This document shows positions 1 to 64,000 of a DNA stretch of 64,000 bases, one piece after another. Positions within the stretch are counted from its first letter, which is position 1, and every line of letters begins with the position of its first letter. The notes below the pieces were generated by a model that saw only the letters and a program-made list of their open reading frames with translations, did no database searches and was not told where the DNA came from. Source of the stretch: Bordetella genomosp. 4 (GTDB lineage: Bacteria; Pseudomonadota; Gammaproteobacteria; Burkholderiales; Burkholderiaceae_B); NCBI RefSeq assembly GCF_002261185.1, contig NZ_NEVQ01000003.1, positions 124,001-188,000 on the forward strand. Direction: 5' to 3'. The translations under genes were made by a program, and so were the position numbers.

Positions 1-831
1 CGTGCCTGCGTCTACATTGGGATTGCCGTCGCGGTCACCCCCGATCCAGCTGCCCATGCGCAGAAAGGGTTCCAAGGGCGGCGGGGGGGCTGCAAAGGGT
101 TTGACCGGGTCGCGGGCCAGCAGGCGGGACAGGTCCGAATACACCCGCGGGATGACGTTCAAAAACGTGCTGCGATAGTACGACAAGGCGTTTTCGATCT
201 CGTCGGCCACGGTCAGCCGCGTGTAGCGCAGCATCCGCGTTTGCCACAGCGTGGCGATGCGTCCCAGCAGGACGAGGTCCAGGTCGGCGATCTCCTGGGC
301 TGTCAACGGCCCCTCGCGTTGCAAGAGTGCTGTTGCGATTTCCCGGTGCACGTCCAGGGTGCTCTTGCGCTGCACCTCGGTCGGGTGTGCTGTCAGGACA
401 GGTACGAGGCAGGCCTCGGAGAGTAAGCGGCGGATTTGGGCGGGGGTGACGCCTTGCGCCTCCAGCGAGCTGACGGCCTCGCGCAGGCTGCCACGTGCTG
501 GCGTCTCGTTGGCCAAAGCGTGTTCGCGTTGCGCGCGATTCTGGTCGCGATCTTCGGCGATATTCGACAAATGCAGAAAATAACTGAACGCGCGGGCCAC
601 TGAGTTCGGGTCATTGCCGCGCAGCCGCTTCACGCGTTGTTCCAGCAGCTTGCCGTCGGCCTTGTTGCCCTCGCGGCGAAACCGCACGGCTGTACGGCGC
701 AGGGTTTCGATCGTATCGAATACCCGCTCGCCCTCACAGGCTTGGATGACTTCGCCTAATAAACGCCCCAGCAGCCGGATATCGTGACGTAAGGGTTCAG
801 CAGTATCGGACTGCGGGCGGATGGCTTTCAT
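1..831 (-). CDS. ppc: Phosphoenolpyruvate carboxylase, N-terminal part (runs off window)
   Basis: Cytosolic enzyme that carboxylates phosphoenolpyruvate with bicarbonate to oxaloacetate, refilling the TCA cycle. Only the first 277 residues lie in the window; the family is usually around 900 residues, so the gene continues beyond base 1. The frame opens at an ATG (complement of 829-831, MKAIRPQSD) and has no stop. The catalytic-histidine motif VLTAHPTEV lies near residues 145-153 and the motif [12 protein letters not shown] near residue 260; both are typical of the family. There is no obvious Shine-Dalgarno sequence, so the exact start is less certain than the identity. It diverges from queC across 249 bp. 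Confidence 0.95.
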
Positions 832-1080
832 AGGCAGGAAATCCGTCGGGCAAAAGGGTGGGTTGAGAATTCGGGCTGATCGCAAAAACAGTGAGGCTAT
901 GGATGCAAATCATTTTACGCAGCATCCGTGACAAATAACCCTAAATAAAAAAGGGGATATTTGGGCGTGGTGCTGCGCTGATTTTTCTCATTCTGTGGGG
1001 TGGCGTGCGGCGCGGTGCGTCATGGGTTGCGGTACAGTTTCTGCTCGGGCGCTTTGCCTGGCAACGAATCTGAAAGTGTT

Positions 1081-1785
1081 ATGCAAAATCATCAACGACG
1101 CGCACTGGTCCTGTTTTCCGGCGGCCAGGATTCCACGACTTGTCTGGCTTGGGCGTTGGATCGCTATGCTCACGTCGAGACGGTCGCGTTCGACTATGGA
1201 CAACGCCATCGCATCGAGCTGGACGCGCGGCTGCGTGTGTTGAGCGAGTTGCGCGCGCAATTTCCGGATTGGGCGCAGCGGTTGGGCGACGATCATTTAT
1301 TGGATCTACGGGTGCTGGGCCAAGTCGGCGATACGGCGATGACCAGCGATCGCGCCATCGAGATGCAGGAAAACGGTTTGCCCAATACCTTCGTGCCCGG
1401 CCGCAATCTGCTGTTCCTGACGCTGGCTGCTGCGTTGGGCTACCGCCGCCAATTGGATGTGCTGGTAGGCGGGATGTGCGAAACCGATTTTTCGGGCTAT
1501 CCGGATTGCCGGGATGACACCATCAAGGCTCAGCAGGTCGCACTGGGTCTGGGCCTGGGGTCGCGTGTGACGATCGAGACACCATTGATGTGGATCGACA
1601 AGGCGGACACCTGGGATCTGGCGCAGCAACTCGGCGGTCAGGCGTTGGTTGATATCGTGGTCGAGCAGAGCCATACCTGCTACCTGGGTGAGCGTGGCGC
1701 GCGCCATGCTTGGGGCTATGGCTGCGGAACGTGTCCGGCATGCGCGTTGCGCAAAGCCGGGTGGGAACGTTGGCAGGCGCGATAA
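1081..1785 (+). CDS. queC: 7-cyano-7-deazaguanine (preQ0) synthase
   Basis: ATP-dependent ligase that converts 7-carboxy-7-deazaguanine and ammonia to preQ0 in the queuosine tRNA-modification pathway. The 234-residue product starts MQNHQRRA. The PP-loop SGGQDS is at residues 13-18, and the zinc-site cysteines are at about 200, 215, 218 and 221 (C...CGTCPAC). The frame stays open upstream to about 1000, but the ATG at 1081 gives the family's usual length and places the PP-loop correctly. No other queuosine gene is beside it, and I found no preQ1-riboswitch-like sequence upstream. A perfect hairpin without a T-run follows at 1838. Confidence 0.96.
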
Positions 1786-1837
1786 GCGTCAAGCACCCAT
1801 ATCGTGCGATGCGTCCCGCCGCACTGAAAGTCTGAAG

Positions 1838-1859
1838 GCTCGATCTCGTGAGATCGAGC
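1838..1859. repeat. Perfect inverted repeat downstream of queC
   Basis: Arms GCTCGATCTC and GAGATCGAGC are perfectly complementary with two bases between them. There is no T-run, so it is not a classical intrinsic terminator. It may stabilise the queC 3' end or bind a protein. Confidence 0.6.
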
Positions 1860-1884
1860 AGGTCATGCTGCGAAATGAATAGAC

Positions 1885-1900
1885 CGTCTTAGTAAAGACG
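1885..1900. promoter_or_regulatory. Small palindrome upstream of the MFS transporter gene
   Basis: CGTCTT-AGTA-AAGACG is a perfect 6-bp inverted repeat about 130 bp upstream of the MFS start at 2031, in a short AT-richer stretch. It could be an operator, but no regulator gene is adjacent. Confidence 0.3.
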
Positions 1901-2030
1901 CCGATTGCAAACTCCCCTCTGAAACTGATATGTTTAAACCTAAACTATCTTGCTGACGCACCGCTATCGCGGCGGCAAGTGTTCAGGTGGTTCTATCGCT
2001 GTCTTACCCAGCTTCAGAGGGACTTGCAAC

Positions 2031-3365
2031 ATGAATACTGCCGGCGCGCAGCCTTGGCATCCGTCATCCCGTACGACGTATACCGTGCTTTTCGTGTGCT
2101 TTCTGGCCATCCTGTTCGAGGGGTATGACGTGGGCGTCATGGGCGCTGTGCTGCCGTCGATGGCCGACGATCGCAATTGGAATCTGACGCCGCTGGAGCT
2201 GGGCGCGCTCAGCAGCTATGCCCTGGTCGGGATGTTCTTTGGCGCGTTCATGGTGGGTACCCTGAGCGAAATGCTGGGCCGTCGCCGCATGCTGCTGCTG
2301 TGTGTCTCGGTGTTTTCCTTGACGATGGTGGGCGCGGCGTTAGCGCCTGCGCCTTGGTTCTTTGGGCTGATGCGTTTTATTGGCGGTCTGGGGTTGGGCG
2401 GTGTGATCCCGGTGGCAGCGGCATTGACGGTGGAATATTCGCCCGTGCATCGCCGCAGCTTCAACTATGGTTTGATGTACTCGGGATACTCGATCGGCAT
2501 TCTTTGCGCTGCGCTGATCGCGATCTGGCTGCTGCCCACGATGGGATGGCGCGGCGTGATCGGATTGGGGGTCGTTCCATTAGTGCTGGTGCCGTTCATG
2601 GCGCGCCTGTTGCCCGAGTCGATCGAGTACCTGCAAGGATGCGGCCGTATCCAGGAGGCCCAGGCGTTGGCGTCGGCAACGGGCGAGGGCGTGTGGCGCC
2701 GGCCTGAAGCGAGCCCGTCCTCCGAGTCGCGCACATCGTGGCGCGATGTGGTCAAAATCATCTTCTCTCGCGACTACATCCGCGCGACGGCGTGCTTCTG
2801 GATTGCACTCTTTCTGGGCTTGCTGCTGGTCTATGGCTTGAATACCTGGCTGCCTTCGATCATGCGCAAGAACGGCTATGACTTGGGCTCCAGTCTGCTG
2901 TTCCTGGTGGTTTTCAGTCTGACTTCTGCAGCGGGCGGTTTGTTTTTAGGCAGCGTGGCCGACAAGCTGGGCGTGCGCGGTACCGTGGCTGTGTTTTACC
3001 TGATAGGCGCAGCGGCGATCGGCGCGTTGCTGTTCGGTAATTCGCTGGTGGTCAACTACACGCTGGTGGGCCTGGCGGGCGTGGGCAGTGTGTCTGCATC
3101 GTTGATCTTGACTGGCTACATCGCGGGCTATTATCCGGCGCATATCCGGGCGGCCGCCACAGGATGGGCATTGAGTTTTGCGCGCGTGGGTGCGATGGCC
3201 GGGCCCATGGTCGGCGGCTATGTCGCAGGGTCGGGATTGAGTTTTTCGTGGAATTTCATTGTGTTCGCTGCGGCGGCTCTGGTCGCGGCGATCGCAGTCA
3301 TTCTGCTGCCGGGAACCAGGCGCAGGGCGCTCGCCGCAGCAGAAATCCGGCCGGTGAAGGCTTGA
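2031..3365 (+). CDS. MFS transporter, aromatic acid:H+ symporter-like
   Basis: Inner-membrane secondary transporter of 444 residues, hydrophobic throughout and compatible with 12 membrane segments. The FEGYDVGVMG stretch in the first segment resembles the D-G-[FY]-D motif of the AAHS family (PcaK/BenK type). The loop 2-3 signature appears as GTLSEMLGRRR. The ATG at 2031 was chosen because AGAGG lies about 10 bases upstream; an in-frame start at 1950 would add an unlikely hydrophilic leader. It is monocistronic and converges on the next gene with a 34-bp gap. The substrate, probably an organic or aromatic acid, cannot be read from the sequence, and no catabolic genes adjoin it. Confidence 0.85.
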   Translation: MNTAGAQPWHPSSRTTYTVLFVCFLAILFEGYDVGVMGAVLPSMADDRNWNLTPLELGALSSYALVGMFFGAFMVGTLSEMLGRRRMLLLCVSVFSLTMVGAALAPAPWFFGLMRFIGGLGLGGVIPVAAALTVEYSPVHRRSFNYGLMYSGYSIGILCAALIAIWLLPTMGWRGVIGLGVVPLVLVPFMARLLPESIEYLQGCGRIQEAQALASATGEGVWRRPEASPSSESRTSWRDVVKIIFSRDYIRATACFWIALFLGLLLVYGLNTWLPSIMRKNGYDLGSSLLFLVVFSLTSAAGGLFLGSVADKLGVRGTVAVFYLIGAAAIGALLFGNSLVVNYTLVGLAGVGSVSASLILTGYIAGYYPAHIRAAATGWALSFARVGAMAGPMVGGYVAGSGLSFSWNFIVFAAAALVAAIAVILLPGTRRRALAAAEIRPVKA

Positions 3366-3399
3366 TGGCTATGCGAAGCCAGGCGCGGCATGACCCAAT

Positions 3400-4599
3400 T
3401 CAGGTCTGCTTTGCCTGATTGCGATGAGCCGTGCGCCCAAATCGCAGGTACAACCAGACAGAGGCACCTAGAATCACGCCGGACAGTATCAGCGACGCCG
3501 CCATGGCTGCGCGTGGTCCTTGCCAGGCAATCAGCTGCGCGTAGGCGACGGGCGCCGCTGCGGTCAATACAAAACTGGGGACCAGCAGACGGCCGACCAG
3601 CGTGCCGTAGATGCGATAGTCGAATAGGGCCAGGGGCAATGTTCCCCGGGTAATCGTGAGCAGGCCATTGCACGCGCCATACAGGCAGGTATAGATCGCT
3701 GCCGCTACAGGATGGCTGGCTGCCAGGCCGGCCAGAAAGCACCACGGCATGACGATGGTCGTCAACAGATTCAAGGTCAATGGCGGCAGGCGAGCGCCGA
3801 ACAGCAATTCCAGCAGGCGTGCGCTGACTTGGCCGATCCCCCACAGTGACGCTATGCCCACCACGACCGATGCCAATAATCCCAGATCAGTCAGCATCGC
3901 GATCATATGCGTGGCGTTCGCTGCTGTCAGAAACGTGGTCAACATGGTGATCACGGCATACAGGCACTGCGCCAGGCGCTGGTCGGCCCGGGTCCGGGCC
4001 AGCCCCTCATGCTGCGTCGAGTGGATATCGCCGGTGTAACGAGCGCGAGGCAATATCCAATACAAGGGCAGCGTCAGCAGCGACAGGCCCGCATAGACCA
4101 GCACCGCGCCGCGCCAGCCCAGCAGTTGCGCCAGCCATTGGCCAACGGGCCACATGACGGTCGAGGCCAAACCGCCAAATAGCGTGATCTGCGACATCGC
4201 CCGCCGGGCTTGCGGGCCGCCGATGCGCGCGAGCGTCGCGAAGGCGGCATCGTAAAGCGATAGCCGCATGCCTATGCCCAGTGCAACCCAGGCTGTGTAA
4301 TACGGCAAGGTCGAATGGGACAGCGACAACAGGGCGCAGCCCATCGCGGTCAATATCGCGCCCACGGGCATGACGCGCTGGCCGCCCCAACGGTCAATCG
4401 CGCGCCCAGCGGCAGGCGAGGTGAGGGCCATCACGATGATGGCCAACGAAAATCCGCCAAACAGACGCGCGGCGCTCCATCCCAGATCGGCCTGCATGGC
4501 AGGTCCGAAATTGCTGATCAGGTAAAACGACACGCCCCAATTGATGAGCTGGGTGACGCCCAGGCACATGACGGCCCGGGTAGGGATGACCGTTGCCAT
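3400..4599 (-). CDS. MFS transporter of unknown substrate
   Basis: 399-residue inner-membrane protein with repeated hydrophobic segments and an MFS-type cytoplasmic loop (AGRAIDRWGGQRVM near residues 65-80). It begins only 4 bp after the acetyltransferase gene stops, so the two are probably co-transcribed. Pairing of an exporter-like MFS with a Pat-like acetyltransferase suggests detoxification or export of an amino-acid-like compound; that is inference from context only. The C-terminus is basic and short (GRTAHRNQAKQT). Confidence 0.8.
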   Translation of the reverse strand: MATVIPTRAVMCLGVTQLINWGVSFYLISNFGPAMQADLGWSAARLFGGFSLAIIVMALTSPAAGRAIDRWGGQRVMPVGAILTAMGCALLSLSHSTLPYYTAWVALGIGMRLSLYDAAFATLARIGGPQARRAMSQITLFGGLASTVMWPVGQWLAQLLGWRGAVLVYAGLSLLTLPLYWILPRARYTGDIHSTQHEGLARTRADQRLAQCLYAVITMLTTFLTAANATHMIAMLTDLGLLASVVVGIASLWGIGQVSARLLELLFGARLPPLTLNLLTTIVMPWCFLAGLAASHPVAAAIYTCLYGACNGLLTITRGTLPLALFDYRIYGTLVGRLLVPSFVLTAAAPVAYAQLIAWQGPRAAMAASLILSGVILGASVWLYLRFGRTAHRNQAKQT

Positions 4600-4603
4600 G
4601 ATG

Positions 4604-5155
4604 TCAAATTAATGGCGCAGTTTCTGGGTCACCTTGGTCGCCGTCCCCGAGAGCGCGTTGCATCAGGACCGTGTCCCGCCATTGGCCAAATTTGTAGCCC
4701 ACGGATCGCAGCGTACCCACGGGATGAAAGCCCTGGCGGGCATGCAGCGCCAGCGAGGCGGCGTTACGGCTATCACCCACGACCGCCAGCATTTGCCGCC
4801 ATCCGCCCGCGGTGCATCTTTCCACCAGCTCGGCGAGCAATCGGCTTCCTATGCCCTGGCCGGCGATGCCGGGTTTGACATACACCGAGTCTTCCACGGT
4901 ATAGCGGTAGGCCGGGCGGGGTCGGTACGGCGTTGCGTAGGCATAGCCGACGATTTCGCCTTCGCGTTCGGCTACCAGATAAGGCAGGCGTTGGGCCAAC
5001 ACCGCCTCGCGCCGCGCGTGCATGTCGGCGAGCGTGGGCGGGTCGAGTTCAAATGAGGCGGTGCCCTGCGAGACGTGATGGGCGTAAATGGCTTGGATCG
5101 CTGGCACATCGTCGGGCGTGCTGTCGCGCAGGATCAAGGCAGAAGATTCGGGCAT
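4604..5155 (-). CDS. GNAT acetyltransferase, phosphinothricin acetyltransferase-like
   Basis: 183-residue cytosolic acetyl-CoA-dependent N-acetyltransferase. It has the Pat/Bar family layout: N-terminal ILRDSTPDDVPAIQAIY, the ASFELDPPT substrate-loop motif, YRYTVEDSVYV, and the acetyl-CoA loop GIAGQGIGSRLL around residue 105. Family members acetylate phosphinothricin or methionine sulfoximine; the natural substrate here is unknown. The ATG at 5155 (MPESSALIL) is preferred over an upstream start that would add 11 residues. It is the first gene of a two-gene unit with the MFS transporter and diverges from a LysR gene. Confidence 0.88.
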   Translation of the reverse strand: MPESSALILRDSTPDDVPAIQAIYAHHVSQGTASFELDPPTLADMHARREAVLAQRLPYLVAEREGEIVGYAYATPYRPRPAYRYTVEDSVYVKPGIAGQGIGSRLLAELVERCTAGGWRQMLAVVGDSRNAASLALHARQGFHPVGTLRSVGYKFGQWRDTVLMQRALGDGDQGDPETAPLI

Positions 5156-5238
5156 GTTCGTATGTGCGGGAAGAACTGTGCGGGCCAACGGATTATGAGT
5201 CCGTTGGGGTATTCACAGTGTGAGGCACGATCAAGTAT

Positions 5239-5259
5239 TAATAAAGCTTTGGTTTATTA
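5239..5259. promoter_or_regulatory. LysR-box-like inverted repeat in a divergent promoter
   Basis: TAATAAA-N7-TTTATTA is a perfect 7-bp inverted repeat in the AT-rich gap between the acetyltransferase gene and the LysR gene. A second repeat, CTTTG-N10-CAAAG (5247-5266), overlaps it. Overlapping dyads between a LysR gene and its divergent neighbour are the usual position for the regulator's own binding site, so binding by the 5320 product is inferred. Confidence 0.5.
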
Positions 5260-5319
5260 TTCAAAGCATAAGGAATTCTTTGCTTTCCCCAAGCAACCGA
5301 TGTTTTTCAAGAGCGACCC

Positions 5320-6210
5320 ATGCGCGGCCTGAACCTGGATCACCTGCGTATTTTTCTGGATGTGATCGAGCTGGGCAGTTTTTCCGCCGCGGCGGATAGG
5401 CACGGGTTGACGCAGCCTGCAGTGAGCCTGCAGGTGCGGCAATTGGAGCGCCGTTATGGTTTGCGCCTGGCCGAACGCGTCGGCAAGCGAGTAACCGCGA
5501 CGGCCGCAGGCATGGATCTGGTGACACATATCCGCGCTATCGATGCCGCCGTCGAGCAGGCCGAGCGCAGCATGCAGGCACACAGCGCCCAAGTGGTGGG
5601 CCGCGTACGCTTGGGAACGGGGGCGACCGCTTGTACGTATTTGCTGCCGCCGCTGCTGGCGGATCTGCGGCGGCGGTTTCCTGCCTTGGAAATTGTGGCG
5701 AGCACGGGAAATACAGCGGATGTGCTGCGCGACATTGAGGCCAATACCCTGGATATCGGCCTGGTGACCTTGCCCGTGTCAGGCCGTATGTTTCAGGTGA
5801 CGCCGGTGCTGGAGGATGAGTTCGTAGCGATTTTCCCGGGTGCGGACGAGGTTCCTCCCGCCATTACCCCGCAGGCCTTGGCCGAACGGCCGGTCGTGTT
5901 GTTCGAACCGGGTGCGCGCACCCGCGAACTGGTGGATAACTGGTTCGAAGCGGCCGGGGTGCAGGCTCGGCCGGCGATGGAGTTAGGCAGCACCGAAGCC
6001 ATGAAGGAGCTCGTCGCGGCGGGCCTGGGATGCGCCATTTTGCCGGCACTGGCGGTCCCGAAACGGCGAGAGTCGACCCTGCAAGTCCGGTCTTTGACCC
6101 CACGGCTGTCGCGTACCCTGGCGGTGGTGTTGCGCAGCGATAAACCGCTGCAGCGAGGGCTGGCGCAGCTGCATACGGCGCTCTTGGCGTTGCGCCAGGG
6201 GCACGGCTGA
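5320..6210 (+). CDS. LysR-type transcriptional regulator
   Basis: 296-residue DNA-binding regulator. The N-terminal winged helix-turn-helix spans residues 5-65 ([20 protein letters not shown]...[13 protein letters not shown]), followed by the effector-binding domain. The sequence resembles the CysL/CbbR-like branch, but no target can be named. It is divergent from the acetyltransferase/MFS unit, with overlapping inverted repeats between them, so that unit is the likeliest target. It ends 67 bp before ilvD on the same strand; a link to ilvD is not evident. Confidence 0.9.
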
Positions 6211-6277
6211 ATACAGCCCCCGGGCGATCCGGCGTATTATTGACGACTTTGCGAACTTTCCCCGTCCGAGAAATATC

Positions 6278-8137
6278 ATGCCGCAATACCGTTCCCGTAC
6301 TTCCACCCACGGCCGTAACATGGCCGGCGCTCGCGCCCTCTGGCGCGCCACCGGTATGCAGGACGGCGACTTTGGCAAACCGATTATTGCGGTAGTGAAC
6401 TCGTTTACGCAGTTTGTGCCGGGTCACGTGCACCTGCGCGATCTGGGCGCTCTCGTTGCCAAAGAAATCGAAGCCGCCGGCGGCGTCGCCAAAGAGTTCA
6501 ATACCATTGCCGTGGATGACGGTATCGCCATGGGTCACGGCGGCATGCTGTATTCGCTGCCCTCGCGCGAGCTGATCGCGGATTCGGTCGAGTACATGGT
6601 CAATGCCCACTGCGCCGACGCCATGGTGTGTATCTCGAACTGCGACAAGATCACCCCGGGAATGCTGATGGCCGCGATGCGGTTGAATATCCCGGTGGTC
6701 TTCGTATCCGGCGGCCCCATGGAGGCTGGCAAGATCAAGTCGCCGACTGACGGTAAAGTCATCGCCAAGATCGACCTGATCGACGCCATGATCAAGGCCG
6801 CCGATCCCAACATCACTGACGCCGAGGCCGAACAATACGAGCGCAGCGCCTGTCCGACATGTGGATCGTGCTCGGGTATGTTTACCGCCAATTCCATGAA
6901 CTGCCTGACCGAGGCGATCGGCTTGGCCTTGCCAGGCAACGGCACGATCGTCGCGACGCATGCGTGGCGCAAGGGCCTGTTCGAACAGGCCGGCCGTCTG
7001 GTGGTCGATCTGTGCCGCCGCTATTACGAGCAAGACGACGCGTCGGTCCTGCCGCGCAATATCGCGACCAAGAGTGCTTTCCAGAATGCCATGACGCTGG
7101 ATGTCGCCATGGGCGGTTCGACCAACACCGTGTTGCACTTGCTCGCCGCAGCCCAAGAGGCCGGCGTGGATTTCAACATGGAGGATATTGACCGCATTTC
7201 GCGTAACGTGCCCTGCCTGTGCAAGGCGGCGCCAGCGACGGACAAGTATCACATTGAAGACGTGCACCGTGCCGGCGGCATCCTGGGCATCCTGGGCGAA
7301 CTGGCGCGCGCGGATCTGCTGGATCTGAGCTGCGGCAACGTGCACAGCGGCACGCTGGGCAAAGCGATCGAGCAGTGGGATATCAACGGCGGAGCCGGCG
7401 AGGCGGCGCAAAAGTTCTATCGCGCAGCGCCTGGCGGCATTCCTACGACGGTGGCATTCAGCCAGGATGCGACTTATCTGACGCTGGATCTGGATCGCAA
7501 ATCAGGCTGCATTCGCGACAAGGCCAACGCTTATTCGAAAGACGGCGGCTTGGCGGTGTTGTACGGCAATCTCGCGCCCAAGGGCTGCATTGTCAAAACG
7601 GCTGGCGTGGATGAGTCGCAGTGGGTGTTTACGGGTCGCGCACGGGTCTTTGAAAGCCAGGATGATGCGGTGGAAGGCATTCTGGGCGACAAGGTCGTGG
7701 CCGGCGATGTCGTGGTGATTCGCTATGAAGGTCCGAAGGGTGGCCCGGGGATGCAGGAAATGCTGTATCCGACGTCGTATCTGAAGTCCAAAGGCTTGGG
7801 CAAGACCTGCGCGTTGTTCACGGATGGCCGCTTCTCTGGCGGTTCGTCGGGGTTGGTGATTGGTCACGCGTCGCCTGAGGCGGCCGAGGGTGGCAATGTG
7901 GGTCTGGTCGAGGATGGCGATACGATCGAGATCGATATTCCCAATCGCAAGATCCATCTCGCGATTTCCGATGATGAGCTGGCCAAGCGCCGTGCGGCGA
8001 TGGAAGCCCGTGGTGACAAGGCATGGAAGCCCGTGGATCGTCAGCGTGTGGTGTCGCAGGCGTTGCAGGCTTATGCGGCGTTGGCGACTTCTGCCGATCG
8101 TGGCGCGGTGCGGGATGTGTCGCAGTTGAAGCGTTGA
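6278..8137 (+). CDS. ilvD: Dihydroxy-acid dehydratase
   Basis: 619-residue iron-sulfur enzyme that dehydrates 2,3-dihydroxy-isovalerate and 2,3-dihydroxy-3-methylvalerate to the keto acids of valine, leucine and isoleucine synthesis. Cluster-ligand motifs are SNCDKITPG near residue 121 and [18 protein letters not shown] near 192. The carboxyl part shows [11 protein letters not shown] and TDGRFSGG. Length equals that of the E. coli-type enzyme. The Shine-Dalgarno sequence is weak (GAGAAA). ilvA, of the same pathway, lies 54 kb away in this window. Downstream is a large palindrome. Confidence 0.97.
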
Positions 8138-8456
8138 TGCCGTTGGGCAGGCGGGGTTCTTGAGACGTCCCGGCCGGTTGCCGTGGGCCGCACCGGCCTA
8201 ATCGGATCGGCTCGGCGCAAGACCAGGCGCCTCGGCCCCGCTACGCGGGGCTGCCCGACCCTCAAAAGGCCGGCGCGGCCCACGGCAACCGGCCGGGACT
8301 CGCAGTAATGGCTGACTGAGAACGCTGTTGCCGGTCGCGGTATTTTTCGAGCGCTTTCTGTTTTCTGGTGCGTCGATTTGTTGATGCCGTGCACATGTGT
8401 GAAGCATGTGCACGGCATTGATTTTTGTATCGCCGCTAAATCGCCGACGACAGGCC
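8138..8456. other. Gene-free gap between convergent ilvD and SDR genes
   Basis: No convincing coding frame. The gap holds the long stem-loop element at 8167-8299, plus a small dyad near 8388-8416 (CATGTGTGAAGCATGTGCACGG region). The element may end transcription from both sides, but it has no T-run. Confidence 0.7.
8167..8299. repeat. 133-bp palindromic element with 32-bp arms
   Basis: Arms 8167-8198 and 8268-8299 are complementary at 31 of 32 positions (left begins GTCCCGGCCGG, right ends CCGGCCGGGAC). The 69-base interior folds into two further hairpins: GGCGC-N8-GCGCC (8214-8231) and GCCCCGC-TAC-GCGGGGC (8235-8251). A long closing stem with two inner hairpins matches the design of the elements at 11.6 and 26 kb, but the interior sequence differs, so this is either a distant member or a separate family. 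Confidence 0.8.
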
Positions 8457-9266
8457 TTAGATCACCGAAGACATACCGCCATCCACTGGGATGATGGCGC
8501 CTACTACATAGGCTGAACGTGGGCTGGCCAGGAACAGGGCGACGTCGGCGACTTCTTCGGCCTTGCCGTAGCGGCCCAGGGGGATGCGGGCCTGGCTGTC
8601 GGCCAGAGCCTGGTCGCGCGAGATGCCTTGGCGTTGGGCGTCGAGTTCCAGGACCTGCTCGACGCGTTGCGTGAAGGTCGGGCCGGGGTTGATGCCGTTG
8701 ATGCGGATGCCGTAGCGGGCGTAGTGGGCGGCCAGGCCGACCGTTGACAGCATCAACGCGGCGTTGGCGGAACCGCCGGCCAAATGGGTGCTGGTGGGGC
8801 GCTTGCCGCCGTTGCCGATGATGTTGACGACGATGCCATTGGTAGCGCCTGCGGGGCGGGTGGCGGCACGCTCGCGCATGCGGGTGAGGACGGCGTCTTG
8901 TACATGGATGTAAGGAAAGAATTTCGCGTCCATGGCGGCGCGCCATTTGCTGGCGTCCAGGTCTTCGGGCTCGTGGCGGCGGGCGGCACCGGCGCTGTTG
9001 ATCAAAATGTCGATCGGGCCTATCTCGGTCTCAATCCGCTCGATCGTCCGGGTAGCAGCCTGTGGATCAGAGAGGTCTGCGGCAAAGGTGGCGACGTTGT
9101 GTCCGCTCGCTTGTAGTTGGGCTCGAGCCTGTTCGAGTCCCTGTGGATCGCGCGCGATGATGGCGACGAACGCGCCTTCGGCTGCGAATGCGTTGGCGAC
9201 CGCCAGGCCTATGCCTTTGCTGCCGCCCGTGACTACTGTGACTTTGCCGTTCAGTTTCAGATTCAC
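8457..9266 (-). CDS. SDR-family protein lacking the usual catalytic Tyr/Lys
   Basis: 269-residue Rossmann-fold protein. The cofactor-binding motif TGGSKGIG is at residues 14-21, NSAG is near 90, and the C-terminal PVDGGMSSVI is typical. Where most SDRs carry YxxxK, this one reads GGSANAAL, so both the catalytic Tyr and Lys appear replaced (Gly and Asn). It may bind NAD(P) without classical reductase chemistry, or act by another mechanism. It lies 137 bp after the COG4091-type oxidoreductase gene on the same strand and may share its transcript and pathway. Confidence 0.85.
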   Translation of the reverse strand: MNLKLNGKVTVVTGGSKGIGLAVANAFAAEGAFVAIIARDPQGLEQARAQLQASGHNVATFAADLSDPQAATRTIERIETEIGPIDILINSAGAARRHEPEDLDASKWRAAMDAKFFPYIHVQDAVLTRMRERAATRPAGATNGIVVNIIGNGGKRPTSTHLAGGSANAALMLSTVGLAAHYARYGIRINGINPGPTFTQRVEQVLELDAQRQGISRDQALADSQARIPLGRYGKAEEVADVALFLASPRSAYVVGAIIPVDGGMSSVI

Positions 9267-9403
9267 CTGATGCTCCGCGAGAGATGGACGATGCGGTTAA
9301 CGATACTTCATTCACGCCATGCGAGGCGTCGCCTGACGCGGCGCACATGAGGGTCCACGTTTATCGCGCCGCGCACGGACTTTGCCGTTGCCGCGGGGGA
9401 CGT

Positions 9404-10741
9404 TCAGGCAAATGTCTGCTCCATTTCCCGGCGGAACTGCACCGCGGCGGACTTTTCGTCGAATTCGACGTCGTGCCAGCGGATGGGTTGTGATTGCCGG
9501 ACAGGGTTTTTCAGTTTGACTTTGTGCGCGAGGCCCAGCGGCAGATAGCCGTCCGCGACGGAGTCGCGAGCGGGCATCAGCCGGCCGTAAACGGTATAGC
9601 CGCCTTCACCATCGAGCTCTTGGCCGACCGCCAGGTCCTGTTTGGCGGTCGCAACCACATCACCATGCCAGCCGGTCGGCGAACCGGTCGGCTCGTGACG
9701 CAATCCGACACTGGCCACGCTGATGCCCAGTTCGAGGCCGATCAGGTGGTAGGGCTTGTACATGGCAGCGTAATTACCGCTGGGGTCCGTCAGTAGGCCA
9801 TATTCCTTGAAGCAGCGCCGGACGTAGTCGCTGTCGGCTGCCAGCGTGACATAGACGCCCCAGCGCAAGTCTCGAAATACGGGGCGGCCGTCGCGTTCCA
9901 GAGAGGAGATGACTTCGACCTGGCCGCGGTGGTGCAGCATGCCGCCCTCTTCCCGTGGACGCAGTACGCGCGGCAGATCGTCTACGCCGCACGGCGGAAA
10001 GTGCAGTCCCGACGGGGCGGGCAGCAGGCCGGTGGCGTTAGACACGGCCGCCATTTCGATGGCGCTCTTGGTGCCGTCCAGAAAGCTGTTGAACATCTGG
10101 GCGTTGAAGTCGCCTGCCGCCACCATCTCATCGGTGAAGCCGTAGTAGGGCCACACGGTGTCGGGGGTAGAGGTGTGAAACTCTGGCAAATACTTGGTGC
10201 CTTTGCCAGCGGCGATGACCTCAAAGCCGCTTGCGCGTGCCCAGTCGACCATATCGCAGATGAGGGCAGGCTGATCGCCGTAGGCCAATGAATAGACGAT
10301 GCCGGCTTCGCGTGCGCGGCGTGCCAGTAGCGGACCGGCCAAGGCGTCGGCTTCGACGTTGACCATGATGATGTGTTTGCCGTGTTCGCAGCAGGCGAGC
10401 ACATGCGCGATGCCTCCCGCCGCATGGCCGGTGGCGTCGATGACGATCTGTATTTCCGGGCTGGCGATTACCTCCAGCGCATCGTCGCTGAAATAGACGC
10501 GGCGTGATCGCGCTGCATCGGGCAGGCTGTCTGCATGCAAGGCGTCGGCGGGCCAGCCTACTCGTGTCAACGCTGCGCGCGCTCGAGAGGGCTGCAGGTC
10601 TGCGACGGCGACGAGTTGAATGCCTGGGGTGCGCCGGGCTTGGCTGAGAAACATGGAGCCAAACTTGCCGGCGCCGATGAGGGCGACACGCAAGGGTTTG
10701 TTGTCGGCCTGGCGCTGTTTGAGCAGGCGGTGCAGATTCAT
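9404..10741 (-). CDS. Predicted NAD(P)-dependent oxidoreductase with C-terminal SAF domain (COG4091-type)
   Basis: 445-residue cytosolic protein. The N-terminal Rossmann region shows VALIGAGKFGSMF near residues 20-32 and is homoserine-dehydrogenase-like. The C-terminal half (from about residue 330) looks like a SAF module (DVVATAKQDLAVGQELDGEG). This architecture matches proteins called predicted homoserine dehydrogenase with SAF domain; their substrate is generally unproven and a sugar-acid or polyol role is possible. The start at 10741 is supported by GGAGA just upstream; an earlier in-frame ATG at 10792 lacks one. It precedes the SDR gene. Confidence 0.8.
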   Translation of the reverse strand: MNLHRLLKQRQADNKPLRVALIGAGKFGSMFLSQARRTPGIQLVAVADLQPSRARAALTRVGWPADALHADSLPDAARSRRVYFSDDALEVIASPEIQIVIDATGHAAGGIAHVLACCEHGKHIIMVNVEADALAGPLLARRAREAGIVYSLAYGDQPALICDMVDWARASGFEVIAAGKGTKYLPEFHTSTPDTVWPYYGFTDEMVAAGDFNAQMFNSFLDGTKSAIEMAAVSNATGLLPAPSGLHFPPCGVDDLPRVLRPREEGGMLHHRGQVEVISSLERDGRPVFRDLRWGVYVTLAADSDYVRRCFKEYGLLTDPSGNYAAMYKPYHLIGLELGISVASVGLRHEPTGSPTGWHGDVVATAKQDLAVGQELDGEGGYTVYGRLMPARDSVADGYLPLGLAHKVKLKNPVRQSQPIRWHDVEFDEKSAAVQFRREMEQTFA

Positions 10742-10895
10742 TGCGTCTCCTTCGCGGATTGGGGCGTGGGCCGTCGGGGCGCGGCTCATCAATCTGATGT
10801 CAGGAATGTCGGCGGTGCTGCAGATGGCAGCATAGCGGTTTTCCGTGACGGATAGCTGAAGAATTTGCTGCCGGTGCTCGGGATGGGCGATTGCC

Positions 10896-11456
10896 TCAGG
10901 CGTCGGCGGTGTAGAGCTCGCCGGCGAGGACGTTGCGCCAGTTTGCCCAGGTGAGGCGGGGGCGGCCGGTGATGTGTCGGTTGTACGGGGCGTCGTACAG
11001 GATGTGTTTCCATTTCGGACGGACGGCGCCGGTGATTTCGGGTTTGTCGTCGATGAGGAGATCGCCCTGGATCAGGGTTTTATCTTTGGTCAGAATCAGA
11101 CGGTTGGTGGCCTCGCGGCCGAGATGCTTTTCTACCCAGAGGTATTTTTCGGCGACGCAGTTTTCGAATTGCGATAGAGGGGATGAGCAGATGCGGATGT
11201 CCATGCCTAATGCCAGCAGTTCTTTGAGGGCTTCGATGGCGCCAGGGATGGGGGGGAGGTTACGTATGAAGCCGGGAGCGGTATAGATGGCTTCGGCGCG
11301 GGCGCGTAGTTCGGGGGGGTAGTTTTGCAGGATGTAGAACGAGGTGCGGTCATGGTATTCGACCGGGGGGATGTCGGGGTATTGCTCGCGCCAAGCGGTT
11401 ACAAAGCCGTGCTCGAAGTCAGCTAGGACGCCGTCTTGATCTAGCAGGATTAGCAT
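10896..11456 (-). CDS. 5'(3')-deoxyribonucleotidase-like HAD phosphatase
   Basis: 186-residue cytosolic HAD hydrolase, probably removing phosphate from deoxyribonucleoside monophosphates. Motif I DQDGVLADFE is at residues 6-15, CSSPLS near 92 corresponds to motif II, and the conserved late acidic segment is LLIDDKPE near 136. The arrangement matches the NT5C-type family. An upstream in-frame TTG at 11465 would add three residues; the ATG at 11456 is preferred. It stands alone between the COG4091 gene and a repeat-bearing gap. Confidence 0.85.
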   Translation of the reverse strand: MLILLDQDGVLADFEHGFVTAWREQYPDIPPVEYHDRTSFYILQNYPPELRARAEAIYTAPGFIRNLPPIPGAIEALKELLALGMDIRICSSPLSQFENCVAEKYLWVEKHLGREATNRLILTKDKTLIQGDLLIDDKPEITGAVRPKWKHILYDAPYNRHITGRPRLTWANWRNVLAGELYTADA

Positions 11457-11817
11457 GGTGGGCAATGGGAGTATCGGAGGGAGATTGATTTTGCCATGAG
11501 GTTGCTTTTTGGGGATGGCTCATTGTCTGTGCATGGCGAGGTGTTGTTCTTTTGGCGTCGAGGAGGGGCAGTGGCCGCGTGCGGGCTTCACGTGATCGGT
11601 CGGCCGCCTGCGCGGCCGACACCGCTTCGTCAACCTTGTCGCTACGCTCCTTCGGTTTCCCTCGCTCGATCACGAGGCGCCCGCCAGGAGCGATCGGGAT
11701 GTTGATGCGTCGTACTGTGGATGCGCGGGTACGGGTCGCTACGTTCGGGTATGGGCTACAAAGTACAGGATGCAGGTCTGGGTCACGTTTGCAGGTTAAA
11801 GGGGCGGAGCCGGCATG
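11457..11817. other. Repeat-bearing intergenic region
   Basis: 361 bp without a convincing gene. It contains a member of the palindromic family (11557-11684) and, to its right, GC-rich sequence of no recognised function. Short open frames here follow the repeat and have no homology-like features. Confidence 0.7.
11557..11684 (+). repeat. Palindromic element family 1, copy C (right outer arm degraded)
   Basis: The left outer arm 11557-11586 begins GTCGA and contains GGGGCAGTGGC, closely like copy B. The inner stem pairs TTCACGTGATCG (11587-11598) with CGATCACGAGGC (11667-11678). Immediately inside is a perfect 9-bp hairpin GTCGGCCGC-CTGC-GCGGCCGAC (11599-11620). The bases upstream (TTCTTTTGGCGTCGAG) resemble those before copies A and B. 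Beyond GCCCGC the right outer arm no longer matches, so the copy is decayed on that side. Confidence 0.75.
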
Positions 11818-13452
11818 TCAGCGGGCTGCCAGCTCTGGGGGTAATGGCGTGTCCCAGCCGCCGCCCAGGGCGCGTACCAGATTGACTGCTGATCGTGCCC
11901 GCTCGCCATCCAGTTGCACTGATACTCGCTGCTGGGCTAATACGGTGCGATCGGCTTCGATGACGTCGAGGTAGCTGATCGAGCCTTCGTTGTATTGCGT
12001 GTGCGAGATGCGGGCGGCGCGTTGGGAGGCTTGCAGGGCGGCGTCTTGGGCGGATATCTGGCCGGACATGATGCGCAGGTTGGCCAGGTTGTCTTCGACT
12101 TCGCGGAATGCGGTCAGTACGGTTTGGCGGTAGTTTGCTACGTCTTCTTCGTAGACGGCGCGTGCACGGTCCAGACCGGCTTGACGGCGGCCGCCGTCAA
12201 AGATGGGCAGCGAGAGTGCAGCGCCTACCAGCGGGCCCAGCAGGAAGGTACGCGTTGACCATTCGAACAAGTTGCCGAGCTCTGCAGACTCAAAGCCCGC
12301 GCCGCCGGTAATGTTCAGCCTCGGGAAGAACGCTGCCTGCGCAGCACCGATACGGGCGTTGGCCGCGGCCATGGCGCGTTCTGCGGCAGCGATGTCGGGG
12401 CGGCGTTCCAGCAGGGTCGAGGGCAGGCCGGCGGGGATGGTGACGGCGATGCGCGTGAGCGGTTGTTCGGGCAAGCTGAATTCCGATGGGGTTTTGCCTA
12501 ACAAAACCGCCAAGGCATGCTCTGCCGTGGTGCGGCGGCGTTCGAACCCCAGCGTTTCTGCGCGAGCGGATTCCAGCTCTGATCGGGCACGGGCCAGATC
12601 CAGTTCACTGATGTCGCCGGCATCGTAGCGGCGCTGGATGAGTTGCAGAGTTTCTTCGCGCAAGGTGACGGTCTGGCGATACAGGCGCAGCCCTGCGTCC
12701 AGTTCACGCACTTGAAAATAGGCCTCTGCGACGTCGGCTTGCAGGGCGAGCAGTACGGAGCGGTAGAGGGCTTCGCTCTGCTGTGCGTCGGCCGTGGCTG
12801 CGTCTACGGTCGAGGCGACACGGCCGAACAGGTCGGCCTCATAGGCCACGGTGGCTTCAGCCCGCCAGAGCGTCGACGCGTCAGAGGACGCGCTGTCGGA
12901 CAGGCCTTGCGAGGCAGGCGAGGGGCGTTGGCGTGTTGGACCGAAGCCTGCGTCTACGCGGGGAAAGAGCTCCGAGCGGGCGTCGCCCAGCAGCGCGCGC
13001 GCCTGTTTCAAGCGTGCCGCAGCAGCCTGCAGATTCTGGTTGGATTTCTGTGCTTCCTGTTCCAGGGCGTTGAGCGTGTCGTCGCCGAACAGCTTCCACC
13101 ATTCTCCGCGCAGCGCCTGCTCGGCGGGCTGAGCGGTCTGCCAGGAACCGGCCTCGTGCGCGGGCAGGGACTGTTCTGTCGGGGCCTCTTTGTAGGCCGC
13201 GGGGGTGGCGACCTCAGGACGTTGGTATTCGGGCCCTACCGCACATCCGGCCAGTACCAACAGCATCGCCAGCAGCCCGGAAATTTTGGGCAGAAAGGTG
13301 CGCACTGCATGCGTCTTTGCTGCGGGCGCTGCGGCCAGCAGCGCGTGCATTTGGGAACGAGGAGCATCACTTTGTTGTGAAAGCGATGCTGCGACTCGCG
13401 GCCGTGTCATGAGGCTTTCTGCAGCGAAAGCCGGTGTCGATAAGTGTGTCAT
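11818..13452 (-). CDS. Outer-membrane efflux lipoprotein of an RND pump (NodT/OprN type)
   Basis: 544-residue outer-membrane channel that joins the RND pump and fusion protein to expel drugs across both membranes. A lipobox (LVLAGC) at about residues 65-70 is followed by AVGPEYQRPEV, the classical start of mature OprM/NodT proteins. The repeated helical TolC-type domains follow. The long N-terminal extension before the lipobox is unusual; the start at 13452 has AAGAG upstream, but a start at 13350 would also give a signal peptide. It is the last gene of the efflux operon, 44 bp after the pump gene. Confidence 0.92.
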   Translation of the reverse strand: MTHLSTPAFAAESLMTRPRVAASLSQQSDAPRSQMHALLAAAPAAKTHAVRTFLPKISGLLAMLLVLAGCAVGPEYQRPEVATPAAYKEAPTEQSLPAHEAGSWQTAQPAEQALRGEWWKLFGDDTLNALEQEAQKSNQNLQAAAARLKQARALLGDARSELFPRVDAGFGPTRQRPSPASQGLSDSASSDASTLWRAEATVAYEADLFGRVASTVDAATADAQQSEALYRSVLLALQADVAEAYFQVRELDAGLRLYRQTVTLREETLQLIQRRYDAGDISELDLARARSELESARAETLGFERRRTTAEHALAVLLGKTPSEFSLPEQPLTRIAVTIPAGLPSTLLERRPDIAAAERAMAAANARIGAAQAAFFPRLNITGGAGFESAELGNLFEWSTRTFLLGPLVGAALSLPIFDGGRRQAGLDRARAVYEEDVANYRQTVLTAFREVEDNLANLRIMSGQISAQDAALQASQRAARISHTQYNEGSISYLDVIEADRTVLAQQRVSVQLDGERARSAVNLVRALGGGWDTPLPPELAAR

Positions 13453-13496
13453 GAAGGTGTTCTCTTAATCGCGGATATCCATGAGTGCCGTCATGT

Positions 13497-16400
13497 TCAA
13501 TGGCTCGAGTGATCGGTTGCAGGATGCGTCGTTACAGGAGCTTCGTGATGCGAGGCCGAATGCAGTTTGCGCGCGCTCATGGTCCGCAGCAGGACGTAAA
13601 ACACGGGGGTCAGGAACAGGCCGAACAAGGTCACGCCCAGCATGCCGAAGAACACGGCTACCCCCATGGCTTGCCTCATCTCCGAGCCGGCACCAGAGGA
13701 CAGCACCAGTGGCACAACACCCATGATGAAAGCAATGGAGGTCATCAGGATGGGACGCAAGCGCAGACGGCTGGCTTCGATCGCGGCTTGCAGCGGCGTG
13801 CTGCCTTGCATCTCCAGTTCGCGTGCAAACTCCACAATCAAGATGGCGTTCTTGGCGGACAGGCCGACCAGGACCATCAAGCCAATCTGCGTAAAGATGT
13901 TGTTGTCGCCGCCGGTCAACCAGACGCCTGTCAGAGCGGCCAGGATGCTCATGGGCACGATCAGAATGACGGCCAGAGGCAGCGTCAGGCTTTCGTACAG
14001 CGCGGCGAGCACGAGGAACACCAGCAATACACTGATCGGGAACACCCAGATGCCTGCGTTACCCGCCAGGATCTGCTGATAGGTCAAGTCGGTCCATTCA
14101 AACTTGATGCCGCGCGGCAAGGTCTCGGCTGCGATGCGTTCAGCTGCCTCTTGCGCCTGGTTGGACGAGTATCCCGGCGCGGGCCCGCCGTTGATGTCGG
14201 CGGCCGTATAGCCGTTGTATCGCACCACCATTTCCGGCCCAAAGGTCTGACGCACATCGACCAACGCGGACAGCGGCACCATCTGGCCGGTATCGCTGCG
14301 TGTCTTGAGTTGCAGGATATCGTCCGGATGAGAGCGGAAGGGCGCATCAGCTTGGGCGCGTACTTGGAAGACACGGCCAAAACGGTTGAAGTCGTTGACG
14401 TACATGGACCCCAGATAAATCTGCAGCGTATCGAACACGTCAGTCACCGGTACACCCAACTGCTTGGCTTTGACACGATCGAGATCGACATCCAACTGTG
14501 GCACGTTGATCTGATAGTTCGAGAAAGTGGGGCCCAGTTCGGGTGTTTGGCGCGCTTTTTCCAAGAATGCCTGGGTAGCCTTGTCCAGCTCCGCATAGCC
14601 CAATGACGCGCGGTCTTCGATCTGCAATTTAAAACCGCCCATCGTGCCTAGTCCCATGACCGGCGGAGGCGGGAACACTGCGATATAGGCGTCCTTGATG
14701 GCTCCGAACTTGGCGTTGAGTTTGCCTGTAATGGCGTCGCCCGACAGCTCGGCGCTGTGGCGTTCTTCGAACGGTTTGAGCATCACGAATACGATCCCGG
14801 CGCTCGAGCTGTTGGTGAAACCATTGATCGACAGACCCGGGAAAGCGATGGCGCTTGCCACGCCTGGCTCTGCTAACGCAATGTCGGTCATGCGGCGAAT
14901 CACGTCTTCGGTGCGATCCAACGACGCGCCATTGGGCAACTGCGTAAAACCGATCAGGTACTGCTTGTCCTGTGCGGGCACGAATCCGCCCGGCACCAAT
15001 TGGGAAATACCCACCGTCGCCGCAAGCAGCACTGCGTATACCGCCATCGAGCTGCCTTTGCGACGAATTACCCCCTTGACTCCGACGGCATAGGCGTCCG
15101 AGGAGCGCGAGAAAAATCGGTTGAAGGCGTTAAAGAACCGGCCGAACAGGCGATTCATGACGCGCGTCAGCCAATCGGGCTTGTCGTGATGACCCTTTAG
15201 CAAGATGGCCGACAAGGCGGGTGACAACGTCAACGAATTGAACGCCGAAATCACCGTCGAGATGGCGATGGTCATGGCGAACTGTTTATAGAACTGACCC
15301 GACAGTCCCGTCATGAAAGCTAGCGGTACAAACACCGCGCATAGCGTCAGGGCGATGGCGATGATAGGGCCGCTGACCTCGCGCATGGCGCGATAGGTGG
15401 CGTCTCGAGGCGTCAACCCGGCCGCGATGTTGCGCTCGACGTTTTCGACCACCACGATGGCGTCGTCGACCACGATCCCAATGGCGAGCACCATGCCGAA
15501 CAACGACAAGGCGTTAATCGAATAGCCGAACATCAATAGCAGGGAGAAAGTCCCTACGATAGAAACGGGCACCGCCAGTAGCGGAATCAGTGACGCGCGC
15601 CACGTTTGTAGAAAGACGATGACCACCAGTACCACCAGCGCGATGGCCTCCAATAAGGTCATGATTACCGCTTTGATGCTGGCACGCACAAACTGTGTCG
15701 GGTCGTACTCGATGCGATATTCCACCGAGGGCGGGAAATCGGCAGACAACTCTTTCATGACTTCCCGGACCTGCGACGAGACATCCAGCGCGTTGGCGCC
15801 GGGCGATTGCATGATCCCCATCCCAATGGCGGATTGGTTATCCAGTAAGGAGCGCAATCCGTATTCCTGAGCCCCCAGTTCGATACGGGCGACATCAGAG
15901 AGTCGCGTGATCGCACCGTCCGGCGAGGATTTCAGGATGATGTTGCCGAATTCGGTTTCGTTCTGCAGACGACCTTGGGCATTGACCGAGAACTGCATCG
16001 GTACATCACCCATTGTGGGCGATTGGCCGATCACGCCGGCCGCGACCTGCACGTTCTGCTCGCGGATGGCGTTAACGACATCGGTGGCAGTCAGATCGCG
16101 CTGTGCCACTTTTTGTGGATCCAGCCACACGCGCATGGAGTAGCTGCCCGATCCCCAAATCTGGACTTCGCCCACACCACTGATCCGTGCCAGGCGATCT
16201 TTTACGTTCAGGACGGCATAGTTGCGCAGGTAGGTGCTGTCGTAGCGGTCGTCGGGCGAAATCAGGTGAACGACCAGCGTCAGTGTCGGCGAGCTCTTGG
16301 TGGTGGTGACCCCGAGGCGCTGCACATCGGGCGGCAGGCGTGGCAATGCCTGCGAGACACGGTTTTGCACGAGCTGCTGTGCTTTGTCTGGATCGACGCC

Positions 16401-16694
16401 CAGCCTGAAATACACGGTCACCGCCAGATTGCCATCACTGTTGGCCTGCGACTGCATATACAGCATGTCTTCGACGCCATTGATGGATTCCTCCAATGGC
16501 GATGCCACCGTTTTGGCGATCACATCAGGATTGGCGCCAGGATATTGGGCACGCACCACGACCGAGGGCGGAACGACTTCGGGGTATTCCGAGATGGGCA
16601 GTTGGAACATGGCCAACAGGCCTGCCAACAACACGATCACCGATAGAACACCTGCGAAGATGGGCCGGTCGATAAAGAATTTAGAGATATTCAT
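13497..16694 (-). CDS. RND multidrug efflux permease (HAE1, MexF/OqxB-like)
   Basis: 1065-residue inner-membrane proton/drug antiporter. It begins MNISKFFIDRPIFAGVLSVI, typical of the MexF branch. The membrane-embedded aspartate pair of proton relay is present in VVDDAIVVVENVER around residue 405. Two large periplasmic loops and 12 membrane segments fit the family length. The start at 16694 follows GGAAGAG. It lies in an operon with the fusion protein upstream and the outer-membrane channel downstream. Substrates are not predictable; MexEF-OprN relatives export chloramphenicol and quinolones. Confidence 0.96.
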   Translation of the reverse strand: MNISKFFIDRPIFAGVLSVIVLLAGLLAMFQLPISEYPEVVPPSVVVRAQYPGANPDVIAKTVASPLEESINGVEDMLYMQSQANSDGNLAVTVYFRLGVDPDKAQQLVQNRVSQALPRLPPDVQRLGVTTTKSSPTLTLVVHLISPDDRYDSTYLRNYAVLNVKDRLARISGVGEVQIWGSGSYSMRVWLDPQKVAQRDLTATDVVNAIREQNVQVAAGVIGQSPTMGDVPMQFSVNAQGRLQNETEFGNIILKSSPDGAITRLSDVARIELGAQEYGLRSLLDNQSAIGMGIMQSPGANALDVSSQVREVMKELSADFPPSVEYRIEYDPTQFVRASIKAVIMTLLEAIALVVLVVIVFLQTWRASLIPLLAVPVSIVGTFSLLLMFGYSINALSLFGMVLAIGIVVDDAIVVVENVERNIAAGLTPRDATYRAMREVSGPIIAIALTLCAVFVPLAFMTGLSGQFYKQFAMTIAISTVISAFNSLTLSPALSAILLKGHHDKPDWLTRVMNRLFGRFFNAFNRFFSRSSDAYAVGVKGVIRRKGSSMAVYAVLLAATVGISQLVPGGFVPAQDKQYLIGFTQLPNGASLDRTEDVIRRMTDIALAEPGVASAIAFPGLSINGFTNSSSAGIVFVMLKPFEERHSAELSGDAITGKLNAKFGAIKDAYIAVFPPPPVMGLGTMGGFKLQIEDRASLGYAELDKATQAFLEKARQTPELGPTFSNYQINVPQLDVDLDRVKAKQLGVPVTDVFDTLQIYLGSMYVNDFNRFGRVFQVRAQADAPFRSHPDDILQLKTRSDTGQMVPLSALVDVRQTFGPEMVVRYNGYTAADINGGPAPGYSSNQAQEAAERIAAETLPRGIKFEWTDLTYQQILAGNAGIWVFPISVLLVFLVLAALYESLTLPLAVILIVPMSILAALTGVWLTGGDNNIFTQIGLMVLVGLSAKNAILIVEFARELEMQGSTPLQAAIEASRLRLRPILMTSIAFIMGVVPLVLSSGAGSEMRQAMGVAVFFGMLGVTLFGLFLTPVFYVLLRTMSARKLHSASHHEAPVTTHPATDHSSH

Positions 16695-16836
16695 CTTGCT
16701 CTTCCTGCAAGGGGCATGGCGGCTTCGGGCAACACGGGGCCTAGCCAGCACACAACATCGTGTGCTGGCGGCGAAAGCGGGCTAAAGCCTTTTTATTAGT
16801 TCAGGTGCGAATTTCCTGGTGCGGGCGCAGTGTTTT

Positions 16837-18156
16837 TCAGTTCAGGCTGGCAGTGGTCTTGGGCTTCGCAGGCGCGGCCGAGGCCGGTGTCGTCGCAGCA
16901 GCCGGCGTCGCAGCTATCTCGGAGGTCGAGGCAGGCACCGTTGCCGGCTTTGCGGCCGGCGCCGTTGTCGACCCGGTGGCAGCGATCGGCGGGCTGGACG
17001 ACGGCGTATCCATCGACACGAGGTTCGGCGCGACGGTCTCGCCGGGACGCACGCGCTGCAGGCCATTGACCACGATGCGTTCACCCGGCTGCAAACCGCT
17101 GGTGACCACGCGCAGTTTGCCCTGGCTCGCACCTAACGAGACTTGCCGGTATGCGGTGCGGCCTTGGTCGTCTACCACGAGGACAAAGCGCTTGTCCTGA
17201 TCAGTACCGATGGCACGTTCTTCGATCAGCACGGCTTGATGAGGTTCGGTGCCGCCCAGGCGGATGCGGGCGTACATGCCCGGCACGAGCTGGCCATCCG
17301 TGTTGTTGAACACGGCCCTGACGCGTATCGTGCCCGAGGTGGTGTTGATGCGGTTGTCCACCGATTGCACGACTCCTTCGCGGGAGTAGCCGTCCTCATT
17401 GGCCAGGCCCAACTGGACTGGCACCGAGGCGCCGGTGACACGGGCCGGGCTCACGTATTTCAGATAGGCTTGTTCATCGACGTCAAAGGACGCATACATC
17501 TGCGAGACCGACACCAGTGTCGTCAGCGGCACCGAGCTGGCGCCCGCGGCTACGACGTTGCCCTCGGTGATTTCTGCGCGGGAAACCCGGCCCGCCACGG
17601 GCGCGACGATCTCGGTATAGCCGAGGTTCAGTTTCGCGGCATCCAGGGCGGCTTCGGCAGCCTGGAGGTTGGCGCTCGCTTCGTTGGCATCGTTGCGTTT
17701 GGATTCGAAATCGCGCTTGGCGATGGCATTTTCCGCCAGCAGCCGTTTGCCGCGTGCGAATTCGGATGCCGTGAAGGCCACCCGAGCGCGGGCCGCAGCG
17801 AGCTGAGCGGCGGCGCGGTTGACTTCGGCGGCATAGGGGCGCGGGTCGATCGTAAAGAGCCGGTCGCCCTTATTCACCAGGCTGCCGTCTTTAAAATGCA
17901 CGGCAGTCAGCGTGCCGGACACGAGCGGCCGGATGTCGACCCGGTCGATGGCTTCCAGCCGGCCGGAGTAGTCTTGCCAGTCGATGATGGTTTTACCCAG
18001 CGCCGGGGCCACGTCCACCGACGGAGCGGACGGTGCGTTCTGGGCTTGGGCGGCTCCCGTGCCGGACTTGTCGTTCCACAGGGAATAACCGCCCCCCGCG
18101 GCCAGCAAGGCCACGAAAACCGCCAATAAGGCAACGCGTGGACGCGAAACAGACAT
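16837..18156 (-). CDS. RND efflux periplasmic adaptor (MexE/OqxA-like)
   Basis: 439-residue membrane-fusion protein bridging the inner-membrane pump and the outer channel. The N-terminal membrane anchor is RVALLAVFVALLAAGGGYSL. The lipoyl-like halves are at VRPLVSG-type IRPLVSGTL near 75 and YTEIVAPVAGRVSR near 180, flanking a coiled-coil hairpin. The last 60 residues are a low-complexity Ala/Thr/Pro tail, longer than in most relatives. First gene of the efflux operon; it diverges from a LysR gene over 257 bp that contain two dyads. Confidence 0.94.
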   Translation of the reverse strand: MSVSRPRVALLAVFVALLAAGGGYSLWNDKSGTGAAQAQNAPSAPSVDVAPALGKTIIDWQDYSGRLEAIDRVDIRPLVSGTLTAVHFKDGSLVNKGDRLFTIDPRPYAAEVNRAAAQLAAARARVAFTASEFARGKRLLAENAIAKRDFESKRNDANEASANLQAAEAALDAAKLNLGYTEIVAPVAGRVSRAEITEGNVVAAGASSVPLTTLVSVSQMYASFDVDEQAYLKYVSPARVTGASVPVQLGLANEDGYSREGVVQSVDNRINTTSGTIRVRAVFNNTDGQLVPGMYARIRLGGTEPHQAVLIEERAIGTDQDKRFVLVVDDQGRTAYRQVSLGASQGKLRVVTSGLQPGERIVVNGLQRVRPGETVAPNLVSMDTPSSSPPIAATGSTTAPAAKPATVPASTSEIAATPAAATTPASAAPAKPKTTASLN

Positions 18157-18285
18157 GGTGTTTCCTTAAACTTGTGATGCTTAATGGGGGAGATGGACGA
18201 GAGCGGCGGGAACAGGCATTCCGCTGGGCACAGACCCGGGAACAGAGGGGTCAGAGGCTATCGGCCAACTTAGATGAGGTGTATT

Positions 18286-18305
18286 CTGAATGTTTTCTGA
18301 TTCAG
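18286..18305. promoter_or_regulatory. Inverted repeat in the efflux/LysR divergent promoter
   Basis: CTGAAT-N8-ATTCAG lies between the efflux operon and the LysR gene at 18414. Its symmetry and position suggest a regulator-binding site. Confidence 0.4.
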
Positions 18306-18331
18306 GATAAATACAGCTGATTCGTCAACAC

Positions 18332-18350
18332 TGTTTGTACAAAACGAACA
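18332..18350. promoter_or_regulatory. Second dyad near the LysR start
   Basis: TGTTTGT-N5-ACGAACA is a near-perfect 7-bp inverted repeat (one mismatch) about 65 bp before the LysR start. This is the usual place for LysR autoregulation. Confidence 0.4.
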
Positions 18351-18413
18351 ATCAGAGCCAAAAGCGCGGTATGCTTTGCACACTGCTACTACTCAAACTA
18401 CCTGGACCGAACC

Positions 18414-19427
18414 ATGGATCGTTTTCAAGCCATGCAGGTATTCGCACGCGTTGTCGAGGTCAATAGCTTCACTCGTGCCGCCGACACCCTGGGATTGCCT
18501 CGCACGACGGTAACCACCACGATTCAGAATCTGGAGCGCCATCTGGGCGTTCGATTGCTGAATCGCACCACCCGCCGCATCAGCCTGACCCCGGACGGGG
18601 CGGCCTATTACGAACACAGCAAGCGTATCCTCGCCGACGTCGAGGAAACGGAGGCGTGCTTCCAGGAGGCCGCCGTGCGGCCGCAGGGCAGATTGCGCAT
18701 TGATGTCCCTGCCAGCGTCGGTCAACTGATTCTGTTGCCGGCTTTGTGTGAGTTCCACACGCGTTATCCGGATATTGAGTTGGTCCTGGGGATGAGTGAC
18801 CGCCGGGTCGATCTGGTCCAGGAGGCCGTCGACTGCGTCATCCGCGGCGGCGATTTAGAAGACTCTACGCTAGTGGCGCGCCGGATTGGCTCGTTTCAGT
18901 TCCTGACTTGCGCGGCCCCGTCGTATCTGGAACGCTACGGTGTGCCTCATAGTCTGGAGGAACTGGCGAACCACAAGGCGGTGAACTATTTTGCCAGCCG
19001 CTCAGGCCGGGACTACGCCTGGGATTTCGTGGTCGGCGGCGAGGTGCGTGAAATCAATATGCCCGGCGCCGTGTCGGTGAACGACTGGAACGCCCACATG
19101 ACATTGGCCCGGCAAGGTGTCGGTCTGATTCAGACGGCGCGGTTCATTGCCTTGCCTCATATACAGTCCGGCGAGCTGCTCGAAGTCTTGCCTCAATGGA
19201 AACCCCGGTCCTTGCCGATTTCCTTGCTCTACCCTCAAAGCCGCCAGCTCTCGCCCAAAGTACGGGTGTTCTCGGACTGGGTGGCGGAGCTGTTTTCCCG
19301 CTGTCCGTTGCTGCGAGGCGGCGACGGGACCGAGAGCTGTCATGATGTCCAGTGCGCTGAGCTGCACGAGGCGGCGCTGCGCGCGCCCCGGCGTGGTGAA
19401 CTGGTCGAGGCCGAGTATGTGATGTAA
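18414..19427 (+). CDS. LysR-type regulator divergent from the efflux operon
   Basis: 337-residue regulator. The winged helix-turn-helix is in residues 1-60 (FARVVEVNSFTRAADTLGLPRTTVTTTIQNLE), and the co-inducer domain follows with DRRVDLVQEAVDCVIRGG. It belongs to the CrgA-like group by appearance and is not MexT-like, although its position beside a MexEF-OprN-type operon suggests it controls that operon. The C-terminal 40 residues extend past the usual LysR end and are basic/acidic mixed. Two dyads lie in the shared promoter. Confidence 0.9.
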   Translation: MDRFQAMQVFARVVEVNSFTRAADTLGLPRTTVTTTIQNLERHLGVRLLNRTTRRISLTPDGAAYYEHSKRILADVEETEACFQEAAVRPQGRLRIDVPASVGQLILLPALCEFHTRYPDIELVLGMSDRRVDLVQEAVDCVIRGGDLEDSTLVARRIGSFQFLTCAAPSYLERYGVPHSLEELANHKAVNYFASRSGRDYAWDFVVGGEVREINMPGAVSVNDWNAHMTLARQGVGLIQTARFIALPHIQSGELLEVLPQWKPRSLPISLLYPQSRQLSPKVRVFSDWVAELFSRCPLLRGGDGTESCHDVQCAELHEAALRAPRRGELVEAEYVM

Positions 19428-19583
19428 CGCTGGCGGCCGCAATGGCCGCCGGTTTGTGGCGGGGCGGAGGCAGGCCGGGATCAGGGCCGGCCCGCCGGGC
19501 GGCAGGCGCCGGGGGGCGGGCATGCCATACCTGTGCGTACTGTATATTTGGGCGGTTGCCTTTACGCCTCATTGGCCCACTCT

Positions 19584-20705
19584 ATGCAGCAGCCCGTTCT
19601 TCCCGCGTATTTGATTGCCCGCTGGCTACTTTTGCTGGTGCTGTTGGCCGGCGTCTATTTTCTGAGTGGATTTTTGGTGCCCGCCCTGGCGGCGCTGATC
19701 ATCGGCTTGGCGACATGGCCATTGTTTCAGCGCATCGTAGCCGCATGCGGCGGGCGCACCATGCTGGCGGCCTCGCTGGCGCTGATAGGCGTGATCCTGG
19801 TGTTGATCGTGCCGCTGTCGCTGGCACTGTCCTATGCCGTGCAGGAGGCCAGCAATTTCATCGCCTGGGCACTGGCGGCTAATCGCCACGGAGTGTCGGT
19901 GCCCGTCTGGATTTCGTCCATGCCTATTTTCGGCGACCGGCTGTCCGAATATTGGCGCACCTACCTGGGCGAGCCTCATGCGTTGGGGACTCTCGTCGAA
20001 ATGGTCAGCGGCGAGCATCTGGGCAACATCTATCGCATGGTGTTGTCCGCCACCGGCAACGCGTTCCAGTTGCTGCTGAATGTCGTGTTCATGTTGATCA
20101 CCCTGTTCTTTGTTTACAAAGACGGCGATCGCATGATCGGTCAGTTGGATATCCTGGGAGAGCGCATCCTGCCCTCGCGTTGGCTGCGGTTTTCTCGCGT
20201 GGTGCCGGCAACAGTGGGCTCGACCGTCACGGGTATGAGCCTGATTGCCGTGGGCGAAGGCGTTGTGCTGGGTTTGGCGTATTGGATTGCCGGTGTGCCG
20301 TCGCCTGTGTTGTTGGGGGTAGTAACGGGTTTTATGGCCTTGATTCCTGGCGGTGCGCCGTTGTCATTTACGCTGGTGTCCTTGTATCTGGTGGGATCGG
20401 GGCATCTGGTGGCGGGCATTGCCTTGTTTGTCTGGGGCACGGTCGAGCTTTTCATCGTCGACAAGACCCTGCGCCCGCGGCTCGTGGGCGGGCCGGTCAA
20501 ATTGCCGTTTCTGCCGACGTTCTTTGGGCTGATCGGCGGCGTTAAAACCATGGGCATTGTCGGTCTCTTTGTGGGGCCGGTGTTGATGGCGCTGCTGGTC
20601 GCTGTATGGCGGGAATGGGTACGAAACGTGCAGCGTGAGCGCGATGCTGGCCAGTTGAATAATGACCACATTGACCCCGCGCTGCAGCGCGACGAGCGCG
20701 CGTAA
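19584..20705 (+). CDS. AI-2E family membrane permease
   Basis: 373-residue inner-membrane protein of the AI-2E/PerM family. Hydrophobic segments occur at residues 10-60, then after a periplasmic loop (residues 95-150) in the second half, with the conserved IPGGAPLSF near 255 and VDKTLRPRLVGG near 295. Family members are linked to autoinducer-2 export or Na+/H+ antiport; the function here is unassigned. The start at 19584 (MQQPVLPAY) gives the normal family N-terminus; an upstream in-frame ATG at 19533 would add 17 residues. Apparently monocistronic. Confidence 0.85.
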   Translation: MQQPVLPAYLIARWLLLLVLLAGVYFLSGFLVPALAALIIGLATWPLFQRIVAACGGRTMLAASLALIGVILVLIVPLSLALSYAVQEASNFIAWALAANRHGVSVPVWISSMPIFGDRLSEYWRTYLGEPHALGTLVEMVSGEHLGNIYRMVLSATGNAFQLLLNVVFMLITLFFVYKDGDRMIGQLDILGERILPSRWLRFSRVVPATVGSTVTGMSLIAVGEGVVLGLAYWIAGVPSPVLLGVVTGFMALIPGGAPLSFTLVSLYLVGSGHLVAGIALFVWGTVELFIVDKTLRPRLVGGPVKLPFLPTFFGLIGGVKTMGIVGLFVGPVLMALLVAVWREWVRNVQRERDAGQLNNDHIDPALQRDERA

Positions 20706-20839
20706 AGCGATATGATGGCATTTATATCGACGCATTCGCGTTGATATCACTGGGCGCCCCCAAGACCGGGCTGCGCCCGGCCAGCCTCTGATGAGAGGCA
20801 AGAAACGTGGGACAGCCCGGTGTTTCTGTAGAGGAAAAA

Positions 20840-21607
20840 ATGTCTGCATCATCCGTGGCGGAGCAAGTCGCCACTTTGCGCAATCAAGGTTTTGTCGTGG
20901 CTCGCCAGCTAGCGTCACCGGATACGGTGAAAGCCATACGAGCCGAGGCGCAGCGTCAATTGGCCGAGGCGATCGAGCCTCTGGAATACGAGGCTGATGT
21001 GCAGTATCCCGGTGCGCCTGCCTCGCGCCAGGCACAGGGCGGCGCCACGGCGCGCCGGCTGCTCAATGCGTATGGCCGCGGTCCTCTGTTTCAAGCCTGG
21101 GCTACTTCGCCTGTGGTGGCGAAGTGGCTGCATACCTATTTTGCCGATACGCCTGTGCTGTCCAAAGTGCATCACAATTGCGTGATGACCAAGCACCCTG
21201 CCTATGGCAGCTTGACGGGCTGGCATCAGGACATTCGCTATTGGTCGTTCTCTGACGATGACTTGGTGTCGACGTGGCTGGCCTTGGGACAAGAGACGGC
21301 CGACAATGGCGGACTGTTCTTTCTGCCTGGGTCGCATGCAGCCTCATTTTCAGCATCGCAGTTCGACGAACAGAAGTTCTTTCGCGCGGATCTGCCGGAA
21401 AATCAGAATTGGATCGAGCGTGCTGTCTGTCCGGAACTGCAGCCCGGCGATGTTGTATTTTTTCATTGCCGTACCTTGCACGCTGCACGGCAGAACAGCA
21501 GTGATCAGGTGAAGCTGTCCTTGGTTCACACCTATTATCCGCAGACCACAACGCCGTTGCCGGGAACGCGCTCGGCGTCGGTGCCAGGAGTACCGCTGGC
21601 GACGTGA
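20840..21607 (+). CDS. Phytanoyl-CoA dioxygenase (PhyH) family protein
   Basis: 255-residue Fe(II)/2-oxoglutarate-dependent oxygenase-like protein. The metal-binding H-x-D is in GWHQDIRYW near residue 132, the distal histidine is probably in CRTLHAARQN near 218, and the 2-oxoglutarate region is close to RQNSSDQVKLSL. The start at 20840 has GAGGA directly upstream. The substrate is unknown; the family hydroxylates lipids, amino acids and small metabolites. Its 3' end overlaps the convergent ABC transporter gene by 73 bp. Confidence 0.85.
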   Translation: MSASSVAEQVATLRNQGFVVARQLASPDTVKAIRAEAQRQLAEAIEPLEYEADVQYPGAPASRQAQGGATARRLLNAYGRGPLFQAWATSPVVAKWLHTYFADTPVLSKVHHNCVMTKHPAYGSLTGWHQDIRYWSFSDDDLVSTWLALGQETADNGGLFFLPGSHAASFSASQFDEQKFFRADLPENQNWIERAVCPELQPGDVVFFHCRTLHAARQNSSDQVKLSLVHTYYPQTTTPLPGTRSASVPGVPLAT

Positions 21608-23418
21608 GTGCCGGCGCGATCTGCGGCAAGTAGTCGCCAACCTCCATGGCCGTCCAACCGCAGTACCTGGGTGTGAAACGCATCCAGCGTACTGCGATGT
21701 CCGACGCTCACGAGCATGCTGCCAGGCAGCTCGGTGCGCAGCAGCGTATAGAGCGCATGTTCCAGCCCCTCATCGGTGGCAGAGGTCGCCTCGTCCAGAA
21801 AGACGATGGCGGGCCGATTGAACAAAACGCGTGCAAACGCCAATCGCTGTTGCTCGCCGAGCGAGAGCACGCGCGACCAATCGTTGGTCAGGTCCAGCGC
21901 CGTGACCAGATGTGCGAGTTGGGTGTGTTGCAATGCGGTGATGAGGCGTGCATCGTCGGCTGCAGCGGCGGTGGCGGGATAGGCCAATGCCGTACGCAAG
22001 TCGCCTAGCGGCAGATAGGGGCGTTGCGAAAGGAACAGCGCGTCGGCTTGTGTAGGGCGCTGTACCTGGCCCTCAGCATGGGGCCACAGGCCGGCGAGCG
22101 CGCGTAATAGCGTGGTCTTGCCGCTGCCGGATGGACCTTTGATCAACAAGGTCTCGCCCGGTGATAGCTGCAGATGCAAGTCGCGCAGCAACGGGTGATC
22201 GCGATCATCCGGGCGATAGACGCTCATGTTCTCGATGCGCAACGCATCGGCCAGTGATTGCGTTTGCACATGCGGCAGTGAGCGGGCTTGTTGATTGGCT
22301 TCTTGGAATCCATCCAACCGGCTGAGCGTGGCACGGTACTGCGCAAACGTGTCGTACGAGGTGCGAAAGAACGATAGCGAATCCTGAACTTGGCCGAAGG
22401 CTTGCGAGGTTTGCATGACATCGCCGAGTTTGATGGCGCCACTGAAAAATCTGGGCGCTTGCAAGATAAACGGGAACACCACCGCGATCTGGCTGACGGC
22501 GAGGTTCAGGCCGCTGAACTTCAAGGTACGGCGAATCAACGCCCATTGGTTGCTGATGTAGGCGGCAAAGCGCGCACCCAGGGTCTGCTGTTCGACGGCG
22601 GCGCCTTGGTAAAACGCGATGTTCTCCGCGTTTTCGCGCAGCCGCACGAGGGCATAGCGAAAGTTTGCGGTGAGGCGTTCTGCCAGAAAATTCAAACGGA
22701 TCAGAGGATGCCCGATCTTGAATGCCAGCAGTGTGGCCACGATGACGTACAGATAGACCAGCATGACCATGGCGCGGGGAATCTCGATGCTGCCTAACGA
22801 CAGGGGGCCGGATAGATTCCAGAGAATCTGCGTGAATGCCACCAGCGACACGATGGCGCTGATCGCACCGAACGCGAGACTGCGCGATCCGCTGATGAAT
22901 GCCGCGATGTCCAATTCAATGCGTTGGTCGGGGTTGTCGACAGGCTGATCGAGGAACTGGCCGCGATAATAGGCGCTGCCCGCCAGCCAATCTTGTGTCA
23001 GGCGTTCATTGAGCCAGACGCGCCAGTGAATCTCAAAGGCTTGACCGACATAGTAGTCAATCAACGCCCGTGCGACGTGTACGGTGGCCAGCACGCCGAA
23101 TATGCCCAGCATGAGCCAGAATGCTTTGGCGTTGAGCGCCTGGAGGGCGTTGTAAAACCCTTGGTACCAATACGAAAACAACACGGTCATGCGTACGGCG
23201 GCTAAGGCCAGGAACAGCTGTAGTGCCAGACTGAGCAGTGGTTTATAACTGCGCCTCGGATCGAGATATGGCCACGTGAGACGCCAGAATTGCCGGCCCC
23301 AGGTCGTGGTGCGCGCCAAGATGAAAATCGAGATAGCCGAGACACTGCCTGCGATGAGAAAGCTGTATGTCAGCCAGAGCAGACTGCTGCCCAGTTGCTG
23401 ATGCCAATCCAGATCCAT
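21535..23418 (-). CDS. ABC transporter, fused permease/ATPase (YddA/SbmA-BacA type)
   Basis: 627-residue half-transporter. The N-terminal half holds about six membrane segments of the SbmA/BacA-like fold (LTYSFLIAGS..., FWRLTWPYL). The C-terminal ATPase has Walker A GPSGSGKTT near residue 430, the signature LSLGEQQRLAFAR and Walker B IVFLDEATSATDE. The start at 23418 (MDLDWHQQ) has AGGCAGG upstream. Relatives move peptides, cobalamin or unknown substrates across the inner membrane. The last 30 residues beyond the ATPase core (VASGTPGTDAERV...) arise from the overlap with the PhyH gene and may be a recent read-through extension. Confidence 0.88.
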   Translation of the reverse strand: MDLDWHQQLGSSLLWLTYSFLIAGSVSAISIFILARTTTWGRQFWRLTWPYLDPRRSYKPLLSLALQLFLALAAVRMTVLFSYWYQGFYNALQALNAKAFWLMLGIFGVLATVHVARALIDYYVGQAFEIHWRVWLNERLTQDWLAGSAYYRGQFLDQPVDNPDQRIELDIAAFISGSRSLAFGAISAIVSLVAFTQILWNLSGPLSLGSIEIPRAMVMLVYLYVIVATLLAFKIGHPLIRLNFLAERLTANFRYALVRLRENAENIAFYQGAAVEQQTLGARFAAYISNQWALIRRTLKFSGLNLAVSQIAVVFPFILQAPRFFSGAIKLGDVMQTSQAFGQVQDSLSFFRTSYDTFAQYRATLSRLDGFQEANQQARSLPHVQTQSLADALRIENMSVYRPDDRDHPLLRDLHLQLSPGETLLIKGPSGSGKTTLLRALAGLWPHAEGQVQRPTQADALFLSQRPYLPLGDLRTALAYPATAAAADDARLITALQHTQLAHLVTALDLTNDWSRVLSLGEQQRLAFARVLFNRPAIVFLDEATSATDEGLEHALYTLLRTELPGSMLVSVGHRSTLDAFHTQVLRLDGHGGWRLLAADRAGTHVASGTPGTDAERVPGNGVVVCG

Positions 23419-23634
23419 GAAACGCCTGCCTTGCCGTGAGTTCTTTTTAGTCGCAGGACTGCCGCAAAAACAACGCGTTTGGCAGCAAGCCAAAGGCGCA
23501 GCATCGGTTTCTTTTCGCGATGAGTCCTATTGCGAGCGTGCGGCGTCGGGCTAGCCCCATGCCGCTACTCATGGAAAATTAGAGCGGATATCGTTGAATA
23601 GTTCCCTGAACGCCAGTTGAATGGCGATGCAGCG

Positions 23635-24543
23635 TCACGGGCAATGTGCAGTTTGCGCGGCGAGCCAGAACGCTTCGGCCGCAGGGGTGAGTGTGCTGTT
23701 GGGGCGGAACAGGCAGATATCGGCAATGACTTGCCAGTCAGCGTCACCCGCCTCGACCAGGCGGCCCTCTTGCAGATCGGTTGCGATCAGACTTTGTGGC
23801 AGCCATGTCACCCCTCGGCCATCGAGCGCCATGTTTTTCAGCACAGCGGCCAGATGAGCCGTGAAAACGGGTTCTACGCGAGCGCGTTGCAGAGCGGGTC
23901 CCAGCAGGGCGCGGATCAAGCGGCCGAGCCCGGATTCGGTGTTGTAGGTCAACATGGGAATGGCCTTGCGCGCGTGGGTGGACAAGGCATGACGCGGACG
24001 GCCGGCACGATCGGGAGCACACACCGGGATCAAGGTATCGGTGCCGATTTTCAATAATCGATAGCCAGGGGTATCCAGGCGGCTGGGCGCCTGCGCGTGC
24101 GTGTGGCATATCAGAAACTGCACCCGGCCTTGCTGCATCCAGGCTTCGCATTGCTGCAGCATGTCGGACACCAATTGAATGGGCCCGATGGATGTGCGCG
24201 ACTCGAGGCCCCGCAGCCATTGCGGCAGGAACGTCAGCGAAAGCGCATGCGTGGCGGCAAAGCGCAAGGTGGCCGAGCCCGCCGAGGCCACAGCGCGCGC
24301 CTCATCGGGCACGCGCGCGACACGCCCCAGGATTTCCTGTGCGGTAGTGCGGAACCAGGCCCCTGTCTCGGTCAGCGTGGCGGGATGCGTGCTGCGGTCA
24401 AACAGCTCTACGCCCAGCCATTGCTCCAGCGCACGGATCCGGCGGCTGAATGCTGGCTGTGTCATGTGGCGGTCTTCGGCTGCGCGCGAAAAATTGCCAC
24501 TGGCAGCCAATGCGAGAAAGTCTTCCAGCCAGGACAAATTCAT
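23635..24543 (-). CDS. LysR-type regulator, HypT (YjiE)-like
   Basis: 302-residue regulator whose N-terminus (MNLSWLEDFLALAASGNFSRAAEDR, then TQPAFSRRIRALEQWLGVELFDR) and later GRLIRALL / MALDGRGVTWLPQSLI closely follow HypT, the hypochlorite-response LysR protein of E. coli. That reference protein is oxidised on methionines; whether this one is cannot be told. It diverges from tarD across 167 bp, so tartrate-dehydratase control is the likelier role. The start at 24543 is chosen because it begins the helix-turn-helix at the usual distance. Confidence 0.85.
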   Translation of the reverse strand: MNLSWLEDFLALAASGNFSRAAEDRHMTQPAFSRRIRALEQWLGVELFDRSTHPATLTETGAWFRTTAQEILGRVARVPDEARAVASAGSATLRFAATHALSLTFLPQWLRGLESRTSIGPIQLVSDMLQQCEAWMQQGRVQFLICHTHAQAPSRLDTPGYRLLKIGTDTLIPVCAPDRAGRPRHALSTHARKAIPMLTYNTESGLGRLIRALLGPALQRARVEPVFTAHLAAVLKNMALDGRGVTWLPQSLIATDLQEGRLVEAGDADWQVIADICLFRPNSTLTPAAEAFWLAAQTAHCP

Positions 24544-24710
24544 GGGGTTGCTCCGAGGATGCCGCGGGCTATTAAAAGCTATGCCGGCAAAGCATGAAAA
24601 CAGAAAAAAACAGCATTGGGCAAGGCTGCCGCACGACCTCGATAATACGCTGCATCGATCGCCGGGACATCGGCGCGAACCAGAACTCATCAGTGACCGG
24701 AGACCAGCTC

Positions 24711-25877
24711 ATGAAGATCGTCGACATCCGTGAATCGACTCGTCCGATTAAATCCAATATCCGTAACGCCTACATCGATTTTTCGAAGATGACGCTCAGC
24801 CTGGTTGCAGTGGTGACCGACGTCATCCGCGATGGTAAGCCGGTGATCGGTTACGGGTTCAATTCCAACGGGCGCTATGGCCAGGGCGGCCTGATCCGCG
24901 AGCGTTTCGCGCCGCGTGTATTACAGGCCGATCCTGCCAGCCTGCTCGACGATGAGCGCGACAACCTGGACGCCCATAAAATCTGGGCCACGATGATGAC
25001 CAACGAGAAACCTGGCGGTCATGGTGAGCGATCGGTGGCGGTGGGCACCATCGATATGGCGGTCTGGGATGCCGTCGCCAAAATCGAAGGCAAGCCCCTC
25101 TATCAACTGCTGGCCGAGCGCTATGGCAATGGCACGCCGAACCGCGACGTTTTCGTCTATGCCGCCGGTGGCTATTATTGGCCAGGGCAGGGTCTGGATG
25201 GATTGCGTCGCGAAATGCAAAGCTATCTGGATCGTGGTTATTCCGTGGTGAAAAAGAAAATCGGCGGGGCCTCTTTGGCCGAGGATTGCGAGCGGATCGA
25301 GACGGTATTGAAACTGCTCGGACCAGGGCAGCGTCTGGCTGTCGATGCCAATGGCCGCTTCGATTTAAAGACAGCGGTGGAATATGCCAAGGCGCTGTCT
25401 CAATACGACCTGTTCTGGTACGAGGAAGCTGGTGATCCGCTGGACTATGCCTTGCAGGCGGAACTGGCGAATCATTACGCAGGGCCGATGGCGACAGGTG
25501 AGAACCTGTTCTCCATGCAGGACGCGCGCAACCTCATCCGCTACGGGGGCATGCGTCCAGATCGCGATTGGCTGCAATTCGATTGTGCGTTGAGCTACGG
25601 GCTGGTGGAGTATCTGCGTACCTTGGATATGTTGAAAGAAAACGGCTGGTCGGCTTCGCGTTGCATTCCCCATGGTGGCCATCAAATGTCGCTCGCTATT
25701 GCGGCAGGGCTGGGATTGGGGGGCAATGAATCGTATCCGGATCTGTTCCAGCCCTATGGGGGGTTTCCGGATGGGGTGCAGGTCAAGGACAGTATCGTGA
25801 CCTTGCCGGAATTGCCGGGGATTGGGTTTGAGGGGAAGGCGGATTTGTATGCGGAGATGAAGGCGTTGGCGGAGTAA
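24711..25877 (+). CDS. tarD: D(-)-tartrate dehydratase, enolase superfamily
   Basis: 388-residue cytosolic Mg2+-dependent enzyme predicted to convert D-tartrate to oxaloacetate. It closely follows the characterised Bradyrhizobium TarD: IRNAYIDFSKMT at the N-terminus, GFNSNGRYGQGGLIRER, NEKPGGHGERSVAVG, the catalytic Lys motif VVKKKIGG near residue 180, metal ligands in DANGRF, WYEE and ATGEN, and the catalytic His in CIPHGGHQMS. The start at 24711 has GGAGA upstream. No transporter for tartrate is adjacent; the divergent HypT-like LysR is the likely regulator. The palindromic repeat block follows within 36 bp. Confidence 0.93.
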   Translation: MKIVDIRESTRPIKSNIRNAYIDFSKMTLSLVAVVTDVIRDGKPVIGYGFNSNGRYGQGGLIRERFAPRVLQADPASLLDDERDNLDAHKIWATMMTNEKPGGHGERSVAVGTIDMAVWDAVAKIEGKPLYQLLAERYGNGTPNRDVFVYAAGGYYWPGQGLDGLRREMQSYLDRGYSVVKKKIGGASLAEDCERIETVLKLLGPGQRLAVDANGRFDLKTAVEYAKALSQYDLFWYEEAGDPLDYALQAELANHYAGPMATGENLFSMQDARNLIRYGGMRPDRDWLQFDCALSYGLVEYLRTLDMLKENGWSASRCIPHGGHQMSLAIAAGLGLGGNESYPDLFQPYGGFPDGVQVKDSIVTLPELPGIGFEGKADLYAEMKALAE

Positions 25878-25912
25878 AGGTGTGTTGCGTGAAGGAGGGA
25901 GTTCTATTGGTC

Positions 25913-26076
25913 GTCGAGCCGAGGCAATCGGCCCGGCCGGGCTTCACAAAGTCGGTCCGGCGCGCGGGCGCCGGACACCGTGTTCGCTCGCTTCGTCCGG
26001 CCCCTTCGGGCCTCCCTTCAGCGTCCGCTCCACTCGACTTTGAGGCGCCCGGCCGGGCCGATTGCCTCGGCTCGAC
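25913..26076 (+). repeat. Palindromic element family 1, copy A (164 bp)
   Basis: Outer arms 25913-25942 and 26047-26076 are perfect 30-bp inverted repeats (outer ends GTCGAGCCGAGG / CCTCGGCTCGAC). The stem continues inward with TTCACAAAGTCG against CGACTTTGAGGC (three mismatches). Two hairpins sit inside: GTCCGGCGC-GCGG-GCGCCGGAC (25955-25976) and GGCCC-CTTC-GGGCC (25999-26012). The whole could fold as a three-way junction in DNA or RNA. Confidence 0.9.
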
Positions 26077-26101
26077 TAGCAGCAATTAGAATTCTCTGCA
26101 C

Positions 26102-26172
26102 CGCTGGCACGACTTTCTTGCTTGGCGTTTTTTCGCAGCCGCATTGGTAGAGAGAAAGATCTTGCGGTGCTG
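26102..26172 (+). repeat. 71-bp conserved flank of copy A
   Basis: Begins CGCTGGCACG, contains TTTCTTGCTTGGC and ends with GAGAAAGATCTTGC...GCTG. It matches the reverse complement of 26513-26583 at about 56 of 71 positions by eye, and both lie exactly 25 bp from their palindromic element. Confidence 0.75.
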
Positions 26173-26512
26173 CTTTCGGCGGCCGCCCTGCGCGGCCACC
26201 TCAAGCGATCGGTCCGGGCATGCGACGGGGTGGCGTGGTGCCTAGTTGGAATATCTGCTTGGCCGCGAGTGAGGCTTGCGGCGATGATGCGTAGGGCACT
26301 TTTCCCGGCGGCATATCCGTAGCATGCCCGTGTTCTGGATCAGAGTTCATCCGCGGACGTGATTTGGGCTAACCATGATGGCATTACAACGAGTGCCATG
26401 CGTGGCATTACGTCAATGTGACTCGAGAGATCTTTTGTCGAGTAACGGTGCCACAGCCTCTGCATGCAGATCCCGAACGCGGTGAGCGGGTGTGCAGGGC
26501 ACCCGCTCATCG

Positions 26513-26583
26513 CAGCCCTGCAAGATCTTTCTCTTCACCCAGACTGATGCAGAAGAATGCCAAGCAAGAAACCCGTGCCAGCG
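26513..26583 (-). repeat. 71-bp conserved flank of copy B (inverted)
   Basis: Reverse-complement partner of 26102-26172, of the same length and the same 25-bp spacing to its element. It shows that homology between the two units extends beyond the palindromes themselves. Confidence 0.75.
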
Positions 26584-26608
26584 ATGTGATGAGCTTGAGT
26601 TACTGCGA

Positions 26609-26772
26609 GTCGATGCGGGGCAGTGGCTGCGTGGGGGCGCCTCGTTGGCGAGCGGAGCGGACACCGTAGGTAGGCCCGAACGGGCCGGACGAGGTGAGCG
26701 AACGCGGTGTCCGGCGCCCGCGCGCCGGACCGTCAACGTGAAGCCCCCACGCAGCCACTGCCCCGCATCGAC
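26609..26772 (-). repeat. Palindromic element family 1, copy B (164 bp, inverted to copy A)
   Basis: Perfect 30-bp outer arms 26609-26638 and 26743-26772 (GTCGATGCGGGG ... CCCCGCATCGAC). The inner stem GCCTCGTTGGCG / CGTCAACGTGAA has mismatches at the same positions as copy A's, plus one more. Hairpins: GGCCC-GAAC-GGGCC (26673-26686) and GTCCGGCGC-CCGC-GCGCCGGAC (26709-26730). Outer-arm sequence differs strongly from copy A, yet pairing is complete. It ends 28 bp from the slmA stop. Confidence 0.9.
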
Positions 26773-26800
26773 GCCAATAGCACCAAAACCGCCCCACCCC

Positions 26801-27373
26801 CTACAACATCACCCTCAAATGCTCATCCAAATGCCCCGTAGGCACCACCCTCCACCCACTCTGCGCATACCGCAACCACCGCCCCAATACGAGATGCGTC
26901 AGCAAACTAGCCCGAGCACTGACATCCGTATCAACCGGCAGATCCCCGTTAGTCACCGCAACCCGCAGCGACTGCTTCAACGAAGCTTCAATCCGATCAT
27001 TGATGTGATTGATCCGCTCCTGCAGCCGATTATCCTCAGTCACCAGCGCATCCCCCGTCAGCACGCGCGTCATGCCTTTATTGCGTTCTGAAAACGCCAG
27101 CAGCATCGACACCGTTTTGCGCGCCTGCCCCACACCATGCGGCTCGGCTGCGACGATCTGATTGACCAGCGTGAACAGGCTGACCTCGATGAATTCGATC
27201 AGCCCCTCAAACATCTGCGCCTTGCTCGCAAAATGTCGATACAACGCTGCTTCGGATACCTGCATGCGCGCCGCCAGCGCAGCCGTGGTGATACGTGCCG
27301 CGTGTGGTTGCTCTAGCATTTCTGCCAGGGTTTGCAGGATCTGGGTCTTGCGCTCGCCGGGTTTGCTGGCCAT
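26801..27373 (-). CDS. slmA: Nucleoid occlusion factor SlmA-like TetR protein
   Basis: 190-residue TetR-fold DNA-binding protein. In E. coli, SlmA blocks FtsZ ring assembly over the nucleoid. The helix-turn-helix is at residues 28-50 (TTAALAARMQVSEAALYRHFASKAQMFEGLI), very close to SlmA. Later matches include FSERNKGMTRVLTGDAL and DNRLQERINHI. It is third in the argB-nucleotidase-slmA run, 45 bp after the nucleotidase gene, an order common in Burkholderiales. The palindrome block lies just downstream. Confidence 0.92.
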   Translation of the reverse strand: MASKPGERKTQILQTLAEMLEQPHAARITTAALAARMQVSEAALYRHFASKAQMFEGLIEFIEVSLFTLVNQIVAAEPHGVGQARKTVSMLLAFSERNKGMTRVLTGDALVTEDNRLQERINHINDRIEASLKQSLRVAVTNGDLPVDTDVSARASLLTHLVLGRWLRYAQSGWRVVPTGHLDEHLRVML

Positions 27374-27418
27374 GGCTGACTACAGTTGGTCTGAATCAAG
27401 GAAAAGAATGAATGCCCG

Positions 27419-28167
27419 CTATACCACGCGCAGCGGACGGCGACGGAGCAGTAAATCACTGACCGAGTTTACCCGCAAGTCGACATAGCTCGGACGTTGG
27501 TTGTTGCGGCGTGCGAAAGGCGTGCCCGTGTGATAGACATGGACCGTTCGCAAGCCCACCTGGCGAGCGCCGCGCAGATTGGGCAATGTGTCCTCGACCA
27601 GGACCGCTCGCGACGCAGGCACGCCTTCGTGCGCCAGGACGTACCGTAGCAAGGCAGCAGAAGGCTTGGGACGAAACTCGCCATGCAAGCGCATATGCTC
27701 AATGGCCCACATGCTGTCGAAATGCCGCAAGATGCCCAGGTGCCTCAGCACGTCGCGCGCGTAGTGAAACGGCGCGTTGGTGAGCAGGACCTTGCGCCCG
27801 GGCAACTGACGCAGCTTGCCCGCCAGGCCCGTCTCTGCACGGATCAACGGACGCACGTCAAAGTCGTGACTCAGACGCAGAAAGGCATGAGGATCGACGC
27901 CATGATGGCGCACCATGCCAATGACGGTCGCCCCATAGCGCCGCCAATACTTCGAGCGCAATTGATTGGCCGTGTCGATATCGACATTGAGCGATTCGGC
28001 GACAGCACGGGTCATGCCATGATCGATACGCGGAAAAATCGCGTGTGAGCAATCGTGCAGCGTGTTGTCCAGATCGAACAGCCACAGGCGTTCGGACACG
28101 CCCGTGGCAATGCGGCGCGAGCGGCGCTGGCGCGCCGCGGGCCGCAACAGATAGCGTTGGGCTCGCA

Positions 28168-28168
<1 letters not shown>
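27419..28168 (-). CDS. Pyrimidine 5'-nucleotidase-like HAD hydrolase
   Basis: 249-residue cytosolic HAD phosphatase of the SDT1-like group. Motif I FDLDNTLHDCS is near residues 31-41, motif II LTNAP near 128, and motif III/IV in FRPKPSAALL and VLVEDTLPNLRGA. The start ATG overlaps the argB stop as TGATG, implying translational coupling. The first 25 residues are arginine-rich and precede the enzyme core. Likely substrates are pyrimidine nucleotides by family; not demonstrated here. Confidence 0.85.
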
Positions 28169-29085
<917 letters not shown>

Positions 29086-29301
29086 TCAGAAGGTCAGGAA
29101 AAATGAAAATGCCTGCGCCGGCGCGTAGAAATCGGCGCTGCCAGGGCAAGCATACGGCAGATTGTAGACCGCGCGTATGCCATATATCCAAAACCTATGT
29201 TGTTATGCCCGACAAATAACTGCTATTCAGGTAAATTGAGGGCGTTTTTGCAACGGCCACGGCTCACGAGGCCTGTGATTGTTTACTTTACGAGGTTATT
29301 T

Positions 29302-30087
29302 ATGCGCTTCCCCTTTGTCCGGACGGCCCTGGTGGCCTCTGCATTTTTCCTGGCCGGCGCCGCTCATGCCGAAAAGCTGGTGGTGGGCGCGACACAGGTG
29401 CCGCACGCCGAGATTCTGGAGGTCGTCAAACCCGAGCTGGCCAAAGAAGGCGTGGAATTGGACATCAAGGTGTTCAGCGACTATGTGCAGCCCAATCTGC
29501 AGTTGGCCGATAAAGAACTGGATGCCAATTTTTTCCAGCATCAGCCTTATCTGGATACCTTTAACAAGGATCGCGGTGCGAAACTCGTGGCGGTCGGCCT
29601 GGTGCACGTCGAGCCCTTCGGCGGTTACTCGCGCAAGCTGAAATCGCTGGCCGATTTGCCCTCGGGCGCGACGGTTGCGATCCCGAATGACCCGTCCAAC
29701 AGCGGCCGCGCTTTGTTATTGCTGCAAAAACAGGGCGTGATCAAGCTGAAAGATCCGACCAATATCACGGCGACTCCGCTGGATATTGCCGAAAATCCCA
29801 AAAAATTGCAGTTCCGCGAACTCGAGGCGGCCATCTTGCCGCGTGCACTGGATGACGTGGCGCTGGCGCTGATCAATACCAATTACGCGCTGGAAGCCGG
29901 CCTGGTACCGACCAAGGATGCCCTGTTCATCGAGGGGGCGGATTCGCCCTACGCGAATATCGTGGTCACGCGCGAAGACAACAAGGACGCTCCGGCCATC
30001 AAGAAACTGGTCAACGCGCTGCACACTCCCGCAGTGAAGAAATTCATCGAGGAAAAGTACAAGGGCGCGGTGGTGCCGGCGTTTTAA
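29302..30087 (+). CDS. metQ: D/L-methionine-binding protein MetQ (NlpA family)
   Basis: 261-residue periplasmic binding protein. Signal peptide MRFPFVRTALVASAFFLAGA ends at AHA|EK without a lipobox, unlike lipoprotein MetQ of E. coli. Mature features include GATQVPHAEILE, FSDYVQPNLQLADKELDANFFQH and IPNDPSNSGRALLLLQ, all characteristic of the family. GAGG lies upstream of the ATG. No MetN ATPase or MetI permease gene is near, so it is an orphan that may serve a transporter encoded elsewhere. A strong terminator follows. Confidence 0.93.
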   Translation: MRFPFVRTALVASAFFLAGAAHAEKLVVGATQVPHAEILEVVKPELAKEGVELDIKVFSDYVQPNLQLADKELDANFFQHQPYLDTFNKDRGAKLVAVGLVHVEPFGGYSRKLKSLADLPSGATVAIPNDPSNSGRALLLLQKQGVIKLKDPTNITATPLDIAENPKKLQFRELEAAILPRALDDVALALINTNYALEAGLVPTKDALFIEGADSPYANIVVTREDNKDAPAIKKLVNALHTPAVKKFIEEKYKGAVVPAF

Positions 30088-30147
30088 GCCGTACCAGATA
30101 TCCAGGCTTGCCCATGAGGGCGGGCTGAGGATGGCGCAGCGGTAAAA

Positions 30148-30179
30148 AGCCGAACCGGGATTCCGGTTCGGCTTTTTTT
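30148..30179 (+). terminator. Rho-independent terminator after metQ
   Basis: AGCCGAACCGG-gatt-CCGGTTCGGCT is a perfect 11-bp stem followed by at least six T. It insulates the metQ gene from the following catabolic operon. A-run on the left makes it potentially bidirectional. Confidence 0.93.
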
Positions 30180-30218
30180 ATGTGTTGTTATCGCATGAAA
30201 TTACGGGTTTTCCCTTAT

Positions 30219-30234
30219 TTGCATACGTATGCAA
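30219..30234. promoter_or_regulatory. LacI-type operator candidate O1
   Basis: TTGCATACGTATGCAA is a perfect 16-bp palindrome with a central CG, the classic look of LacI/GalR-family operators. It lies 55 bp before the operon whose third gene encodes a LacI regulator. Confidence 0.7.
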
Positions 30235-30272
30235 GGCGTCGAAAGTGCAGCCACTTTATGGATTCACTGACC

Positions 30273-30288
30273 TTTGCAGGGATGCAAA
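30273..30288. promoter_or_regulatory. LacI-type operator candidate O2 overlapping the ribosome site
   Basis: TTTGCA-GGGA-TGCAAA shares half-sites TTGCA/TGCAA with O1 but has four bases between instead of six. It covers the AGGGA ribosome-binding site of the first gene, so binding there could also block transcription start or elongation. Confidence 0.5.
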
Positions 30289-30289
30289 C

Positions 30290-31615
30290 ATGATTCGCTA
30301 TTTGAAGCGTGGCAGGACCGCTGCCGTAAAAACGGATGACGACGCCAAAGTCCGAGCGACGGTCGAAGGCATCATCCGAGACATCGAGGCGCGTGGCGAC
30401 GAGGCGGTGCGGGAATACAGCCGCAAGTTCGATCAATGGGATCCCGCAGATTTTCGTTTGTCGCGCGCCGAAATCGAGGCGGCTCGCAAACAGCTGTCTG
30501 ATCGGGAAATCGAGGACATCGCGTTCGCGCAAACTCAGGTGCGCAATTTCGCGCAGATACAGCGCGACTCGATGCGTGAAGTCGAAGTCGAAACGTATCC
30601 GGGAGTGGTGCTGGGCCACAAGCACGTGCCCATGAATGCGGTCGGATGTTATATCCCGGGCGGCAAGTATCCGCTGCTCGCCTCGGCGCACATGAGCGTG
30701 CTGACCGCAAAGGTCGCGGGCGTAAAACGTATCGTGTCGACGGCGCCGCCTTATCAAGGTCAGCCGCATCCCGCCATCGTGACGGCCATGGACATGGCTG
30801 GTGCAGACGAGATCCTGGTGCTGGGCGGTGTGCAGGCGGTGGTGGCCATGGCAGTCGGGACGCCCAGCGTGGCGCCTGTGGATATGCTGGTCGGGCCCGG
30901 CAACATGTTTGTGGCCGAGGCAAAGCGCCAACTGTATGGCCGTGTGGGCATCGATCTGTTTGCGGGTCCGACGGAAACGCTGGTGATCGCCGATGACAGC
31001 GTCGACGGCGAATTGTGTGCTGTCGATCTGTTGGGCCAGGCCGAACACGGACCGACTTCGCCCGCGGTGCTGCTGACAAACAGCGAGCAACTGGCACGCG
31101 ACACGATGGCCGAGATCGAGCGGCAATTGGCGATTCTGCCGACGGCGGGCATTGCCGCGGTTTCATGGGCGGATTGCGGCGAGGTCATCGTCTGCGACAG
31201 CTATGAAGAAATGCTGCAGGTGGCTGACGAGATTGCCTCCGAGCATGTGCAGGTCATGACGCGCGATCCGGACTATTTCCTTAACAACATGACCAACTAC
31301 GGCGCGCTGTTCCTCGGGCCGCGCACCAATGTGAGCTTTGGCGACAAGGTGATTGGCACCAATCACACGCTGCCGACCAATCGCAATGCGCGTTATACGG
31401 GTGGCTTGTGGGTAGGCAAGTTCCTGAAGACCTGCACCTATCAACGCGTGTTGACGGACGAGGCCAGCGCCACCATGGGAGCATATTGCTCGCGCTTGTG
31501 CCATATGGAAAATTTCGCCGGGCACGGCGAGCAGGCCAACATCCGCGTGCGCCGCTATGGTAATCGTCCCGATTTGCCGTGGTATCAACCGGTCGACGCC
31601 GAGGCGGACGCATGA
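30290..31615 (+). CDS. HisD-family dehydrogenase, catabolic paralogue (HpsN-like)
   Basis: 441-residue NAD-dependent, zinc-type dehydrogenase of the histidinol dehydrogenase fold. Motifs include [27 protein letters not shown], the metal-site [17 protein letters not shown] and a C-terminal [13 protein letters not shown]. The genes around it are catabolic, not his genes, and the sequence resembles sulfopropanediol dehydrogenase HpsN, which oxidises an alcohol to a carboxylate in two steps. The substrate here is unknown. The start at 30290 follows AGGGA; an earlier in-frame start at 30182 would overlap O1 and is rejected. ATGA overlap with the next gene. Confidence 0.88.
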
Positions 31616-32379
31616 TTGCCTTGCCCAAAGGCCCCGATTTTCGTGTGGACGGGCGCCGCGCGCTGGTCACGGGCGGCAGCGGCGGGATCGGGCTGGCGGC
31701 GGCGGCCGCGCTGGGGCGTGCCGGTGCGCACGTGACGGTAGCGGCGCGGCGTGAGCCTGAGTTGATGCAGGTGTGCGAGGCGCTGCGCGCCGAGGGTATC
31801 GCCTGCGCGCCCATGGTGCTGGACGTGACGGACGCGGCCGCGGTAGACCATGCGATCGAACAGGGTGAGCCCTTCGATATCCTGGTGAACAACGCCGGGA
31901 TGAATCGCCCCAAGCCTCTGGTCGAACAACCCGTCGAGGATATCGACGCCGTGCTCGATCTCAATGTGAAGGCCGCCTTTTATACCAGCCGTGCAGTCGC
32001 GCGCCGTTTATTGAAATCAGGATTGGCGGGGTCCATCATCAATGTCTCATCCCAGATGGGACATGTGGGAAGCCCGCGCCGCACCCTGTACTGTGCCAGT
32101 AAACACGCCCTGGAAGGGATGACGCGTGCGTTGGCATGGGAGCTGGGCGGCGCGAATATCCGCGTGAACACGGTATGTCCGACGTTCATTGAAACGCCGA
32201 TGACTGCAGGCATGCTGCAGGAGCCCGGTTTCCGTGATTGGATCTGTGCACGTAACGCATTGGGACGCGTCGGCCGGCTGGAAGAGGTGATGGGAGCCAT
32301 CGTCTTTCTGGCCAGTGATGCATCCAGCCTGATGACAGGCAGTGCGTTGATGTTGGATGCAGGATGGACCGCCGCATGA
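31612..32379 (+). CDS. SDR-family dehydrogenase of the catabolic operon
   Basis: 255-residue NAD(P)-dependent oxidoreductase. It has the cofactor motif TGGSGGIG near residue 20, NNAG near 93 and the intact catalytic site S...YCASK near 145-162, unlike the SDR at 8457. It resembles gluconate-5-dehydrogenase-type sugar or polyol dehydrogenases. Its ATG overlaps the stop of the HisD-like gene (ATGA) and its own stop overlaps the LacI start, indicating tight translational coupling. Confidence 0.9.
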
Positions 32380-33407
32380 AAACCGCACCTCGTGCCCAGG
32401 ATGTCGCCGATCTGGCGCAGGTGTCGCAGTCCGCGGTGAGCCGCACCTTTACGCCCGGGGCCAGCGTGTCAGAGGAAACGCGGCGCAAGGTGCTGGCCGC
32501 GGCGCAGAGGCTGGGCTATCGGCCCAATGCCTTGGCGCGCAGTCTGATTACGCGCCGCAGCCGTATCGTAGCGCTGGTGATGAGCTATCTCGAAAACCAG
32601 TTTTACCCGCTGGTCATCGAAAAGCTTTCGCAAAAATTGCAGAAAGAGGGCTATCACGTCTTGATGTTCATTGCCGAGGTCGACGAGGCCGCGGACGGCG
32701 TGTTGGCAGAGATTTTGCAATATCAAGTCGATGGCATCGTGATGGCCTCGGCCATGCTGTCGTCTAACGTCGCGCAGAGTTGTGCCGAGGTCGGCGTACC
32801 GGTGGTGCAGTTCAACCGGGTATCCATTCTGGGTGGGCTGGCTCGGCATGCCAGCAGCTCAGTGACTTCGGACAACTATGCTGGAGGCGCCAAGGTCGCG
32901 CGGCTGCTGGTTGAACGGGGGTATCGTCGCTTTGGTTATCTCGCCGGGCTCGAGGATTCGTCTACCAGCATCGAGCGGGAGCGTGGTTATCGCGATACGT
33001 TGCAGCAACTGGGGCACGATGTCGGTTACCGCGAGGTGGGGCACTACAACTTTGACCTTGCGCAGGCCGCAGTGCGTCGCATGTTTGCGGGTGATGCTCG
33101 TCCCGATGCTTTGTTCGCAGGCAACGATCATATGGCCATTGCGGCCTTGGACGTGCTGCGCCAGGAGATTGGCTTGCGCATCCCCGAGGACGTCGCTGTG
33201 GTCGGGTTTGACGACGTCCCCCAGGCGGCTTGGGGAGCATATCAATTGACGACCGTGCGCCAACAAGTCGAGCCCATGGTCGATGCCACCGTCAGCTTGC
33301 TGCGTGAACAGATGCAGGCCGAGCTGCGGCCGCGCGACGTGGTCGTGCCTTGCGATCTCATAGAGCGTGCGACCGTCAGATCGAAACCGAAACACAACAA
33401 CCTTTAA
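32376..33407 (+). CDS. LacI-family transcriptional regulator
   Basis: 343-residue sugar-responsive regulator. The helix-turn-helix is at residues 8-27 (AQDVADLAQVSQSAVSRTF) followed by the hinge region SLITRRSRIVALVMSYL, then a periplasmic-binding-protein-like domain with the usual FAGNDHMAI and VGFDDVPQAAW. The start at 32376 overlaps the SDR stop (ATGA); an in-frame ATG four codons upstream is possible. It sits inside the operon it probably controls through the palindromes at 30219 and 30273. Confidence 0.92.
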   Translation: MKTAPRAQDVADLAQVSQSAVSRTFTPGASVSEETRRKVLAAAQRLGYRPNALARSLITRRSRIVALVMSYLENQFYPLVIEKLSQKLQKEGYHVLMFIAEVDEAADGVLAEILQYQVDGIVMASAMLSSNVAQSCAEVGVPVVQFNRVSILGGLARHASSSVTSDNYAGGAKVARLLVERGYRRFGYLAGLEDSSTSIERERGYRDTLQQLGHDVGYREVGHYNFDLAQAAVRRMFAGDARPDALFAGNDHMAIAALDVLRQEIGLRIPEDVAVVGFDDVPQAAWGAYQLTTVRQQVEPMVDATVSLLREQMQAELRPRDVVVPCDLIERATVRSKPKHNNL

Positions 33408-33450
33408 CGGCGTGTATTGAACACGCCGACAATGATTTGCAGGAGACAAT

Positions 33451-34515
33451 ATGATCAGCCGTTTTTTCGTTGCCGGACAGTTTCAAAACAAAAGCACCCG
33501 CTTGGGGCGCAGCAGGCCGAGGGCGCAGCGCGGGGGCTTTCTCGTTCGCGCCTTGATTGCATTGGCGACCATGGGGAGCGTTGTTCCGGTGGCCCAGGCC
33601 CAGACGAATGACACCGCCTGGCCCACCAAAAGCATTCGATACATTGTGCCGTTCTCGCCGGGCGGGGTATCCGATGGCGTGGCCAGATTGATGGCGGAAC
33701 AATTGAGCGCGCGGCTGGGGCAGTCGGTGATCGTCGAGAACAAACCAGGCGTGTCAGGGCTGGTTGGCACACAGCAGGCGGCTCGTGCCGAGCCGGATGG
33801 CTACACCCTGGTGGGTGGCACGATCACGACACATGCAGTCAATCCGTTCTTCATCAAGTCGCCTGGCTACGATCCGGTGAAGGATTTCACGCCGGTTGCG
33901 CTGGTGGGGATGGTCAGCAATGCGCTGGTGGTGCGTGCCGACAGTCCGTTCAACTCGGTACAGCAGATCATCGATGCCGCGCGCGCGCAGCCGGACAGTT
34001 TGACTTACGGCACGGCGGGCGCAGGGACTTCGCAGCATTTGTCGGGCCAGTTGTTCCAGTCCATCTCGGACACGCGCCTGCGTCAGATCATCTACAAAGG
34101 CGGGTCGCAAGCCATGGTGGATTTGATCGGCGGGCAAATCGATATGGTGTTTGAGACGGTCGCCGCGGCTCGTCCCATGATCGATGCGAAACGCGTCAAG
34201 GTATTGGGCGTCACCTCGGCACAGCCTTTGGCAGATTTGCCTGGGGTCAAGCCATTGGCCGAACTCGGGCTGCCGGGTTTTGAGATGCAGTCCTGGCAGG
34301 GTATCTTTGCACCTGCAGGAACACCCGCGCCCATCGTAGACCGGCTGGCGCGCGAGATAGCGGAAATTGTGAAGACACCGCAGGTGCATGCCAAATTGAT
34401 GACGCTGGGCGTCGCGCCGGATGGCCGGGATTCGGCTGCATTTTCGCAATTCCAGCGCAGTGAAATGGAAAAATGGGGCAAAGTGATCAAGGATGCGGGT
34501 ATTCAAGCCGATTGA
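33451..34515 (+). CDS. Tripartite tricarboxylate transporter solute-binding protein (Bug family)
   Basis: 354-residue periplasmic binding protein. Mature part shows the Bug signatures WPTKSIRYIVPFSPGGVSD, VENKPGVSG, YGTAGAGTSQH and DLIGGQIDMVF. No TctA/TctB membrane genes are beside it, as is common for Bug proteins. The signal peptide is odd: after MISRFF come about 24 residues (7-30) encoded by a family-2 repeat, then the hydrophobic core VRALIALATMGSVVPVAQA. AGGAG just before the ATG supports this start, and no alternative ATG precedes the core. It is fourth in the catabolic operon and likely imports its substrate. Confidence 0.9.
   Translation: MISRFFVAGQFQNKSTRLGRSRPRAQRGGFLVRALIALATMGSVVPVAQAQTNDTAWPTKSIRYIVPFSPGGVSDGVARLMAEQLSARLGQSVIVENKPGVSGLVGTQQAARAEPDGYTLVGGTITTHAVNPFFIKSPGYDPVKDFTPVALVGMVSNALVVRADSPFNSVQQIIDAARAQPDSLTYGTAGAGTSQHLSGQLFQSISDTRLRQIIYKGGSQAMVDLIGGQIDMVFETVAAARPMIDAKRVKVLGVTSAQPLADLPGVKPLAELGLPGFEMQSWQGIFAPAGTPAPIVDRLAREIAEIVKTPQVHAKLMTLGVAPDGRDSAAFSQFQRSEMEKWGKVIKDAGIQAD
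33470..33541 (-). repeat. Family 2 repeat copy inside the Bug gene's signal-peptide region
   Basis: Read on the minus strand: AAAGCCCCCGCGCTGCG...CTCGGCCTGCTG...GCTTTTGTTTTG...GTCCGGCAAC, matching the copy at 51173-51256 over its length. It supplies codons for residues about 7-30 of the binding protein. Its terminator-like hairpin points against the gene and so should not stop its transcription. Confidence 0.8.
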
Positions 34516-34544
34516 TCACATATCGCTGTATTTGGAGACAGGTA

Positions 34545-35330
34545 ATGACTGATGCGCGTTTTCCCCTGGACGGCCGCTTGCCCGCCATGCTGCGCAGTGG
34601 CAAGCCTCTACGAGGCCTGTTCAATGGCCTGCCCAGCCCGGCCATTGTTGAGATGTGCGCCTATGCGGGCTTTGATTTCATCATTCTGGACAACGAGCAC
34701 GGCAGTGCGGATTTCGGGATGACGGAACACATGCTGCGCGCGGCGCGTGCCACCGGTATCGTGCCCATCGTGCGTTGCTTTGAACCAGACCTGCCGCGCA
34801 TCCTGGACATGGGGGCCAGTGCGGTGCAGATACCCATGGTCGAGAGTGTTGCGCAGGCGCAGCGTCTGGCGGACATGATTCACTATCCGCCAGTGGGCCG
34901 GCGCGGCAGCGCATTCAGCACGCGTGCCGCAGGCTACGGCGCGTTCGGCGGGGCCGGGCATACCCAACGCAGCAATGACGGCATTGGATTCATTGCCATG
35001 ATCGAAACCCCGCAGGCTATTGCCGTCGCAGGAGAGATCGCTGCAGTGGATGGCGTAGACGCGGTGTTTATCGGCCCGAACGATCTGGCCCATGCCATGG
35101 GATACGGCAGCGACTGGAATGCTGCACCCGTGCAGCAGGCCATCGAGCAGGGGCTGAAGGCGATTGCCTCGGCAGGAAAGTGTCCGGGCATCATCGCATT
35201 GACGCCCGCCGACGAGGAAAAGTACGGCGCCCTGGGGGCACGCTATTTTGCCAATGTGTCGACCAGCATCATTACCAAGGCGCTGGCGCAGGCGGCATCG
35301 GGCGGCAAAGAGGCCCAGTTGCGATACTGA
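34545..35330 (+). CDS. HpcH/HpaI-family aldolase
   Basis: 261-residue class II (metal-dependent) aldolase predicted to cleave a 2-keto-3-deoxy acid to pyruvate plus an aldehyde. Signatures are GLFNGLPSPAIVEM, the DNEHG stretch near residue 51, VQIPMVES with the metal-binding Glu near 100, and FIGPNDLAHAMG. GGAGA precedes the ATG at 34545. As last gene of the operon it would follow the oxidation steps of the HisD-like and SDR enzymes; no dehydratase gene is present to make the usual keto-deoxy substrate, so the route is incomplete here. Confidence 0.9.
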   Translation: MTDARFPLDGRLPAMLRSGKPLRGLFNGLPSPAIVEMCAYAGFDFIILDNEHGSADFGMTEHMLRAARATGIVPIVRCFEPDLPRILDMGASAVQIPMVESVAQAQRLADMIHYPPVGRRGSAFSTRAAGYGAFGGAGHTQRSNDGIGFIAMIETPQAIAVAGEIAAVDGVDAVFIGPNDLAHAMGYGSDWNAAPVQQAIEQGLKAIASAGKCPGIIALTPADEEKYGALGARYFANVSTSIITKALAQAASGGKEAQLRY

Positions 35331-35339
35331 TCGCTGCGA

Positions 35340-35834
35340 TCAGCCGGTTGCCAAGGCTCTTTCCAGCGTGGCGTGAAATTCCGCCACGTCGTAGTCGCCC
35401 AGATAGCGTTTGATGATGTGTCCTTCCTTGTCGATCAGGAACGCCGTGGGGGTGAGCTTGACGTCGCCAAAGGCGCGCGCGAGTTCGCCTTTGGTGTCCA
35501 GTGCCACCGGGAAGGGCAGCTTGCGCGTTTCGGCGTAGTTCAAGACGTAATTGGGCGGATCGTAGCTCATGGCCACGGCCACGGCTTCATAGCCTTTCGG
35601 AGCGTATTTCTTGTACGTCTCGATGGCGCCCGGCATTTGCTTGACGCAGGTGACGCAGCTCGTGGCCCAGAATTTCACCAGCACGACCTTGCCGCGCAGG
35701 TCTTGCATGCTGAACGTTTTGCCTTCGAGCGTTGTAAAAGCCACATCAGGCGCGGTCGGGGCCGGGCGCCACACGAACCAGGCGCCGATGCCGGCCGCCA
35801 CCAGGACGGCCAGGGTGAGAACGATTTTCTTCAT
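35340..35834 (-). CDS. TlpA/ResA-like thioredoxin-fold protein
   Basis: 164-residue membrane-anchored periplasmic thiol-disulfide oxidoreductase. N-terminal anchor MKKIVLTLAVLVAAGIGAWF, then the thioredoxin domain with active site CVTC near residue 60 (KFWATSCVTCVKQMP) and the cis-Pro region KLTPTAFLI. Such proteins reduce periplasmic disulfides, for example in cytochrome c maturation. Convergent with the aldolase gene (9 bp apart) and followed by dolP on its upstream side. Confidence 0.9.
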   Translation of the reverse strand: MKKIVLTLAVLVAAGIGAWFVWRPAPTAPDVAFTTLEGKTFSMQDLRGKVVLVKFWATSCVTCVKQMPGAIETYKKYAPKGYEAVAVAMSYDPPNYVLNYAETRKLPFPVALDTKGELARAFGDVKLTPTAFLIDKEGHIIKRYLGDYDVAEFHATLERALATG

Positions 35835-35914
35835 CTTGTGCCTCGAAAAACCGCGGCATTCATACCGAGGAAAAAAGGGCGTAGCCGCAAGGCGGCCGGG
35901 TTGGTCTATTTGGT

Positions 35915-36652
35915 TTATTTGATCGGCATGAGTTCGACACCGCCCCCGGTATTGCCGCTGCCGGACTCGATGGGGGCGTGGGTTTGCGAGGACGTGCCGG
36001 ACGACGAGGTATTACTCGACTTGGCGTTGCTCTGCCCGGACAGGCGCAGGGCTTCTTCGCGGCTGATGGTTTCGAAGATTTTGACGACTTTGGTCACGCC
36101 GCTGACTGTCGAGGCGGCATTGGCGGCGTAGTCGCCTTCGGCTTCGGTGACCAGGCCCATCATGTACACCACGCCGCGATCCGTCGTGATGTCAATCGTG
36201 GCAGACGGTACATACTTGGTGTTGATCAACTGGGTTTTGACTTTGGACGTCAGCCAGGTGTCGTTCGAGCGGGTGCTAAACGGCGCTGCGGGCCCAATAT
36301 TGAGCTGATTGACCACTTTCTTGACGTGCTGGATGCTCTGGGCAATGGACGTGGCCTGGGCTTTGGCTTCTGCAGAGGGGACATCCCCCGTCAATAACAA
36401 CACATTGTTGTAGGACAGTGCATTGACCCTAGCGCTGTCGCCCAGTTTGTCGCCGATCTGCTTTTCGGCCTTGAACTCGATGTTTTTATCCTCGAGCTGA
36501 GCGCCGGAGGTGCGCCGATCCGTGATGACGACCGCCGTGGTGGCCGCCGCGCCGCCCACGATCAGTGGAGCGCAGGCCGAAAGGGAAACCGCCGCAGTGG
36601 CGATCATGGCAGCCAGAAGCAGGGGGCGAGCAACCTTTTGAGTGTCCAACAT
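35915..36652 (-). CDS. dolP: BON-domain outer-membrane lipoprotein DolP (YraP)
   Basis: 245-residue lipoprotein of the outer-membrane inner leaflet, important for envelope integrity in E. coli. The lipobox is LSAC near residues 24-27. Two BON domains follow (about residues 60-125 and 130-200; VNALSYNNVLLLTGDV and IDITTDRGVVYMMGLV). The C-terminus is a Ser/Gly-rich tail not found in the E. coli protein. Its start overlaps the diaA stop (TAATG), and the yraN-diaA-dolP order is the same as in E. coli. Confidence 0.92.
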   Translation of the reverse strand: MLDTQKVARPLLLAAMIATAAVSLSACAPLIVGGAAATTAVVITDRRTSGAQLEDKNIEFKAEKQIGDKLGDSARVNALSYNNVLLLTGDVPSAEAKAQATSIAQSIQHVKKVVNQLNIGPAAPFSTRSNDTWLTSKVKTQLINTKYVPSATIDITTDRGVVYMMGLVTEAEGDYAANAASTVSGVTKVVKIFETISREEALRLSGQSNAKSSNTSSSGTSSQTHAPIESGSGNTGGGVELMPIK

Positions 36653-37245
36653 TATTCGGTGTCTCCGAGAAGTAAGGCATCGATACCGTCACAGAGCGCA
36701 TGCAACAGCAGGGAGTGAATCTCCTGGATGCGCATGGTGCGGTCATGAGGCACACATAAATTGACGTCGTGTTCGGTCAATAGTTCACTCATGACTCCGC
36801 CGCCCTTGCCCGTCAGGACGATGATGGTCATTTCACGGTCGTGAGCGGCCTCCATGGCGCGGATCACGTTGGGGGAATTGCCGCTGGTCGAAATCGCGAC
36901 CAGCACGTCGCCCGGCTGTCCGAGCGCGCTGACCTGGCGTTCGTAGATTTCTTCGAAGCCGTAATCGTTGCCGACGGCGGTCAGAATGGCGGTATCGGTG
37001 TTCAGCGCGATGCCTGCCAACGGCAGTCGTTCGCGTTCGAAGCGGCCGACCAGCTCGGCAATGAAATGTTGAGCGTCGGCAGCCGAGCCGCCGTTGCCGC
37101 AAGCGAGAATCTTGCCATTGTTGGCCAGCGCAGCAAATAGCATATCCACCGCGCTGGCCAGCGGGGCCGACAGCGCGTGCATGCTTTCTTCACAGGCAGC
37201 CATGGCGTCGCGAAAGTGCGACGTCATTCTAGAGGTCATATCCAT
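36652..37245 (-). CDS. SIS-domain protein, DiaA / phosphoheptose isomerase type
   Basis: 197-residue SIS-fold protein with CGNGGSAADAQHFIAELVGRFE near residue 48, GNDYGFEEIYERQV and AISTSGNSPNVI. It could be DiaA, which binds DnaA and times replication, or GmhA, which isomerises sedoheptulose 7-phosphate for LPS core. Its place between yraN and dolP matches diaA, but its metal and active-site residues also fit GmhA, so the symbol is left open. Overlaps dolP by one base. Confidence 0.85.
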   Translation of the reverse strand: MDMTSRMTSHFRDAMAACEESMHALSAPLASAVDMLFAALANNGKILACGNGGSAADAQHFIAELVGRFERERLPLAGIALNTDTAILTAVGNDYGFEEIYERQVSALGQPGDVLVAISTSGNSPNVIRAMEAAHDREMTIIVLTGKGGGVMSELLTEHDVNLCVPHDRTMRIQEIHSLLLHALCDGIDALLLGDTE

Positions 37246-37425
37246 GCGCGCATTATCTCATGGTCGCAAGGGGCGGGGCGGACGCGCCCAGGGGCAGCGA
37301 GGCGGGTTCACGAGGTGTCACGTCGGTGTCGGCCGGGGGAGCAGACCGGCAAACTCAGGGCGGCTGGGCGGGGCACATTCGGTGTTTGCAGGAGGGATAC
37401 ATGTGTCACTAAAACTATCCGCCTT

Positions 37426-37926
37426 TCACAGACTGAACGCCGCGCGCAGCCATTCAATCTCATCGCCGTCAAAGGCGACCACGTCAAAGCGGGCGACCGG
37501 GGTCTGGCCCCGCCAGTACCGGCGGGCCAAGCCGGGCAGTAGCAATGTCGCGCTGCGAATGAGGCGCGCGCGTTTCTCGGGGCCGACGCTGGCCGCGGCG
37601 CCGCCGTAGCGATTGCTGGCCCGGGCTCGGACCTCGACAAAGACCAGCACGTCGCCATCCCGCATGACGAGATCGATTTCGCCGGCGCGGCACTGGAGAT
37701 TGCGCGCTAAAGGAACCAGCCCTGCATCGATGAGCCGTTGCAACGCCCGGTCTTCATGTGCGGCGCCCACGCGTTGCGTTGGGGATATTGATGGTTCGTG
37801 ATCAAAGTCGCCGTCTGGTGTGGACGTTCGAGCTGCTCGCCGGGCGGCGGCACGGCGCCGCTTGAGTTGACGCTGCTGCGCCTGCTGAGCGCGCGCATAG
37901 GCAATATTCAGAAAAGGGTCATGCAT
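37426..37926 (-). CDS. yraN: UPF0102 family YraN-like protein
   Basis: 166-residue cytosolic protein with the endonuclease-like core of UPF0102: [41 protein letters not shown] (Glu/Asp/Glu of a PD-(D/E)xK-like fold) and RFDVVAF. A basic, Gln/Arg-rich N-terminal extension precedes it. The start at 37926 (MHDPF) is a choice among in-frame ATGs at 37941 and 38013; the latter would overlap the divergent rsmI start. Confidence 0.85.
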
Positions 37927-37994
37927 GGGGCCGGATGCCATCGTCCTGTCGAGGCGGCTACACTGACATACTTTGCTGTTTGGTGGTGTCCAGA

Positions 37995-38933
37995 ATGAAT
38001 CAAAATGTCCCATTGGCGCAGGCTGGCGATGCCTGGAGCCGCATGGCCGAGCGCGTGACTGGCCAATTCTGGCCCGAGGCCGCCTTGTACGTTGTGGCTA
38101 CCCCGATCGGCAACCTGGGGGATCTGGGACTGCGCGCCTGGCAGGCTCTGGCGCAGGCGGATGTGATCGCCGCCGAAGACACGCGTTCCAGCCGGAGTCT
38201 GTTGGACGCCTGGGGCATTTCCACGCCGCTCATGGCTGCCCATCGTCATAACGAGGCCGCTGCCGCCCAGGACATTTGCCAACGCCTGGAGCAGGGCCAA
38301 CGTGTAGCGCTCATCTCCGACGCGGGTGCACCTGCGGTCAGCGATCCAGGTGCGCGTGTAGTGCGTGCCGTGCGTGCCGCCGGCTATGCTGTAGTGCCAG
38401 TGCCCGGGCCCAGCGCAGTCATCACGGCCCTGATGGGCAGCGGCGTGACCTCCGACGAAAATCCTGCCTATGCTTTCGCGGGCTTTGCGCCGCACAAGGC
38501 CGTGGCACGGCAGCGCTGGCTACGTTCGTGGTGCGCATTACCAGCGCCGGTAGTGATGTTCGAGTCGCCGCACCGGCTTACCGCCATGCTGGCCGACTTG
38601 CTCGACGTGTGCGGCGGTCAACGGGATCTGACGATCGCCCGTGAATTGACCAAGCGTTTTGAGCAAATCGTCACCCTGCCGCTGGCGCAGGCCGCCGATT
38701 GGTTCGCCGAAGACCCCCATCGCGCCCAGGGCGAATTCGTATTGATCGTGCACGCAGCACCTTCGTCTGGAGATGACGAGTCTGGCCCCGACGACCCCGC
38801 GACCCTCGTATTACTCGATGCCCTGCTCGAGACATTATCCGTGCGCGATACTGCAAAGGTCGCCGCAAAAGTCACCGGCCAGCCGCGGGACGTCTTGTAC
38901 GCGCTGGCACTAGCTCGCAAGGCAGACGCATGA
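37995..38933 (+). CDS. rsmI: 16S rRNA 2'-O-ribose cytidine-1402 methyltransferase
   Basis: 312-residue SAM-dependent enzyme that methylates C1402 in the ribosomal P site. Family motifs: [14 protein letters not shown] near residue 31, [28 protein letters not shown] near 105 and [13 protein letters not shown]. Divergent from yraN as in many proteobacteria. Its stop overlaps the ogt start (ATGA), so the two are coupled. Confidence 0.96.
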
Positions 38934-39517
38934 AACTCCCTAGTGCCGAACACCGCGTGATTTATCTCGACACCGAAACGCCCTTGGGCCCGATGCGCCT
39001 CGCCGCAGCATCTCTGTCCAGTGCCGATAATGATTTCCCCGCCTTGAGCGGAGCTTGGTTTCTGGACCAATGGGATCTGCCTGCCTACTCGGATGCGTGG
39101 CAACAGCACCCCGAACACCCGATACTTTGCCAGGCCCAAACCGAGCTGGCCGAGTGGTTCGCGGGACAACGCCGTGAATTCGACGTGCCGCTCGCCCCGC
39201 AGGGTACGCCGTTCCAACGCACCGTCTGGGATGCCTTGTTGGCGCTGCCCTTTGGTACGACCAATAGTTATAGCGATCTCGCCTTGTCCATCGGCAAGCC
39301 CAAATCCGTTCGTGCCGCCGCCCAGGCCGTCGGCCGCAATCCGATTTCGATTTTCATTCCCTGTCACCGCATCATCGGCCGCGATACCTCGCTAACCGGA
39401 TTCGGCGGCGGCTTGGAACGCAAACAAGCTTTGCTAAAACACGAGGGCCACCGCTACCTGGGTCATCATCCCCGCGTGCGCCGTGTGGACAACGGGCAGC
39501 TAGACCTGCCGTGGTGA
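38930..39517 (+). CDS. ogt: Methylated-DNA--protein-cysteine methyltransferase
   Basis: 195-residue DNA-repair protein that transfers methyl from O6-methylguanine to its own cysteine. The active-site motif IPCHRIIG is near residue 145, preceded by the DNA-binding GKPKSVRAAAQAVGRNP and followed by LTGFGGGLERKQALL. ATGA overlap with rsmI implies translational coupling. It ends 15 bp from the convergent rlpA gene. Confidence 0.95.
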   Translation: MKLPSAEHRVIYLDTETPLGPMRLAAASLSSADNDFPALSGAWFLDQWDLPAYSDAWQQHPEHPILCQAQTELAEWFAGQRREFDVPLAPQGTPFQRTVWDALLALPFGTTNSYSDLALSIGKPKSVRAAAQAVGRNPISIFIPCHRIIGRDTSLTGFGGGLERKQALLKHEGHRYLGHHPRVRRVDNGQLDLPW

Positions 39518-39531
39518 TGCAGTAACTACCC

Positions 39532-40560
39532 TCAATAAGTCGCCAAACTCGGCAAAATGCCGGTCCGATCCGCCACCTGCTGCGCCACATTCAACGCCGT
39601 AGCCCGATCGGCGTAAGGGCCCAGCCGTACCCGATACAGCGATCCATTCTGCTGCACGACGGCGGGCACATTCCCCGCTGACGAATCCAGTTGACTATTG
39701 ACCCGCCGCACCAGCGCCTGCGCATTCGCAGGCTGGCTGAAGGCACCCATTTGCAGATAAACCCCGGCAGGCGGAGCGGCCGCCGGCATCGGCGTATTTG
39801 CAGCACTTGCAACGGCTGCCCCTGCGCCTGCGCCAGCGGGGACCCCCGATACCGCAGCCGGCGCCATCGAGGCCACCGGCGTAGGCTCCAACTCCGTCAT
39901 AGTCAATGTCGATGCTGGCAGCGGTGTGGGCGTGACCGTCTCAGTCCGGGCGGTGGACGCCGCCTCGCCCGTTGCCGTCACCACTGTCCCCCGCGACTGC
40001 GCCAGACGGATCTCTTCGGGCAGAATGCGCTCCACCGTTACTTCGCCGCTGCCGCCGCCGATCAAGCCCAGCTTATGCGCCGCGGTATACGACAGATCCA
40101 TGATGCGGCCGCGATGAAACGGCCCTCGGTCATTGACTCGGACAATGATCGTACGGCCATTGACGCTGCTGGTCACACGCGCATAACTGGGCAGAGGCAT
40201 CGTGGGATGTGCCGCCGTCATCGCGTACATGTCATAAGACTCGCCAATCGAGGTGCTGTTGCCGTGAAATTTTTTGCCGTACCAGGAGGCCACTCCGCGC
40301 GCCTTGTAGGGCTGGTCCGGATCTGTGATCGGCACATAGCGTTTGCCCAATACGGTGTACGGACGGTTGGCCCCGCTGGCCAGCGGCTCGATACGCGGAA
40401 TCGCGTCCGGCGTCGTATCGATATCAGCGGGTACGTCTTTACCTGGACCATCGTCCTTGTAATATCCGCCCGCCTTCCGGGTGCTGGTGGACGAACAGCC
40501 AGCGATGATCACGGCCAGGCTGACCACAAAGGGCATCAGGAGTTGGCGGGTGCGGATCAC
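39532..40560 (-). CDS. rlpA: Septal-ring lytic transglycosylase RlpA with SPOR domain
   Basis: 342-residue lipoprotein cleaving naked peptidoglycan at the division site. Signal peptide with lipobox (AVIIAGC) within the first 24 residues. The double-psi beta-barrel core shows GVASWYGKKFHG, the catalytic region SIGESYDMY and the Asp in VNDRGPF. A Thr/Ala/Pro linker leads to a C-terminal SPOR domain (VYLQMGAFSQPANAQAL). A GTG start at 40560 overlaps the rapZ stop (GTGA) and gives a normal signal peptide; ATG at 40536 is a weaker alternative. Confidence 0.9.
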   Translation of the reverse strand: MIRTRQLLMPFVVSLAVIIAGCSSTSTRKAGGYYKDDGPGKDVPADIDTTPDAIPRIEPLASGANRPYTVLGKRYVPITDPDQPYKARGVASWYGKKFHGNSTSIGESYDMYAMTAAHPTMPLPSYARVTSSVNGRTIIVRVNDRGPFHRGRIMDLSYTAAHKLGLIGGGSGEVTVERILPEEIRLAQSRGTVVTATGEAASTARTETVTPTPLPASTLTMTELEPTPVASMAPAAVSGVPAGAGAGAAVASAANTPMPAAAPPAGVYLQMGAFSQPANAQALVRRVNSQLDSSAGNVPAVVQQNGSLYRVRLGPYADRATALNVAQQVADRTGILPSLATY

Positions 40561-41429
40561 GTGTGTTCGTCCGGTAACTGGGCGCGGTGGCGTATCAGCA
40601 ACGGGTCGTGGTCGGCAAAACGTTTGGCCAGTTGTTCGACGACATAGACCGAACGATGTTGTCCACCGGTGCATCCCACGGCGACAGTCAGATAATTGCG
40701 CGTATCGTGCGTGTATTGCGGCAACCAGCGCCGTAAATAGCCCGTAATGTCGTCGATCATCTGCCCGACAACATCAAAGCTCGCCAGCCAGGTGGCCACA
40801 GGCTCGTCGCGGCCCGTCAATGGACGCAAGTTGCGGTCATAGTACGGATTGGGCAAACAGCGCGCGTCAAATACCAGGTCTGCGTCGTTCGGCACACCGC
40901 GTTTATAAGCAAACGACTCGAACGTCAGCACCAACGGCGGCCGATCGTCTTGGATCAGATCTGCGATCCACGAACGCAATTGACCTGGCGTCAGGCCCGA
41001 GGTGTCGATCACATGCTCCTGCTCGCGCAAGGGCGCCAGCAGATCGCGCTCGAGCGAAATCGCATCAAGCAGCGAGGGAGCTTGCCCACCCCGTGACAGA
41101 CGGTCTGTCAGCGGGTGACGGCGGCGAGACTCGGAATAACGCTGGACCAGTGTCTGTGTGTTGGCATCCAGGAAAATGACCCGTAGCGACGTGCCCATGG
41201 CACGCAGCGCGGTCACCACGTCAGGCAGTTCTGCCAGCTCTCCTGGCGAACGCACGTCGATGGCAATAGCGACCCGCTCCAGATTTTCGTCGCGCGCACT
41301 GGAGATGAACTCGCTTAAGAAGCGCACCGGCAGGTTGTCGATGCAGGTATAGCCGGTGTCTTCGAGCATACGCAATGCCACCGACTTGCCTGAGCCAGAT
41401 ATTCCGGTAATGAGGACGACTCTTAACAT
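40557..41429 (-). CDS. rapZ: RNase adapter RapZ
   Basis: 290-residue nucleotide-binding protein; in E. coli it guides sRNA GlmZ to RNase E to balance GlmS. The N-terminal Walker A GISGSGKS is at residues 8-15 and the C-terminal domain ends in VAVGCTGGQHRSVYVVEQLA. Coupled to rlpA by GTGA. In many proteobacteria it follows hprK/ptsN; here two cytochrome genes separate it from hprK. Confidence 0.95.
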   Translation of the reverse strand: MLRVVLITGISGSGKSVALRMLEDTGYTCIDNLPVRFLSEFISSARDENLERVAIAIDVRSPGELAELPDVVTALRAMGTSLRVIFLDANTQTLVQRYSESRRRHPLTDRLSRGGQAPSLLDAISLERDLLAPLREQEHVIDTSGLTPGQLRSWIADLIQDDRPPLVLTFESFAYKRGVPNDADLVFDARCLPNPYYDRNLRPLTGRDEPVATWLASFDVVGQMIDDITGYLRRWLPQYTHDTRNYLTVAVGCTGGQHRSVYVVEQLAKRFADHDPLLIRHRAQLPDEHT

Positions 41430-41607
41430 GACCCTGATTGTTGCATGATTTTGGCTACCCGTTCTTTACCGGATCCCTTGTGATGTGATCAGTAGCAGGC
41501 GAGAACCCTAGGAGCTTGCTGTACCTATCCGACTTGGCAGCGTAAGATGAGGCCGCCATGTCATGCCGGCCGTTCATTGTCCTGATTTCTTTCCTTTGCA
41601 GCAATCA

Positions 41608-42375
41608 ATGTCAGCATCTTCCATGTCAGCATTTTCCTGTTGGTATCGAATTGGATGGTCCTTGCGCTGGATCTTCGGCCTGGCGGTGACGGCGATAAGC
41701 GTTCTGTCACCGGTCTCAGCGCAATCTGCTCCGGACAACAACCTCCTGCAACCAGGCACCATGCAGGCCCGTGTGGCAGCCTGTACCGCCTGCCACGGCG
41801 AGCAGGGCAAGGCTGGCGCCGACGGCTATTACCCCCGGTTGGCCGGCAAGCCCAGCGACTATCTTTACCATCAGTTATTGAATTTTCGTGACGGTTTACG
41901 TCTATATCGGCCCATGACCCATTTGCTGGCGGGGTTGCCGGACGACTACTTGCGCGAAATAGCGGCCTATTTTGCGGACCAGCACGTGCCGTATCCGCCT
42001 CCTGTTCGGGCGGCGGTGTCGCCCGACATGTTGGAGCATGGCCGCGTGCTGGCCATGCAGGGAGATCCCGCTCGCGGTTTACCTGCATGCGTTGCCTGTC
42101 ATGGTACGGCGCTCAGCGGGCATTCGCCAGCGATTCCCGGTCTGCTGGGCTTGCCGCGCGACTATATCGGAGCGCAGATCGGCGGCTGGAAAAACGGACT
42201 GCGTCGGGCGGCCGCGCCGGATTGCATGGCTGACGTTGCGCAAAAACTTACCCCGGAGGATATTGGCGCATTGTCGGCGTGGCTGTCCTCGCGTCCCGTA
42301 GTAGAGCCATACCAACCCGACCCCGCAGGGGAAACGACCTTGCCTGCCGAATGTGGCAGCCAGGCGCAACGCTGA
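41608..42375 (+). CDS. Diheme cytochrome c (c4-like)
   Basis: 255-residue periplasmic electron carrier. After a signal peptide (hydrophobic segment then PVSAQSAP) it has two heme c sites, CTACH near residue 63 and CVACH near 157, and Met-ligand candidates in each half. This pattern fits cytochrome c4-type proteins. The start is uncertain: ATGs at 41563, 41608 and 41623 all keep the signal peptide and none has a clear Shine-Dalgarno. It is followed after 12 bp by a triheme cytochrome, probably in one operon. Confidence 0.85.
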   Translation: MSASSMSAFSCWYRIGWSLRWIFGLAVTAISVLSPVSAQSAPDNNLLQPGTMQARVAACTACHGEQGKAGADGYYPRLAGKPSDYLYHQLLNFRDGLRLYRPMTHLLAGLPDDYLREIAAYFADQHVPYPPPVRAAVSPDMLEHGRVLAMQGDPARGLPACVACHGTALSGHSPAIPGLLGLPRDYIGAQIGGWKNGLRRAAAPDCMADVAQKLTPEDIGALSAWLSSRPVVEPYQPDPAGETTLPAECGSQAQR

Positions 42376-42387
42376 GAGGGGGGCGGC

Positions 42388-43713
42388 ATGAAACGCATTA
42401 TTCAATATGGTCTGCTGGCTTTGTTTGCGGCGTGCGTGGTGGCCGTGGGCGTCTTGTACTGGATAGGCACCCGTGACGACGCGGCGCCGAACCCGGCCGT
42501 TGTGCAGGCCGGTGCTGGCGGGGCTGCCGCGGGACAACAGCTGGTTGAGCAGGGGCGCTACCTGGCTAGGCTGGGCAACTGCATGGGATGTCACACGGTA
42601 CCCGGCGGCCAAGCCTACGCAGGCGGCACGCCCATCCCCACGCCGTTTGGGACCTTGTATGGGCCGAACATTACGCCGGATCCGCAAGCCGGTATCGGCG
42701 GTTGGAACGCTGATGATTTTTGGCAAGCCCTGCATAACGGCAAGTCCAAGGATGGCAGCCTGCTGTATCCCGCTTTCCCTTATACGGAGTACACCCGAGT
42801 TTCACGTGCGGATTCGGATGCTTTGTTTGCGTTCTTGCGCACAGTGACGCCCTCCAGTCAGCCGAGTCGCGCACATGAGCTGAAATTCCCCTACGATCAG
42901 AGAGGGTTATTGGCGTTTTGGCGCGCGCTGTATTTCGAGCCCGGCGTGTTGCCAACGAACGAGAGCCAATCTGCGCAGTGGAATCGCGGCCGCTATCTGG
43001 TCGAGGGGCTGGGACACTGCGCTGCGTGCCACGCGCCGCGCAACAGCCTTGGGGCGACGCGAGCCGCAGACGGGCTGACCGGCGGCATGATCGTGGGGTT
43101 GGACTGGTATGCCCCTGCTCTGACCGCCGATCCGGTGAGGGGCTTGGGCAAATGGACTGCCCACGACATCGCGGCGTTGTTGCGCACAGGCGTGGCGCAG
43201 CACTCGACGGCCAGCGGGCCCATGGCCGAAGTCGTGCTGGGCAGTTCGCAGTATCTGAGCGAGGCGGATGCTTTAGCCATGGGGACGTATCTGAAGTCCC
43301 TGCCTCCTACACAGGGCAGTCCGGACGCATCCTCGTCCAACAGCCCGTCCGGCGGCGCCGCCACTCAGCCCTCGAACGCAGTAATGGACCGTGGCGGAAA
43401 GCTGTATGCCCAGCATTGCGCACAATGCCATCAAGACCAGGGCCAGGGCAGCGGGCTGGCCTGGCCGCCATTGGCGGGCAATCCCACGGTGACCGCTCCA
43501 TCGCCGATCAACGCGATCCGTCTGGTGCTGGATGGGGCTTATGCGCCGGCCACGGCGGCTAATCCGCGGCCACATGGTATGCCGCCCTTTGGGCAGGTCC
43601 TGGGAGACAACGATATTGCCGCACTGGTCTCGTTTATCCGATTCAGCTGGGACAACCGGGCCAGCGCGGTGACGGCGTTCGAGGTCAAGCGTGTGCGGGA
43701 TGCTTCGCGTTGA
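42388..43713 (+). CDS. Triheme cytochrome c (alcohol/sugar dehydrogenase cytochrome-subunit type)
   Basis: 441-residue membrane-anchored cytochrome. N-terminal anchor IIQYGLLALFAACVVAVGVLY, then heme sites CMGCH near residue 67, CAACH near 212 and CAQCH near 345, the layout of cytochrome subunits of PQQ- or flavin-dependent dehydrogenases. GAGAGGGG precedes the ATG. No dehydrogenase catalytic subunit is nearby, so the electron donor is unknown. Convergent with hprK, 11 bp apart. Confidence 0.88.
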   Translation: MKRIIQYGLLALFAACVVAVGVLYWIGTRDDAAPNPAVVQAGAGGAAAGQQLVEQGRYLARLGNCMGCHTVPGGQAYAGGTPIPTPFGTLYGPNITPDPQAGIGGWNADDFWQALHNGKSKDGSLLYPAFPYTEYTRVSRADSDALFAFLRTVTPSSQPSRAHELKFPYDQRGLLAFWRALYFEPGVLPTNESQSAQWNRGRYLVEGLGHCAACHAPRNSLGATRAADGLTGGMIVGLDWYAPALTADPVRGLGKWTAHDIAALLRTGVAQHSTASGPMAEVVLGSSQYLSEADALAMGTYLKSLPPTQGSPDASSSNSPSGGAATQPSNAVMDRGGKLYAQHCAQCHQDQGQGSGLAWPPLAGNPTVTAPSPINAIRLVLDGAYAPATAANPRPHGMPPFGQVLGDNDIAALVSFIRFSWDNRASAVTAFEVKRVRDASR

Positions 43714-43724
43714 GCTGAGCGCGT

Positions 43725-44651
43725 TTATTTGCTGCTTTGCAGGATCGCCATGGCCTGGCGTTCCATGAACTCGCCCAGCGTGTCGATGCCGCGCAGTTTC
43801 AGGATGGTATTGCGTACGGCGGCCTCGACCAGCACGGCCAGGTTGCGGCCGGCGGCCACTTGCAGCATGACTTTGCGCACGGGCAAGCCCAGCATGTCCT
43901 GCGTGATGTCTTGCAATGGCAGGCGCTCGAATTTGTCTTGCGCTGTCGCACGTACCAAATGCACGATGAGCTTCAGACGCATTTTGCGGCGAACGGAGGT
44001 CTCGCCAAAAATCGTGCGGATATCCAGCAGCCCTAGTCCGCGCACCTCCAGCATGTTTTGCAGCAGAGGCGGACAATGGCCCTCGATCATGTTTGGAGCA
44101 ATACGCGAAAACTCCACGGCATCGTCGGCGACCAGGCCGTGCCCGCGCGAGATCAATTCCAGCGCCAGTTCGCTTTTGCCCAGCCCCGACTCGCCGGTGA
44201 TGAGCACGCCCAGGCCCAGCACGTCCATGAAGACGCCATGTACGGTAGTCGTAGGCGCGAGCTTCTTGCTCAGGTAGATCCGCAGCAGATCGATCAGTTG
44301 GGCGGCGGCCACTGGCGTCGATAGCAGGGGCACCTGATGCTGTTCGCATTGGTCGATCAGGTCCTGCGTTGAAGTCAGGCCGTCGGCTAGCAAAATGGCC
44401 GGCACGCCGCCGAGCAAGAGCTCGTCCATGAGGTGGGTGCGGCGGCGCCTGTCGATGCGCTGATAGTAGGCGATTTCCTCTTGGCCAAAGACCTGGACGC
44501 GAGAGGGGTGGATGAGGTTGAGGTGACCGACCAGGTCGGCGGCCGCCATGCCGTCGTCAGGAATTGCCCGTTGGGCCGCATTCTGGCCCGCGATCCAGTT
44601 AAGGGGAATGTCACCAACGTTATCGTCGATCAGTTCCTGCACCGTCAGCAT
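43725..44651 (-). CDS. hprK: HPr kinase/phosphorylase
   Basis: 308-residue bifunctional enzyme phosphorylating and dephosphorylating HPr on serine. Walker [10 protein letters not shown] is near residue 153, followed by the signature LVADDAVEF and the C-terminal LPVRKVM. In proteobacteria it acts in the nitrogen-PTS branch with PtsN, encoded 17 bp upstream in the same direction. The start at 44651 (MLTVQEL) fits the family; longer frames reach into ptsN. Confidence 0.95.
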
Positions 44652-44668
44652 GGCGTTGTCCCGCGATA

Positions 44669-45124
44669 TCAGCGTTGGCCGGTGGTCAGCATGCGGTGTA
44701 CCTCGGCCGGATCGGTTTCCGTGGCCAGGGCTTCGCGCAAGGCTTTGTTGGACATGAGCTGGGCCAATTCGGCCAGAATGTCCAGATGCTGTTGGGTAGC
44801 CGTTTCCGGCACGAGCAGGCACATCAGCATGGAGACTGGCTCGCCATCGGGAGCATCGAATGCGATGGGCTGTGCCAGCCGGACGAAAGCGGCCAACGGC
44901 GTTTCCAGCCCCTTGACGCGGCCGTGGGGCACGGCCACGCCCTGACCCAGGGCCGTAGACCCAAGACGCTCGCGAGCGAACAGGCTGTCGAACACGACGG
45001 TTCGGGCCAGACCGTGATGGTTTTCAAAGAGTAGCCCGGCCTGCTCGAATGCTCGTTTCTTGCTGGTAACGGCCATGTCGAGCACAACGTTGCCGGCGGG
45101 TAGGATGCGCGACAAATGATTCAT
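44669..45124 (-). CDS. ptsN: PTS IIA-like nitrogen-regulatory protein
   Basis: 151-residue phosphocarrier EIIA-Ntr that accepts phosphate at histidine and regulates rather than transports. The phospho-His is in [10 protein letters not shown] near residue 68, and the TALGQG stretch precedes it. An in-frame ATG at 45133 would add three residues. A TATAAT hexamer lies 7 bases from the chosen ATG, which leaves little or no leader (see promoter). Upstream gap holds a family-2 repeat. Confidence 0.93.
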
Positions 45125-45131
45125 GCGGGTC

Positions 45132-45137
45132 ATTATA
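45132..45137 (-). promoter_or_regulatory. Candidate -10 element of ptsN (leaderless-capable)
   Basis: TATAAT on the minus strand, seven bases before the ATG at 45124. A weak -35 (TTTGCA) 16 bases further up falls in the edge of the family-2 repeat. If used, the transcript would start at or next to the ATG. Confidence 0.4.
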
Positions 45138-45156
45138 GAGTTTTATGCCGCAGTGC

Positions 45157-45235
45157 AAAAAAGCCTCCACGCTGCGCCCTCGGTTGGCTGCCCTCGAGGG
45201 GGAGCTTTCTGCCTTGGGGCGGCCCGGCGGCAAAA
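45157..45235 (+). repeat. Family 2 repeat copy upstream of ptsN
   Basis: AAAAAAGCCTCCACGCTGCG, CTCGGTTGGCTGCCC, a CCCTCGAGGGGG hairpin and GGGGCGGCCCGGCGGCAA follow in order, as in the copies at 51.1 kb. It is antisense to the surrounding genes. Confidence 0.8.
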
Positions 45236-45482
45236 TCGCTGCGGTCGCTCGCCTGTTTGAATCCGAAAGCATAGTCGGTTCCGGGCAAGAATGAAAAGGG
45301 GGACGCCGAGCCAGGGATGTAACCGGTGACCAGGGTTTTGGGGGAGGGGGGCGGGGGAGTAACTTGCCGATGCCCCGGCGGGATTTTTGCATCCTGCGGG
45401 ACACCGGTGTCAGCATGATCCGTCGAGAGGATCTAGGAGGATTGGGTCGCGTTATATGCGAGCCCGTCGTGCTACAGAGGCC

Positions 45483-45821
45483 TTATGGGGAAGGCGGCGC
45501 GCTAAAGTCCGTCTGTCTTTTGACGGATTCAGCTGTATGGCTTTGCACCTTGTCTTTGTGTTTCAGGACTTGACGGTCGATCTTGTCGGCCAGAAGGTCG
45601 ATCGCTGCATAGAGATTTTCGTCCACCGCTTCGCAATGGATGTCCTTACCACGCAGTCTCATCGTAATTTCGGCTCTATGCCGCAGGGGCTCTACTGAGA
45701 GCATAACCTGGGTATCGATCACGTGATCGAAATGCCGCAGCACTCGCGCCAGTTTGTTCATGACATATTCCCGGATGGCCGGGGTGACGTCGAGATGACG
45801 ACCGCAGATGCTCAGGTTCAT
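45483..45821 (-). CDS. hpf: Ribosome hibernation promoting factor
   Basis: 112-residue ribosome-binding protein of the HPF/YfiA family that stabilises inactive ribosomes in stationary phase. It begins MNLSICGRHLDVTPAIREYV and shows RAEITMRLRGKDIHCEAV and the basic YAAIDLLADKIDRQVLKHK. GGAGAG lies before the ATG at 45821; an upstream start would run into the repeat. The commonly adjacent sigma-54 gene rpoN is absent between it and lptB. Confidence 0.93.
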   Translation of the reverse strand: MNLSICGRHLDVTPAIREYVMNKLARVLRHFDHVIDTQVMLSVEPLRHRAEITMRLRGKDIHCEAVDENLYAAIDLLADKIDRQVLKHKDKVQSHTAESVKRQTDFSAPPSP

Positions 45822-45850
45822 AGTGCGCTCTCCTTCTATATCAAAGAGAA

Positions 45851-45925
45851 GTTTGCCGTCAGGCCGTCCGTGGGCAAACGCGCTCCCTCGGGGGAGCAGC
45901 AAGCCGAAGGTGCGGCGAGGGCATT
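45851..45925 (-). repeat. Family 2 repeat copy between lptB and hpf
   Basis: On the minus strand: CCTCGCCGCACCTTCGGCTTGCTG region, a GCTCCC..GAGGGAGC hairpin, then GTTTGCC and GACGGCAAAC. It points along lptB transcription, so the hairpin could end lptB transcripts. Confidence 0.75.
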
Positions 45926-46055
45926 ACAGATGCGCTTATCGCGCGGGAAAGTGAATAAAAGGGTCTCCTGTAGGAAAGATGAAAAGGAACTCTGTTAGTA
46001 CTAGTGTATAGACTCTGTCGGGTAAAACAAGTCGGGTTCGTAGCAATTGTTTTGC

Positions 46056-46883
46056 TTACATCCGGAAATGCTCGCCCAGGTATACACGGCGCACGGCGGG
46101 GTCGCCCACGATTTCGTCAGGCTGGCCGTCGGTGAGGACTTTGCCCTCGCTGATGATGTAGGCGCGGTCGCAAATACCCAGGGTTTCACGCACGTTGTGA
46201 TCGGTGATCAGAACGCCAATCCCACGGCCTTTCAGAAAACGAACGATGCGCTGAATCTCGATCACGGCGATGGGATCCACCCCGGCAAAAGGCTCGTCCA
46301 GCAAAATGAAACGCGGCCGTGTGGCCAAAGCGCGCGCGATCTCTACGCGCCGGCGTTCACCGCCGGACAAGGAAATCGCGGCACTGCCGCGGATGTGGCC
46401 GATCTGCAGTTCGTCGAGCAGTGTTTCGAGCTGCTCTTTGATTTGCGGTTCGGAAAGGCTTTTACCGTGTGCATCGAGCTGTAATTCCAGGACTGCCCGG
46501 ATGTTTTGTTCGACGGTCAGGCGACGGAATACCGATGCGTCCTGAGGCAGATACGACAGCCCCATGCGAGCCCGTTTGTGAATCGGCATGGAAGTGATGG
46601 CTGTCCCGTCGATTTCGATGCGGCCTGAGTCGGCCGGCACCAAGCCGACAATCATATAGAAGCTGGTGGTTTTGCCGGCGCCGTTGGGGCCCAGCAGCCC
46701 CACCACTTCGCCGCTGACAACCGACAGGGAGACGTCTTGCACGACGGTGCGGCCGTTGTAGACCTTGCGCAGGCCCGTGGCACGCAGGCTGCCTTGCTTG
46801 GCGCCTGCGATAGAGGGTGACGCAGACGGCGTGCGAGTGTCAGTCATTGCTGCGGTACTGAGAGATGAAGAAGAATTAGCCAT
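46056..46883 (-). CDS. lptB: LPS export ABC ATPase
   Basis: 275-residue cytosolic ATPase that drives lipopolysaccharide transport with LptF/G. Walker A GPNGAGKTT near residue 62, signature LSGGERRRVEIARAL and Walker B FILLDEPFAGVDP. An extra N-terminal stretch of about 28 residues (Ser/Thr-rich) precedes the standard ATPase core; a start at 46847 would shorten it. Its start overlaps the lptA end by 8 bp, so expression is coupled. Confidence 0.95.
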   Translation of the reverse strand: MANSSSSLSTAAMTDTRTPSASPSIAGAKQGSLRATGLRKVYNGRTVVQDVSLSVVSGEVVGLLGPNGAGKTTSFYMIVGLVPADSGRIEIDGTAITSMPIHKRARMGLSYLPQDASVFRRLTVEQNIRAVLELQLDAHGKSLSEPQIKEQLETLLDELQIGHIRGSAAISLSGGERRRVEIARALATRPRFILLDEPFAGVDPIAVIEIQRIVRFLKGRGIGVLITDHNVRETLGICDRAYIISEGKVLTDGQPDEIVGDPAVRRVYLGEHFRM

Positions 46884-47532
46884 TAGTTTGTTTGGCCTTA
46901 TTGTTGCCCTTGCCGGCGCGGCATTCGGCGACTGCCGCATCGGCCTTGGAGCGCGGCTCGACGACGGAACGCACGCGACCGCCGGGGGCAGAAGAGTTGG
47001 CCCCGCCTTGCGCTTGATAAACGCCGGTTTTTTCGTTGTAACGCACTCGCTCGCCGCGGATTGTGTCGAACTGTTTGCCGCAGATATAGCGGATCACCAC
47101 GGCTTGGCCGATCAGGTCGAACTGACTTTTGCTGCTGTCGTATTCGGCGCGCAGACCCGTGCCTTCGATGACGTCGAAGGTCTCCGGGCGCTCTTGGCGG
47201 ATCGTGACGACTTTGCCCTTGTTGGCAATGGCCGTACCGTGCTGGTTGCCCGCCTCGTCCTCGTTGACCTCGAGCTTGTCGGCGGTCAGTTTCATCAGCC
47301 CGCGTGTGAGCACCACGTTGCCCGTGAATACACTTTGGCGTTTGATATCGTCATAGTGGAGCGTGTCCGACAAGATCATGGTGCTGGGCTCTTCAGCCGA
47401 ACCACTTTGTTGTTGCGCATGAACGTTGGCGCCCACACCCAGCAACAGCATTGTCAGGAGCAAGGCGCCGGTACGTGCCACATTGTGGCGGCTGGCCAGG
47501 GGCGCGACATGGGGGAAAGTTCTGTCTGTCAT
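46876..47532 (-). CDS. lptA: LPS transport periplasmic protein
   Basis: 218-residue periplasmic bridge protein of the OstA/LptA family. Signal peptide ending GVGANVHA|QQ, then the beta-jellyroll with DTLHYDDIKRQSVFTGNVVL and KLTADKLEVNEDE. A C-terminal extension rich in Arg/Lys/Gly follows. The ATG at 47532 is preferred over a TTG six bases earlier. It lies 2 bp from the lptC stop and overlaps lptB. Confidence 0.92.
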   Translation of the reverse strand: MTDRTFPHVAPLASRHNVARTGALLLTMLLLGVGANVHAQQQSGSAEEPSTMILSDTLHYDDIKRQSVFTGNVVLTRGLMKLTADKLEVNEDEAGNQHGTAIANKGKVVTIRQERPETFDVIEGTGLRAEYDSSKSQFDLIGQAVVIRYICGKQFDTIRGERVRYNEKTGVYQAQGGANSSAPGGRVRSVVEPRSKADAAVAECRAGKGNNKAKQTNG

Positions 47533-47534
47533 GG

Positions 47535-48146
47535 TCAATTCTGGTTGGCGCCGTTTCGAGTACGGCCACGTGTTTCGGAACCGGAAATCTCAACGTCGGT
47601 CGACGCGGAGACCTGGAGTTGCCGGGTCTTGTTGTTGTAGTGCATGCCAGTGCCGCTCATGCGCGAATTGCCTTTGAGGACGACGGCGGGCAGGTCGGTA
47701 TAAATGACATCCTCATCAGGCAGGATGATGAGCTGTTCGCTGCGTACGTCAAGTGCATCGTTTTGGGCGTCTTGCTGGCGGTGCAAATGGGCCTTGCCGT
47801 TCATCACGATGCGTTTGCCGCCCTGTTCCATGATGGCGGTATCGGCCGTGCCGACGGTGATGGGGTTGGCTTCTTGTTGGCCGATCGCACGCGGAGCCGT
47901 GACATGGTACGAGTCGTCATCGGGAAAGTGTTCCGCGTATTTGCCTTCCATGCGATTGATGGGTTTGCCCTGGGGGTCGGTGCGCAACATGACAAAATCG
48001 CGTGCCCAGGAATCCATTTCGTGCGTCAGGCGGCGTGGCGGATCGACGGGAATGGCGCGTTGTGCGTAGTCGGCAGCCCACCAGGTGCATGCCACCAGTG
48101 CAATCAACAACAATAATGCGATTAATGCGGGAAGTCGCTCTTTCAT
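47535..48146 (-). CDS. lptC: LPS export inner-membrane protein
   Basis: 203-residue bitopic protein linking LptBFG to LptA. One N-terminal membrane segment (LPALIALLLLIALVACTWW) precedes a periplasmic LptC-type domain (RMEGKYAEHFPDDDSYHVTAPRA, DALDVRSEQLIILPDEDVIYT). First of the compact lptC-lptA-lptB set, following kdsC by 13 bp. Confidence 0.92.
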   Translation of the reverse strand: MKERLPALIALLLLIALVACTWWAADYAQRAIPVDPPRRLTHEMDSWARDFVMLRTDPQGKPINRMEGKYAEHFPDDDSYHVTAPRAIGQQEANPITVGTADTAIMEQGGKRIVMNGKAHLHRQQDAQNDALDVRSEQLIILPDEDVIYTDLPAVVLKGNSRMSGTGMHYNNKTRQLQVSASTDVEISGSETRGRTRNGANQN

Positions 48147-48159
48147 GCCTGGCCGATGG

Positions 48160-48768
48160 TTATTGGATGGCGCCTGCGCTCAGCAGGCCTGGCGCCGTCA
48201 TGAAGGGGCCGAGCCGGCCCTGCGAGGCCAACAGCAGGTCGCAGCATTCGCGTACGGCACCGCTGCCGCCAGGCTGCGAGGCGACCCAGTGCGCCGCCTG
48301 AGTGATATAGCCCGGCGCGTTGGGCACGCTCGCGGCAAAGCCGGCGCGCTGCATGGCGGGCAGATCAATGATGTCGTCACCCATAAAGCCTGTCTGGTTG
48401 AGCGCGACCGCGTGCCGTTGGGCGAGTTCTGTCAGCGCACCGGCCTTGTCGCGGACGCCTTGCATGACGTCGGCAATCCCGAGTTCCGCTGCGCGGCGGC
48501 TCACGATGGGGCCTGAACGTCCCGTGACGAGCGCGATTTTCAGGCCACCCTCAGTGAGCAGGCGCAGACCATGGCCGTCCAGGGTATGGAATCGTTTCAG
48601 TTCTTCGCCGTTTTCACCGTAGTACAGGCTGCCGTCGGTCAGTACGCCATCCACGTCGAAGACCATCAAACGCACAGCGGCGGCACGTTCGCGCACGGCA
48701 GGCGGAATGCGGGCCAGCACCAGCGCTTCGGCGGGGTGGGGAGAAGAGCGGGGGATATTCATATTCAT
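48160..48768 (-). CDS. kdsC: 3-deoxy-D-manno-octulosonate 8-phosphate phosphatase
   Basis: 202-residue HAD phosphatase that releases Kdo from Kdo 8-phosphate for LPS synthesis. Motif I FDVDGVLTDGSLYY near residue 37, motif II VTGRSG near 81, and the late GDDIIDLPAM motif. Its start overlaps the kdsD stop (ATGA), indicating coupling. Confidence 0.95.
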   Translation of the reverse strand: MNMNIPRSSPHPAEALVLARIPPAVRERAAAVRLMVFDVDGVLTDGSLYYGENGEELKRFHTLDGHGLRLLTEGGLKIALVTGRSGPIVSRRAAELGIADVMQGVRDKAGALTELAQRHAVALNQTGFMGDDIIDLPAMQRAGFAASVPNAPGYITQAAHWVASQPGGSGAVRECCDLLLASQGRLGPFMTAPGLLSAGAIQ

Positions 48769-49754
48769 ACTACCTTGGCTGCCATCAGATCATGCATATG
48801 CAAAGCGCCCAGCAGGGCTCCACTAGCGTCGACAACCAGCATCTGGTTGAGCCGTTGCTCATCCATCAGGCGGGCGGCATCGACGGCCAGCGCGTCGGGG
48901 CCTATGCTGCGCGGCATACGGGTCATGCCCTGAGCGACAGTCAGATTGCGGATGTCGCCGTGGCGTTCGATGAGGCGGCGCAAGTCGCCGTCGGTAAAAA
49001 TGCCGACCGGTTTATCCGACGAATCTACCACGATGGTCATGCCCATGCCTTTTGCGGACATTTCTTCGAGGGCAGTGAACAGTTTGGCGTCCTCCGCGAC
49101 CAGCGGCAGGGCTGGGCCATCACGCATGACGTCGCGTACGTGAGTCAGCAAACGGCGGCCCAGGGTGCCGCCGGGATGCGACCGGGCAAAGTCCTCGGGG
49201 CCGAAACCGCGAGCCTCCAGGCAGGCGACAGCGAGCGCATCGCCCAATGCCAGTGCTGTCGTCGTGCTGGCCGTGGGAGCCAGATTCAGCGGGCAGGCTT
49301 CTTGGGCCACGCTGGTGTCCAGATGCAGATCTGCCAGTTGCGCCAATTCGGATGCGGGGTTGCCGGTGATGGCGACCAGCCGGGCGCCCATGCGGCGAGC
49401 GACCGGCAGAATGGTGAGCAACTCCTGGCCTGAACCGGAGTGCGAGACCGCGATCAGGACATCATCGCGGGTGATCATGCCCAGGTCGCCGTGTATGGCC
49501 TCGGCGGCATGCACAAAAAACGCGGGCGTCCCGGTCGAGGCAAAAGTGGCGGCGATTTTGCGGGCGATATGGCCGGTCTTGCCGATGCCGCTGACGACAA
49601 CCCTGCCGCGACAGGCCAGGAGCAGTTCTACGACGCGCGTAAAGTCGCCGTCCAGCCGGGCGGACAGGTCGATGATGGCCTGGGCCTCGATTTGCAGCGT
49701 TCGGCGCGCCGATTCGAGTGCCGTGTCAGGCGAGAGAGTGGGATGGTCGGTCAT
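48765..49754 (-). CDS. kdsD: D-arabinose 5-phosphate isomerase
   Basis: 329-residue enzyme converting ribulose 5-phosphate to arabinose 5-phosphate, the first Kdo precursor. N-terminal SIS domain ([35 protein letters not shown] region, residues 50-80; SHSGSGQE) and two C-terminal CBS domains (from about 205). It heads the kdsD-kdsC-lptCAB run and diverges from purT over 111 bp. Confidence 0.95.
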
Positions 49755-49865
49755 GAGCGGATTTTAATCGCAGTACGGTCAGTTGCCGCCGGTCGGGGGC
49801 TATGGCATGCTGGCGCGGCAAAATTTCGTTTTTACTCGTTTTTTCACTTAGACAGGTTTCTCATC

Positions 49866-51080
49866 ATGTCCTCGTTTCCCGCGCCCGTATTGGGTACGCC
49901 CTTGTCCCCCTCGGCTACCCGCGTCATGCTGCTGGGTAGCGGGGAACTTGGCAAAGAAGTCATCGTTGCATTGCAGCGGCTCGGTGTCGAGGTCATTGCC
50001 GTCGATCGTTATGCCGACGCGCCAGGTCATCAGGTCGCCCATCGTGCGCACGTGATCACGATGACCGATCCCGAGGCCTTGCGGCGCGTGATCGAACAAG
50101 AGCGCCCTGACGTGGTGGTACCCGAGATCGAGGCGATTGCGACGGATGTGCTGGTGGCCTTGGAGGCGGCTGGCGCTGTGCGCGTCACGCCGACTGCCCG
50201 GGCGGCGCAACTGACGATGAATCGCGAGGGCATCCGCCGTCTGGCGGCAGAAACGCTGAAGCTGCCGACTTCGCCATACCGCTTTGTGGATACCGAGGCG
50301 GCGCTGCGCGAAGCCATCGAGGGCGGTATCGGCTATCCGTGTGTGGTCAAGCCGGTGATGTCCTCGTCCGGCAAAGGCCAGTCGGTGATTCATGGACCCG
50401 ATGAGATCGCTGCTGCCTGGCAATATTCCCAAGAAGGCGGTCGTGTCGGTGCGGGCCGCATCATCGTCGAGGGGTTCATCAAGTTCGATTACGAAATCAC
50501 CTTGTTGACCGTACGGGCGCGCGCCGCCGATGGCAGTATCGAAACGTATTTCTGCGACCCGATCGGCCATCGTCAGGTGGACGGCGATTATGTCGAGAGC
50601 TGGCAACCGCATCCCATGTCGCCGGCCGCGCTCGAGCGTGCCCGCGACATCGCCCGTGCCATCACGGGGGATTTGGGCGGTATGGGAGTCTTCGGGGTCG
50701 AGTTGTTTGTGGCGGGCGATCAGGTCTGGTTTTCCGAGGTCAGCCCCCGGCCGCACGACACGGGGATGGTGACCATGATTTCGCAGGTGCAAAGCGAATT
50801 CGAGCTGCATGCGCGCGCGCTCTTGGGCTTGCCGGTCGATACGTCGCTGCGTCAACCGGGCGCCAGCAGCGTTATTTACGGGGGCGTCGACACCAAAGAT
50901 GTGACGTTCCATAACGTCGCACAGGCGCTGGCTGAGCCGGGCACTGATCTGCGGCTGTTCGGCAAACCGGAGTCCTTTGTCAAACGTCGCATGGGTGTGG
51001 CGTTGGCGGTCGCTGCCGATGTGGACGCGGCTCGAGAAAAGGCCAAGCGCGTGTCATCGACGGTGGTCGTCCAGGGCTGA
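49866..51080 (+). CDS. purT: Formate-dependent phosphoribosylglycinamide formyltransferase
   Basis: 404-residue ATP-grasp enzyme that formylates GAR with formate in purine synthesis. N-terminal nucleotide fold [14 protein letters not shown] near residue 19, ATP-grasp region [15 protein letters not shown] near 160, and metal-binding [15 protein letters not shown]. The start at 49866 gives the family length; the frame is open far upstream across kdsD but this is shadow. Two family-2 repeats with a terminator follow. Confidence 0.96.
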
Positions 51081-51122
51081 TCCTGGTCTCATGCAGAACG
51101 CCGCGGCATCGCCTGCCGCGGT

Positions 51123-51168
51123 GAGCGCGCCCCCCAGGGGGCGTTTTTGTTTTGGGGCGGCCCGGCAA
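51123..51168 (+). repeat. Family 2 repeat, partial copy R1
   Basis: Right half of the element: CGCCCCCCAGGGGGCG, TTTTTGTTTTGGGGCGGCCC and GGCAA. Its first half is missing, so this looks like a partial direct duplication next to R2. Confidence 0.8.
51128..51148 (+). terminator. Rho-independent terminator of purT within repeat R1
   Basis: CGCCCCC-CA-GGGGGCG stem followed by TTTTTG. It sits about 50 bp after the purT stop and in the same direction. Confidence 0.8.
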
Positions 51169-51172
51169 GGGA

Positions 51173-51256
51173 AAAGCCCCCACGCTGCGCCTTTGGCTTG
51201 CTGCCCCCCCAGGGGGTGTTTTTGTTTTGGGGCGGCCCGGCAACAAAAAAAGCCCC
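51173..51256 (+). repeat. Family 2 repeat, full copy R2
   Basis: The most complete copy in the window: AAAAGCCCCCACGCTGCG, CCTTTGGCTTGCTG, a CCCCC..GGGGG hairpin, TTTTTGTTTTGGGGCGG, CCCGGCAAC and a closing AAAAAAAGCCCC. Used here as the reference for the family. Confidence 0.85.
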
Positions 51257-51269
51257 ACATTTGATTTTT

Positions 51270-51282
51270 GTCATGGCATGAC
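51270..51282. promoter_or_regulatory. Palindrome GTCATG-G-CATGAC
   Basis: Perfect 13-base dyad about 180 bp upstream of the GbsR/MarR-type gene. Possible operator; the binding protein is unknown. Confidence 0.35.
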
Positions 51283-51428
51283 GATTTGTCGGGGCAATTG
51301 TCACGCCCGACGCATTTTGCAGCCGTATGATGCCGCGATTGCAATTTCATGTTTCTTGATGGCGAATGCGACTTGTGCGGGTCACCGCACATGAGCCAGT
51401 TGTCTTCATGTTCTATTTGTTCGATAAT

Positions 51429-51444
51429 TTCAGGAATTTCTGAA
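51429..51444. promoter_or_regulatory. Dyad TTCAG-N6-CTGAA at the GbsR/MarR gene promoter
   Basis: Perfect 5-bp arms in an AT-rich stretch ending 17 bases before the start codon. A MarR-type regulator commonly binds such a dyad over its own promoter. Confidence 0.4.
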
Positions 51445-51461
51445 GTTAAAGTAACAAAATT

Positions 51462-52007
51462 ATGCCACTTAGCCCTCAAACAGAACGATTCGTACTGCAT
51501 TTCGGAGAAATGGGCAGCCGCTGGGGCGTGAATCGCACCGTGGGGCAGATGTACGCATTGCTGTTTCTGTCGCCACAGCCATTACATGCGGATGACATCG
51601 CAGAGGCGCTGAGTTTTTCGCGCTCGAACGTCAGCATGGGGCTCAAGGAACTGCAGTCCTGGCGCTTGGTGAAACTGGTCCATCGAGTCGGTGACCGGCG
51701 CGACTATTTCGAAACACCTAAAGACGTCTGGGAGATCTTTCGCATCCTGATGGAGGAAAAGCGCAAGCGTGAAATCGACCCGACGTTGACATTGCTGCGC
51801 GATACCTTGCTTGAACCGCCACAAGGCGAATCGGAGGCGTATGCCCAGCAACGCATGAACGAAATGCTCGAACTCATCGAGTTGACGACGGGGTGGTTCG
51901 ACGAAGTGCACGGCCTACCCCCCGAGACGCTGCAACGTCTGATGCAGTTAGGGAAAAAGGTGCAAAAGGCATTGGATTTTGCCGGCAAGCTGCGGGGCCG
52001 GGATTGA
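51462..52007 (+). CDS. GbsR/MarR-type transcriptional regulator
   Basis: 181-residue winged-helix regulator. N-terminal WGVNRTVGQMYALLFL, recognition region PLHADDIAEALSFSRSNVSMGLKELQSWRLVK (residues 40-72) and wing VGDRRDYFE. A helical C-terminal half follows. It resembles GbsR-like members. It sits 207 bp upstream of cydA in the same direction and is the probable regulator of the cytochrome bd operon; autoregulation is suggested by the dyad at 51429. Confidence 0.88.
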   Translation: MPLSPQTERFVLHFGEMGSRWGVNRTVGQMYALLFLSPQPLHADDIAEALSFSRSNVSMGLKELQSWRLVKLVHRVGDRRDYFETPKDVWEIFRILMEEKRKREIDPTLTLLRDTLLEPPQGESEAYAQQRMNEMLELIELTTGWFDEVHGLPPETLQRLMQLGKKVQKALDFAGKLRGRD

Positions 52008-52214
52008 CGTCGTGGCGTATATAGAGAAGGGTTATGAAGCTGCCTTGTAGGTCCTTATCAGGAAAGCGCCGGGTGACGCCCGATTTTCCTGGTCTCCGCG
52101 GCACGGCCGCTGGGTTTATTCACGCCGTTGAGAGTATCGTATGCAACACTCATTGCGTCGGCTGTGGTCTACGCATGCCGTCCGGGTTCGTTGTCTGTCT
52201 GGGGAGAGCGGTCC

Positions 52215-53792
52215 ATGGTTGATTTAGATGTTGTGAACCTGTCGCGGTTTCAGTTTGCCGCGACCGCGATGTACCACTTCATTTTTGTGCCGCTGACGCT
52301 AGGGCTGTCGTTCATTCTGGCCATCATGGAAAGCGTGTACGTCATGACAGGCCGGGACATCTGGCGCCGCATGACGATGTTCTGGGGCACTTTGTTCGGC
52401 ATCAACTTTGCCTTGGGCGTGGCGACCGGCGTGGTGATGGAATTCCAGTTCGGCATGAACTGGTCCTATTACAGCCACTACGTGGGCGATGTGTTCGGGG
52501 CGCCGTTAGCACTGGAAGGCCTGATGGCTTTCTTCCTCGAGGCCACGTTCGTCGGTCTGTTTTTCTTTGGCTGGAATCGCCTGTCCAAGGTCGGCCATTT
52601 GATTGTGACCTGGCTGGTGGCGTTTGGCACCAATTTCTCGGCGCTGTGGATTCTGATCGCCAATGGGTGGATGCAGAACCCGGTCGGCGCGGTGTTCAAC
52701 CCCGACACCATGCGGATGGAAATGACCGATTTTGCTGCGGTCATTTTCAACCCGGTCGCTCAGGCGAAATTCGTGCACACCGTGAGCGCAGGGTATGTCG
52801 CGGGGGCCATGTTCGTCATGTCGATCAGCGCCTGGTATCTCTTGCGCCGCCGTCATGTGGATCTGGCCAAGCGTTCGATGGCCGTAGCTGCCAGCTTTGG
52901 CCTGGCCGCATCGCTGTCTGTGGTGGTGCTGGGAGACGAAAGCGGCTATCTGACTACCGAACATCAGAAAATGAAGATCGCGGCGATAGAGGCTATGTGG
53001 CACACCGAGCCGGCGCCGGCCAGCTTCAATCTGTTTGCAATTCCCAACCAGGCTGAGCGCAAAAACGATTTTGCCATCGAAATTCCGTATGTAATGGGCA
53101 TCATCGGTACTCGTTCACTGACGACGCCGCTGCTCGGTATTGACGATCTGGTCAGGCGGGCCGAGTTCCGCATTCGCGAGGGCATCGTGGCATACCAGGC
53201 GATGGAGCGGATCCGGAAAAATCCCGGCGACGCCGAGGCACGCATGGTGTTGGACAAAGGATGGCCCGACTTGGGATACGCCTTGTTGGTCAAGCGTTAT
53301 CAGTCTGACCTGAGCAAGGTCACCGACGCCGATATCAAAAAGGCGGCGTTGGACACGATCCCGAATGTCGCGCCGCTGTTCTGGGCGTTCCGCATCATGG
53401 TCGCGGTCGGAATGTATTTGATTGCCTTTTTTGCGGTCGCATTCTGGCTGGCGTCGCGCGGCCGTCTGGATAGCCGGCCGACCTTGTTGAAGATCGCACT
53501 GTGGAGCCTGCCGCTGCCGTGGGTGGCGATCGAAGCCGGCTGGTTTGTCGCCGAGTACGGGCGTCAACCTTGGGTGATCGAAGGCGTCCTTCCCACGTAC
53601 TATGCCGCCTCTGGCCTGACGTTCACCGATCTGGCGATCAGTTTGGGAATATTCCTGGTCTTGTACACCGTGCTGTTGATTGTGGGCGTGAAAGTCATGT
53701 TGCACGCGATCAAAGCCGGGCCCAAAACCGAGGCGCCCGCACCGCGTCCGACCCAGGCCGACCCCGTGGCGGCTGCTGTTGATGCCTACTGA
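52215..53792 (+). CDS. cydA: Cytochrome bd ubiquinol oxidase subunit I
   Basis: 525-residue inner-membrane subunit carrying the b-type hemes and the quinol site. It starts MVDLDVVNLSRFQFAATAMYHF, with the heme-ligand His near residue 22, and shows GTNFSALWILIANGWMQNP and GRQPWVIEGVLPT. GGGGAGAG precedes the ATG at 52215. The Q-loop is of the short type. First of cydA-cydB-cydX-cydD-cydC. I saw no clear FNR/ANR box upstream. Confidence 0.96.
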   Translation: MVDLDVVNLSRFQFAATAMYHFIFVPLTLGLSFILAIMESVYVMTGRDIWRRMTMFWGTLFGINFALGVATGVVMEFQFGMNWSYYSHYVGDVFGAPLALEGLMAFFLEATFVGLFFFGWNRLSKVGHLIVTWLVAFGTNFSALWILIANGWMQNPVGAVFNPDTMRMEMTDFAAVIFNPVAQAKFVHTVSAGYVAGAMFVMSISAWYLLRRRHVDLAKRSMAVAASFGLAASLSVVVLGDESGYLTTEHQKMKIAAIEAMWHTEPAPASFNLFAIPNQAERKNDFAIEIPYVMGIIGTRSLTTPLLGIDDLVRRAEFRIREGIVAYQAMERIRKNPGDAEARMVLDKGWPDLGYALLVKRYQSDLSKVTDADIKKAALDTIPNVAPLFWAFRIMVAVGMYLIAFFAVAFWLASRGRLDSRPTLLKIALWSLPLPWVAIEAGWFVAEYGRQPWVIEGVLPTYYAASGLTFTDLAISLGIFLVLYTVLLIVGVKVMLHAIKAGPKTEAPAPRPTQADPVAAAVDAY

Positions 53793-53807
53793 GCACGGAG
53801 ACCGCAC

Positions 53808-54962
53808 ATGGAAACGTTGATTCCTTTTGATTACGCGACACTGCGCGTGGTGTGGTGGGGGCTGCTGGGCTTCCTGCTGATTGCTTTCGCCGTGATGGAC
53901 GGCTTTGATCTGGGTATTGCGGCGTTGTTGCCGGTGGTGGCGCGCACTGATGCCGAACGGCGTGTGGTAATCAATGTGGTGGGCCCCGTCTGGGAGGGCA
54001 ACCAAGTCTGGCTGATTACCGCGGGTGCAGGCGTGTTTGCGGCGTGGCCGCTGTTGTACGCGGCGTCGTTCTCGGGCTTCTATCTGGCGATGATGTTGGT
54101 GCTGATCGCATTGATTGTGCGGCCGGTAGGCTTTAAATATCGCAGCAAGATGGAAGGCACGCGCTGGCGCAGTACGTGGGACCACGTGCTGTGCGGTTCG
54201 GGGATAGTGGCCGCTTTGGTGTTTGGGGTGGCCATGGGCAACCTGATTGTGGGTGTCCCGTTTGGCTTTGACAGCAATACGCTGCGGCCGGAGTATCACG
54301 GGCATTTTTATCAGCTGTTCAGCCCGTTTGCCCTGCTGGCCGGGGTGTTGAGCGTGGTCATGTTGGTCATGCACGGCGCGGTGGTGTTGGCGTGGCGTAC
54401 CGACGGCGCAGTGGCGATGCGTGCGCGCAACGTAGGCCGTATTGCCGCGGTGCTGACTGCCGCATTGTTTGCTGCGGGCGGGTTCTGGGTTGCGGGCGGT
54501 CTGGACGGACATGTCGTCGTCAGTGCGACCAATACGCTGGCCGCGTCGGACCCCGCGCTCAAAGAGGTTTCGGTACAGGCCGGCGCGTGGATGGCTAATT
54601 TTGAAAAATGGCCTGTCGCCTGGATTGCACCGGCATTGGGCGTGGGTGGCGCGCTGATCGTGGCATTGCTGCTTAGCGTTCGGGTGAATTGGCTGGCCTT
54701 CGTCGTGTCGTCATTGGCAGTGGCCGGCGTCATTCTGACGGTGGGGGTCGCGCTGTTTCCATTCCTGATGCCTTCGTCGACCGTGCCGCGTTTCGGACTG
54801 ACGATATGGGATGCGTCGTCGAGCCATCTGACGTTATGGATCATGCTGCTGGCGGTGGCGTTCTTCATGCCCATCATCACGGTCTACACCGCGTGGGTTT
54901 ATCGCGTCATGCGCGGCAAGGTCACGACCGAGTCGATCTCGGGTACGCCTAATTCTTATTAG
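53808..54962 (+). CDS. cydB: Cytochrome bd ubiquinol oxidase subunit II
   Basis: 384-residue inner-membrane subunit. Typical N-terminal DYATLRVVWWGLLGFLL and MDGFDLGIAALLP, then GPVWEGNQVWLI, followed by alternating membrane segments. Spacing of 15 bp from cydA and 28 bp to cydX indicates one operon. Pairs with CydA to reduce oxygen to water with high affinity. Confidence 0.96.
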   Translation: METLIPFDYATLRVVWWGLLGFLLIAFAVMDGFDLGIAALLPVVARTDAERRVVINVVGPVWEGNQVWLITAGAGVFAAWPLLYAASFSGFYLAMMLVLIALIVRPVGFKYRSKMEGTRWRSTWDHVLCGSGIVAALVFGVAMGNLIVGVPFGFDSNTLRPEYHGHFYQLFSPFALLAGVLSVVMLVMHGAVVLAWRTDGAVAMRARNVGRIAAVLTAALFAAGGFWVAGGLDGHVVVSATNTLAASDPALKEVSVQAGAWMANFEKWPVAWIAPALGVGGALIVALLLSVRVNWLAFVVSSLAVAGVILTVGVALFPFLMPSSTVPRFGLTIWDASSSHLTLWIMLLAVAFFMPIITVYTAWVYRVMRGKVTTESISGTPNSY

Positions 54963-54990
54963 TCCATCCCATTGTCTGGAGCGTAAAAGC

Positions 54991-55125
54991 ATGTGGTATT
55001 TTTCGTGGATTCTGGGCTTGAGTCTGGCCTGTGCGTTTGGCATTTTGAACGCCATGTGGTTTGAGCTGCGTGAAGGTGAGGAACACGATCCTGTCAGATT
55101 GGCCAAGGCATCTGAACGCACGTGA
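54991..55125 (+). CDS. cydX: Small cytochrome bd subunit CydX (YbgT family)
   Basis: 44-residue single-span membrane protein. It begins MWYFSWILGLSLACAFG, matching the conserved start of CydX, and has the usual charged tail (REGEEHDPVRLAKASE). In E. coli CydX stabilises the oxidase. GGAG lies 10-13 bases upstream. Its stop overlaps the GTG start of cydD (GTGA), so cydD translation is coupled. It is short and easily missed by gene callers. Confidence 0.9.
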   Translation: MWYFSWILGLSLACAFGILNAMWFELREGEEHDPVRLAKASERT

Positions 55126-56885
55126 CAAGCACGCAGTTTGATGCTGCTCAGACGGCATCCAATCCGGGGCCCGAGGCAGCGAAGCTGGCGCGTGAGCAAT
55201 CGCGTTGGTTGAGTGAGCAGGCGCGCTTGCCGCGGCTGCCGCTCATTGTGGCTGTCGGGGCGCCTCTGCTGGGTGGGGTGCTGTTATTGGTGCAGGCTTG
55301 GTTGTTGGCCCGGGTGCTGGATGCGGCGATTGTCAGCCAGGCGCCTCGCAGTGCATTGCTCGGTGATATCGCGGTGATCGTTGTCCTGATGTTGGGCAGA
55401 GCGGGCCTGGCCTGGGCCAGCGAACGGGCGGGAGCTCACGCGGCTGAAAGCATCAAACAACGTATTCGTCTGGCCTTGTTCGATCGCCTGGTGGGCCGCG
55501 GCCCTGTGTGGTCGCGGACCCGGGTGTCGGGGGAACTGGCTAGCGCTATTGTCGATCAGGTCGAAGCGCTGGACGGGTTTTTTTCGCGGTATCTGCCTGC
55601 AGCGGTATCGGCGGCAATATTGCCGCTGGCATTTGCGGTAGTGCTGTTGCCCTTTGATTGGATTGCGGGGTTGCTGTTGCTCGTGACGGCGCCCTTGATT
55701 CCGCTGTTCATGGCACTGGTGGGGTGGGGCGCCGAGGCGGCGAGCCGGCGGCATGTGCGCGCATTTGCCAGGCTATCCGGGTTTTTCGCCGATCGTCTGC
55801 GCGGCCTGGCCACCCTGAAACTCTACGGCCGTGCACAAGCCGAGGCCTCGTCGGTCGCCACGGCCAGCGAGGCCGTGCGCAAGCGCACGCTGTCAGTATT
55901 GCGCATTGCTTTTCTGTCGTCGGCGGTGCTGGAGTTTTTTGCGGCCTTGGGCGTTGCCGGGATGGCGGTGTATTTCGGTTTGTCGTACCTGGGGTTTCTC
56001 GATGTGCGGGCGACGCCGTTGACGCTGCAAGTCGGTTTCTTCTGTTTGTTGATGGCGCCGGAGACTTATGCGCCATTGCGTCAATTTGCGGCGCACTATC
56101 ATGATCGTGCGGCGGCGCGTGCCGCGGCAGCGCAGATCGCCGCATCGTTCGAGGGCTTGCCCGACACGTCGGCGCCGTTCGGCGACACTCATGTCACGGC
56201 TGCATCGGCCGATACATGCGCTGCGGGGCTTGCAGTATCGGTGCGCGGCCTGAGTATTCAAGCCCCCGGGCGAATTTCGCCGGTGATGGACGATGCATCG
56301 CTGACGTTGTCTGCGGGCGAGCATGTTGCTCTGATGGGGCCTAGCGGCAGCGGCAAGACGACTTTGCTGGAAGTCCTCTCTCGTTTGCGTCCCGGCGCAG
56401 GACACATCATGCTGGACGATGTGCCGCTCGCCGAGTGGGATGAAGCCCTGCTGCGTGAGCGTGTGGCCTTGATCGGTCAGCGGCCTTTTTTGTTTGCGGC
56501 CAGTATTGCCGACAATATCCGTTTGGGGCGGCCGCAGGCAACTGACGAACAAGTGCTCGAGGCCGCCCGCCGTGCTTGCGTCATGACGTTCGCCGAGCCA
56601 TTGCGCGAGGGGTTGGATACGATGCTGGGGCCTCGCGGACGCGGCTTGTCGGGAGGACAGGCACAGCGCGTGGCGTTGGCGCGCTTGTTTCTGCGAGATC
56701 CCGGCCTGATTTTGCTGGATGAGCCTACGGCCTCTCTCGACGAGACCACGCAGTCCCAGGTCCTGGACGAAATCCTGGCATTTGCGCGTGGACGAACATT
56801 GTTGCTGGCAACGCATGCTTCAGCCGTGGCGCAGCGCCTGCCGCGCACGGTCACGCTGATCCACGGCAAATTGGAGCCGGCATGA
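55122..56885 (+). CDS. cydD: Thiol-reductant ABC exporter subunit CydD
   Basis: 587-residue half-transporter exporting glutathione/cysteine to the periplasm, needed for cytochrome bd assembly. Six membrane segments in residues 35-330, then the ATPase with Walker A GPSGSGKTT near 408, signature LSGGQAQRVALARL and Walker B LILLDEPTASLDE. Uses a GTG start overlapping the cydX stop; its stop overlaps the cydC start (ATGA). Confidence 0.94.
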   Translation: MTSTQFDAAQTASNPGPEAAKLAREQSRWLSEQARLPRLPLIVAVGAPLLGGVLLLVQAWLLARVLDAAIVSQAPRSALLGDIAVIVVLMLGRAGLAWASERAGAHAAESIKQRIRLALFDRLVGRGPVWSRTRVSGELASAIVDQVEALDGFFSRYLPAAVSAAILPLAFAVVLLPFDWIAGLLLLVTAPLIPLFMALVGWGAEAASRRHVRAFARLSGFFADRLRGLATLKLYGRAQAEASSVATASEAVRKRTLSVLRIAFLSSAVLEFFAALGVAGMAVYFGLSYLGFLDVRATPLTLQVGFFCLLMAPETYAPLRQFAAHYHDRAAARAAAAQIAASFEGLPDTSAPFGDTHVTAASADTCAAGLAVSVRGLSIQAPGRISPVMDDASLTLSAGEHVALMGPSGSGKTTLLEVLSRLRPGAGHIMLDDVPLAEWDEALLRERVALIGQRPFLFAASIADNIRLGRPQATDEQVLEAARRACVMTFAEPLREGLDTMLGPRGRGLSGGQAQRVALARLFLRDPGLILLDEPTASLDETTQSQVLDEILAFARGRTLLLATHASAVAQRLPRTVTLIHGKLEPA

Positions 56886-58567
56886 CAGCATTGCTGCGTT
56901 TGTTGCCGGCTTTATATCGTCGCCGTCTGGGAGCTTTGCTGGGTGCGTTGTTCCTGGCATTGCTCACCATCGCAGCCGGTGTCGGCTTGCTGGGCGTATC
57001 AGGTTGGTTTCTCAGCGCTGCGGCCTTGGCCGGCGCAGGTTCTGTTTTTAATCTTTTTGTCCCCTCTGCGTTGGTGCGCTTGTTGTCGTTCGTGCGTATT
57101 GCGGCGCGTTACGCGGAGCGATTGGTAGGGCATGCTGCCACGTTGCGCTTATTGACGGATCTGCGCAGCCACGTGTTCGAGGCGCTGGTGCGTTTGACGC
57201 CGCGTCAATTAGGGCGCTATCGCGATGGCGATCTGGTGACTCGCCTGACAGGGGATGTGGATGCGCTGGATACGGTGTTCCTGCATGTGCTGACACCGAT
57301 GGCCACGTCGGCGATTGCCGCCGCCGTGTTGGCTGTGGTGGTAGGCGTCTGGGTGCCGGCCGCGGGGTGGGTATTGGCGGGTGCGATGTTGATGGCATGT
57401 GTGGTGCTGCCTGTATGGCAGGCGCGTGCTGCGCGCTTGCCAGGCTTGGCGATCCAGGAAAGTCAGGCGGCGTTGCGTGCCATGACGTTAGAGACGGTGG
57501 AAAGCCACGCCGATGTCGTGGCGCTGTCGGCGGTCGACCAAGTACGGACCGGCTTTATGTCGCACTGCGCGGATATGACACGTGCGCGCAAAGCGCAGGT
57601 ACGTATTGCCGCCAATGGAGCATGGGCCTTGCAGGTTTTGGCCGGCCTTTGTGTCTTGGCGATCTTGTGGTTTGGCCTGGACGAGCTCAGCCGGCAGCAT
57701 CTGAGCGGGCCGTTATTGGCGGGATTGCTGTTGGCAGTCATTGGCATTTTTGAAGTGGCAGGGCCGCTGATGCGAGGGGCGGCGCGGCTGGGTGGCGCGG
57801 TGGCGGCGGCACAGCGGATTCAGGCGGTGGTGGAACAAACACCGGACGACGCTGACCCAGACCGGCCCGTACCATTGCCCGCGCGGGGCGCAATCGAGTT
57901 GGACCGGGTGTCGTTTGCCTATCCTGCAGCTGTTGGCGAGTTGGGGCCGTTGGTGTTGAATGCCGTCAGTCTGCGCATCGAGCCTGGTGAGCGTGTGGCG
58001 ATTAGCGGGCCGAGCGGTTCGGGTAAATCGACGCTGTTGCAACTATTGCTGCGGCTGGAGGATCCCGTTTCCGGTTGTATTCGTTTCGGCGGAATCGATC
58101 TGCGGCACGCGTCGTTGACCGAACTGCATCGCCGCATTGCCTGGCTTGCCCAGGACGCGCCTGTTTTTCTGGGGACATTGCGGACCAATTTATTGATTGG
58201 CGATCCGGGGGCGGACGATGCCATGTTGTGGTCTGCCTTGGACGCCGCACGGCTGGGCGATTTTGTGCGTGGCTTGCCCGATGGTCTGGATACATGGGTC
58301 GGCGAAACTGGCGCGAGTTTGTCGGTAGGACAGGCGCGGCGGCTGTGTCTGGCCAGGGCGTTGTTGACGTCTTGTCCCGTCCTCGCCTTGGATGAGCCGA
58401 CCACGGGTCTGGACGAAGCCGCGCAGGCGGCATTCTTTAATGATCTGGCTCACGCTACGGCGGGGCGTACGGTGGTGCTGGTAACGCATGCCGCCCTGCC
58501 GCAGGGGGCGGTTGAGCGCCATCTGGTTTTGCGCGATGGTTGTCTGAACGTTTCTGTTCTGGCCTAA
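56882..58567 (+). CDS. cydC: Thiol-reductant ABC exporter subunit CydC
   Basis: 561-residue partner of CydD. Membrane part residues 15-330 (LLGVSGWFLSAAALAGAG), ATPase with Walker A GPSGSGKST near 375, a modified signature LSVGQARRLCLARAL and Walker B VLALDEPTTGLDE. Coupled to cydD by ATGA overlap. Last gene of the bd operon; apt follows after 53 bp. Confidence 0.94.
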   Translation: MTALLRLLPALYRRRLGALLGALFLALLTIAAGVGLLGVSGWFLSAAALAGAGSVFNLFVPSALVRLLSFVRIAARYAERLVGHAATLRLLTDLRSHVFEALVRLTPRQLGRYRDGDLVTRLTGDVDALDTVFLHVLTPMATSAIAAAVLAVVVGVWVPAAGWVLAGAMLMACVVLPVWQARAARLPGLAIQESQAALRAMTLETVESHADVVALSAVDQVRTGFMSHCADMTRARKAQVRIAANGAWALQVLAGLCVLAILWFGLDELSRQHLSGPLLAGLLLAVIGIFEVAGPLMRGAARLGGAVAAAQRIQAVVEQTPDDADPDRPVPLPARGAIELDRVSFAYPAAVGELGPLVLNAVSLRIEPGERVAISGPSGSGKSTLLQLLLRLEDPVSGCIRFGGIDLRHASLTELHRRIAWLAQDAPVFLGTLRTNLLIGDPGADDAMLWSALDAARLGDFVRGLPDGLDTWVGETGASLSVGQARRLCLARALLTSCPVLALDEPTTGLDEAAQAAFFNDLAHATAGRTVVLVTHAALPQGAVERHLVLRDGCLNVSVLA

Positions 58568-58620
58568 CCGCATCGGCGCGGTTATAGTTCGCCTTGCTTC
58601 AATTTCCCCGGGGTAGGTTC

Positions 58621-59169
58621 ATGCAGACTGACACCGTCGAACTCATTCGGCGCACTATCCGCAGCATCCCCGATTGGCCTCGCCCGGGTGTGGTGTTCCG
58701 CGACATTACGCCTTTGTTACAAGACCCGCGTACTTTCCGTGTCTTGATCGATCTTTTTGTCTATCGCTATATGCGGCAGCGCCTGGATCTGGTCGCGGGC
58801 GTCGACGCGCGCGGCTTCATTATTGGCAGTGTGCTGGCCTACGAACTGAATCTGGGTTTCGTGCCTGTGCGCAAGAGCGGCAAACTGCCGTATCGCACAG
58901 TGGCCGAGGAATACTCGCTCGAGTACGGCAACTCGTCGGTGGAGATCCACACGGATGCTGTGCGTACCGGCCAGCGGGTGCTGTTGGTGGATGATCTGAT
59001 CGCTACGGGCGGCACGATGTTGGCCGCGGTCAAATTGCTGCAACGCCTCGGCGCCAATGTCGTCGAGGCTGCTGCGATTATCGATTTGCCGGAGTTGGGT
59101 GGCTCTGGCAAGATCGCCGCGACGGGCACGCCCTTGTTTACCGTATGTAGTTACGATAGCGCCGAGTGA
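58621..59169 (+). CDS. apt: Adenine phosphoribosyltransferase
   Basis: 182-residue purine-salvage enzyme converting adenine and PRPP to AMP. The PRPP-binding loop [16 protein letters not shown] is near residue 120; [15 protein letters not shown] and [11 protein letters not shown] are also typical. GGGGTAGG lies upstream of the ATG at 58621. Same direction as cydC but with its own probable promoter region. Confidence 0.95.
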
Positions 59170-59179
59170 GGCCGTTGTC

Positions 59180-60097
59180 TCAGGCGGCGTCCGGAATCGC
59201 CCACGAGCCCGGATCGGTCAGGCGCGGCTGGATAAAGTCCAAAAACGCCCGCGTCTTGGCCGGGATTGTTCGCGAGGGCAAGAGGGCGAATAGCGGAATC
59301 GGGGTCAGGGCCCAGTCGGGCAATACCGGCACGAGCCCTTTGTTTTGAATCGGCTGACCGATGGTGTCGAAATATAGCAGCGGGGCAATGCCCAGCCCCT
59401 GGCCCGCCAGGCGCGACAGCATGCTGACGTTATTGGCGGCGACGCGCCCGGACACGGCGACACGTTCGACTTTATCGCCCGAATGCAGCACCCAATAAGA
59501 ATAGGCCTCGCTCATCGCGGGGCGCAGACATTCGTGATGCCCCAGATCAGCGGGCGACCGCGGTGTGCCATGCAAAGCCAGATACTGCGGCGAGGCATAT
59601 AGACGATGCTCCAGCAGTACGATCTGGCGTGCGACCAAATTGGAGTCGGGTTGCCGCCCAAAACGCAGCACGAGGTCAAAGGGGTTGCTGATCGGATCGA
59701 TCGGCTGCATGTTCAGATCAAAATCGCACTCGATATCCGGATACTGAGCACGAAAGCCCTGGATCACCGCGGGCAGGAACAACTGCGCCAGGCTCGAAGG
59801 CATCGACACACGCAGACGTCCTTTCGGCTGCGCGGCCATGTCCAGCAATTGATCATGAGCGACGCGGACTTCTTCGATAATGGGCCGGCAGCGTTCAAAG
59901 TACATCAATCCGGCTTCGGTCAGATCGATGCGCCGGGTGCTGCGATTGAGCAGCTTCATGCCGATATTGTGTTCGAGATCGCTCACGCGCCGCGACAGAG
60001 TCGATGCGGGGATGTTGAGCGCCTCGGCAGCATGGCTGAAATTTTTGCGCTTGGCGACTTCGACAAACAACGCGATGTCGTTTAGCTGGATATCCAT
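59180..60097 (-). CDS. LysR-type transcriptional regulator
   Basis: 305-residue regulator. The helix-turn-helix lies in residues 1-62 (NDIALFVEVAKRKNFSHAAEALNIPASTLSRRVSDLE), with the effector domain after about residue 90. It looks like the CrgA/DmlR group by its N-terminus. Convergent with apt, 10 bp apart. Its target is unknown; the 5' region shared with the porin gene is long but the two are divergent, so porin control is possible. Confidence 0.88.
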   Translation of the reverse strand: MDIQLNDIALFVEVAKRKNFSHAAEALNIPASTLSRRVSDLEHNIGMKLLNRSTRRIDLTEAGLMYFERCRPIIEEVRVAHDQLLDMAAQPKGRLRVSMPSSLAQLFLPAVIQGFRAQYPDIECDFDLNMQPIDPISNPFDLVLRFGRQPDSNLVARQIVLLEHRLYASPQYLALHGTPRSPADLGHHECLRPAMSEAYSYWVLHSGDKVERVAVSGRVAANNVSMLSRLAGQGLGIAPLLYFDTIGQPIQNKGLVPVLPDWALTPIPLFALLPSRTIPAKTRAFLDFIQPRLTDPGSWAIPDAA

Positions 60098-60813
60098 GTG
60101 ATTCTGTATGTTGCGTGCTGGATATAGACAATATCCCAACACTACCTGGAATGTATGCAGCAAAAATGGAAATAACTGTTCCGTTTGCTGGAATAACGCT
60201 CGCTGCAACACGGGTGAGGTCCATCGTATGCGGGCGAAGCGCCCTAGATAGGACGCTAATACTGGAAAAACGTTCCTGGCCGACCCGCAATTAGGACGGG
60301 CCCGAAGGTTCAATAATATGAGGGACGCGGATGTCCGCTAGGCGCGGCATGGCAGGGTGATGAGGGCGTTGAAAGCGGCGGTCTTTCATCATTAACCATC
60401 ACTAATCAATAATGGGGCGTATCCCGAGATCGTGTCACACTGGTCCAAGTCGGCGCCGTCGCCGAACTGAGCGCGGCCGTGGCGTGCTGCCTGTCGCCGC
60501 TAATAATATGAGCGACATGTCGCGAATGTTGTTCAAATGCAACGTTGCTTATTAACAAATGATCACTGGATACTGGCTGATTCGGGCGCAGTGATCTAGG
60601 ACGAAATCGCCGTCTTGCCTAGGGACGCCGCCGATTGTTGCATCGCAAGTCATGGTTTACCCGCATTTATGGAAAACAGCTCTCCAAATTTGTGGTTAAT
60701 CCCTATTGCCCAAGGAAAGATACTTCTAACCGTACATGCGTCGTCCGACGTTGCCCTTGGCATAAAGCGGGTCACGCATGCCCTTTCCTGTCACATCGCT
60801 TTAGGAAATCATG
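60098..60813. other. Long divergent intergenic region upstream of the porin gene
   Basis: 716 bp with no convincing gene; a weak frame at 60615-60905 overlaps the porin and is rejected. AT-richer islands occur around 60310, 60395-60420, 60500 and 60545-60580, with TAATATGAG appearing twice (60315 and 60504). It should hold the porin promoter and regulator sites. A small RNA is possible but not shown. Confidence 0.6.
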
Positions 60814-61932
60814 ATGAAAAAAACGCTACTGGCCGTTGCGCTGGCCGCCGGCTTCGCAGGCGTGGCTCAAGCCGAAACCTCGGTTACGCTGTACGGCCTG
60901 ATTGACGCAGGTATCGGTTACAACCAAGTCAAGGGTGCTAATGGCGACAAAGCCAGCCGTGTTGGCGCTGTGGACGGCGTGAACAGCGGTTCGCGTTTCG
61001 GTCTGCGCGGCTCCGAAGACCTGGGCGATGGCCTGAAGGCTGTCTTCACCCTGGAAGGCGGTTTCTCGCCCAACAACGGTAATTCTTCGCAAAGCGGCCG
61101 CCTGTTCGGTCGTCAAGCTACCGTTGGCCTGCAAAGCGACAGCTGGGGTCAATTGGACTTCGGTCGCCAAACCAACTTGGCTTCGAAGTACTTCGCTGGC
61201 ATCGATCCCTCGGGCATCAGCTACGACCAAGCCACCATGGGTACGTCGTTCAGCTCGGCTAACACCGTCCGTCTGGACAACATGGTGTTGTATCAAACCC
61301 CCTCGTTCTCGGGCTTCAAATTCGGCGTTGGCTACTCGTTCAATGCTGACGACGAAGCGTCGACCGGCGGCGGCTTCCGTACCAACAACAACAACCGTGT
61401 TGTGACCGTTGGTGGCCGTTACCAAAATGGTCCCCTGGATGTGGCCCTGTCGTACGACAACTTCCGTCCGGACAGCAGCCGTACCAAGGGTCAATACGAC
61501 ACCGACAACGTTCAGTCGTACATCATCGGTGCCGCTTATGACTTCGAAGTTGTCAAGGTTTCGGCCGCTTTCGGTCAAACGTTTGACGGCTGGTTCGTCG
61601 GTACCAGCGCTGATGGCATTGGCGACGTCGACGGCACCAACATCGGCAGCTGGAAATTGGCTGACGGTTCGCGCGTGAACTCCTACCTGTTGGGTGTCAG
61701 CGCTCCGATCGGCGGCGCCAGCAACATCTGGGCGTCCTGGCAGCGTGCTGACGTCAACAACAGCCGTCTGGCTGGTGATGACGCCACGAGCAACACGTTC
61801 AGCGTCGGTTACACCTACGACCTGAGCAAGCGTACCAACCTGTACGCCTTGGCTTCGTACGGCGACAACTGGGCGTTCCAAGAAGACCAGCGCAGCACCT
61901 TCGCTGCGGTCGGTCTGCGCCACCGCTTCTAA
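60814..61932 (+). CDS. Gram-negative porin
   Basis: 372-residue outer-membrane trimeric porin of the Burkholderiales general-diffusion type. Signal peptide MKKTLLAVALAAGFAGVAQA, mature start ETSVTLYGLIDAGIGY, SRFGLRGSEDLGDGLKAVFTLE, GRQATVGLQSDSWGQLDFGR and C-terminal F (LRHRF) required for assembly. Codon choice differs from neighbours in being richer in highly expressed codons (many GGT, GCT, CAA), as expected for an abundant protein. ATGs at 60811 and 60814 are adjacent; AGGA spacing favours 60814. Confidence 0.95.
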   Translation: MKKTLLAVALAAGFAGVAQAETSVTLYGLIDAGIGYNQVKGANGDKASRVGAVDGVNSGSRFGLRGSEDLGDGLKAVFTLEGGFSPNNGNSSQSGRLFGRQATVGLQSDSWGQLDFGRQTNLASKYFAGIDPSGISYDQATMGTSFSSANTVRLDNMVLYQTPSFSGFKFGVGYSFNADDEASTGGGFRTNNNNRVVTVGGRYQNGPLDVALSYDNFRPDSSRTKGQYDTDNVQSYIIGAAYDFEVVKVSAAFGQTFDGWFVGTSADGIGDVDGTNIGSWKLADGSRVNSYLLGVSAPIGGASNIWASWQRADVNNSRLAGDDATSNTFSVGYTYDLSKRTNLYALASYGDNWAFQEDQRSTFAAVGLRHRF

Positions 61933-62043
61933 GTACCTCACACGTCCCGGCGCGGGTTGACGAATGTATGGTCTTCTCCGTTATCCATCGAGTGACAACT
62001 GACCCCGCGAAGGTTTGCGCCGGGCGTGTGTAGTACCTAGAAA

Positions 62044-62075
62044 GGGGGGCCTCTTCGGAGGCCCCCCACTTTTTT
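62044..62075 (+). terminator. Strong Rho-independent terminator after the porin gene
   Basis: GGGGGGCCTC-ttcg-GAGGCCCCCC is a perfect 10-bp stem with a stable UUCG loop followed by ACTTTTTT. It lies 111 bp after the porin stop. Confidence 0.93.
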
Positions 62076-62202
62076 GCGCTGTTGATTTATGGCCGCGACG
62101 AGTGAATGGCAAGTGGCGCTAGCAAAACGCCGGAGCATGCGAAATAAAACGGCCCAGAGCAATGCCCCAGGCCGCGTTGACGAGCGATGGATGTCGTGAC
62201 GG

Positions 62203-63711
62203 TTACAGGAACAGCCTGTAGGCAGGATTGTCCGTCTCGTTCCAGTGGGGATAGCCCAATTCGGCGACAAAAGTCTTGAACAATTTCTTGTCCGAAGGCG
62301 GAACCTGGATACCTATCAGGATGCGGCCGTAGTCGGCGCCCTGATTACGGTAATGGAACAGGCTGATGTTCCAGTCCGGATTCATCGCATTCAAAAAGCG
62401 CATCAGCGCGCCCGGACGTTCGGGGAATTCAAAGCGATACAGCAGCTCATTGCTGGCCAGGGCAGAGTGGCCTCCTACCATGTGGCGCAAGTGCGTCTTG
62501 GCCATTTCGTCATGGGTCAAGTCCAGGGTATCAAAACCATGGCGGCGGAAATTTGCCGCGATCTTGTCTGGCTCGGCCGGCGAGTTGATTTGAACGCCGA
62601 CAAAGACATGGGCGCGCTGGGCGTCGGATATCCGATAGTTGAACTCCGTGACGCTGCGGTTGCCCACCAGCTCACAGAACCGACGGAAACTGCCGCGTTG
62701 TTCGGGCATGGTGACGGCAAATACGGCTTCGCGCATTTCACCGACCTCGGCACGTTCTGCGACGAAACGCAGGCGGTCGAAGTTCATATTGGCGCCGCAT
62801 GCGACAGCGATCAAGGTTTTGCCCTTGAGTTTGTGGTCGGCCGCGTATTGTTTGGCCGCCGCGACAGCCATGGCGCCAGCGGGCTCGAGCACGCTGCGTG
62901 TATCCGTAAACACGTCTTTGATGGCAGCGCAGATCGCGTCGGTATCGACCACCACGAAATCGTCCACGTATTTGCGCGTCAGTCGGAATGTTTCCGCTCC
63001 TACCATCTTGACCGCCGTGCCATCGGAAAACAAGCCGACGTCATTGAGCTGGACTCGCCGCCCGGCCCGTACGCTGCGCAGCATGGCGTCCGAGTCTTCG
63101 GTCTGGACACCGATGATCTTGATCTCGGGCCGTAGTTGTTTGACATAAGCGGCGACGCCCGAGACCAAGCCACCACCCCCAATAGCGACAAAAATGGCGT
63201 CGATGGGGCCGGGGTGCTGGCGCAAAATCTCCATCCCGATGGTTCCTTGGCCGGCGATCACATCCGGATCATCAAAGGGATGTACGAAGGTGAGTTTTTC
63301 TTTCTTTTCCAGCGTCAACGCATGGGCGTAAGCGTCGGAAAAACTTTCGCCCGCCAGCACGACTTCGCCGCCCAGGCCGCGCACGGCATCGATCTTGACC
63401 TGCGGGCTGGTGGTTGGCATGACGATGACCGCACGGCATCCTAGCCGGCGAGCCGATAAGGCTACGCCCTGCGCGTGATTGCCCGCGGAGGCCGCGATCA
63501 CGCCGCGATTGCGGGCCGCCGGGCTCAGGTTGGCCATCTTGTTGTACGCACCGCGCAGCTTGAAGCTGAACACTGCCTGAGTATCTTCACGCTTGAGCAG
63601 AATCGTGTTCGAAATTCGCTGAGACAACTGAGTGGCGGTTTCGAGGGGGGATTCGACAGCGACGTCGTAGACCTTGGAGGTCAGGATGCGTTTTAGATAA
63701 TCGTCAGACAT
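62203..63711 (-). CDS. ilvA: Threonine ammonia-lyase, biosynthetic
   Basis: 502-residue PLP enzyme deaminating threonine to 2-oxobutyrate, first step of isoleucine synthesis. PLP-Lys motif SFKLRGAYNKM near residue 50, SAGNHAQGVA, the glycine loop AIGGGGLVSG, and two ACT-like regulatory domains after about 320, ending ETDNPAYRLFL. That size and the paired ACT-like regions match the feedback-inhibited IlvA type. The start at 63711 (MSDDYLKRI) is the family start. Confidence 0.96.
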   Translation of the reverse strand: MSDDYLKRILTSKVYDVAVESPLETATQLSQRISNTILLKREDTQAVFSFKLRGAYNKMANLSPAARNRGVIAASAGNHAQGVALSARRLGCRAVIVMPTTSPQVKIDAVRGLGGEVVLAGESFSDAYAHALTLEKKEKLTFVHPFDDPDVIAGQGTIGMEILRQHPGPIDAIFVAIGGGGLVSGVAAYVKQLRPEIKIIGVQTEDSDAMLRSVRAGRRVQLNDVGLFSDGTAVKMVGAETFRLTRKYVDDFVVVDTDAICAAIKDVFTDTRSVLEPAGAMAVAAAKQYAADHKLKGKTLIAVACGANMNFDRLRFVAERAEVGEMREAVFAVTMPEQRGSFRRFCELVGNRSVTEFNYRISDAQRAHVFVGVQINSPAEPDKIAANFRRHGFDTLDLTHDEMAKTHLRHMVGGHSALASNELLYRFEFPERPGALMRFLNAMNPDWNISLFHYRNQGADYGRILIGIQVPPSDKKLFKTFVAELGYPHWNETDNPAYRLFL

Positions 63712-63939
63712 GATGGCGTAAAAGGCCGGGTGAGAGAAATAAGGCGTGGGCCAGATTACCACAGCGTCCGGCGCGACTTTGCCGTCCGGGCTACACTGCC
63801 GCCCATCCGGTATCGATTGATCGATCTTCGCGCGCCGCATTGCGCTTTGAATGGGCAACGCGTGTCGCGTGTGCGGCTTCGTGCCGCGCCCCTCGCCGGG
63901 GCTCTATGAGGAAATATTGGGCAACTCGTCCGTGGCGCC

Positions 63940-64000
63940 ATGGAACAAAGTCTACTGAGTGCGGTGCATTGGTTATTAGCGGTCTTGGCATTGCCAACGA
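63940..64000 (+). CDS. Start of a membrane protein gene (truncated by window)
   Basis: Only 20 residues visible: MEQSLLSAVHWLLAVLALPT, hydrophobic from residue 5 on. This resembles the first membrane segment of small YqaA/DedA-like proteins, but too little is seen to assign it. Divergent from ilvA. The start is not supported by a clear ribosome site. Confidence 0.4.
   Translation, partial: MEQSLLSAVHWLLAVLALPT

Follow-up and report, generated by a model that had tools for sequence, protein, structure and literature searches.

The closest described systems are families of repeats that lie between genes and can form hairpins. The Bor repeats of Bordetella are 26-30 bp long (PMC1590033), and Bor-2 is 167 bp long, with 17 members (six of them complete) in B. 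bronchiseptica and an RNAz P of 1.00 (PMC2267715). The element analyzed here is like the Bor repeats (PMC1590033; Bor-1 and Bor-2, PMC2267715) in belonging to Bordetella, in being intergenic, and in forming hairpins. Bor-2 may be the same hairpin as the 164-nt one found here, the two being compared by description (a length of 167 bp). The available parts of the Bor papers describe stem-loop families, and a paired element of two halves, a small hairpin, an insertion site, and a skewed halo are absent from those descriptions. ERIC and YPAL share other features with the element, since they are intergenic or span gene borders, are self-complementary, and occur in many copies (PMC2267715). The length of YPAL, 168-169 bp (Table 3 of PMC2267715), is close to that of the hairpin. 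Unlike ERIC and YPAL, as far as they are described there, the element has two hairpins, each with a second hairpin, at the ends of a unit of ~0.8-0.9 kb (in its own genome), and its left and right arms are different.

REP sequences and the BIME and REPIN structures built from them resemble the element in having inverted pairs of palindromes, mostly near the 3' ends of genes (PMC3733652). CGTC REPs, in the accessible text of the same source, are like the element without a dedicated transposase (PMC3733652). The scale is different. GTAG- and CGTC-tagged REPs are units of 20-40 bp with CGTC stems of 8-9 bp, whereas the element has branched hairpins of 152-200 nt with arms of ~30 bp (PMC3733652). 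The GTAG or CGTC tag of a REP is unpaired, and the GTCG of the element lies inside a paired stem. Within the accessible parts of the literature on repeats of Bordetella and Achromobacter, MITEs, convergent genes, and palindrome skew, the paired element and its halo are undescribed, which is no proof of absence.

The repeat is a single element of ~886 bp with inverted ends. The window is a 64,000-nt stretch of Bordetella genomosp. 4 (genome G000 in what follows). The first-pass annotation had taken the unit to be a 164-bp palindrome, with copies named A, B, and C, and this was the wrong scale. Rather than two separate units, A and B form the two inverted ends of a single gene-less element, because an inverted repeat of 312 nt, 72% complementary, reaches beyond both hairpins. 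The features of the window are as follows (strand in parentheses where there is one).

25601..25900 (+): G/T halo on the left, which extends into the 3' portion of the MR_MLE_C (enolase-like) gene
about 25901..26786: whole element, ~886 bp, subfamily SF1, made of two inverted half-units; the conserved block in eight aligned G000 copies
25913..26076 (+): branched hairpin of the left end (A-type), 164 nt; its 30-bp outer arms pair perfectly
25955..25976 (+): the 9-bp inner hairpin on the left, identified as covarying helix 2 from folding and covariation
26172..26206 (+): left small hairpin, 35 nt, its arms imperfect in the window copy
26223..26462: middle of the element, not common to both halves; the sign of the composition skew switches near this point
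26479..26513 (-): right small hairpin, 35 nt
26609..26772 (-): branched hairpin of the right end (B-type), 164 nt, from folding and outer-arm pairing
26787..27090 (-): G/T halo on the right, with the minus strand G/T-rich; it extends into the 3' portion of the TetR/SlmA-like_C gene
11546..11694 (+): copy C, a decayed half-unit with its outer arms lost; nhmmer E 7e-20, no fold signal
8167..8299 (+): diverged hairpin of a third type, with 33-nt arms that are 97% complementary; family membership inferred from layout
8384..8418 (+): 35-nt hairpin, 84 nt after the third-type hairpin

The element is present in many more copies than the three first seen. Besides the window copy, seven places in the genome match 872-911 of the 911 query bases at 91-94%, and in the alignment of these eight copies the conserved block runs from GTTCTATTGG-TCGTCGAG to TCGACGTCCAATAGCAC. 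The scanned stretches of G000 contain 66 hairpin matches, 59 of them full length. In the fetched stretches there are 24 pairs consisting of a plus-strand hairpin followed by a minus-strand hairpin 402-533 nt away, and the 19 pairs in which both hairpins are full length span 773-893 bp. Arm sequence separates two subfamilies, SF1 (~884 bp; it includes the window copy) and SF2, and left arms differ from right arms. Six of the 59 full units lie less than 1 kb from the start of a contig, and further contig ends also carry units, as is expected because repeats break assemblies. Three overlapping ORFs of at least 100 aa in the window element have no Pfam match at E 0.01. The element thus has three properties of MITEs, namely terminal inverted repeats, no coding capacity, and multiple copies.

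Each half-unit has the same layout of two hairpins. A branched hairpin of 152-200 nt with GTC(G) at its base is followed by a linker and then by a second hairpin of ~35 nt. The anatomy reported for A and B is correct: both are 164 nt long with perfect 30-bp outer arms, and both contain the inner stem with common mismatches, the 9-bp hairpin, and GGCCC-N4-GGGCC. The predicted RNA folding energies of A and B are -125.2 and -123.0 kcal/mol, compared with means of -75 and -77 for dinucleotide shuffles (z -11.4 for each, and 0 of 200 shuffles fold as well). With DNA parameters the fold of A has an energy of -75.5 kcal/mol (z -11.3). A best-fit search without a random control located the small hairpin, taken as 33-38 nt with 11 or more of 15 pairs, in 85 of 87 half-units. 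It lies 85-96 nt inside the big hairpin, and the spacing is 93-95 nt in 76 of the 85 half-units that have one. Its pairing cells in G000 comprise 778 Watson-Crick, 29 G-T, 18 A-C, and 30 other (n=855), and those in relatives comprise 413, 0, 5, and 2, respectively. A 3-bp stem inside the big hairpin (A2 columns 81-83/111-113) switches as a set between copies, from ACC/GGT to GCT/AGC or GTC/GAC, as if small modules were exchanged.

Other repeats in the window are decayed or more distant. Copy C is a real relative of the family by nhmmer, as had been claimed, but its outer arms no longer pair. The fold of 11550-11710 has a z of -0.22, and 77 of 200 shuffles are as good. Because the arms are unpaired and the fold is no better than shuffles, copy C reads as a decayed half-unit or end. 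The sequence said to stand ahead of every copy, TTGGCGTCGA, is exact at B and C, but A has TTGGTCGTCGA. Hairpins of the third type have GTCC at the base and span 133-136 nt. They occur at 8167-8299 in the window, 29 nt past a called stop codon, and at 1302-1437 of locus L246, where the hairpin follows rodA, so that both stand after gene ends. A separate dispersed repeat family with GGGGCGGCCCGGC and AAGCCCCCACGCTGCGCC motifs occurs at 45159-45235, 51130-51258, and 23481-23507 of the window, in both orientations and 78-93% alike.

The family extends beyond the genus. A covariance model built from 25 units found the hairpin at E <= 1e-6 in at least 27 of 151 family genomes, its own included, and in at least 10 of 43 genera; these are lower bounds because up to 19 candidates per genome were scored. 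A DNA search matched 8 of 31 genomes, again with its own included. Genus mates and the genus of G013 have the same layout of two hairpins and two halves with other letters, and the big hairpin of G013 is ~200 nt long. Plasmid and phage collections contain no match to the element. A scan of genome contigs for the inner-hairpin pattern gave 35 stretches, and the matches in unrelated phyla are probably due to chance. This pattern matches once in each of four Aeromonas species (L194, L197, L203, and L204), possibly within a conserved gene. A different short repeat, around GTGTCTGAC / GTCAGACAC, is intergenic in genus mates (L180, L237, and L241 in G008, and L236 in G001).

The shape of the hairpin is kept as its letters change. 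Covariation was measured on an alignment of 25 units (Bordetella only), with 56 pairs and 1394 pairing cells, against 500 shuffles and controls in which the partners were slid. In this alignment 97.8% of the cells pair. Both sides have changed in 41 of the 56 pairs, compared with 27.2 (sd 2.0) in shuffles, none of which was as high. The covariation score is 0.533, compared with 0.152 in shuffles (0 of 500 as high) and at most 0.072 with slid partners. Four of the five covariation measures exceed all 500 shuffles; for the remaining one (further pair types), 42 of 500 shuffles did as well. Because the rows are related, these fractions are not probabilities. All five measures exceed every slid control. 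The proposal that shape and not sequence is conserved is borne out by these figures.

The pairing changes with almost no wobble, which suggests that it is maintained in DNA. A one-sided wobble change keeps a pair in only two cells of the 25-row alignment. The best-fitting 30-bp outer arms of the 59 full-length G000 units, which are related copies, contain 1764 Watson-Crick, 1 G-T, and 5 other among 1770 cells. These arms are perfect in 54 of the 59, and in each of the remaining five a single position or two are unpaired. The outer arms of the 25-row alignment contain 0 G-T, 5 A-C, and 11 other among 750 cells, and the inner pairs, leaving aside one constant T-G, have 2 G-T, 5 A-C, and 9 other. 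Over the whole alignment outside that T-G there are 2 G-T cells versus 10 A-C. RNA helices normally drift through G-U, and because wobble is nearly absent here the outer arms look rewritten at the DNA level. The wobble among covarying pairs that is expected of an Rfam-type RNA is almost missing from the big hairpin. The first-pass annotation had left open a structured RNA, a transposable hairpin, and a protein-bound cruciform; the outer-arm counts disfavor the first, and the other two form the better branch.

The position of the elements would suit an RNA module, in which a half-unit would serve a convergent gene as a 3'-UTR hairpin, terminating or protecting its transcript, as has been proposed for REP and BIME RNAs. 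By GC-frame gene calls, convergent genes flank 25 of 33 paired elements. The figure for G000 is 15 of 21 by frame calls and 18 of 21 after Pfam, which was applied to flanks first called non-convergent and to the two neighbors of the window copy, the other convergent flanks being frame calls. In relatives it is 10 of 12 pairs (frame-based calls). A called ORF lies no more than 117 nt from the element on 48 of 66 flanks, and of the 19 half-units that were counted as single, 14 are oriented toward their upstream gene (frame-based calls). The neighbors of the window copy, according to Pfam, are the MR_MLE_C (enolase-like) gene on the left and the TetR/SlmA-like_C gene on the right. An RNA module is nevertheless unlikely, given the near absence of wobble pairs. 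The window has no Rfam match at the gathering threshold, a tRNA search gave no matches, and a simple consensus scan for intrinsic terminators (a hairpin with a T-run) found none in 25850-26850. In addition, one copy (C16) lies between divergent genes, and copy C decays in place.

Mismatches next to the arms suggest that the folded form is recognized. Columns 32/137 and 35/134, just inside the outer arms, have a standard pair in 0 of the 25 Bordetella rows; the first is T-C in 24 rows and the second is A-A in 21. The hairpin of G013, from another genus, differs at these columns. Simple copying of one arm from the other would not leave such columns unpaired, and the folded form therefore seems to be recognized, not merely copied. 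These columns also bear on the idea of a passive repeat, a functionless palindrome kept perfect by template-switch copying at forks and spread by rare recombination or hitchhiking. Copy-correction fits the perfect arms with drifting letters and the 5 of 59 units that are imperfect, but it has left the mismatch columns uncorrected in 25 of 25 rows. The conservation of the two-hairpin, two-half layout between genera and the clean insertion of one copy (C16) also count against a passive repeat, which is rather improbable.

Comparison of occupied and empty sites points to insertion of one SF1 copy in this lineage. The copy at C16:732634-733526 sits between the divergent globin and yqeY genes. Its matched flanks are ~970-980 bp apart in G000 and 59-99 bp apart in seven of the eight genus mates, and in the eighth (G007) they are on different contigs. 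Since the flanks nearly abut in seven syntenic relatives without the element, the copy is, judging by synteny, a clean insertion. No target-site duplication was readable at this copy, the intergenic DNA of the empty sites being too diverged to place the junction.

The family is older at another site, between rodA and a TetR-like gene, than at the C16 site. Both hairpins are present there in G002 and G005, the left hairpin and a remnant of the right one in G008, at least the right half (at a contig end) in G003, and a remnant in G004. The spacer of G006 is very short and has no hairpin. The TetR gene of G001 and G007 has different neighbors, and a hairpin of this kind was not found there. G000 retains an element at the TetR gene, whose left neighbor is the enolase-like gene. 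The rodA gene of G000 is elsewhere, adjoining a third-type hairpin; this was seen in a test for reciprocal exchange at rodA, which gave no simple answer. For a third copy (L070), too, the relatives that have its flanking sequences have them in separate places, and two of the three sites examined are synteny breaks.

No mobilizing enzyme was found in G000 among the two families searched, Y1_Tnp (PF01797) and Transposase_mut. Y1_Tnp is without a match (E <= 0.001) in three genomes that carry the element, G000, G003, and G007, and Transposase_mut has none in G000. Six of the eight genus mates do have a Y1_Tnp match, including G002, G006, and G008, which carry the element. These matches, together with the inverted pair of palindromes, the tag-like GTCG at the base, and the many copies, would agree with a giant REPIN moved by a RAYT-type Y1 transposase. 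This is extremely unlikely, considering that three carriers are without a PF01797 match and that the hairpins are 152-200 nt long compared with 20-40 bp for REPs (PMC3733652). A RAYT is accordingly disfavored as the mover. An IS256-type transposase is disfavored as well, since G000 has no match and the IS of this type in G066 is inserted at differing sites and in differing orientations.

Insertion sequences are nevertheless associated with some of the elements. G066 has an IS of the IS256 family (~1.38 kb, with 8-bp target duplications) inside or adjoining many elements (L157-L160 and L165-L169, loci chosen for long spacing), and in one case it is inserted within another copy of itself. In these loci picked for long spacing, the elements look like landing sites for the IS. 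In G098 (L161 and L162), decayed C-terminal pieces of IS256-type transposases, read by eye, lie between the two half-units. The pairs of G098 are 1.1-1.6 kb long and were considered as possible carriers of their own transposase, but the ORFs listed hold these decayed pieces, as read by eye. In a non-exhaustive search, the long pairs of G066 and G098 were found to hold IS256-type insertions or fragments and no gene of their own, and no gene-bearing version of the element was found.

The DNA on both sides of the element is G/T-rich on the strand running 5' to 3' into the hairpin. In 59 units the GC skew falls with distance, from 0.72 at 12-30 nt through 0.44 and 0.32 to 0.25 at 100-150 nt, then through 0.15, 0.10, and 0.08 to 0.06 at 400-600 nt, 0.03 at 600-1100 nt, and 0.01 beyond. 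The T/A skew of the same units is 0.20-0.29 within 100 nt and falls to ~0.05. At 12-30 nt the fraction of C is 0.09 and that of G is 0.53. The last ~20-30 nt of the G-rich flank may be the element's own end, and the remainder is mostly coding DNA of the neighbors. The halo is repeated in G013 (15 units), G066 (17 units), and genus mates (15 units). Control gene ends called in the same genome, G000, without an element (144) have a skew of -0.04 just past the stop codon and 0.00-0.07 inside the gene. As a static feature of composition the halo is firm, and this strand-specific G/T gradient is new here, going beyond what the first-pass annotation had noticed.

The profile of the skew has its peak outside the hairpin and not at the center of the element. 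The skew continues into the half-unit, and in pairs it is down to 0.06 over the 30 nt nearest the center (38 half-elements). Among 14 single half-units, 10 have the skew reversed at 260-350 nt beyond the hairpin (mean -0.15).

Selection on transcription might also produce such a pattern. Rho prefers C-rich, G-poor RNA. A C-poor sense strand gives C-rich, G-poor antisense RNA on which Rho could load once a transcript has passed the center, and the element with its flanks would then be a two-way insulator. The change of sign near the element center, the convergent genes, and the base fractions at 12-30 nt are what a selected halo would look like, but 24 convergent control ends without the element lack such skew (-0.03 to 0.07). 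Moreover, 4 of 42 flanks have a gene reading away from the element (orientation corrected by Pfam), and on these the skew is 0.95, 0.55, 0.20, 0.12, and 0.05, then -0.04, a shorter reach of ~150 nt. Because skew is present on these flanks, gene direction alone is not the maker of the halo. An insulator under selection is very unlikely.

Derived changes support a mutational origin of the halo at the window copy. Changes were polarized by relatives. In the TetR gene there are 40 AC>GT versus 5 GT>AC changes within 300 bp of the element, at 47 of 250 sites (C>T 23, C>G 11, and A>G 6), and 8 versus 4 at 300-600 bp, at 12 of 192 sites. In the enolase-like gene the counts are 25 versus 5 within 300 bp (31 of 223 sites changed), 21:6 at 300-600 bp (33 of 267 sites), 25:14 at 600-1000 bp, and 24:21 beyond. 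The substitution rate is higher near the element on the TetR side only (47/250 vs 12/192), and the enolase-like gene has no rise in rate. For both flanks of the window copy the ratio is 65:10 within 300 bp; in the enolase-like gene on the left it is 49:35 at more than 600 bp (p 8.6e-5 by Fisher's test for the comparison). Four other flanks, both sides of L003 and L070 (the right flank of L070 polarized by only two relatives), have 40:22 within 300 bp versus 171:107 beyond 600 bp (p 0.77). The carriers G002, G003, G005, and G008 have no lineage-specific bias at the TetR site, where the count for G002 and G003 leaves out changes common to these two. An origin of the halo in mutation caused by the element is thus supported at the window copy and not yet in general; elsewhere, a preference for G/T-rich target sites could be its source.

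Overall it appears, with a probability of about one half, that this is a non-autonomous, hairpin-ended mobile DNA element that is cut, resected, and copied through single-stranded DNA with the help of an enzyme in trans. The element would act as folded single-stranded or cruciform DNA. It would be cut, after which the 5' strands would be resected. Resection of 5' strands from a break inside the element exposes the strand running into it on both sides, and the G/T-rich strand is this 3' strand. The exposed 3' strands would then suffer changes at C and A, and C>T, C>G, and A>G on the exposed strand are what damage to single-stranded DNA would leave. Copying of the folded-back 3' arm would restore a perfect palindrome and rewrite the other arm. 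The same breaks may feed copying and recombination between copies of the element, and the enzyme that cuts or moves it would act in trans.

Precedents exist for parts of this mobile-element reading. Parvovirus-type hairpin telomeres and integron attC sites are folded single-strand sites with paired arms of free sequence, conserved unpaired bases, and T-shaped ends. They offer an analogy only, and no Rep, integrase, or capsid gene was seen with the element. In yeast, inverted repeats cause breaks and also mutations in the genes on both sides, and single-stranded DNA and resection are invoked in the available part of that study (PMC3681665). The halo is like this palindrome-induced mutagenesis in affecting genes on both sides, and the yeast process needs the resection-linked Sae2 (PMC3681665). 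The yeast case, as presented there, is experimental, eukaryotic, and extends up to 8 kb, whereas the element has a bacterial composition pattern over ~0.3-0.6 kb (PMC3681665).

A wider reading can be put forward tentatively, in which these are 'structure-only' DNA mobile elements. Their T-shaped hairpin ends would be rewritten by self-copying, and their repeated opening would write a strand-specific mutation gradient into the genes nearby. If that is true, only the shape and a few unpaired bases would be inherited, and the halo would be a readable fossil of breakage and resection at natural bacterial palindromes.

The way of moving is obscure for many bacterial palindromic repeats. Strong covariation by itself is no proof of a functional RNA, and a shape inherited almost without wobble helps to tell DNA-level from RNA-level structure on the basis of sequence alone. 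The halo would be evidence that coding DNA next to a repeat is shifted by it in a predictable direction, and it makes breakage and resection in vivo at natural palindromes testable from genomes.
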